DNA of 32,622 bases, taken from NCBI GenBank assembly GCA_022768325.1, contig JALEMI010000100.1, positions 1 to 32,622 on the forward strand, given 5' to 3'. Positions 1 through 32,622 of the stretch are shown here, in pieces. A program made the position numbers and the translations under genes. Below the pieces are notes generated by a model. It ran no database searches. It was not told where the DNA came from and was given only the letters and a program-made list of their open reading frames with translations. This DNA comes from Bacteroidales bacterium. Its GTDB lineage: Bacteria > Bacteroidota > Bacteroidia > Bacteroidales > Marinilabiliaceae. How positions within the stretch are numbered: the first letter of the stretch is position 1; each line of letters begins with the position of its first letter.

Positions 1-2543
1 TTCTTGATCTCCTGCATGATGATGGGCTCAAGTTTGTCGAAGACTTTGGGGTCGGTGTCGAAAGAGATGGTGACGGAGTATTGCTGGTCGGGCTCCTTTG
101 TGAGGCTTGCTCTGACGCCGACGCCGTAGGAACCGCCCTGCTCCTCGCGGATGCTCTCGAGGTAACGCATATCGAGGCATCGCTTAAGGACGGTGAGAGC
201 GATTTGGTCTCGGCGGGAGTATTTGTGCTTGTGGGAGAGGACGCGGCGGAAGGTAATCTTCTCGGTGGTCATGGGCGTAGAGAAGACGGAAGTGGTGTCG
301 ACCTGCGGGAGGTATATGTCGCGAGGCGTCCAGCCCGTGACCTTCTTCCCTGTCGGGAGCGAGCCGAGCCATTTGCAAACGGCGGGCATGACACTGTCTA
401 TTTCGAACGAGCCGACAATGATGAAGTCGAAGCCGCGCGCGGAGGAGAAGCGGGCCTTTTGAGCCTTAAGAACCTTGTCGAGGCTCATGGCTTTGAGGTC
501 GTCTACTCTCGTGAGGGCTATCTGGTAGGGATTGCCGTTTCGGGTGAGGTCGAAGAAGTGCGAGGAGAAGATGTTGTTCGGGTTCTTGTCGGCGTTGGCG
601 AGGACGGAAGTGTAGCTGTCGACGAGCGAATTGTAGGCGAGGGTGTCAACACGTTGCGGCCCAAAGGCGAGGTAGACGAGTTGCAGCATTGTCTCGAAAT
701 CGGCGTTGCTGCTGGAGGCGGACACTGACTCGATGTAGGTGTCGATGTCGGTTAAGATGTCGACCGACTTGCCTGCAAGGGCCTTGCGGAGCTCGCTTGT
801 TGAGAAGTTGCCAAAGCCCATCTGAGCGGAGACTTGCCCAGCGAGGCCAGCAGAGAGAGCCATATCGGCAGGGAGGGTGGAGAATCCGCCACGGCTTACG
901 CCGCTGAGGGTGATGCTGTTATCCTCATATTTTGTGGGGAGGAGGAATACGCGGAGGCCGTTGCTGAGCGTGGCGATGCGGCTGCCATAAATCTTGTCGT
1001 CGGTCCATTTCTTGACTTTGCCTGGCTTAGGCTCGTTCTCTACGAGGCGAGTGTTGACGGCCTCGTCTTTGTAGGGCTGAAGCTCTTTGGAGGCGAGAGC
1101 GGCGAGGTCGGCTGTGTATTGCTCGGCTGTCTTGAGGCCGTTGTCGTCTTGAGTGGCTGAGATTTGGAATACGGGTTGTGGTTTTAGTTGCTCGGCGACG
1201 TAGTTGTTGACCACCTCGACAGTGATATTGGGGGCAATCATGTGGGCGAGGTTGCGATCGTAGGCGGTGGACGTTATGATGTCGCGATTGAGGAATGCGG
1301 AGTAATAGCTGTTGACGTAGTCGGACGATTGCACCTTGTTGCGGTTCTCGTATGCGTCGTCATATTGCTTAAGGAGGTCGTCAATAGCCCTTTGGAGTTC
1401 GCCGGGCGTTACGCCGAAGCGGCGGAGCTTCTCAATCTCGTCGAGGAGGGTCTGCATGGTCTCTGCGGACTGCCCGTTCTTGGAAGCTGCGAAGAAGGCG
1501 ACCATGTTGAGCGTCGGGACGTAGTTGAGGTCTCCCATGCCGGCGTAGGCGAATGGCGCGCCCTTCTCGCTCATCTCCTGCATACGGTTGTTGAAGATGC
1601 TGGAGGCGAGGTTGGCTACGATGTTGCGGGCGGTGTACTCGACGGTATTGCGGACCTCGTCGGGAGCGGGCTTGTAGCGGAATTGGACTTGAATTGTCGT
1701 GCGGGTGCACTCCTTGTCGCGGAGGATGGAGAAGACGGGTTCCGCGTTAAGAGCAACGTCGAAATACTCGCGCTTTGCCGGGTTGACGGGGGCGGGGATG
1801 TCGGCCCACATCTCGGCTATGCGTTTCTCGATGGCCTTGGGGTCGATGTCGCCCACGATGACGATGCCTTGGAGGTCGGGGCGATACCATTTGTGATAAT
1901 ATGCGCGGATGGCGTCGTGAGAGAAGTTGTTGATGACGGCCGTATCGCCAATGATGTCGCGGACGGCATAGCGGGTGCCGGGCATGGTATTGGCCATGTG
2001 GGCGAAATAGAGGCGGCGTGAAGCGGAAGCGCGTGTGCGCCACTCTTCGCGGATTACGCCCCTCTCTTTGTCAATCTCTTCGCCGTTGAGGCTTATGAAT
2101 CCGCTCCAGTCGTGGAGGGTCAGGAGGGCGCTGTCCACAATGGCGGGGTCGGTTGTCGGGACGGCCGAGAGATTGTAGACGGTCTGGTCGAGGGACGTGT
2201 AGGCATTGACGTTCTCGCCAAAGCGGACGCCGACGCGTTCGAGGAAATTGATGATGCCCTTGTCGGGGAAGTTCTTCGTGCCGTTGAAGGCCATGTGCTC
2301 CAGGAAGTGAGCGAGTCCGTTCTGGTCGTCCTCTTCGAGAACTGCGCCAACTTTTTGGGCGATGTAGAACTCGGCAGTGCCTTTGGGCAACTCGTTGTGC
2401 CTAATTATGTAAGTCAGGCCGTTGGGCAGGTGGCCAACGATTACGGCTGTGTCTGGCTCAAGGGGAGTCAGACCTTGCGCACTGGCGGCAATCGTCGTAA
2501 GGGCGAGAGCCGCTGCCGCAAGGCATGAGGTTAGTTTCTTCAT
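1..2543 (-). CDS. M16 family periplasmic zinc protease (pitrilysin/PqqL-like), 3' end outside window
   Basis: I translated this frame by hand; it opens with ATG at 2543 and stays open to base 1, so about 847 residues are visible and the C-terminus is missing. A signal peptide (residues 1-22, ending SAQ) implies export to the periplasm. The inverted zinc motif HFLEH lies at 79-83, and Glu160, 77 residues after His83 in DKERGVI, fits the third zinc ligand of pitrilysins. A second M16 half follows, and near the visible end the conserved stretch YLESIREEQGGSYGVGV carries the Arg/Tyr region typical of M16 C-terminal domains. Family members of this type are usually about 930-950 aa, so roughly 90 residues should lie beyond the edge. 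It sits downstream of, and in the same direction as, a TonB-dependent receptor. The protease family is secure; the substrate is unknown. Confidence 0.95.
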   Translation of the reverse strand, partial: MKKLTSCLAAAALALTTIAASAQGLTPLEPDTAVIVGHLPNGLTYIIRHNELPKGTAEFYIAQKVGAVLEEDDQNGLAHFLEHMAFNGTKNFPDKGIINFLERVGVRFGENVNAYTSLDQTVYNLSAVPTTDPAIVDSALLTLHDWSGFISLNGEEIDKERGVIREEWRTRASASRRLYFAHMANTMPGTRYAVRDIIGDTAVINNFSHDAIRAYYHKWYRPDLQGIVIVGDIDPKAIEKRIAEMWADIPAPVNPAKREYFDVALNAEPVFSILRDKECTRTTIQVQFRYKPAPDEVRNTVEYTARNIVANLASSIFNNRMQEMSEKGAPFAYAGMGDLNYVPTLNMVAFFAASKNGQSAETMQTLLDEIEKLRRFGVTPGELQRAIDDLLKQYDDAYENRNKVQSSDYVNSYYSAFLNRDIITSTAYDRNLAHMIAPNITVEVVNNYVAEQLKPQPVFQISATQDDNGLKTAEQYTADLAALASKELQPYKDEAVNTRLVENEPKPGKVKKWTDDKIYGSRIATLSNGLRVFLLPTKYEDNSITLSGVSRGGFSTLPADMALSAGLAGQVSAQMGFGNFSTSELRKALAGKSVDILTDIDTYIESVSASSSNADFETMLQLVYLAFGPQRVDTLAYNSLVDSYTSVLANADKNPNNIFSSHFFDLTRNGNPYQIALTRVDDLKAMSLDKVLKAQKARFSSARGFDFIIVGSFEIDSVMPAVCKWLGSLPTGKKVTGWTPRDIYLPQVDTTSVFSTPMTTEKITFRRVLSHKHKYSRRDQIALTVLKRCLDMRYLESIREEQGGSYGVGVRASLTKEPDQQYSVTISFDTDPKVFDKLEPIIMQEIK

Positions 2544-2588
2544 TCTTCTGTTGATTATTGCAATGTTGATTGTTAAGGTAGTTGTCTG

Positions 2589-2644
2589 AAAAAGGGCTAA
2601 AAGAAGAGCCCTGCGCAAGGTGACTGTGCTCTCTTGCGCAGGGC
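2589..2644 (-). terminator. Rho-independent-type terminator between receptor gene and M16 protease gene
   Basis: Perfect 12-bp inverted repeat: GCCCTGCGCAAG at 2608-2619 and its complement at 2633-2644, with a 13-nt loop. Read on the minus strand, a T-rich tail (CTCTTCTTTTAG, then CCCTTTTTC) follows. It lies 27 bp after the receptor stop codon and 65 bp before the protease start, so it should end or attenuate receptor transcription. Confidence 0.8.
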
Positions 2645-2671
2645 CGGGATGTTTTGGAGGCTTAGCCTTTC

Positions 2672-5506
2672 TTAGAAGCTGAAGTTAACGCCGACGGTGT
2701 AAGAGCCGCCGATTTTGTCGGTGTAGATGAACTCTCGCTTTTCGGTGTTGAAGAGGTTATGCGCATTGAAGAAGACCTCGCAAGCGTCGATGGGCTTGTA
2801 GCCGACCTTCAAGTTGAGCGTGAAGCGCGGGTCGACCTCCTCGTAGCCGACGATTGTGGTGTACTCCCTCTTGCCCATGAAGTTGGCGTAGGCACCGATG
2901 TTCCATTGGGCGGTGGGCTTACAGATTATGCCGAACATGCCGTATACCGAAGGAGTGGCCTTATGTTGGTAGCCGTCTTCTGTAACGTAAGGCTCGGCCG
3001 TGCTGGATGCGAGGCGGTACTCGTCAGAGTTCCTGTCGTAGAGGACGCCGTATTTGAGGGCGTAGTACATTGTGAGCGGACGGTCGACGTTGGCGACTGC
3101 CTCTCCGCCGTTATAGGCATTGAGAAGGCTTTGGAGGTAGTCCTTTTGCTGCTCGTCGTTGAGGGAGTTGTAATAATCTTGGACGGCAGAGACCTTGGCG
3201 TAGCCGAGGCAGTCCGTGATGTATTGCTGAGGGTCTTTGCCCATTGCGGCAGCCGTTGCTGCACCCATGACGAGTTCGTTGAAGAGGGCGCCGAGACCTT
3301 TCTCCTTGTCTTGGATGGCGGCCACATTCGTCATGAGCTGCTTAGCCACCATCTCGGCTTGGGAGTATTGGTAGTAATTGTCGATTGTGGTGCGCTGGAT
3401 GTTGGCGTTGAGCTTGGCGATGAGCTTAGGCGAGATAATCCAGTCGATGTTGAGACCGATGCCGTACTGGTGGACCTTGAATGGGACCTCGTCATACTTG
3501 ATTGTGCACTTTGTGGAGAGTGCGCCCATGACGGAGGCAGAGGCCTGGTCGGGCGTGAGTTGACCTGTGGCAAGACCGTTGAACAGGGTGGCGAAGATGG
3601 TGTTAGCCTTCTTGCCTTGGAGGATGATGTTGCTATGGTCGGACTTGAAGACACCGTAGTCAGAGCTGATGGAATAGAAGGCCTCGGCATCGATAAGGAC
3701 CTTAGGGGACGGCTTCCAACGGTAGCCGACCTCGATGTTGTCGATGTGGACAATTGGGCAGTCCTCGTTGCCTTCGAAAGACATATATTGCGGGGTGTCG
3801 CCTGTGGCGAGTTTCCAATTGTAGTCGGACTTGGCGTTGACGAGCGACGTTGCGCGGAAAGAGCGGCCGTAGACGGCACGGACGAAGTTGTTGTCGTTGA
3901 TTTGGTAGTTAGCTGCGAGCTGCCAAGATGTGTTCCACTTGTCGGGGACGGTCGACTTGTCGGACCTAATGGCACCGATGATGCGGAGGCCCTCATGCTT
4001 GAAGTCGATGCGGAGGCTTGGTGCGAAGTTTGAGGCTTCTGCGTAATAGTTGCCCTTGGAGTAGTAGCCCCAGTAGCCGCAAAGCTCCTCGGGACCTTCG
4101 CCGTAGTCGAAGTACTTAGGCTTTGCGTCTTCGTACTTGGCGTAGGTGTAAGAGAGGCTGGGGAGGATTGAGAAATCGCCTACGTTGATGTCATATTCAG
4201 CTTGGACGTTGAAGTTGTGGGTCTTATCTTGGTTGAAAGCCCTGTTGCCGATGCAGAGGTCGATAGGTCCGCCCGTGTAGTTGGTCTGGAAATGGAGGCC
4301 GAACACATTGACATCGACATTTGCGTAACCGAGCCGCGTCTCGCGCCAGCGGAAAGCTATATCCTCGTTGCCGAGAGGCACATCGGCCCAATTGGAGTAG
4401 CCGAAGCCACCTTGAACGTCGATGCGGACATCCTCGGAGGGTGTTATGGAGACGTAGCCATTGACACCCATGGTGCGGCGAGCGAGGTCGGGGTCGGCGA
4501 ACTGTTCGGAGTAGTCGAGGTTCTCGTCGGAAACGTGGCAGAAGGAGTAAGCATTGTCGCTTGTGCCAGAGATTTTAACAGCACTGGCGAAGTCAGCGAC
4601 GGGGATTTCAGTCTTCCCGGCGTAGCTGACGAGCTTGCCCGTGGCGAGGGCCTCCCCGAATTGTTGCGAAGAGAGGTACATCCCGTCCCGGAAGAGGCTG
4701 TTGTCCCTCACGGCGTAGAGGTTTTTCGTGGGGAAGAGGGGCAGATTGCCGTTCTTACGGTTGCGCTGTTGGAAGTTGCACGTGAGACCGAAGGCCAGCG
4801 AATTGCTGGCTTTGGAGCGGACACCGAAATCGGCAATTGTAGAGTTGTTGCCCATCTGGAAGCTGCCCTGAGCTGTGGTCGTGGCATGGTCGGGCTTCTC
4901 GGTGATGATGTTGATGATGCCCGTCACGGCATTTGCGCCGTAGAGGGCGGATGTGGCACCGCGGACGACCTCGATGCGCTCGACGTCCTCAATCGCGACA
5001 GGGAGCGACGCGAAGAAAGAGATGCCCGTCACGTAGTTATAGCAGAGACGCCCGTCGACCATTAGGAGGATATTGGCGTTCTCCGTGTAGATGAGCATGT
5101 TGTTGTCGGGGATGTTGGTAAGGCCTCGGGTCTGGACATCGTAGACGCCGTTGGCCTTTTCGGCGACAATCATGCCCGGGATGAGCTTGAAGGCCTCCTC
5201 AATTGAAGTGATGCCGTAGGTGCGAAGCTCGTCTCGCGTGATGACGGTGCTGGAAAGAGGTGACGTGAACGAGTTCTCTTCAGCCTTAGAGGCGGAGGAG
5301 ACGTTTTTGTTCATGATGAGCTCAAACAACTCGTCGACGCTGCTTACCCCGAGCGTCTCGACGGCCTCCATAAGTTCTTCGAGCGATAGTTCTGAGAGTT
5401 GGTCGGTCGTCATGGCGAGGATTTCCTCGCGAGACAGCTTGTGCTCTTGTGCAAACACCGTGGCTGACATGGTAAGCGCAAGGAGCACGGGGATGACTTT
5501 TTTCAT
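2672..5506 (-). CDS. TonB-dependent outer-membrane receptor, non-SusC type, with helical loop insertion
   Basis: 944-aa outer-membrane active-transport receptor. The signal peptide is residues 1-20 (ATVFAQ). A short helical, acidic N-terminal segment (24-66) leads into the plug domain at about 78-205, with the typical VERIEVVRGATSALYGANAV stretch at 175-194. The rest is a 22-strand-type barrel ending in the aromatic terminus GVNFSF. There is no carboxypeptidase-like N-terminal domain and no SusD partner next to it, so it is not a SusC homologue. The N-terminal layout resembles receptors annotated for siderophores, cobalamin or colicin-like ligands, but the substrate cannot be read from the sequence. 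Residues 715-835 are a long, mostly helical and Ala/Gln/Leu-rich insertion in a late barrel loop. A TAnnTTTG promoter lies upstream; a terminator and an M16 protease gene lie downstream. Confidence 0.93.
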   Translation of the reverse strand: MKKVIPVLLALTMSATVFAQEHKLSREEILAMTTDQLSELSLEELMEAVETLGVSSVDELFELIMNKNVSSASKAEENSFTSPLSSTVITRDELRTYGITSIEEAFKLIPGMIVAEKANGVYDVQTRGLTNIPDNNMLIYTENANILLMVDGRLCYNYVTGISFFASLPVAIEDVERIEVVRGATSALYGANAVTGIINIITEKPDHATTTAQGSFQMGNNSTIADFGVRSKASNSLAFGLTCNFQQRNRKNGNLPLFPTKNLYAVRDNSLFRDGMYLSSQQFGEALATGKLVSYAGKTEIPVADFASAVKISGTSDNAYSFCHVSDENLDYSEQFADPDLARRTMGVNGYVSITPSEDVRIDVQGGFGYSNWADVPLGNEDIAFRWRETRLGYANVDVNVFGLHFQTNYTGGPIDLCIGNRAFNQDKTHNFNVQAEYDINVGDFSILPSLSYTYAKYEDAKPKYFDYGEGPEELCGYWGYYSKGNYYAEASNFAPSLRIDFKHEGLRIIGAIRSDKSTVPDKWNTSWQLAANYQINDNNFVRAVYGRSFRATSLVNAKSDYNWKLATGDTPQYMSFEGNEDCPIVHIDNIEVGYRWKPSPKVLIDAEAFYSISSDYGVFKSDHSNIILQGKKANTIFATLFNGLATGQLTPDQASASVMGALSTKCTIKYDEVPFKVHQYGIGLNIDWIISPKLIAKLNANIQRTTIDNYYQYSQAEMVAKQLMTNVAAIQDKEKGLGALFNELVMGAATAAAMGKDPQQYITDCLGYAKVSAVQDYYNSLNDEQQKDYLQSLLNAYNGGEAVANVDRPLTMYYALKYGVLYDRNSDEYRLASSTAEPYVTEDGYQHKATPSVYGMFGIICKPTAQWNIGAYANFMGKREYTTIVGYEEVDPRFTLNLKVGYKPIDACEVFFNAHNLFNTEKREFIYTDKIGGSYTVGVNFSF

Positions 5507-5551
5507 AATACGAGTGGAATTTAGGTTTATTTGAAAGCGATAGCATTTCTA

Positions 5552-5585
5552 CAAAATTAGAAATTTTGGGGCAGTACGGTTGAAA
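5552..5585 (-). promoter_or_regulatory. Bacteroidetes-type promoter of the TonB receptor gene
   Basis: On the minus strand a perfect TAnnTTTG -7 element (TAATTTTG, forward 5552-5559) lies 45 bp upstream of the receptor ATG. A TTTC at forward 5582-5585, 22 nt further upstream, is a one-mismatch -33 TTTG. The predicted start near 5545 gives a leader of about 39 nt. Confidence 0.6.
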
Positions 5586-5664
5586 CTCTTTTTTAAAATG
5601 TTGTAAAAATGGTAAAGGAGTGGTGAAAGTCGTTGCCGTCGGCACAAAAAAACTGAGCTATTGA

Positions 5665-5672
5665 TATTTTTG
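5665..5672 (+). promoter_or_regulatory. -7 element TATTTTTG immediately before priA
   Basis: Perfect match to the Bacteroidetes -7 consensus TAnnTTTG, ending 7 nt before the priA ATG at 5680. No convincing -33 TTTG is seen at normal spacing. If used, transcription would start at or just before the ATG, giving a leaderless or nearly leaderless mRNA. Confidence 0.5.
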
Positions 5673-5679
5673 CAACACC

Positions 5680-8142
5680 ATGTACGCCGACCTCATACTC
5701 CCTCTCCCATTACAAAACCTCTTCACCTACGAGGTTCCGCAAAGCATGGTCGGTCTTGTGCGAAGGGGATGCCGCGCCCTTGTCCAGTTCGGGAAAAAGA
5801 AATACTATTCGGGCATCATTGTCGAAGTGCACGACCGCAAGCCGGACTATGAGACCAAATCCATTTGCGAAGTCGTGGACACTGAGCCCGTCGTGACCGA
5901 GGGGCAATTCCGCCTTTGGAAATGGATGGCGGAATATTACATCTGCACCCTCGGCGAGGTCATGAAAGCCGCCATGCCCCAAGGGCTGAAGTTAGAGAGC
6001 GAAAGCCGCCTGATGTATAACGCCATGTTCGACGGGCGCGACGAACTCACCCCTCGTCAGGCGGAAGTCTTAGACATCGTGTGCCAAAAGAAGGCTTGCA
6101 CGATAAGCGACGTGGCATCGGCATTGGGCGGCGTGAACCCTATGAGCCACATACGCGCCCTCCTTGAAGCCGAGGCCATCTACATAAGTGAAGAACTCCG
6201 CGACGCATATAAACCCAAGACAATCAACACATTTGGCCTCTCGCCCGAGCTAAGGGCGGAAGACGACGTCTATGCTGCCCTCGGCGAATTAGAGCGCAGG
6301 GCGCCGCGCCAGATGGAAGCCCTGATGGCATTCATGCAAGCCGCAGGCGGCGCAGGACAAGCCACGTCGGGACGGAGGCTCACGAAAGAGCAAATAGAGG
6401 CCGGCGGCAAAATCTCGGCAGCGGCATTGGCCGACCTTGTCAAGAAAGGAATCCTTACGCAAGAGAAGACGGCCGTATCGCGACTTGACGGTTCGCAAGG
6501 GGCGGCTGTCGCCATCAATGAACTCACTGAGATTCAGGCAAAAGCACTGAACGAGATAAAAGAGCAAGGCGAGGGAGGAAAGCCCGTCTTGCTCTACGGC
6601 GTAACGGGTTCGGGCAAGACGGAGGTCTACATACACCTGATTTCCGAAGCCATTGCGGCGGGGCGCAACGTCTTGTACCTTCTTCCTGAGATTGCCCTCA
6701 CGACACAGATAACGGACCGTCTGAGCCGCCATTTTGGCAGCGAGATGGTTGTATACCATAGCAAGTTTTCGGATGCCGAGCGAGTTGAGGTTTGGAAAAA
6801 GCTGCTTAGCTCTCAGCCTCCGAGGCTCGTCTTGGGAGTGCGATCCTCTGTCCTGTTGCCGCTCACGAACCTTGGCCTCGTCATTGTTGACGAGGAGCAC
6901 GAGGGCAGCTTTAAGCAATATGACCCCGCCCCGCGGTATAACGCCCGCGACATGGCCATTGTCTTGGCGGGTCAGATGGGTGGCGGATGCCGTATTGTGC
7001 TTGGCAGCGCGACGCCGAGCCTGGAGAGTTGGGACAACGCGCGGCGCGGAAAATATGGGCTGGTGCGGCTGGAGCGTCGTCATGCGGGGCTTGAACTCCC
7101 TGAGGTTGAGACCATCGACATGACCTCGGCACGGCGGCGCAAGGCTGTCAGCGGCATTTTCTCCTTTAGGCTTAAAGAGGTGATAGGCAACGCCTTGAAG
7201 GGTGGCGAACAGCTGATATTATTCCAAAACAGGCGCGGATTCTCGCCCATCGTAGAATGTAGGCAATGCGCCATGGTGCCGAAGTGCGTCAATTGCGACG
7301 TGAGCCTGACATACCATAAAAAGACGGGGCAGCTGGTCTGCCACTATTGCGGCTACGCCATCAGTATGCCGCCCGTATGTCCCGTATGCGGAACTCCGAG
7401 CCTTACGCCCGAGGGCTTCGGGACGGAAAAAGTTGAGGAGGAGTGCGCAGAGCAATTCCCCCAGGCGCGTGTGGCCCGCATGGACCTCGACACAGCGCGA
7501 AGCCGCAGGGCGTTTGAGGAGTTAATCATGCAATTTGCCGCGCGGAAATACGACATCCTCATCGGGACGCAGATGGTGACGAAAGGCCTCGACTTTGAGG
7601 GCGTGACGACGGTGGGCGTGATGAACGCCGACGCGCTTGTCAATATGCCCGACTTTCGCGCCGACGAGCGGGCCTATCAGCTCATGGCGCAAGTGAGCGG
7701 ACGCGCTGGACGCAAGGGAAGCCGCGGCAAAGTGTACATCCAAACCTCGAAGCCCGACCACCCCGTGATTGTCGCCGTATGCACAAACGATTATGAGGGC
7801 AACGCCGAGAGGCTCTTGGCCGAGCGCGAGGCATATTTCTTCCCGCCCTTTGCGCGGATGATTTCGCTGACCATCAAGCACCGCGAGGCGGAGACAGCCC
7901 TCGACGCGGCCAGAGGCTTGGCTCTTGCCCTGCAAGCAAAATTTGGGCGAATGGTCACAGGCCCTGTGCAGCCCGCAGTGGCGAGGGTCTCTAACCTTTT
8001 CATGCAAGAGATAGTTTTAAGGATTCCGAAGACGACAAACCCGTCGCAGGTGAAGAGCCTGATGATGGCGGACGTGAATGGCATGCTTGCCGACATGAGA
8101 TTCCGCTCCGTCGTTGTGCGAATAGACGTCGATCCGTATTAG
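5680..8142 (+). CDS. priA: Primosomal protein N' (replication restart helicase PriA)
   Basis: 820-aa SF2 DNA helicase that recognises stalled forks and loads the replisome for restart. The N-terminal 3'-end-binding domain (1-105) begins with the typical YADLILPLPL stretch, which supports this start. Walker A is GVTGSGKT at 307-314 and the DEEH Walker B box is at 404-407. The zinc-binding insertion has all eight cysteines (527, 530, 536, 539, 554, 557, 567, 570). The helicase C-terminal half includes GTQMVTKGLDF, followed by the QVSGRAGR motif. Length is a little above the E. coli protein. It heads a co-directional run with pdxB (28-bp gap) and a YgjP-type gene, and is divergent from the TonB receptor gene. 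Confidence 0.98.
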   Translation: MYADLILPLPLQNLFTYEVPQSMVGLVRRGCRALVQFGKKKYYSGIIVEVHDRKPDYETKSICEVVDTEPVVTEGQFRLWKWMAEYYICTLGEVMKAAMPQGLKLESESRLMYNAMFDGRDELTPRQAEVLDIVCQKKACTISDVASALGGVNPMSHIRALLEAEAIYISEELRDAYKPKTINTFGLSPELRAEDDVYAALGELERRAPRQMEALMAFMQAAGGAGQATSGRRLTKEQIEAGGKISAAALADLVKKGILTQEKTAVSRLDGSQGAAVAINELTEIQAKALNEIKEQGEGGKPVLLYGVTGSGKTEVYIHLISEAIAAGRNVLYLLPEIALTTQITDRLSRHFGSEMVVYHSKFSDAERVEVWKKLLSSQPPRLVLGVRSSVLLPLTNLGLVIVDEEHEGSFKQYDPAPRYNARDMAIVLAGQMGGGCRIVLGSATPSLESWDNARRGKYGLVRLERRHAGLELPEVETIDMTSARRRKAVSGIFSFRLKEVIGNALKGGEQLILFQNRRGFSPIVECRQCAMVPKCVNCDVSLTYHKKTGQLVCHYCGYAISMPPVCPVCGTPSLTPEGFGTEKVEEECAEQFPQARVARMDLDTARSRRAFEELIMQFAARKYDILIGTQMVTKGLDFEGVTTVGVMNADALVNMPDFRADERAYQLMAQVSGRAGRKGSRGKVYIQTSKPDHPVIVAVCTNDYEGNAERLLAEREAYFFPPFARMISLTIKHREAETALDAARGLALALQAKFGRMVTGPVQPAVARVSNLFMQEIVLRIPKTTNPSQVKSLMMADVNGMLADMRFRSVVVRIDVDPY

Positions 8143-8170
8143 GAAAACAACATAGGCAGACAACAATTGG

Positions 8171-9292
8171 ATGATTATGAAAATCGTAGCCGACGACAAA
8201 ATCCCCTTTCTCCGCGGCGCATTGGAACCCGTGGCGGAGGTCATATATAAGGAGGGCAAAAGCATCACGCGGTCTGACGTGGCGGATGCCGACGCCATCA
8301 TAACGCGAACCCGCACCCGATGTGACGCGTCGTTACTCGACGGTACGAGCGTCCGCGGAATCTTCACAGCCACGATAGGCTACGACCATATCGACACCGC
8401 CTATTGCCGCGAGCGCGGGATATACTGGACCAACGCCCCGGCTTGCAACTCGCTCTCGGTGGAGCAATATGTGGCCTCGGCCTTGGCCTGCTTGCGCCTA
8501 AAGCATGGCGTGGTGCTGAAGGGAAAGACGGTGGCCGTGGTTGGCGTTGGCAATGTGGGGAGACTTGTCGCGGCGTTGTGTGAGAAATTGGGAATGAGGG
8601 TGTTGCGTGTGGACCCTCCTCGTGCCGATGCTGAAGGGGCAGACGGATTCACGCCCTATTATGACGCCTTGGCCGAGGCCGACATCGTGACCTATCACAC
8701 GCCGCTGTCGCCCCGTGGACCTCACCCTACGCTTCACCTTCTCGACAGTCGGGCTGTGGCGCAGATGCGCCCGGGCGTCATTGTCATCAACAGCAGCCGC
8801 GGTCCTGTTTGCGGCACACGCACCCTCGTGAGCGGGCTGCGCAATGGGCGAATTGGTCATGCGGTAATCGACGTGTGGGAAAATGAGCCCGACATCTCGC
8901 GCGACCTGTTGAGCATGGCCACCGTGGCGACCCCTCATATTGCGGGATATAGCACGGACAGCAAACTCAGGGGGACGCAGATGGCCGTCGAGGCCTTGTG
9001 TCGCCATTTTGGCGTAACGACACCATGGGTGGCACCTGAGCTCCCTGCGCCAGCGGAGCCTGTTTTTGACCCGACAGACGCGGCTGACGAAGAGGAGGCC
9101 GTTTGCCGGCTCTTCCTTCATGTCTATGACATTGAGGCGGATATGGTTGCGCTGCGGACGAGGACTGAAGAGTTTGAGCGACTGCGCGGCGACTATCATT
9201 TGCGTCGTGAGATTGGCTCGTTCCGATTGGCGGAGGGGGCGAGATATGGGGAGTTCTTGCGCAAGTTTGGCGTGAAACAGCCAATAGGGTAG
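8171..9292 (+). CDS. pdxB: 4-phosphoerythronate dehydrogenase PdxB
   Basis: 373-aa NAD-dependent D-2-hydroxyacid dehydrogenase, the second step of the DXP-dependent pyridoxal phosphate pathway (4-phosphoerythronate to 2-oxo-3-hydroxy-4-phosphobutanoate). The Rossmann motif GVGNVG is at 125-130. The catalytic set is visible: Arg in INSSRG, Glu in WENEPD and His in TPHIAGYS. The C-terminal part past about residue 295 matches the dimerisation extension that separates PdxB from SerA-type enzymes. Two in-frame ATGs (8171 and 8177) are possible; MKIVADDKIP from 8177 matches the usual family start. It lies between priA and the metallopeptidase gene, 3 bp before the latter, so all three are probably cotranscribed. 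Confidence 0.93.
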   Translation: MIMKIVADDKIPFLRGALEPVAEVIYKEGKSITRSDVADADAIITRTRTRCDASLLDGTSVRGIFTATIGYDHIDTAYCRERGIYWTNAPACNSLSVEQYVASALACLRLKHGVVLKGKTVAVVGVGNVGRLVAALCEKLGMRVLRVDPPRADAEGADGFTPYYDALAEADIVTYHTPLSPRGPHPTLHLLDSRAVAQMRPGVIVINSSRGPVCGTRTLVSGLRNGRIGHAVIDVWENEPDISRDLLSMATVATPHIAGYSTDSKLRGTQMAVEALCRHFGVTTPWVAPELPAPAEPVFDPTDAADEEEAVCRLFLHVYDIEADMVALRTRTEEFERLRGDYHLRREIGSFRLAEGARYGEFLRKFGVKQPIG

Positions 9293-9295
9293 GCT

Positions 9296-10045
9296 ATGCG
9301 TGTTTTCTCCATGCCCGGCTATGGCGAAGTGACAGTGACCGTGCGTAGCAGTGCGAGGCGGATGGTCTTGCGCATTGGTGCGGATATGCGTCTGCGCGTA
9401 ACGGTGCCGTTTGGAGTAGGCGACGACGAAATACGCAAGTTCATAACGCAAAACGCCGAGGGCATCTCTCGCGCAATTGAGAAGGTGCGAGTGAAGCAAC
9501 CACCCAATAGCAATGCCCTTTTTGCGCCCGAAATGGAGTTCAGGACGCGCCGTCATAAGCTCAGAATGATGCCCACCTCGCGAGACAATTGTTATCACGC
9601 GACGATTGGCAACGAGTGGCTCAGCATCACGTACCCGCCCAATACGAACACCGAAAGCCTTAGATTTCAGAAGTTTGTGGCCAAAGCCATCGGAATGACC
9701 TACAAGCACGAAGCCTTAGACTTCCTGCCGCAGATGGTTGACCACTTCGCAAGGGCGCATGGGTTGAAATATGACCATGTCGACCTCCGTGACATGGGTT
9801 CTCAATGGGGTAGTTGCTCTTCAACGGGGAGGATATGCCTAAACGTCCAGCTGATGAAACTGCCCGACAGACTGATAGAACTGGTTGTGGCGCATGAACT
9901 TACGCACACGCTGCACATGGACCACAGCAAAGCTTTCTATGCCGATTTGGATAGATTCCTTGGCGGGCGGCACGACATCTTGAACGCCGAGCTAAAGAAA
10001 CACAACACGATAGTGACGCCGGCGGACTCTTACGATGAGGCGTAG
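9296..10045 (+). CDS. YgjP-like (DUF45) zinc metallopeptidase-fold protein
   Basis: 249-aa cytoplasmic protein of the YgjP/DUF45 family, related in fold to SprT/WLM metallopeptidases. The N-terminal half carries the beta-rich RSSARRMVLRIGADMRLRV stretch typical of the family. The zinc site is HELTH at 200-204 plus His210 in HMDHSKAF, so the HExxH ligands and the distal histidine are all present. QWGSC upstream is a further family signature. No signal peptide is seen. The true substrate of this family is poorly defined. The ATG lies 3 bp after the pdxB stop, indicating translational coupling. Its last 16 bp overlap the 3' end of comF on the opposite strand. Confidence 0.88.
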   Translation: MRVFSMPGYGEVTVTVRSSARRMVLRIGADMRLRVTVPFGVGDDEIRKFITQNAEGISRAIEKVRVKQPPNSNALFAPEMEFRTRRHKLRMMPTSRDNCYHATIGNEWLSITYPPNTNTESLRFQKFVAKAIGMTYKHEALDFLPQMVDHFARAHGLKYDHVDLRDMGSQWGSCSSTGRICLNVQLMKLPDRLIELVVAHELTHTLHMDHSKAFYADLDRFLGGRHDILNAELKKHNTIVTPADSYDEA

Positions 10046-10770
10046 CCCAACGTGGCAAGCCCGAGCTTCACGCCCTCAATCTCAAGCAGTTTTTCGAGAC
10101 AAGCCTCGCTCGTCGCCCCTGTTGTAAAGACATCGTCGACGAGCAGGAGCCTCATGCCCTTGGCGCGTTGCGCACCGCGTCCGAGAGAGAAGACGTTGCG
10201 GACGTTGAGGTGGCGTTGCTCGGCGTTGAGATGCGTCTGCGTGGGTGCGGCACGGCGGCGGAGAAGGACATCGGTCATGACCTGTAAGCCCGTGACCTCG
10301 GCAATCCCGCGGGCAATGACCAGGCTCTGATTATATCCGCGTCGCCATTCGCGTCGCCAATGGAGCGGGACGGGAATTAGGGCGTCATAATTGTCGGTGA
10401 AGCCTGCCGCAGAGGCTCGTCGCCCCATCTCACGCCCGAGGTCTGTGGCGACATTGCGATTGCCCGAATACTTGAATTGGTGGATTAGTCGGCGGAGCGT
10501 CTCGCCCTTATGGAAATAGTAACAGCTGAAAGCGGAGACGAGCAGAATCCGCCCGTCCATACGCGTCTTGACTGGATTTTGTGGCCATGCCTCGAAGCTC
10601 GTGACGGGAAGCCTGTCTAAGCATAGGCGGCATACGCCCACCTCGGAGCTATTGAGGGCGGCACCGCACTCAGCGCAATAGGCCACGGGCGCGAAGACCT
10701 CGGCAGCTCCGAGAGCCATCCTTTTGAGCCACGCCCAGGCTTGTCGTGTTGTGCTCTTGTGGCTTGGCAC
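10030..10770 (-). CDS. comF: ComF family phosphoribosyltransferase-fold protein
   Basis: 246-aa ComF homologue. In Gram-positive competence systems ComF acts in the cytoplasm on incoming single-stranded DNA; in Bacteroidetes its role is unproven. A four-cysteine zinc knuckle lies at C32, C35, C47 and C50. The PRTase core shows LIPVPLHWRREWRRGYNQS at 131-149 and the PRPP loop VDDVFTTGAT at 211-220, both intact. The chosen ATG at 10770 is 21 bp after the stop of the SpoIIE sensor gene; a second start at Met18 (10719) would give a length closer to many homologues. It is probably cotranscribed with the sensor gene. Its 3' end overlaps the YgjP-type gene tail to tail. Confidence 0.9.
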   Translation of the reverse strand: MPSHKSTTRQAWAWLKRMALGAAEVFAPVAYCAECGAALNSSEVGVCRLCLDRLPVTSFEAWPQNPVKTRMDGRILLVSAFSCYYFHKGETLRRLIHQFKYSGNRNVATDLGREMGRRASAAGFTDNYDALIPVPLHWRREWRRGYNQSLVIARGIAEVTGLQVMTDVLLRRRAAPTQTHLNAEQRHLNVRNVFSLGRGAQRAKGMRLLLVDDVFTTGATSEACLEKLLEIEGVKLGLATLGYASS

Positions 10771-10791
10771 GTCCCCCGTTCCTCCTCTGAC

Positions 10792-13700
10792 CTATTGCTT
10801 AGTCTTGTAGCGGAAGCCCATCACGATGACATCGTCAACGGCACCTATGTTGTGCCTCCACTTGTCGTACGTGGTGTTGAGGTGTGCCATCTGGTCCTCC
10901 ATAGGCTCGTCGGCAATCTCCTCCAGCATAGTTGTGAAGCGTTTGGTGGAGAATTTGAGGGCGTCGTCCTCGCTGATTGTGGGATTCGGGACGCTTGGGT
11001 CGTCCTTGGCGGGGTCGGCACCGAGCTGGTCGACGTAGCCGTCGGAGCAGAGGTAAATGCAGTCGCCGTCTTGGAGTTGGGACGTCGTCTCGACAAACTC
11101 GTTGTCGTTCCATACGTCGCCAATGGCGCGGCGTGTGCCCTTGAGGGTAGAGATTGTGCCGTGGCGGACAATGAAGATGGGGCGTTTGGCGGCGGCGGAA
11201 ATCATGATGCCCGTAGACATATCGACATCAATGATTGCGCAGTCCATGCCGTCGTGCGTCTCTACGCTTTGGTTCTTGTTGAGCGTCTGTCGGACCTCCT
11301 TGTCGAGGCGTTCGAGGAGCTTGGCGGGGTGGCGCAGCTCGGGTTCGCGTGTCGCCTCGTTGAGGATGGTTGTGCCGATGAGGGTCATGAACGCGCCTGG
11401 TACACCGTGGCCTGTACAGTCGGCGCAGCATATCAGGGCGTGGTTGTCATACATATTGAACCAGTAGAAATCGCCGCTGACAATGTCGCGAGGCCTGAAG
11501 AGCAGGAACGAATCGGCAAAAGGCAAGTCTTGCAGGCTTGTGCGCGAGGGGAGAACGGCCGTCTGGATACGGTTGGCGTAGGTAATGCTGCCGAGGATGT
11601 CCTTGTTCTTGCGCTCAATTTCGTTCTTCTTGTCGTTGATTTCCTTTGTCTGCCTCATCACCTCGTCTTCAAGCTCTTGCTGCCTCTCCATGAGCTTTCG
11701 CTCCCTCCACTTGGCGAAGGCGCGGATTCCGGCGAGGAAGAGGAGAATGGCTATGACGATGACCCACCACATTTTCCAGAAAGGCTTGTCGATGTGGATG
11801 GGGATTCGGAGAGGGCGTTGGCTTACGATGCCCGAGCTATTGAAAGCCCTGATATTGAGGATGTAGTCGCCGTCGGGGATGTAGTCGAACTCCTTATGGT
11901 TCTGCGTCCCGAGGGTGGACCATTGGGGTTCCGTCTCGTCGCCCTCCCTTTGCATCCAGTACTCGTACGTGACGTTGGCCTGGTCTTTCATGCAGATGCC
12001 GACAAATTCAAAAGAGAGCTTGTCGGGGTCTCCCCTGTAAGGGTAGGGGAGGCTGATAGGCTCGAAGATGTCGTGCTTCTTGCCTGAAATTGTGACGTTG
12101 GTGAGGTTGATTATTGGTGCGACGCCGTTGCGCTTATCGTAGGCGCTGATGTAGTGGATTACGCCCTTGGTGGTAGAGAACCAGAGGTCGCCATTGGGCG
12201 CTGAGTGTGCGCTTGTGAACTCGTAGTCGATGCCATTCTCGGGGCCGAAAATCCTCATGTTTCCGTTGGAGAGGTCGATGCAGCTGAGGCCTGGCTGGTG
12301 GCAGACCCAGATGTGCCCACTGCCGTCGCGAGCCAGCTCGTAGCAATAGTTCTTTGCGAGACCGTCGTTGGTTGTTATGGTGACGATGGAGTCATTGCTT
12401 GTGCAGAGGATTCCGTTGTTGACGGTAGAAATCCAGAAACGCCCACGGTCGTCGGCAACCATGCCGGCGACATCGACGGGGACCTCGGCGAGGCGGTGGA
12501 TGTCGAACGACTCGGCGTCGTAGAGCATGGCGATGCCGCCGTCCTTAGGACCTATCCAAACCTGACCATCGTTGTCGAGGGTCACGAAGTTTATGAAGTT
12601 GTGCTGGAGGCCGTCGGCGGTGGTGTAGAAACGGTACAGGTTCTTGTGTTGGAGACTGTATGTCAGGAAGCCGCCAGCCGTTGCGGCGTAGAGGCACGTG
12701 TCGTCAATGGCGAGGTCGTTGATGGAGAGCTGGTTGGTCTGCGCTGTCGGGATGTCGAGCTTGCGATAGCGGGTGTCGTTGGCTGTGCGGTAGTAGATGC
12801 CCGCGCTTCGGGTGCCGACGTATTGGGTGTCGCCCTTGCGGGAGAAGATGATGCTCGTGATGTCGTTGCGGGCGGGCAGACCGTTTTGCCTGTCGAAGAG
12901 CTCAAAGTTGGACATACACTTGGTGTCCATGTTCAGCAGGCCGTCGTTTGTACCCATCCAAAGGCGTTCGCCGTGGAGGTATGTGGCGAAGACCCTGGTC
13001 TTGGGCAGGCCTATGTCGGCAAGGTTGTAGAGTGCGAAATAGTTGTTAATCCATGCTATGACGCCGCTGCCGTATGTCGCGAACCAGAAGATACCCTCCC
13101 TGTCGACCATGATGTCGGCCACGTAGTCGTTGTCGAGACCGTTCTCGCTGTTCAGAGTGAGAGTCTCGACGTAGTCGTTGGACTCGGGGCGATATTCCCA
13201 CTCCTTGACGCCGTTGCCCCACGTACCGAGGTAGAGGTTGCCGGACTCGTCCTCATAGAGGGCGCGGATGTCGTAATTGGGGATTATGCCGTTGGTGCAG
13301 GCTCTGCCGCATTGGTTGAGGATTCTTGCGCCTTTTGTTGGCGAGTAGCGGAATACGCTGCCGTCGTCTTGGCAGATCCAGAACTCATTGCCCGTGCGGG
13401 TGGGCGTAATAATGTTGACTGCGGAGGCGGGGATGTCTGTAATCTCCTCGGGGGCTTGCGGGTTACCCTCGGCATCGACCTTTACCATGAGCAAGCCGTC
13501 CGTTGTACCGACAAGGAGAATCATGGAGTTGACGGCGCAAATGGAAGTGTAGATGCGGCTTCCGAAGACCTCCTCGTCGAAGAATGTCGTCATCTTGTAT
13601 TCGGCATCAATCTTGACGATACCCATGTTTTGCTCCACGGCCCAAATGTTCCCCCTGTCGTCGAGGCACATATCCTTGATTGGGGCGGACATATCGGGGT

Positions 13701-14046
13701 GGGCGGGAATCTTGATGAACCGTTGCCCGTTGTTGTAGGAGAAAGTGCCGTTGCCGTGACCGCACCATAGCTGCCCGTCGGTGTCGATGAGCATCCGCGA
13801 GATGTAGTTGTCGGAGAGGGAATCTCGGACGGAGTAGTTCGTGAAGCGCGTGCCGTCGTAACGCGAGAGGCCCTCGGCCATGCCGACCCAGACGAAGCCG
13901 TTGTTGTCTTGCACGACGCTGTATATATAGTTTTGGGGCAGACCTTGCGCGTTGCCAAACTTCGAGAGGTTGAAGTTTTGGGCCACTGAGAGGATCGTGG
14001 AGCATAGCAGAGCCGCTAACGCCGCCGCAATTTTTTTAGTAGTCAT
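10792..14046 (-). CDS. Membrane sensor: double beta-propeller, Y_Y_Y domain, SpoIIE/PP2C phosphatase
   Basis: 1084 aa. Residues 1-22 are a signal peptide. About twelve propeller repeats of the form GxxWxGTxxG(L/V)xxY (for example GFVWVGMAEGLSRYDG near 50) make two periplasmic two-component-regulator-type propellers to about 670. A Y_Y_Y domain (about 672-745), a transmembrane helix (about 757-776) and a charged coiled coil (about 785-825) follow. The cytoplasmic end is not a histidine kinase but a SpoIIE-type PP2C serine/threonine phosphatase. Its metal-binding acidic residues are all present: GDFYW near 858, DCTGHGVPGAF near 876, SDG near 1000 and DD near 1070. By architecture it senses an extracytoplasmic ligand and dephosphorylates a cytoplasmic partner, classically a STAS-domain anti-anti-sigma protein; none is encoded in this window. 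It lies downstream of the T9SS module and 21 bp before comF. Confidence 0.92.
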   Translation of the reverse strand: MTTKKIAAALAALLCSTILSVAQNFNLSKFGNAQGLPQNYIYSVVQDNNGFVWVGMAEGLSRYDGTRFTNYSVRDSLSDNYISRMLIDTDGQLWCGHGNGTFSYNNGQRFIKIPAHPDMSAPIKDMCLDDRGNIWAVEQNMGIVKIDAEYKMTTFFDEEVFGSRIYTSICAVNSMILLVGTTDGLLMVKVDAEGNPQAPEEITDIPASAVNIITPTRTGNEFWICQDDGSVFRYSPTKGARILNQCGRACTNGIIPNYDIRALYEDESGNLYLGTWGNGVKEWEYRPESNDYVETLTLNSENGLDNDYVADIMVDREGIFWFATYGSGVIAWINNYFALYNLADIGLPKTRVFATYLHGERLWMGTNDGLLNMDTKCMSNFELFDRQNGLPARNDITSIIFSRKGDTQYVGTRSAGIYYRTANDTRYRKLDIPTAQTNQLSINDLAIDDTCLYAATAGGFLTYSLQHKNLYRFYTTADGLQHNFINFVTLDNDGQVWIGPKDGGIAMLYDAESFDIHRLAEVPVDVAGMVADDRGRFWISTVNNGILCTSNDSIVTITTNDGLAKNYCYELARDGSGHIWVCHQPGLSCIDLSNGNMRIFGPENGIDYEFTSAHSAPNGDLWFSTTKGVIHYISAYDKRNGVAPIINLTNVTISGKKHDIFEPISLPYPYRGDPDKLSFEFVGICMKDQANVTYEYWMQREGDETEPQWSTLGTQNHKEFDYIPDGDYILNIRAFNSSGIVSQRPLRIPIHIDKPFWKMWWVIVIAILLFLAGIRAFAKWRERKLMERQQELEDEVMRQTKEINDKKNEIERKNKDILGSITYANRIQTAVLPSRTSLQDLPFADSFLLFRPRDIVSGDFYWFNMYDNHALICCADCTGHGVPGAFMTLIGTTILNEATREPELRHPAKLLERLDKEVRQTLNKNQSVETHDGMDCAIIDVDMSTGIMISAAAKRPIFIVRHGTISTLKGTRRAIGDVWNDNEFVETTSQLQDGDCIYLCSDGYVDQLGADPAKDDPSVPNPTISEDDALKFSTKRFTTMLEEIADEPMEDQMAHLNTTYDKWRHNIGAVDDVIVMGFRYKTKQ

Positions 14047-14084
14047 TCGTACAAGTATGAGGGGTCCGTTAATTCCAATTACGA

Positions 14085-14119
14085 CCGACGCGTCTCGTTT
14101 TTAGGGCGTGACGCGTCGG
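14085..14119. repeat. Perfect 10-bp inverted repeat upstream of the SpoIIE sensor gene
   Basis: CCGACGCGTC (14085-14094) and its exact complement (14110-14119) flank a 15-nt spacer. It lies 39-73 bp upstream of the sensor start and 48 bp after the stop of the preceding gene. There is no T-tract after it on the minus strand, so a simple intrinsic terminator is not well supported; an operator, an RNA stem that limits read-through, or a processing site are alternatives. Confidence 0.6.
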
Positions 14120-14166
14120 CGTATGCTGTATATTATAAAACTCTTGAGACAGCCAGTTTTGCCGTT

Positions 14167-15138
14167 CTATTTCTTAGGTTTGACACCGATAGTGTACTTG
14201 TATTTGGGGATACCGCCGATAGGAACGGAGTAGAAAGGCATCAGCTCGCCGTATTGGTTTTCGAGGAAAATGACGACGTTGTTGTTCTTCAGGGGCTTGT
14301 TCTTGAACTTAATCATTTGGATGTCCCAGGAAGTGTTCTTCTCCTCGTCGGCCACTTTGTGGGTGCTGGTGACCCACTCGTTATTGTCGCTGACCTTCAT
14401 CATCTCGCCGTTTTTGGCCACCGAGATGATGCGGAGCATACCGTCCTTATCCCAGTCGAAGTTGCTCTGTTTGAGGGAGATAGTCTTGTCGTCGATGTAA
14501 GGGTAGATGTGCGAAATTTCGGAACCACTGTCGTGGAGTCGGAACTTGTACTTGAAGTAGTAGGCGAAAGCGCCGTCCACCTTTACGTTGTCGTCCTTCT
14601 TGCGCGAGAGGAAGAGGCGGTACATATTGCCGTCGTCTCCGTTGAGGCCCTCAATGACGAGCTTGAAGGTGCGTCCGCCAAACTCGGGCAGGTCCTCGCC
14701 CTCAGAGGGGTTGAAGGGGCCGAAGGTATACCACTTGTCGTCGGTTGTAGGGTCTTGTCCGAAGGTCTTCGTGGCGATCATGGTGCCGCTTTTGAATTTT
14801 CCTTTGACGTTGCTTTTTTGGGCGTCTTTGTTGGAGCAGGCATCTTTACCACCGTAGATCGAGAAGCGGGTCTTGGTGTTCCAGTCGCCCCTCAGCTCAT
14901 CGTTCTTGCCGCCGCAATCGGGGTCGAAAACCCTGATGTAGATAGGCGTAGAGCAGTCGGTGGGGATGGAGAAGAAGATGATTTGCACAAAGTTGTCGTC
15001 GCCCCATTCGGTCTCGCTGTCTTTTCCGAATGTCATGAGGAACGGGATGTTCTCATCGTCGCCTGGGACAGGCTGTGCCAAAGCCGTGGTGAAGCTCAGC
15101 AGTAGTGCCAAGGCGGAAATAATCCGTAGGGATTTCAT
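14167..15138 (-). CDS. Secreted protein of unknown function in T9SS-type cluster
   Basis: 323 aa with a signal peptide (1-21, LAQ) and no further membrane helix, lipobox or C-terminal sorting domain. I do not recognise a named family with confidence. The mature part looks beta-rich, with IYIRVFDPDCGG, TRFSIYGGKDACS and GGRTFKLVIEGLNGD giving it the appearance of tandem beta-sandwich domains. The two early cysteines in the DCSTP and DPDCGG segments, and a later one, could form a disulfide in the periplasm. It is the fourth gene of the run that begins with the type B CTD protein, 70 bp after the PD40/PKD gene, and precedes the SpoIIE sensor. An accessory role in surface export or display is inferred only from position. 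Confidence 0.75.
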   Translation of the reverse strand: MKSLRIISALALLLSFTTALAQPVPGDDENIPFLMTFGKDSETEWGDDNFVQIIFFSIPTDCSTPIYIRVFDPDCGGKNDELRGDWNTKTRFSIYGGKDACSNKDAQKSNVKGKFKSGTMIATKTFGQDPTTDDKWYTFGPFNPSEGEDLPEFGGRTFKLVIEGLNGDDGNMYRLFLSRKKDDNVKVDGAFAYYFKYKFRLHDSGSEISHIYPYIDDKTISLKQSNFDWDKDGMLRIISVAKNGEMMKVSDNNEWVTSTHKVADEEKNTSWDIQMIKFKNKPLKNNNVVIFLENQYGELMPFYSVPIGGIPKYKYTIGVKPKK

Positions 15139-15208
15139 GTTGAACTCGCGTGTTACTTAGTAATCCAATGCTTTCCTTTTACGGCGCGGGTGGGCGTGGG
15201 TTTCTTTT

Positions 15209-16606
15209 TTACTCCACAATCACAGTTGTCCACGTGGCGCGCCGTTCATTTTCATTTCTTGCATCAATCGTGCCACACTGAATTTTGTACGTGCCTCTTT
15301 TATTGAAAACTGTGGTTGCGTTTTGTCCTTTCACCTTGTCGCCGTTGCCGAAATCCCAGTAGAACTGTCGCGGGCGGAAGTCCGGGAGGCCTTCGGTGTC
15401 GGCTTTGAAGGTGACGGGTTCGCCGGCCTTAATGCGCTTAGGGACAGTGATTCCGACCTGCTGAGGCTTCGTTATTTCGAGCTGATATTGCGCGAGGGAG
15501 AACATCTCCTCGCCCGAAGTCTTGTCGAGGATGCTGAGCTCGATGTCGTAGGTTCCGAAGTCGGCGAAGCAGTGGTCCACCTCAAGTCCGATGGCGGACT
15601 GCCCGTCGCCGAAAGCCCATTTGCAGACGAACTCCGTAGTGTCGTAGTTTTCGGCCGACGCCTCGTAGAGGGTGTAGCAGAAGGTGACCGTTTCGAGCGA
15701 GTCGGCATTCTCGAAGGTAGGGAACGTGCGATGGAAATAGTAGATGTCGTCCGTCCCTTGGCGGTTGGACGTGAGGAATCCCCACTTCTCGTCGTCGGAA
15801 TACCACGCGCCGTAGTCGTCCCTCATGCTGTTGAGCGCGTCGTCGAATTTTTGAGGCTCGGTGAAAGAGCCGTCGTCGGCGCGGAAGGTGTAGTAGATGT
15901 CGAGGCCTTGGCTGTCGTCGCGTCCGTTGGAGGAGAAGAAAATCTTGCCCGAGGAGTGGACGTAGGGGGCGGTCTCAATGCCCGGGGTATTGACTTTCGG
16001 CCCCATGTTGACGGGGTCGCTCCATCCGAAGGAGGTGCGCGTGCAATAATATAGGTCAACTCGCCCCTCGCCGCCTATGGCATCGGACGCGAAGACGAGG
16101 AGGCTGCCGTCGGGCGAGATTGAGGCCATGCCGTTGCTGCACTTCTCGGGCAGGCCTGTCATCTTCATGGGTTCGCTGTTGGCATCCTGGTAAATCTGGA
16201 TGTCCATGGGTGCGCCGCGCAGTCCGACGGTCTCCATATCGTTTTGGCTCACGTAGGCCACATTTTGAGGGTCGAAAGTGACGGAGACCATGTTGAAGCC
16301 GTTGCGTCCGCCGCCGAAGAAGGGGCGCGGGCGGCCTGAGGGTCGTCTGTTTTTGAGCTTGACCCCGAAGATTTGGAAGAGGTGCTGGCCTCGCTGGTCG
16401 AAATATGTCTTGCCGAGGCTGTATTTCTGGTTGCTTGCGAAATAGAGCGTCGAGTCCAGCACAACGGGGCAGATGGCGGAAGCCTTCCCGGCGGGGCTTA
16501 TTCTCTCAATCTCAATATCTTGCGCAAATGATGTCGTGAAGGCGGAACTCAAGAGCATTGAGCTGAGCATTGCCGCCAAGGATACTCTTTTTGTCGTCAT
16601 TGTCAC
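15209..16606 (-). CDS. Exported PD40 beta-propeller plus two PKD domains
   Basis: 465 aa. The signal peptide is residues 1-29 (FAQ); Met3 is an alternative start. Residues 30-295 contain WD40-like/PD40 blades recognisable as SPDGSLLVFAS, SSGKIFFSSNGRDDSQGLDIY and SDDEKWGFLTSNRQGTDDIY, the pattern found in TolB and in the T9SS proteins of the PorE type. Two PKD-like beta-sandwiches follow (about 300-385 with WAFGDGQS, about 386-465 with WDFGNGDK), and the protein ends there. The usual C-terminal OmpA peptidoglycan-binding domain of comparable T9SS-linked PD40 proteins is absent. It lies 14 bp after porP, so it is very likely cotranscribed. The domain call is firm; function as a periplasmic or surface scaffold for the module is inferred. 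Confidence 0.85.
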   Translation of the reverse strand: MTMTTKRVSLAAMLSSMLLSSAFTTSFAQDIEIERISPAGKASAICPVVLDSTLYFASNQKYSLGKTYFDQRGQHLFQIFGVKLKNRRPSGRPRPFFGGGRNGFNMVSVTFDPQNVAYVSQNDMETVGLRGAPMDIQIYQDANSEPMKMTGLPEKCSNGMASISPDGSLLVFASDAIGGEGRVDLYYCTRTSFGWSDPVNMGPKVNTPGIETAPYVHSSGKIFFSSNGRDDSQGLDIYYTFRADDGSFTEPQKFDDALNSMRDDYGAWYSDDEKWGFLTSNRQGTDDIYYFHRTFPTFENADSLETVTFCYTLYEASAENYDTTEFVCKWAFGDGQSAIGLEVDHCFADFGTYDIELSILDKTSGEEMFSLAQYQLEITKPQQVGITVPKRIKAGEPVTFKADTEGLPDFRPRQFYWDFGNGDKVKGQNATTVFNKRGTYKIQCGTIDARNENERRATWTTVIVE

Positions 16607-16620
16607 TCTGCCTCTTAAGG

Positions 16621-17544
16621 TTAGTAAAATCTGGGGCCGACGGCTTTCACCTTATAGATGAAATCGTATTGGAGCGTCAGCTCGTGGCTTCCGCCGCTGT
16701 ACGACTTAAGCGGGCCGAGGTCCATGGTGTATGAGTATGCCACTTTAAATCTCCTGTTTAGGCTATAAGCCAAGCCGGCAGTGGCTTCTTTCGTGGTGCG
16801 GTATGCGGCAGTGAGCCAAATCATGTCGCGCCATATACCTGACGCGCTGATTGTCACCTCGCCCTTGTCGGCTTTGTTTAACGAGGCCATTGCCGATGGT
16901 TGGATGGCGAAGTCGTTGCCAAGCGCGAACCAGTAGCCGCCACAGGCCACGTAGGTGGCATCGCCCGGGGCAAACTTCGTGTCTTTACGCTCAAAGTCGT
17001 TCGTGACGATGAAAGAAGTGGTGCTGATTCCCGCGAAGAAATTGTCGCCATAGAAAGAGGCGCCGAAACCGAGAAGCGGAGCAACACCGGACTCATTCTC
17101 AGCAAAAACCTCGTCTTGCTCATCGATGGTGCGTATCTTGCCCCAATTGAGCGAGCGGAAGGCTACGCCGGGTTGGAGGGCGAGGCCGAGCCATGCGTTG
17201 CGGGTCACCTTTGTGCGGTAGCCTATGGTGGCCAAGAGGCCGGCGTTGGTGGTCTGGTGGAGCGTCTGGTAGTAGAGGCTCATTCCCGTCGCCAGCTTCT
17301 CTTTGCGCAAGGGCGTATTGGCCGTTAAGATTGCGCTTGCGGGCGTGTCGTCAATGGCGGACCATTGCCGCCTAACGCCGCCGAAGAGGCTCAGGGCGTC
17401 GCGGCTTCCCGCAAAGGCGGGGTTGACGGCGAAATAGTTGTGGATATATTGCGAGACGATAAGTTCGTTTTGTCCGCGGGCGGATGCGAATGTGGCCATG
17501 ATGGCCAAGGCCGCCGACAACATTCTGAACGTCAGGTTCTTCAT
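16621..17544 (-). CDS. PorP/SprF family T9SS outer-membrane protein
   Basis: 307-aa outer-membrane beta-barrel protein. The signal peptide is 1-25 (ARGQ). The family hallmark follows at once: QYIHNYFAVNPAFAGSRDALSLFGGVRRQW, here split over residues 32-61. The chain continues as alternating amphipathic strands with many aromatic residues and ends RFY, as expected for a barrel. PorP/SprF homologues are needed for secretion or surface attachment of cargo bearing type B C-terminal domains, and are often encoded next to their cargo. Here the cargo gene lies directly upstream with a 22-bp gap, which fits that pairing. Confidence 0.93.
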   Translation of the reverse strand: MKNLTFRMLSAALAIMATFASARGQNELIVSQYIHNYFAVNPAFAGSRDALSLFGGVRRQWSAIDDTPASAILTANTPLRKEKLATGMSLYYQTLHQTTNAGLLATIGYRTKVTRNAWLGLALQPGVAFRSLNWGKIRTIDEQDEVFAENESGVAPLLGFGASFYGDNFFAGISTTSFIVTNDFERKDTKFAPGDATYVACGGYWFALGNDFAIQPSAMASLNKADKGEVTISASGIWRDMIWLTAAYRTTKEATAGLAYSLNRRFKVAYSYTMDLGPLKSYSGGSHELTLQYDFIYKVKAVGPRFY

Positions 17545-17566
17545 TCTCGTACTGTCTTGTCTGTGG

Positions 17567-19180
17567 CTACTTGGTTCGTTTTATGGCGAGGGTCTCTTTG
17601 ACGGTCTTGATGCCTTGCCCTTTGAAGAAGTAGACGTAATAGCCGTCGTCAACGCCTTCTGCCTTCCAGTTGTTGCGGTAGTTTGTCGCCTCGAAGACCT
17701 TTTTGCCACGACGGTCTACAACGGTAATCATGTTCTCGGGAGGGAGGCCCTCAATGATTAGGCGGTCGTTATGTCCGTCGCCGTTGGGGCTGAAGCCATT
17801 AGGATAGCGGAGCGGCATGGTGTAGTTCACCGTCACGAAGGCGGAGTCTGACGGGCAGGCGGCGTAGAAGTGGTGGCGGCCCATGTCGTCGTCATAATCC
17901 TCCTCGTCGGCTGTCTCGATGACGTAGTAATCGACTGTGGACCACATTGTTGACGAGGCTGATGCCTCGTGTGTCGTGCCGTATATTCGTGCGTCGATGT
18001 CCTTGCTCTTCTCGGCGACGCCCCATTTAAAGGAGTGGTCCTCGTCGGTGGGGATGACGCTGAGGCGCGTGTGCGTCTCTTGGCAGGCGATGGTGTCTGT
18101 TGGGAATTGCGGATGCGGCTTGCGGTCCAGGACGGTTATTTCGCCGTGCGTAGTCTCCTCGGTGGCTTTGCATCCGTTGCGGTCAATCACTTCGGCAACC
18201 GCGATGAGCGAGGCCTCCGTAATGTGGAGGTTGCGGAACTTGCCTGTCCCCGCAATGTCTTGCGTCGTCTGATGGCCTGTGTTCAGTGTGACGGTGAAAG
18301 GGGCGTGGCCCGCGAGGCTGAACTCTGCGTCGATGTAGGAGTTCTCGTCCTCGTCAATGGACGAGCAGATGAGGATTGGCTCATCGCTGGGGAAGCCGTC
18401 GCCGCGGTAGAGGTTGACCTCTGGACTTCCGTAGAGGGTGAAGTCGCGGGCTATGGATGCGGAGCAGAGGCCGCCGACGGTCTTGACTATCGTGACGCGA
18501 ATGGTCTTGGCGTCGGTCTGCAGGTGGCCGTTGGCGTAGTGGGGTGTTGAGAGTTCGGCGGAGCTGCCGTTGGGGATGATGCTAAAAGTCTCCTTATCGG
18601 CCACAATCCATCGCCATTTTGAGATGTTGGCCCATGTGTTCTCGGTTTTGATTGTCGCCTCGTAGCCGCAATTGTTGAGGGGCGAGATGACGCTCAGTCG
18701 GTGCGGGTCGTCGTCGGGGAGATTGTCGTCGGCCACGGGAGTGCCGAAGACTCGCCATGTTGTCTGGCCTGAGCCTTTGACGGTTACGGGGACGCGGTCG
18801 AAAGCGGAGTTTGAGAATTGGACATCGACAATCTTGTACGTTATGTCTGCCATTCCGGCCTCTACGCCGCCCGAGACGGAACTGAGGGTGTGGTTGTCAA
18901 TGCGGATGTCGAACCTATTGTTTTTGAGGCTATTGACATCGGTTTGCGCAGTTAACGTTGCGGCCGGTTGGAGCGATGTGCTGTAATAAACTACGAACTG
19001 TGAATATCCGGCGGGGATGTTGTCTACGGAAAGAGACCAATACTCCCCCTCCGTATTGTCGCAAACGCGGATGGTGTCTGCGACGCAAGAGACGCTCTGC
19101 GCCTTGCTCTCGCCGAAACCGATGAGTGTCGCGAATATGGCCGTCATTGCAGTGACGGCTTTTTTAGATATTGTGGTCAT
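17567..19180 (-). CDS. T9SS cargo protein with type B (CHU_C) C-terminal sorting domain
   Basis: 537 aa with a signal peptide (1-28, ESKAQ). The last 79 residues (459-537) are a gliding-motility-associated CTD: YPNGFSPNGDGHND start, a central VVDRRGKKVFE strand, NNWKAEGVDDGYYVYFF, and a basic end KRTK. This domain routes proteins through the type IX system to the cell surface. The body looks like Ig/PKD-type beta domains with paired cysteines, including a cysteine just before the CTD linker (AACPSDSAFVTVNY). No catalytic domain is recognisable, so a surface adhesin or structural protein is most likely. It is the first gene of its run and is followed by porP at 22 bp. The type B domain is confident; the biological role is not known. 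Confidence 0.9.
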   Translation of the reverse strand: MTTISKKAVTAMTAIFATLIGFGESKAQSVSCVADTIRVCDNTEGEYWSLSVDNIPAGYSQFVVYYSTSLQPAATLTAQTDVNSLKNNRFDIRIDNHTLSSVSGGVEAGMADITYKIVDVQFSNSAFDRVPVTVKGSGQTTWRVFGTPVADDNLPDDDPHRLSVISPLNNCGYEATIKTENTWANISKWRWIVADKETFSIIPNGSSAELSTPHYANGHLQTDAKTIRVTIVKTVGGLCSASIARDFTLYGSPEVNLYRGDGFPSDEPILICSSIDEDENSYIDAEFSLAGHAPFTVTLNTGHQTTQDIAGTGKFRNLHITEASLIAVAEVIDRNGCKATEETTHGEITVLDRKPHPQFPTDTIACQETHTRLSVIPTDEDHSFKWGVAEKSKDIDARIYGTTHEASASSTMWSTVDYYVIETADEEDYDDDMGRHHFYAACPSDSAFVTVNYTMPLRYPNGFSPNGDGHNDRLIIEGLPPENMITVVDRRGKKVFEATNYRNNWKAEGVDDGYYVYFFKGQGIKTVKETLAIKRTK

Positions 19181-19260
19181 CAGTGGTGGGATGCCTTATT
19201 CTGTGTGTGGATACGTGTGTTTCTTTTCGGGGCAAAACTGGTGCTTTCCCCCATGTTTCA

Positions 19261-19268
19261 TAAAATTA
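19261..19268 (-). promoter_or_regulatory. Possible -7 element for the T9SS-module operon
   Basis: Minus-strand TAATTTTA is one mismatch from TAnnTTTG and lies 80 bp upstream of the cargo gene start, in an AT-rich stretch unlike its surroundings. No clear -33 element is visible, so this is tentative. Confidence 0.35.
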
Positions 19269-19313
19269 GCTTTTTTTCGTGCTAAAAGAAAAATTATTTT
19301 TCACGCTTACTGT

Positions 19314-20621
19314 TTAGCAGCCCGTGATGCGCTTGTAGAGGTCGAGGGCGTAGAGGTCCGTCATTCCGCTAACGGTGTCGACAGCGCTCATCACCTTGTC
19401 GTAAATTGAGGCCTCTTGCCCAACCCTGTACTGTTCGGGAATGAAGGGGAGCAAGAGGTTGGAATAGTACTGGTCCTGATGCGTCAGGGCCTCCAGGAAC
19501 TTGTCGGTGAGCGTCCCAATTATCTCAAAACCAGAGAGATCTATTTGTGCGACGCTCTGATGACAATATATGTGTTGGATGGCCGTAGAGGCCATTTGGC
19601 CCATGGCCTCCTTGGGTCGTCCTTCGAGATGCGAGATGAGCGAGCCATGGAACGCGCCTTCAAGAATTTGCCCGATATTGGAGCAGAAGATGCGGGCCAC
19701 GCTGCGGACGAGCAGGCCGATGACGAGCGTCCGCATATACGCCACCTGTTCGTGACGGTCGGTGACGTGGGCACAAACATTGTCGAGGCTCTCAAAAGTG
19801 GAGGCGTCGGCATCGGGGTCGAAATAGCTTGTGAAGAGATTGCGGGTCTCGTCGTAGGTGAAGATTCCGAGCCTGTAAGCGTCTTCGACATCCATGGCCT
19901 GATAGCAGATGTCGTCGGCGGCCTCGACGAGGAAGACGAGGGGATGGCGGGCAAAGGTGGAGTGCTCGCTGTCGGTCATGGGGATTTTGAGCGTCTCCAT
20001 GATGCTGAGGAAAGTCTCGGCATCTTGTTGGAAATAGCCAAACTTCTTGACACCCAGCGACGGGCGCGGATACTTGATTATGGAGGCGAGGGCGGGGTAG
20101 GTGAGTGAGAACCCGCCAAGCCGTCGGCCTGCGAAAGTATGGCTGAGGAGGCGGAACGTGTTGGCGTTGCCGTCGAAGTTTTGTACGTCGGTCCGTTGGG
20201 CTTCGGGGAGGTCCTTGATGAACTCTTGTCCACGGCCGTTGAGGAAATAGTGCTGGATTGCCCTCTCGCCCGAATGCCCGAAGGGCGGATTGCCCATGTC
20301 GTGGGCGAGGCAGGCGGCGGAGACAATGTCGCTTATAGAGTCGAGCAGCTCGGCGGGAGCCTCCTTGGCGTCGACGAGCATTTGAGAGACCGTATGCCCC
20401 AGCGAGCGGCCCACCGATGCCACCTCGATGCTGTGCGTCAGTCGGTTATGAACAAAGACGGAGCCGGGGAGAGGGAAGACTTGCGTCTTGTTTTGGAGAC
20501 GGCGAAAAGGCGCGGAGAAAATTATGCGGTCGTAGTCGCGCTGAAACTCAGTGCGCGAGTGTTCTATGCGCGGTGTCTGCCGGCCTGTGCGTCGTGCAAT
20601 GAGCAGTTCTTCCCATTTCAT
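19314..20621 (-). CDS. dgt: Deoxyguanosinetriphosphate triphosphohydrolase (dGTPase), HD superfamily
   Basis: 435 aa from the ATG at 20621. This start was chosen over an in-frame ATG at 20669 because it overlaps the upstream stop codon as ATGA and gives the family-typical MKWEELL opening. The enzyme hydrolyses dGTP (or dNTPs) to the nucleoside and triphosphate, affecting nucleotide pools. The HD metal site is visible: His63 (NRLTHS), His107-Asp108 (CLAHDMGNPPFGHSGE) and a downstream Asp in EAADDICYQAMD. RTEFQRDYDRIIFS and FRRLQNKTQVF near the start are classic family signatures. No signal peptide, cytoplasmic. It is the last gene of a translationally coupled trio with suhB-type and GT2 genes. 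Confidence 0.95.
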   Translation of the reverse strand: MKWEELLIARRTGRQTPRIEHSRTEFQRDYDRIIFSAPFRRLQNKTQVFPLPGSVFVHNRLTHSIEVASVGRSLGHTVSQMLVDAKEAPAELLDSISDIVSAACLAHDMGNPPFGHSGERAIQHYFLNGRGQEFIKDLPEAQRTDVQNFDGNANTFRLLSHTFAGRRLGGFSLTYPALASIIKYPRPSLGVKKFGYFQQDAETFLSIMETLKIPMTDSEHSTFARHPLVFLVEAADDICYQAMDVEDAYRLGIFTYDETRNLFTSYFDPDADASTFESLDNVCAHVTDRHEQVAYMRTLVIGLLVRSVARIFCSNIGQILEGAFHGSLISHLEGRPKEAMGQMASTAIQHIYCHQSVAQIDLSGFEIIGTLTDKFLEALTHQDQYYSNLLLPFIPEQYRVGQEASIYDKVMSAVDTVSGMTDLYALDLYKRITGC

Positions 20622-21646
20622 TTGTCGATGGTGTTGAATGTGTTGAGCTTGTGGGCGTAGCGCCTCCAAATCATGCTGTATGTTCGGACTTCGGGGACCA
20701 CCTCATGGCTGCGCCCGACTTTGAGCGTCGCCCTCTTGCGGAGGCTTTTCCTTATTTGCCACCAGAAGCCGATATGCGCCTTGAGGACTGCCCACGATTG
20801 GCGCACCTCTCCGCCGGCGAGGAAACGGAGCAAGGCGATGCTGTCGATGTTCATGCGGATGACGAGCGTAAGCCACCACGTCTTGTTATTGAGGTTCTTG
20901 ACGAGCATCGTCAAGTTGTTGCGGAAGTTGAGGAACGTCTTGCGAGGATTGCCCTGCGCGAGGGTGGCACCGCCAAGGTGGAACACCTTAGCCCCGTTTG
21001 TCACGGCCACGATGCGCCACCCCTTGTTCCGCATTCGCCAACAGAGGTCAATCTCCTCCATGTGGGCGAAGAAATCGGTATCGAGGCCGCCGAGGCTGAG
21101 GTAGAGCTCACGGCGCGTCATGAGCGCGGCACCGCTCACCCATAGGCAATCGGCGTTGTCGTCATACTGTCCATTGTCCGCCTCGACATTGTCGAGGATT
21201 CGCCCGCGGCAAAAGGGGAAGCCATAGGCATCGAGATAGCCACCGGCAGCCCCGGCGTATTCAAAGCGCGAATGGTCCTTATCGTCGAGCAGCTTAGGCC
21301 CGCAGGCTCCGACAGTCGGGTCGGAATCCATCAGGCTGACGAGCGGCTGAAGCCACCCCTCGGCTGTTGCCACGTCGGAATTGAGCAAGACCACGTACGA
21401 GTGGCCAATCTGTGCCAAAGCGCGGTTATAGCCCTCGGCAAAGCCATAGTTGCGGTCGAGGGCGATGATGCCGACCGAGGGGAACTCGGATTTGAGCATC
21501 TCGACACTGCCATCGGTCGACGCGTTGTCTGCCACGATGACGTCAACTCCGCCCGTGGCATGGCTCGTGGCGATGACCGAGGGCAAGTATTTGCGCATCA
21601 GGTCGCGCCCGTTCCAATTGAGGATTACGACGGCCGTCTTGTTCAT
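20618..21646 (-). CDS. Family 2 glycosyltransferase
   Basis: 342-aa GT-A fold enzyme of the rhamnosyltransferase-like GT2 subgroup. The nucleotide-sugar-binding start AVVILNWNGRD, DNASTDGS at 40-47, the metal-binding NSD at 89-91, SGAALMTRRE and HMEEIDLCWRMR around 195-206 (ED-containing acceptor motif) are all present. A short hydrophobic C-terminal stretch (TWWLTLVIRMNIDSIALLRFL) may associate with the inner membrane. Substrate and acceptor cannot be told from the sequence; cell-envelope polysaccharide or lipid-linked glycan synthesis is usual. The start overlaps the end of the inositol monophosphatase gene by 4 bp, and its stop overlaps the dgt start by 4 bp. Confidence 0.92.
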   Translation of the reverse strand: MNKTAVVILNWNGRDLMRKYLPSVIATSHATGGVDVIVADNASTDGSVEMLKSEFPSVGIIALDRNYGFAEGYNRALAQIGHSYVVLLNSDVATAEGWLQPLVSLMDSDPTVGACGPKLLDDKDHSRFEYAGAAGGYLDAYGFPFCRGRILDNVEADNGQYDDNADCLWVSGAALMTRRELYLSLGGLDTDFFAHMEEIDLCWRMRNKGWRIVAVTNGAKVFHLGGATLAQGNPRKTFLNFRNNLTMLVKNLNNKTWWLTLVIRMNIDSIALLRFLAGGEVRQSWAVLKAHIGFWWQIRKSLRKRATLKVGRSHEVVPEVRTYSMIWRRYAHKLNTFNTIDK

Positions 21647-22449
21647 CGTGAAGCGAGATGTCTGCGGATTATGGAGCGGAAAGCCTCGTCGGATGCGGCG
21701 TTTGTGGCCACCATCTCGCCGCCAAAAATATAGTCTCCGCCGTCGTTGAAGTCTGACAGACGCCCGCCCGCCTCTGTCACGAGGAGGCAGCCTGCGGCCA
21801 CGTCGTACGGCTTAAGGTCGTATTCAAAGAACGCCTCATAGCGTCCTGCGGCCACGTAGGCCATGTCGGTTGCCGCCGAGCCAAGTCGTCGTACGCCAGC
21901 CGTCTGCTCCATTACGTCGGTCAGGGCGGCCATGTATGGTTGGAGGCGAGTGAAATTGGTGTAGGGAAAGCCTGTGGCCACGAGGGCGTTGTCAATCTCG
22001 ATGTTGGAGACGCTTATGGGCTGCCCGTTGAGCGTAGCCCCTTGCCCGAGGGCGGCAGAGAAGAGCTCGTCGCGGCTCATCTCGTAGACAATGCCGACTA
22101 CGATCTTGTCGTCCTCCATTAGGGCGATGCTTATGGCGAAGGGAGGCTGTGCGTGGATGAAGTTTGTCGTGCCGTCAATGGGGTCGACAATCCAGTTGAG
22201 GCGTTCGCCCCTGTCGGTACGTGTTTTCTCTTCGGCAATGAAGCCAGCGGATGGGACAATCTCGGTCAGTTCGGCAACGAGCATCTGCTCGCTCAGCTTG
22301 TCCATTTGCGTTACGAAGTCGTGTCGTCCCTTGGCCTCGATGTTGAGCCGGAAGTCCTGGCTCTGGCGAATGGACCAGATGTGCGTCCCGACACGGCGGG
22401 CGAGGTCGCCCACCTCACGACGGATTCGTCGTAGCTCTTTGTTTTCCAT
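21643..22449 (-). CDS. Inositol monophosphatase family protein (SuhB-like)
   Basis: 268-aa Mg-dependent phosphatase. The lithium-sensitive-fold motifs are in place: GFIAEEKT (Glu73-Glu74), WIVDPIDGTTNF at 86-97 and YDVAAGCLLVTEAGG from 215, where a Tyr replaces the usual Trp before the catalytic-site Asp216. Members dephosphorylate myo-inositol phosphate, other sugar phosphates or 3'-phosphoadenosine 5'-phosphate; in Bacteroidetes the substrate is usually unassigned. It leads an operon with GT2 and dGTPase genes, joined by an ATGA overlap. A weak TAnnTTTG-like element (TATCTTCG, one mismatch) sits just 6 nt before its ATG. Confidence 0.93.
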   Translation of the reverse strand: MENKELRRIRREVGDLARRVGTHIWSIRQSQDFRLNIEAKGRHDFVTQMDKLSEQMLVAELTEIVPSAGFIAEEKTRTDRGERLNWIVDPIDGTTNFIHAQPPFAISIALMEDDKIVVGIVYEMSRDELFSAALGQGATLNGQPISVSNIEIDNALVATGFPYTNFTRLQPYMAALTDVMEQTAGVRRLGSAATDMAYVAAGRYEAFFEYDLKPYDVAAGCLLVTEAGGRLSDFNDGGDYIFGGEMVATNAASDEAFRSIIRRHLASR

Positions 22450-22464
22450 GTCTCGCGAAGATAA

Positions 22465-22524
22465 CCAATAAAAAAGTAAAGGGACAGCTGCCCGCGCATG
22501 GAGTGCGCTTGCGGCTGCCCCTTT
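22465..22524 (-). terminator. Intrinsic terminator after the asnS-NUDIX operon
   Basis: On the minus strand AAAAAAGGGGCAGC pairs with GCTGTCCCTTT across an internal GCGCA/TGCGC stem (arms within 22478-22524), followed by TTTACTTTTTT. It lies just after the NUDIX stop and before the inositol monophosphatase start. Confidence 0.75.
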
Positions 22525-22545
22525 TTTAGGGTAAGAGTCAGGTCG

Positions 22546-23148
22546 TTAGAGGCTGATGGAGAGGAAGATGTCGCGTAGCGACTTGTATGTTTTCTCCGCC
22601 TCGGCCTTCATCTGGTTGCGCGATACCCACCTTGCGCCCGTGATACCCTCTTCAGCCTCAGGCGTGAGTTTTGGGCGGCCGGGGACCGACATGGAGAACC
22701 AGACAGTCCGTTTCAGGACGAGCTGGTCCTTGATGTAGTAGGTGTGGTACGTCTCTTGGATACGGTCTATTACGTTGACACCCAGAAGTCCGGTCTCCTC
22801 GCCCACCTCGCGCAGAGCGGTTTGGACGGGGCCTTCGCCTTGCTCGGCTTTGCCTTTTGGCAGGTCGGGCACGCCCTTTCGGTCAATGACGAGGTACTCA
22901 TCGTCGCCGTCGTGGATAAGTCCGCCGGCAGCGTTGATGATAGGGAAGAGCGAGAGGAACGCCTTCTCAAGGGCGCGAGCGTCGTCGGCAAGGATGCACA
23001 TATCGGGTTTCTCCTCGTCGGCAATGAAAGCGTCGACAATGTGGCGCAGTTGCTCTACGTCGGTGAAGAACTCCACGTCTTGGTATCCAACAGTGACGAA
23101 GTTCTTGACGTCTAACTTAATGTGGCGATTGTTGAAGAATATTTTCAT
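22546..23148 (-). CDS. NUDIX hydrolase
   Basis: 200-aa pyrophosphohydrolase. A complete Nudix box is visible: Gly99, Glu105, Arg113-Glu114, Glu117-Glu118 and Gly120, matching Gx5Ex7REVxEExG with all catalytic glutamates. The first 65 residues form a separate N-terminal part of unknown role. GLIHDGDDEYLVIDRKGVPDLPKG before the box is typical of the fold. The substrate (a nucleoside diphosphate linked to a moiety X) cannot be predicted. The gene follows asnS by 24 bp in the same direction and is followed by a terminator, so both form a two-gene operon. Confidence 0.92.
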   Translation of the reverse strand: MKIFFNNRHIKLDVKNFVTVGYQDVEFFTDVEQLRHIVDAFIADEEKPDMCILADDARALEKAFLSLFPIINAAGGLIHDGDDEYLVIDRKGVPDLPKGKAEQGEGPVQTALREVGEETGLLGVNVIDRIQETYHTYYIKDQLVLKRTVWFSMSVPGRPKLTPEAEEGITGARWVSRNQMKAEAEKTYKSLRDIFLSISL

Positions 23149-23172
23149 CTGATGTGTCTGTTGTTCGTTTTA

Positions 23173-24567
23173 TTAGAACTCGGCGTGTCCCGGAGTGCGC
23201 GGGAACGGGATGACATCGCGGATGTTGGCCATGCCGGTGACGAAGAGTATGAGTCTCTCGAAGCCGAGGCCGAAGCCGGAGTGCGGGCACGAGCCGTACT
23301 TGCGGGTGTCGAGATACCACCACATATCCTTCATCGGGATGTTGAGCTCCTCGATGCGCTTCAGGAGCTTATCGTAGTCGGCTTCGCGCTCGGAGCCGCC
23401 AATGATCTCGCCGATGCGCGGGAAGAGGACGTCCATGGCGCGGACGGTCTTGCCGTCGTCGTTCTGCTTCATGTAGAAGGCCTTGATCTCCTTGGGGTAG
23501 TCGGTCAAGATGACGGGCTTCTTGAAATGCTCCTCGACGAGGAAGCGCTCATGCTCGGAGGCGAGGTCTGCGCCCCAGAAGACGGGGAACTCGAACTTAT
23601 GGCCCTTGGCCACAGCCTCTTCGAGAATCTTGATGCCCTCGGTGTAGGGGAGGCGGACGAAGTCGTGTGTCGTGACGAACTTAAGACGCTCGATAAGCTC
23701 GGGGTCAATCATCTTGTTGAGGAACTCGAGGTCGTCCATGCAGTTGTCGAGGGCCCACTGTACGCAGTACTTGATGAACTCCTCGGCCAGGTCCATGTTG
23801 TCCTTGATGTCGTAGAAGGCCATCTCCGGCTCAATCATCCAGAACTCGGCAAGGTGGCGCGGAGTGTTGGAGTTCTCGGCGCGGAACGTCGGGCCAAAGG
23901 TGTAGATGGCTCCGAGAGCCGTGGCCGCGAGTTCGCCCTCAAGCTGTCCGGAGACGGTGAGGCTGGTCTGACCGCCGAAGAAGTCTTGGGAGTAGTCGAT
24001 TTTGCCGTCCTCCGTGCGGGGGAGGTTGTTGAGGTCGAGGGTCGTCACTTGGAACATCTGGCCTGCACCTTCGCAGTCGGAGCCCGTGATGAGCGGGGTG
24101 TGGAAGTAGACGAAGCCCTTGTCGTGGAAGAACTTATGGATGGCGAAAGCCATGTTGTTCCTGATGCGGAAGATTGCGCCGAAGGTGTTGGAACGCGGGC
24201 GGAGGTGAGCCACCTCGCGGAGGTATTCCCATGTGTGTCCTTTTTTCTGGAGTGGGAAGGAGGCGTCGGCGTCGCCGAGAATCTCAATCTTGTCGGCCTG
24301 GACCTCGACGGACTGGCCTTTGCCCTGCGATGCGACGAGGGTGCCAGTTGCGGCAATGCACGCGCCCGTCGTGATGCGGCGGAGCGTCTGCTCGTCAATC
24401 AGGGAGGGATTCACGACAATTTGGAGGTTGGCCACCATGGAGCCGTCGTTCAGGGCCACGAAGCTGACTTGTTTGCTGTCGCGGCGGGTGCGGACCCAGC
24501 CTTTCACGGTCACCTCTGTGCCGGTGGCCTGTTCGCGCATGATCTCAATGATTCTTTTCGGACGCAT
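23173..24567 (-). CDS. asnS: Asparaginyl-tRNA synthetase
   Basis: 464-aa class IIb synthetase, full length. The N-terminal OB-fold anticodon-binding domain covers about 15-105 ([19 protein letters not shown]). Class II motif 2 is near residue 228 ([19 protein letters not shown]) and motif 3 is GFGLGFERL at 431-439, ending in the family C-terminus [15 protein letters not shown]. AsnRS is told apart from AspRS by this C-terminal signature and by the absence of the bacterial AspRS insertion. A perfect -7 element lies 39 bp upstream. A NUDIX gene follows in the operon. Confidence 0.98.
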
Positions 24568-24605
24568 TGTCGTGCTTATGTGTTGTTGGAAATAAATTTT
24601 TATCG

Positions 24606-24613
24606 CAAATATA
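24606..24613 (-). promoter_or_regulatory. Bacteroidetes-type -7 element for asnS
   Basis: Minus-strand TATATTTG is an exact TAnnTTTG match, 39-46 bp upstream of the asnS ATG. The expected transcription start near 24600 gives a leader of about 33 nt. No good -33 TTTG is seen at normal spacing. Confidence 0.6.
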
Positions 24614-24828
24614 GCTAAACGGATGGATTATTTCGGATTTACCAAGTTATAATTCGTGCGAAACATTGCGGCAATCAATTAGTATTTATTAGTTAGCCTT
24701 TGACTTCAAGTGTTTATATGTCACGTAGGGCGTGAAACATTGCAACGTCATTGTCGTAAAACGGACACGTGGGCGAGGCCCTTGCGAACGAGTAGGGTCT
24801 CCCTATTATATAAAGGAACAATAAGCAA

Positions 24829-25770
24829 ATGAAAAAGTATCTCGCCCTTGCCTGCGCCTTTGCCTGCGCGGCTTCTTTCACTGCCTGTCATGACGACGAT
24901 GATGACGACGACCAGAAGAACTACGTAGCCGACTTCACCTCGTCGAGCGCGGTCTCCTACATCCCTGGTGCTCAGACGGCCGCCAACAAGGTCGGTCTTA
25001 ATGCCTTCCTCCTCTCGGACAACGAGGGCAAGACGGACGTGGCTTGCTATATGTACGCCTCTGAGCAAGAGATTGCGACTCCCTACATTGTCGACGAGGA
25101 GGGATTCGAGAACTTCTACGGCGGCTTCTGCCCCACGGCGTTCGACGCCTCCGACGAGTCGTGGGACCCCTACCGTCCGGCCAGCGGCTCTTACCACAGC
25201 GGCTCGGGCGCCCTCGTGTGCAACCCGGGTCAGCTTTGCCGCCCCATCTTCACGCGTCGCCATTTCGCCATCGATATGTCGGCCCTTGGCTCAGCCATTA
25301 CGCTTGGTGACATGGAGGGCTTGTGGGTATGCCCAACGGCGCAATACTCTAAGCTGACCACCGAGGAAGGACGTTCAGAGCTTGGCATCTCAAGCGGCGT
25401 AAAGAACGTCGAGATCCGTTTCTACGTCTACGCCTACATCAAGACCCTCAGCCTTAGTGCGGGTTGGTCCGCAATCAAGGAGTTGTTCGCGACGAACATC
25501 AAGGAGAGCGACGTAAAGAGCTCAAGCTACGCCGTACTCGCCAAGTGCGACGCCAGCGGCAACTGGACCGTCAACAAGAACTGGCAATATGTTGACCTTG
25601 ACGACGTTGAAGACTACTATGTCTTCGAAGCTTCGCTCGCTGTCGTCGATGCCTCCACGGGCAGCACCAGCAAATTGCTCGAGCTTCAGGGCGACGATGT
25701 CGACGGCGGCAACAAGCTGAACTACTGCATCGTTGACGACATTACTCTCGAAAGCAAGAGCCTCTTCTAA
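24829..25770 (+). CDS. Surface lipoprotein of unknown function, possibly DUF4465-like
   Basis: 313 aa. The lipoprotein signal ends at FTAC with Cys20 as the lipidated residue. A His and seven aspartates follow at once (22-28), which fits the acidic lipoprotein export signal that sends Bacteroidetes lipoproteins to the outer face of the outer membrane. The mature part is beta-rich with FENFYGGFCPTAFDAS, GSYHSGSGALVCN and an aromatic WQYVDLDDVEDYYVFEASL segment. The general plan, and WxxVDL in particular, recalls DUF4465 carbohydrate-linked lipoproteins, but the match is weak by eye. It stands alone, with its own terminator downstream; a 261-bp gap to asnS upstream holds no further gene and no clear -7 element on this strand. 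Confidence 0.85.
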   Translation: MKKYLALACAFACAASFTACHDDDDDDDQKNYVADFTSSSAVSYIPGAQTAANKVGLNAFLLSDNEGKTDVACYMYASEQEIATPYIVDEEGFENFYGGFCPTAFDASDESWDPYRPASGSYHSGSGALVCNPGQLCRPIFTRRHFAIDMSALGSAITLGDMEGLWVCPTAQYSKLTTEEGRSELGISSGVKNVEIRFYVYAYIKTLSLSAGWSAIKELFATNIKESDVKSSSYAVLAKCDASGNWTVNKNWQYVDLDDVEDYYVFEASLAVVDASTGSTSKLLELQGDDVDGGNKLNYCIVDDITLESKSLF

Positions 25771-25799
25771 ACAGAGGGTCGTCCCCTAAAAAAACTTAG

Positions 25800-25838
25800 C
25801 CCTCGGCGCAAGAGTGTTTGCGTCGAGGGTTTCTTTTT
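25800..25838 (+). terminator. Strong intrinsic terminator, probably bidirectional
   Basis: CCCTCGGCGCAA (25800-25811) pairs with TTGCGTCGAGGG (25818-25829) over 12 bp with one G-U pair and a 6-nt loop, then TTTCTTTTT (25830-25838). The AAAAAAA upstream at 25788-25795 gives a T-rich tail for the converging HAD gene on the other strand. Confidence 0.88.
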
Positions 25839-25864
25839 GGGGCTATCGTCGGCCTTGCCCTTTT

Positions 25865-26737
25865 TCAAGGCTCGCCCACATATCTGCGTTTGTTGAGCTT
25901 TTCGAGGCGGTCGAACTCGTTGTCGGCCTTGATTTTGTCGAGGATGCGCATGACGAGCCTCTGGAGCATCTTGCCCCTGCGGTAATTGGCCGGGCAGGCG
26001 AAGTTGACCCTCTGCTCGCGAATAAGGTGCTCGGCCTTGGCCTTGGCCTCTGTGTCTCCCGGGGTGTATACGGCAATTGAGTGGCCGCCATGGTCGCGGA
26101 CCACCTTCATGCATGGCACGTCGGTTGTTCCGTCGCCAATGTAAATCATGTGGGTGAAGGGGACGGGGCGGTCCTCTTTGGGGACGTATTTGTTGACCTG
26201 TCGGGTGTCGCTCACCTCTTTGATTCCCTTGTTAATCTTGAAGATGAATTGCGTCTTTGTGGTGTAATCCACTGCCACGGCGGGCCAAATAGGCTCACCT
26301 GTCTCCTTACTATATAGGTACGACGACGCGTAGATGCCGTCGAAGCGGTTGGCTATGGGCGTTCCCTCAATCATCTCTTTCAGACCCGACGAGTTGATGA
26401 AGTGGCGAACGTCGAGGCCGATAATCTGCCCGTAGTCGCTGATTAGCGAAAACCAGTCCATCACGCCCTCGAAGAGCTTCACGTCGCTGCCGAACTGGCG
26501 GAACTTCTCGCGGCTCAGGTGGATGCCCTTGGCCTTGGCCTCTTGAATCATGAGGAGCATATAGCAGAGGATTCCGCTGGCGTCGTTTTGCTCGGACATG
26601 GTGTCGTTGGCGGCCCAGAAGGCGTCCTTGTCGGCACCGATGGCTTTCATGTAGCCGAACTCTTGCATATTGCCTGGCGAGAGGGTGCCGTCGAAATCGT
26701 ATATGAGGGCCACTTTGGGCATTCTCTTCTTTGTCAT
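25865..26737 (-). CDS. HAD-superfamily phosphatase
   Basis: 290-aa cytoplasmic haloacid dehalogenase-type hydrolase. Motif I is DFDGT with nucleophile Asp14 and acid Asp16. Motif II is NSS at 115-117, a Lys near 170 fits motif III, and motif IV is GDGTTDVPC with Asp202 and Asp206. The cap between motifs I and II is helical (about 25-110), as in phosphoserine-phosphatase-like members. Met6 is a possible alternative start. The substrate is unknown. The gene is monocistronic, converging with the lipoprotein gene, and its leader carries a G-tract described separately. Confidence 0.88.
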   Translation of the reverse strand: MTKKRMPKVALIYDFDGTLSPGNMQEFGYMKAIGADKDAFWAANDTMSEQNDASGILCYMLLMIQEAKAKGIHLSREKFRQFGSDVKLFEGVMDWFSLISDYGQIIGLDVRHFINSSGLKEMIEGTPIANRFDGIYASSYLYSKETGEPIWPAVAVDYTTKTQFIFKINKGIKEVSDTRQVNKYVPKEDRPVPFTHMIYIGDGTTDVPCMKVVRDHGGHSIAVYTPGDTEAKAKAEHLIREQRVNFACPANYRRGKMLQRLVMRILDKIKADNEFDRLEKLNKRRYVGEP

Positions 26738-26753
26738 GCTGAGTGTTTTTTGA

Positions 26754-26766
26754 GGGGGGAGGGGGG
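26754..26766. repeat. GGGGGG-A-GGGGGG mirror tract in the HAD leader
   Basis: Thirteen bases, two runs of six G separated by one A, preceded by six T at 26746-26751. The tract lies 17 bp upstream of the HAD start codon and would be C6TC6 in that mRNA. Such tracts are prone to slippage. Confidence 0.9.
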
Positions 26767-26808
26767 ATGTGTAACTCTTTTTGTACTTGTCTCGCGGTGC
26801 GCTTTAGA

Positions 26809-26816
26809 CAAATATA
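26809..26816 (-). promoter_or_regulatory. Bacteroidetes-type -7 element for the HAD gene
   Basis: Minus-strand TATATTTG matches TAnnTTTG exactly, 72 bp upstream of the HAD ATG. The expected start near 26803 gives a leader of about 65 nt that includes the C-tract. No -33 TTTG is seen. Confidence 0.55.
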
Positions 26817-27104
26817 GTGAAAAAGGGCGGAGATTGTTTTGGAGGCGGAGTGTGGAAAAGGCGAGTGTTAAACCAGTTTTGCTTCTACAACTTTTGGGCA
26901 GTGTTCCCTATTGTTACAGCTTTTGTGAATTGTTAAGCAGGCGGAGGGGGCGGACGTGCAGGGGTGAACGAAGTGGATTATTGTGTATTCGGTGTGTAAG
27001 TGATTGGTTTTTAAGGGGTGTCCGGTTGGTGTTGGCTTTATTGTTAAAACACTTTTATCCACCAATCGGAAATATGCATCCACATTCAAACCTTAAAAAG
27101 CGTG

Positions 27105-27112
27105 TAATATTG
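27105..27112 (+). promoter_or_regulatory. Possible -7 element for the susC-type gene
   Basis: TAATATTG is one mismatch from TAnnTTTG and is the best match in the gap, 62 bp before the ATG. No -33 element is seen, so the call is tentative; regulated PUL promoters often have poor consensus. Confidence 0.35.
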
Positions 27113-27174
27113 CACCGTAAACAAAACGCAAAAGTTGCACTCACTGACAACTCATAGCAAAAAACTGTATCATT

Positions 27175-30100
27175 ATGAAAATAGGAGCATTTGCTTTAGC
27201 GAGCCTCCTCGCTCTCGCGCCCGCCGCATTCGTGCTGACGGGTGGTGAAGCTTGGGCTCAGACGTCGCAAGGAAACGTGACTGTCACGGGTCGTGTTGTC
27301 GATAACTATGGTAATCCAGTTGTCGGCGCCGCTGTCATCCAGAAGGGAACGACCAACGGCTCGGTAACGGACATTGACGGTAACTATTCTCTCACCGTCG
27401 CTTCAAACTCTCAACTCACTGTCTCTTTCATTGGCTACGACTCGCAGACGGCAGATGTCAATGGCCAGACGAAAATCAACTTCACCCTCACTGAGGAGGC
27501 CACCGAGCTCGGCGAGCTTGTCGTTGTCGGCTACGGTGTTCAGCGTAAGGCCGACCTCACTGGTTCTGTGACGGTTGTCGATGCCGAGGATCTCAAGAAG
27601 GTCTCCAACTCCAACATTTCGACAATGCTTCAGGGCAAGGCCGCAGGTGTCCAAATCACGACCGACGGTCAGCCTGGTGCCGACCCCTCCGTCAAGATTC
27701 GCGGTCTCGGCTCCTTCGGCAGCACCGCACCTCTCTACGTCATCGACGGCGTCCCTATGGGTACCTCCATCCGCGACTTCTCTCCCAATGACATCGAGAC
27801 AATCCAGGTCCTCAAGGATGCTTCCGCTGCCGCAATCTACGGTTCTCGTGCTGCTAACGGCGTCATCATCATCACGACAAAGCGCGGCTCCAAGAATCAG
27901 CCCATGAAAATCAACTACACGGGCTACGTCGGCATGGATAAAATCAAGGACGACGTCTACGAGGTCATGAACACCGCTCAATACGCTGAGCACGTCACCC
28001 GCGAGTACTCCAACTCCAACCTCCTCGACCAGCTCCCATCGGGCTACAACCCCAACAGCGAGAACTACCTCGTCGGAAAGGTTGACACCGACTGGTTCAA
28101 CGAGGTCTTCAAGACCGGCCTCCGCATGAACCACAACGTCTCCATGTCCGGCGGCGGCGAGAACAACACCTACAACGTCTCGCTCGACTACTTCAAGCAA
28201 AACGGCACCATGGAAGGCGCAGGCCCTAACTATGACCGCTTCACGGCCCGCGTCAACAACAACATGGACGTCAAGTTCATCAAGTTCCAGACCAGCGTCC
28301 TCTACAGCCACAGCGCGCAAGACAACATGGCGCTCTCCAACGCCAGCGAGTATGTCCAGGGTCTCTACGGCGCACAATTCCCAGTCCTCGGCTCTACGCT
28401 CCTCCTCCCGCCCTCCATCAAGGCATACGACGAGAGCACATGGTGCCTCGACGACGTATACCCAGGCGCAGCCGACTACAACTACGATAACTACGGCTAC
28501 GGCACCTATTACCTCGACATCCATGGCGACCTCGCCATGACCAACATCCTGATGACCAACAACCTCATCACCCGCAACACCAAGGTCGACCGCTTCGTCG
28601 TAACAGGTTCTGCCGATGTCGACCTCCTCGACATGGTCGGTCAGAAGAACGACGACCACAAGGTCAACTACAAGATAAACCTCTCGTACAGCAAGACCTA
28701 CGCCAAGGACAAGACCTTCATCGCAGCCTTCTACTCCAGCAACCGTAACTACCTGGCCAAGGAGAACGAGAACCTCAACGAGGCATACCGCCAATACACC
28801 GACGGTCTCGTGGAGAACACCATCACCTACGACGGCATCTTCGGCTCCAACCACGTCAACCTCGTCATCGGTCAGACCTTCGAGCGCGAGCGTTACCACA
28901 CCCTCAACGGCATCGGCAACAACCTCTCCGAGCCCTACTACCTCCAGGTATCCAACGCCGCCTCCTTCAAGGCCAGCAGCTACGAGAGCGAGCACGTCCT
29001 CTGCTCTTTCATCGGCCGCTTGAACTACGACTTCGACGAGAAGTACCTCCTCTCCGTCACCGCACGTCGTGATGGTTCCAGCCGCCTCTCTTCCGACGAC
29101 CGTTGGGAGACCTTCCCCTCTGTGTCCGCTGGTTGGCGCTTCGACCGTGAGGAGTTCTTCCCCATCGACCAAGACATTGTCAACCTCTTCAAGGTTCGCG
29201 CCAGCTACGGCGTCCTCGGTAACGAGAACATCGGCGAATACCAATACATGGATGTCATGAACCGTGGCGACTACACTTACAGCTTCGGCAACGACAAGGT
29301 CACCGGCTCCGCCATCTCCAACTACGTCAACACCGCAATCAGGTGGGAGAAGAAGAAAACGTTCGACATCGGTCTCGACGTCAACTTCCTTTCCAACAAA
29401 ATCGAGTTCAATTTCGACTACTTCAAGAGCACGTCTGAGGACCTCCTCTACAGCGTAGCCGTCCCCGCAAGTGCTGGCGCAACCAACGGCACCGTCACGA
29501 TGAACGCGGCAACCATGGAGAACACAGGTCTTGAGTTCGCCGCAACATACCGCAACAACGACCACCCAATCAAGTGGGAAGTATCTGCCAACGCAACCGT
29601 CAACAACAACGAGGTTACCGCTCTCGGCGTAACCAACGAGGGACGCACCGACGGCTACTGCCGCACCGAGGTCGGCGACGAAGTAGGCCGCTTCTACGGT
29701 CTCAAATACGGCGGCATCATCCGCGACCAGGCTACCCTCGACGCCTTCAACAACATCCAGGCTCAGACTGTCGACGGCTCCAACGCTGGCAACTACGCAG
29801 CTCCTAAGGGCGCTAAGCTCGGCGATGTCTACTATGTCGACGTGAACGGCGATGGCATCATCACCGAGGCCGACCGCGACTTCCTCGGAAGCGGCATGCC
29901 CAAAGTAAACTTCGGCCTCAATGCGCGTGTTGAGTGGAACGGCATCGACCTCTCAGTAGCAACCTACGGCGCACTCGGCTTCAAGGCCGTCGACTACCTC
30001 GACGTAGCCCTCCACGGCACGACCGGCCTCACCAACAAGAGCGTCGACATGCTCGACAGCTGGACCCCCGAGAACCCCAACGCAAGCCAGCCCCGCGTCC

Positions 30101-30393
30101 TCTACGCTGTTGAAGACAACACCTACAACGACTACTTCAGCGACCGCTTCATCCAAGACGCCGACTACTGGAAGATTGCCAACATCGAGCTCGGCTACAA
30201 CTTCAAGGACGAGTGGTTCAACGGTCTCTTCTCAAGCGTTCGCCTCTACGTCTCCGCGCAGAACCTCCACACTTTCACCAAGTATGAGGGCTACAACGTA
30301 GACTTCGCAGGCGGCACTTTCACCCCAGGCTACAACTTCTGCTCGTTCCCAACTCCGCGCACCTTCATGGCTGGCCTCCACTTCACGTTCTAA
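27175..30393 (+). CDS. SusC/RagA family TonB-linked outer-membrane transporter
   Basis: 1072 aa. The signal peptide ends at AWA (28). A carboxypeptidase-regulatory-like domain covers 36-106 (VTGRVVDNYGNPVVGAAV). A TonB-box-like segment, LGELVVVGYG, lies at 112-121. The plug (125-236) contains the classic IRGLGSFGS, PLYVIDGVP and LKDASAAAIYGSRAANGV motifs. The remaining 830 residues are the 22-stranded barrel, ending in aromatic FTF. SusC proteins import glycans or peptides together with a SusD lid. A SusD gene follows by 28 bp, which supports a functional pair. The N-terminal STN domain of sigma-regulating receptors is absent, so FecA-type ECF sigma control is not indicated. Codons are strongly C-ending, suggesting high expression. 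Confidence 0.97.
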   Translation: MKIGAFALASLLALAPAAFVLTGGEAWAQTSQGNVTVTGRVVDNYGNPVVGAAVIQKGTTNGSVTDIDGNYSLTVASNSQLTVSFIGYDSQTADVNGQTKINFTLTEEATELGELVVVGYGVQRKADLTGSVTVVDAEDLKKVSNSNISTMLQGKAAGVQITTDGQPGADPSVKIRGLGSFGSTAPLYVIDGVPMGTSIRDFSPNDIETIQVLKDASAAAIYGSRAANGVIIITTKRGSKNQPMKINYTGYVGMDKIKDDVYEVMNTAQYAEHVTREYSNSNLLDQLPSGYNPNSENYLVGKVDTDWFNEVFKTGLRMNHNVSMSGGGENNTYNVSLDYFKQNGTMEGAGPNYDRFTARVNNNMDVKFIKFQTSVLYSHSAQDNMALSNASEYVQGLYGAQFPVLGSTLLLPPSIKAYDESTWCLDDVYPGAADYNYDNYGYGTYYLDIHGDLAMTNILMTNNLITRNTKVDRFVVTGSADVDLLDMVGQKNDDHKVNYKINLSYSKTYAKDKTFIAAFYSSNRNYLAKENENLNEAYRQYTDGLVENTITYDGIFGSNHVNLVIGQTFERERYHTLNGIGNNLSEPYYLQVSNAASFKASSYESEHVLCSFIGRLNYDFDEKYLLSVTARRDGSSRLSSDDRWETFPSVSAGWRFDREEFFPIDQDIVNLFKVRASYGVLGNENIGEYQYMDVMNRGDYTYSFGNDKVTGSAISNYVNTAIRWEKKKTFDIGLDVNFLSNKIEFNFDYFKSTSEDLLYSVAVPASAGATNGTVTMNAATMENTGLEFAATYRNNDHPIKWEVSANATVNNNEVTALGVTNEGRTDGYCRTEVGDEVGRFYGLKYGGIIRDQATLDAFNNIQAQTVDGSNAGNYAAPKGAKLGDVYYVDVNGDGIITEADRDFLGSGMPKVNFGLNARVEWNGIDLSVATYGALGFKAVDYLDVALHGTTGLTNKSVDMLDSWTPENPNASQPRVLYAVEDNTYNDYFSDRFIQDADYWKIANIELGYNFKDEWFNGLFSSVRLYVSAQNLHTFTKYEGYNVDFAGGTFTPGYNFCSFPTPRTFMAGLHFTF

Positions 30394-30421
30394 ACGAGAA
30401 ATCCCCTAAAAGAAATCTATC

Positions 30422-32209
30422 ATGAAAAGAACATATATCGCCATCGCCACAGCTCTCTTGGCAGCAGGCTTCTCTTCCTGCAGCGACGAGCTCGACGTGA
30501 CAAACCCAAATACCCAGACCACTGCCGACTTCGGCAAAGATGAGTCTTCTCTTCAGGAGGCAATTATCGCCTGCTACAACCGCATCCGCCTTGAGGGCAC
30601 CTTCGCCCGCGTAGGATACACGATGGATGCCGTCCGTGGTGACGAGGTCTATAACCCAGGCCTCGTATGGTACCTCCCCTACGACGCTCTCAACGAGACC
30701 CCCGTCGACGAGATTGGTAACCAGTGGATATGGCGCGACTGCTACCACGTCGTCAACCGCACAAACTTCGTACTCCAGCAGGTCGAGAAGGCTGGCCTCA
30801 GCCAAGACGCCTACAACAAGATTAAGGGTCAGGCTCTCTTCCTCCGCGGTCTCGCTTACTACACTCTCGCAACATATCACCACGAGTGCTGCCTCATCAC
30901 CGACTACTCCGCCTACTCCGACCTCGATAACCTCTACGCCAGCCTCAACACCTACGACGAGGTTCTCGACCAGGTTGAACTCGACTTCAAAGAGGCAATG
31001 GCAATCCTCCCCAACAAGAGCATCGGTGGCGATTTCGCCAAAGGCCGCGCAACGTGTGGCTCTGCCGCCGGCTACTACGCCCGCACCCTCATGCTCCGCC
31101 ATAAGTTCAGCGAGGCGCTCGTCGTACTCCGCGACATCATCGGCGGAACATACGGCAACTACTCCCTCATGGCCGACTACGGTGCCAACTTCACCGAGGC
31201 CGGGGAGAACAACGAGGAGAGCCTCTTCGAGGTTCAATACATGAACTACGGCACGGGCGGTGTCGACGAGGAGTGGACCCCAGTCAACATCTCTAAGGAT
31301 GCCACACAGGGCCACGCTGTCGAGTCCAACTACGCGCCCAACGCATTCGGCTCTTGGGGCGACCTCGCAGCCTCCCCATGGCTCTACAACCTCTACAAGG
31401 CTGAGCGTTGCACCGACGGACGCCTCGACCCGCGCCTCTATTGGACCATCTGCTCCTACGAGCCTGAGTACGACACCTACAACGGCATCGGCACCGACGC
31501 CTATCCCGCCGGCGACCCTCGCCAAAACGTCCTCTACACCGAGACAGTCGACGCTTCCAACGAGTCGCTCTGCCTCTCCAACGCCACTGGTGGCGGCCTC
31601 GGCATCGCCAAGTGGACATACGCCCGTCAGGCTCCTGAAGGCTTCACCACCATCACCACGGGTCTCCACAACGGCATCAACCTCCGCCTCATGCGCTACT
31701 CCGATGTCCTCCTCCGCGCCGCCGAGTGCGAGAACGAGGTCAACGGCCCAACGCAGACCGCCATCGACTACATCAACGAGGTCCGCGCTCGCGTAGCTCT
31801 CCCTGCCCTCAAGCTCTCCGACTTCCCAACCAAAGACGTCCTCTTCGAGCAAATTGCCAACGTAGAGCGTCCTAAAGAGTTCGGTTGCGAGAATGGTCGT
31901 GGCATCGACATCAACCGTTGGGGCTTCCACGAGACCAGCGACCGCAAGGCTCAGCTCCGTCAGCACATGATTTACAAGCTCTCCCTCGACGTAGACGATG
32001 CCAAGGGTGTCTACACCAACAACGACATCGACGGCGCAACAGTCCGCTCTACTCTCGACACCTACCTCGAGGCGCATGAGTACTTCCCCATCGCGCAGAG
32101 CACCCTCGACGCCAACCCACACCTCACCCCCAACTGCGCCTACAACACCAAGAAGCCCGACGGCTTCTTCCCCTGGGATGTCCACCCTGTCGTAGACCTC
32201 TCTAAATAA
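30422..32209 (+). CDS. SusD/RagB family substrate-binding outer-membrane lipoprotein
   Basis: 595 aa. The lipobox ends at SSC with Cys20, followed by SDELD, an acidic surface-export signal. The N-terminal TPR-like helical region is seen in WRDCYHVVNRTNFVLQQVEKAG and IKGQALFLRGLAYYTLATY. The C-terminal RagB half has LLRAAECENEV, YINEVRARVALP, and ends with the typical YFPIAQSTLDANPHLTPN region. SusD proteins form a hinged lid over the SusC barrel and bind the incoming ligand. The gene is 28 bp after the susC-type gene in the same direction. The substrate cannot be told from sequence alone. Confidence 0.96.
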   Translation: MKRTYIAIATALLAAGFSSCSDELDVTNPNTQTTADFGKDESSLQEAIIACYNRIRLEGTFARVGYTMDAVRGDEVYNPGLVWYLPYDALNETPVDEIGNQWIWRDCYHVVNRTNFVLQQVEKAGLSQDAYNKIKGQALFLRGLAYYTLATYHHECCLITDYSAYSDLDNLYASLNTYDEVLDQVELDFKEAMAILPNKSIGGDFAKGRATCGSAAGYYARTLMLRHKFSEALVVLRDIIGGTYGNYSLMADYGANFTEAGENNEESLFEVQYMNYGTGGVDEEWTPVNISKDATQGHAVESNYAPNAFGSWGDLAASPWLYNLYKAERCTDGRLDPRLYWTICSYEPEYDTYNGIGTDAYPAGDPRQNVLYTETVDASNESLCLSNATGGGLGIAKWTYARQAPEGFTTITTGLHNGINLRLMRYSDVLLRAAECENEVNGPTQTAIDYINEVRARVALPALKLSDFPTKDVLFEQIANVERPKEFGCENGRGIDINRWGFHETSDRKAQLRQHMIYKLSLDVDDAKGVYTNNDIDGATVRSTLDTYLEAHEYFPIAQSTLDANPHLTPNCAYNTKKPDGFFPWDVHPVVDLSK

Positions 32210-32221
32210 GATAGATAGAAC

Positions 32222-32259
32222 GCCGCCCCATCAGGCCACCCAACGCAGGGTGGGGCGGC
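32222..32259 (+). repeat. Intercistronic hairpin after the susD-type gene
   Basis: GCCGCCCCA (32222-32230) pairs perfectly with TGGGGCGGC (32251-32259). Inside, CCACCC (32236-32241) and GGGTGG (32248-32253) could form a competing stem. No T-tract follows, so full termination is unlikely. Placement 13 bp after the susD-type stop suggests an mRNA stability or attenuation element. Confidence 0.7.
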
Positions 32260-32293
32260 TCTACAAAAACATCACATCCTAACAAGAATTTCC

Positions 32294-32622
32294 ATGAACA
32301 ACATACAGAAAGGCCTCCTCACCCTCATGGTGGCTGGCATCGCCTCCGCCTCTTTCGTAGGCTGCGACGAAGACGATACTTTCGACATCAACTCCCCCGA
32401 TTGGCTCTCCTCGCGCATCGACTCCATCGCCGATGCCAAGGCTAATCAAGCCGGTGGCGACACCGTAAAGGTTGAGCTCAGCTCTGCCGAGTACGGCGAG
32501 AAGGACAACTCATCCGCCTGGTGGAATGACTTCTCCGACGCCGTAGCAATCCCCTCTGGCAAGATGCTCACCTTCGAGTTCGACAACTACGGCTCTGGCG
32601 CCAACAACTGGAACAACTGGAA
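32294..32622 (+). CDS. Putative surface glycan-binding lipoprotein, 3' end outside window
   Basis: I read this frame by hand; 109 residues are visible and the gene runs off the window. The lipobox ends VGC at Cys24, followed by DEDDT, again an acidic surface-export signal. The mature start SPDWLSSRIDSIADAK is a short helix. It is followed by a beta-rich part with WWNDFSDAVAIPSGK and an aromatic GANNWNNW patch of the kind that lines carbohydrate-binding sites. It is the third gene in the SusC/SusD run, the place where surface glycan-binding proteins or secreted glycan-degrading enzymes are usually encoded. The lipoprotein call is firm; the binding role is inferred, and an N-terminal binding domain on an enzyme remains possible. 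Confidence 0.8.
   Translation, partial: MNNIQKGLLTLMVAGIASASFVGCDEDDTFDINSPDWLSSRIDSIADAKANQAGGDTVKVELSSAEYGEKDNSSAWWNDFSDAVAIPSGKMLTFEFDNYGSGANNWNNW

Follow-up and report, generated by a model that had tools for sequence, protein, structure and literature searches.

According to the accessible portions of PMC12618676 and PMC9143113, the F. johnsoniae genes Fjoh_3952/3951/3950 encode together a type B CTD cargo, a PorP/SprF shuttle and PorE, a PG1035-PorP-PorE complex occurs in P. gingivalis, and cargo-PorP-PorE is proposed to anchor the cargo statically at the cell wall. Also in P. gingivalis, PorA-PorXY-SigP is a case in which a CTD surface protein feeds inner-membrane signalling, with some other factor said to mediate (accessible part of PMC7712824).

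The locus described here lies in a 32,622-nt stretch of DNA (the window), whose genome (G000) is that of a gut-type Bacteroidales. As far as those cargo-PorP-PorE sets are described in the accessible text, the window has the same kinds of proteins, but it adds UNK, a secreted protein whose family has not been described, and PHOS, a phosphatase with a sensor, and its PD40 protein ends in PKD domains with no Pfam match to the peptidoglycan-binding OmpA domain. It resembles PorA-PorXY-SigP in linking a CTD-bearing surface protein to an inner-membrane signalling protein, whereas the protein families differ, PorY being a histidine kinase in the accessible part of that source. With the Bacteroides hybrid two-component sensors (PDB 3v9f, 4a2l) PHOS shares a periplasmic Reg_prop propeller and one membrane span, but its predicted output is a PP2C domain and not a histidine kinase. 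With P. aeruginosa SiaABC(D), as presented in the accessible part of PMC7647112, it shares a SiaA-type PP2C domain, and SiaB/SiaC homologues are encoded in G000 and beside PHOS in some relatives; however, the PHOS sensor is of the HTCS propeller type with no Pfam match to HAMP, and SiaB/SiaC are not adjacent to the phosphatase in the window.

In the collection of papers searched, none has "type IX secretion" together with "SpoIIE". A first-pass annotation of the window had regarded the pairing of cargo with PorP/SprF as known, in agreement with the described Flavobacterium triads (accessible portions of PMC12618676, PMC9143113), and its joining to a phosphatase gene as an arrangement not known to be described. 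What appears to be new is UNK and the phosphatase, which follow a cargo-PorP-PorE-like triad that was itself already described.

Architecture of the five-gene locus

The genes CARGO, PORP, PD40, UNK and PHOS are five co-directional ORFs that follow one another in this order on the minus strand of the window, with intergenic gaps of 22, 20, 70 and 120 bp when PD40 is taken from its ATG. All ORFs and domains of the first-pass annotation were recovered in its order; its title had called the module "fused" to the phosphatase gene, which is wrong, as the genes are adjacent but separate ORFs. The co-directional run exceeds five genes, with dgt upstream and comF downstream. Scans for Rfam families and tRNAs found nothing in the window. 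No terminator-like site was found on the minus strand between 9900 and 20700, a result given no weight since such sites were overall fewer than in shuffled sequences (5 versus a mean of 11.9).

CARGO (17567..19180, minus strand) encodes a predicted secreted protein of 537 aa whose C-terminus carries a CHU_C (type B-like) T9SS signal (residues 458-522); this signal matched PF13585 at 6.4e-15, above the Pfam cut-off, and reached 25.7 bits against the type B model TIGR04131, under the cut-off of 35. Adjoining this type B-like cargo gene is PORP (16621..17544, minus strand), which encodes a 307-aa outer-membrane protein of the PorP/SprF family (E-value: 3.7e-58) and matched TIGR03519 at 197.3 bits (cut-off: 90.55) and PF11751 at 9.4e-54. 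PD40 (15209..16606, minus strand; starting with GTG at 16606 or with ATG at 16600) is predicted to encode a PorE-like propeller followed by C-terminal PKD domains, with matches to PF07676 (PD40) and PF18911 (PKD); the propeller was matched in part by the NCBIfam models for PorE and CHU_0125, with scores far under their cut-offs. OmpA is present in the PD40 counterpart of another genome (G104, locus L100). Based on these matches, we class the PD40/PKD protein as PorE-like and the first three genes as resembling the known anchor triad.

The first-pass annotation had made its reading depend on a T9SS core elsewhere in the genome, and a search for PorK-L-M-N and SprA found PorP-K-L-M-N consecutive on one contig of G000 (C90) and SprA on another (C16). 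SprA was present in 47/47 UNK-carrying genomes of the class outside the window's family. Co-occurrence with SprA or the T9SS was dropped as support for the reading, because SprA is near-universal (385 of 395 class genomes) and its presence is uninformative.

UNK (14167..15138, minus strand) encodes a 323-aa predicted secreted protein with a signal peptide and two conserved residues near the mature N-terminus, Q22 and P25, both kept in 90 of 91 rows. Pfam and NCBIfam assigned no family to it, the best Pfam E-value across 31 members being 0.26; a search of the UNK profile against the PDB gave TPR-like chance matches only (E-value of 0.12 or worse), and an AlphaFold2 model computed from two sequences was unusable (mean pLDDT: 34.1). 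The alignment of 31 rows has a mean column identity of 67%, and within the window's family UNK is conserved far more strongly than CARGO. Distant UNK domains stand at the head of PKD-array proteins, in one frame with them. UNK is probably periplasmic and, by its gene linkage, appears to be the hinge of the arrangement.

PHOS (10792..14046, minus strand) encodes a 1084-aa protein with a signal peptide, Reg_prop propellers (PF07494), a single hydrophobic segment near residues 754-781 by hydropathy and a SpoIIE/PP2C domain (PF07228) predicted to face the cytoplasm, and gave no kinase match in Pfam. The sensor half matched the HTCS sensors 3v9f and 4a2l, and residues 786-1080 matched PDB 6k4e (whole-protein E-value: 1.4e-34); against the SiaA equivalog the protein scored 194.3 bits, short of the 700-bit cut-off. 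The aspartates that we take to bind metal are present, by alignment column, in 75-76 of 78 rows, two of which (L040 and L060) are one contig. PHOS is thus predicted to combine an HTCS-type propeller sensor with a SiaA-like PP2C domain.

Conservation of gene order

With PHOS and PD40 assigned by profile label at an E-value of 1e-3, where a contig-cut PHOS may be a fragment, the full order CARGO-PORP-PD40-UNK-PHOS was found in 31 of the 43 loci read with flanks in the window's family (40 genomes and 3 second copies). One family genome with UNK in pieces (G043, L052) was left out of the counts, and 19 further UNK-bearing family genomes, some read for coordinates only, fall outside the whole-order count. 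Elsewhere in the class, 14 of the 52 copies from other families also have the full order; there the gene counted as PD40 may match through its PKD part only (L164 by Pfam; L172, L178 and L180 by profile range). The outer neighbours of the set vary between genera while the five genes themselves are retained. Such recurrence of one gene order across many genera and families makes it very unlikely that the five-gene neighbourhood is due to chance.

The first-pass annotation had held that related clusters lacking the sensor would speak against its reading, and to a degree such clusters exist: 9 of the 43 family loci have no adjacent PHOS. In six of these genomes PHOS lies on another contig, and the remaining three quartets are second copies; in those genomes the first copy does carry PHOS.

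Across all loci, PHOS is the next gene after UNK in 76 of 95, and the two overlap at 22 of these 76 junctions. UNK immediately precedes PHOS in 53/59 UNK-bearing genomes of the window's family and in 42/52 copies outside it. A complete export quartet is out of view in 31 of the 76 UNK-PHOS loci, two of which (L039, L198) end upstream at a contig edge; among the neighbours scanned in these loci are genes for a penicillin amidase and an alpha/beta hydrolase, as well as for a TPR and a thioredoxin-like protein. Pairs with no neighbouring export genes, judged at the locus only, were found in f59, f65, f92, f96 and part of f74, and also in one genus (g19) of the window's own family. Conversely, at all 17 UNK loci with no adjacent PHOS (contig ends excluded), a gene that matches the PD40 profile over its C-terminal PKD part lies directly upstream of UNK. 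The conservation of an export module with a phosphatase sensor was supported, but the link between UNK and PHOS is tighter than that of either to the export genes, because such pairs occur with no export genes beside them.

The UNK and PHOS trees agree in their main groups, with exceptions. In f60 the UNK-adjacent PHOS clusters with paralogs, and L176 is placed differently in the two trees; partner exchange therefore happens. In the PHOS tree, L162 and L188 are labelled as paralogs (PARA) though UNK-adjacent, having been missed by the distance or UNK length rule, and L151, with PHOS in two pieces, is absent.

Candidate output of the phosphatase

Of the 42 UNK-PHOS loci outside the family, 8 encode SiaC downstream of PHOS; these amount to about 7 independent cases, since L171 and L190 belong to one genus and their SiaC proteins are identical. 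Between PHOS and SiaC, a SiaB-type DUF6272 gene was confirmed in 4 of the 8, and a fifth (L171) has a gene of the same size. The acceptor Ser/Thr, which an alignment made with a SiaC of G000 equates with T68 of the P. aeruginosa protein (accessible part of PMC7647112), is retained in all 8 PHOS-linked SiaC proteins. SiaB/SiaC were found beside PHOS neither in the window nor in any fetched f1 locus; G000 carries SiaB-SiaC pairs at other loci (four SiaC matches) and encodes two STAS proteins. Either SiaC or the STAS proteins may be the PHOS substrate in G000. At L160, L182 and L197 (f59), SiaC lies several genes upstream of UNK and was not counted as linked.

Discussion

From the observed gene linkage we infer contacts, a signal and an output as follows. 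We favor a reading, at a probability of roughly 45%, in which UNK, acting in the periplasm, would link a surface protein anchored by PorP/PorE to a phospho-switch of the SiaABC type, and the operon would build a surface anchor plus its reporting line. By analogy to the F. johnsoniae and P. gingivalis work, the cargo would cross the outer membrane via SprA and be held by its cognate PorP, and the PorE-like PD40/PKD protein would hold the cargo-PorP complex on the periplasmic side. UNK would bind both the PKD part and the PHOS propeller sensor, as gene linkage and the UNK-PKD fusions suggest, and would thereby report whether the anchor is assembled, occupied or loaded. Homology and the downstream SiaB/SiaC genes of relatives suggest that PHOS would dephosphorylate a SiaC-type Ser/Thr switch protein, which a SiaB-type kinase would phosphorylate. 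The complete outside-to-inside line, with a T9SS-exported anchored receptor, UNK as a new PKD-propeller bridging family and a SiaABC-type Ser/Thr switch as output, is put forward tentatively.

UNK and PHOS might instead form a free-standing envelope sensor of something else, with the export triad sharing the operon for co-expression only. The 31 of 76 pairs with no complete quartet (L039 and L198 contig-cut), their varied neighbours and the far better conservation of UNK than of the cargo within the family are consistent with this, but UNK stays beside a PKD-bearing gene in 17/17 loci where PHOS is missing, and its distant domains share a frame with PKD arrays; we consider such a sensor rather unlikely. 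That PHOS governs cargo expression or export by feedback through STAS/anti-sigma proteins or SiaC, and does not report the state of the anchor, would fit the two STAS proteins of G000 and the position of the CTD protein PorA upstream of PorXY-SigP in P. gingivalis (accessible part of PMC7712824); the linked partners in relatives are SiaB/SiaC, which argues weakly against it, and we regard it as improbable. The housekeeping genes dgt and comF in the same run would suit chance adjacency or general operon economy, but this is extremely improbable given that the outer neighbours differ between genera and the five genes persist.

The recurrence of the five genes in several families suggests that in these bacteria the state of a surface protein is signalled to the cell interior. 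For surface-to-cytoplasm reporting in Bacteroidota, the operon offers candidates for every step; it adds an unnamed secreted family and would tie T9SS surface anchoring to SiaABC-type switching.

Organization of the locus and its genome

The window is contig C31 of its genome (G000; 2.7 Mb, 92% complete). On its minus strand lie, in order, CARGO, which is secreted and bears a T9SS signal at its C-terminus (17567-19180; Pfam CHU_C); PORP, a PorP/SprF protein (16621-17544); PD40, a PD40/PKD protein (15209-16606); UNK, a secreted protein without a family match (14167-15138); and PHOS, a propeller-SpoIIE membrane protein (10792-14046). The first-pass annotation of five co-directional genes in this order is borne out and strengthened. 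As to its description of the cargo as type B, CARGO scores above the Pfam CHU_C cut-off and adjoins PORP, but its TIGR04131 score of 25.7 lies under that model's cut-off of 35, so the label is based on CHU_C and the PorP neighbour. Of the T9SS core genes that the annotation had proposed looking for, PorK, PorL, PorM, PorN and SprA are present in the same genome, with PorP, PorK, PorL, PorM and PorN consecutive on contig C90 and SprA on C16; at a second site, on C3, PorP adjoins a PorE-like protein. GldK/PorK and SprA were each above cut-off in 59 of 60 sampled genomes of the window's family (f1). PHOS of the closest named relative found, a Bacteroidales MAG labelled as dairy cattle rectum, is 88% identical, and we infer a gut origin for the window's genome as well.

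Features of PHOS and UNK

PHOS comprises a signal peptide, a periplasmic half matching the solved hybrid two-component sensor domains 3v9f and 4a2l, a single long hydrophobic stretch around residues 754-781, and a cytoplasmic half matching PP2C domain 6k4e, which we take to be SiaA of P. aeruginosa. D859, D876, D1002 and D1072 are presumably the expected metal-site aspartates. The first two are kept in 76 of 78 aligned PHOS sequences and the last two in 75 of 78, the other cells holding gaps apart from a single Asn and a single unread residue; from its sequence, PHOS looks like an active enzyme. The SiaA assignment is also pointed to by the companion SiaC entry, 6K4F, of PMC7647112.

No relatives of UNK were found in Pfam, NCBIfam or PDB at the levels searched. 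Among 31 family members its mean column identity is 67%, and the signal peptide, judged by eye, is type I-like. Q22 and P25 stand at the mature N-terminus in 90 of 91 sequences, the exception (locus L198) having a cut N-terminus that cannot show them. No T9SS signal domain was matched on UNK, and its likely location is therefore the periplasm. A structure prediction from two sequences was unusable (mean pLDDT 34.1).

Conservation within and beyond the family

PHOS was matched in 60/60 sampled family genomes. Among the matches listed, the best in G000 scored 2566 bits against 191 for the next, and the top match was well above the second in most family genomes, exceptions being G014 and G031 (split at contig ends). 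UNK was found in 59/60, the single miss being a genome 72% complete. We read 43 family UNK loci with their flanks: 31 have the complete CARGO-PORP-PD40-UNK-PHOS order, in one (L039) a contig end truncates the order beyond PD40, two loci from genus g19 carry UNK-PHOS alone, and nine carry the first four genes without an adjoining PHOS. Six of these nine are from genomes of the window's own genus, with PHOS on another contig, and three are second copies. Judged by coordinates alone, 53 of the 59 family genomes have UNK immediately before PHOS; the remaining six are the same-genus ones. The second copies of CARGO-PORP-PD40-UNK (L097 in G051, L098 in G057, L099 in G027) are diverged. UNK of L052 (G043) and PHOS of L051 (G032) and L151 (G425) are each in pieces, with decay and sequencing error indistinguishable.

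Across the class, UNK occurs in 49 of 395 sampled genomes (22 of 197 genera); 13 listed genomes from other families of the same order gave no match. We read each of the 52 non-family copies: 42 are followed directly by PHOS, two stop at a contig end, and eight have no PHOS next; the five-gene order is complete in 14 of the 42 UNK-PHOS loci and incomplete in 28. The five genes stay together in 31/43 loci within the family and 14/52 outside it; in nine family loci the first four genes lack an adjoining sensor. Overall, PHOS directly follows UNK in 76 of 95 loci, and in all 17 PHOS-less loci (contig-end loci excluded) a gene matching the PD40 profile over its C-terminal PKD region lies immediately upstream of UNK; UNK is therefore the constant member, which retains its export neighbours, its phosphatase neighbour, or both.

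At seven places in 6 of 296 genomes sampled phylum-wide, UNK also appears at the N-terminal end of a long open frame that carries PKD arrays (arrays in 6/6 Pfam-scanned proteins); at L104, the UNK region precedes the first ATG in the same open frame. At L101, the fusion is followed, on the side away from the operon's direction, by FecR and a dCache-HAMP sensor histidine kinase. The distant UNK-PKD proteins of L101, L102 and L103 neighbour FecR and/or Glucodextran_B, which with the L101 kinase makes another surface-plus-sensor neighbourhood.

Elsewhere, L143 (G603) and L144 (G674) have a second CARGO-labelled gene (~1180 aa) after PHOS, followed in L144 by a weakly PorP-like gene, and the sensor may be flanked there by export genes on both sides. 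L169 (G620) and L175 (G616) have two successive PHOS-labelled genes after UNK.

Co-inheritance of UNK and PHOS

FastTree trees of UNK and PHOS appear to share similar main groups: families f59/f65/f92/f96; f91, f94, f73, f8 and part of f74, with 6 of 8 SiaC loci; and f1, f9, f64 and the rest of f74. Because f74 loci without export genes group with the quartet-bearing f1, f9 and f64 in both trees, the easiest reading is that they would have lost the three export genes and retained UNK-PHOS. As exceptions, both f60 PHOS cluster with paralogs; L176, like the f91 loci L164, L166 and L175, keeps different company in the two trees.

SiaB and SiaC as likely partners

We compared the SiaC and SiaB sequences of G000 against the full set of 2808 ORFs extracted from the loci. 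Of the 42 non-family UNK-PHOS loci, eight have SiaC behind PHOS, either immediately or with a single small gene in between (L147, L148, L151, L171, L176, L188, L190 and L191; families f73, f94, f91, f88 and f74). The small gene is DUF6272 (SiaB-type) in all four scanned loci (L151, L176, L188, L190), and L171, from the genus of L190, has one of the same size and motif; a Pfam scan of the gene behind SiaC in L148 gave no match. In P. aeruginosa, SiaB was shown to phosphorylate SiaC at T68 and SiaA to remove the phosphate (PMC7647112). The aligned residue is Ser (five) or Thr (three) in all eight linked SiaC and Thr in all four SiaC of G000.

No SiaC adjoining PHOS was found in any fetched locus of the window's family, where SiaC occurs in 59/60 genomes; in G000, SiaB lies beside two of the SiaC genes. 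One SiaB-SiaC pair (L183, 8807-9775 on C27) is flanked by genes for a hexapeptide-repeat protein and a LytTR response regulator; L200 and L201 again hold such pairs, with a gene of ~300 aa upstream. SiaC is the best candidate substrate of PHOS, and others are possible because G000 encodes two STAS proteins.

Relation to known systems

The pairing of cargo with PorP/SprF is, as first annotated, a known one: two papers describe five F. johnsoniae operons that each combine a type B substrate with its PorP/SprF shuttle and a PorE homologue, proposed as static cell-wall anchors (PMC12618676), and six porP-like genes adjoining porE-like genes (PMC9143113). PorA, a CTD-bearing protein, acts upstream of a sensor kinase (PMC7712824). 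Our search found no literature joining type IX secretion with SpoIIE, most subscription papers being outside its coverage, so that a description elsewhere is possible; for type IX secretion with PP2C, the one paper found compares PorX with RssB. Here, the genes of a T9SS anchor triad of known kind are linked through UNK to that of a propeller-PP2C sensor. What is new is the UNK family as the hinge between the two, together with SiaB/SiaC genes by which some relatives complete the line. On the grounds of gene linkage, fusions and homology, we infer a mechanism that would link anchor, UNK and PHOS.
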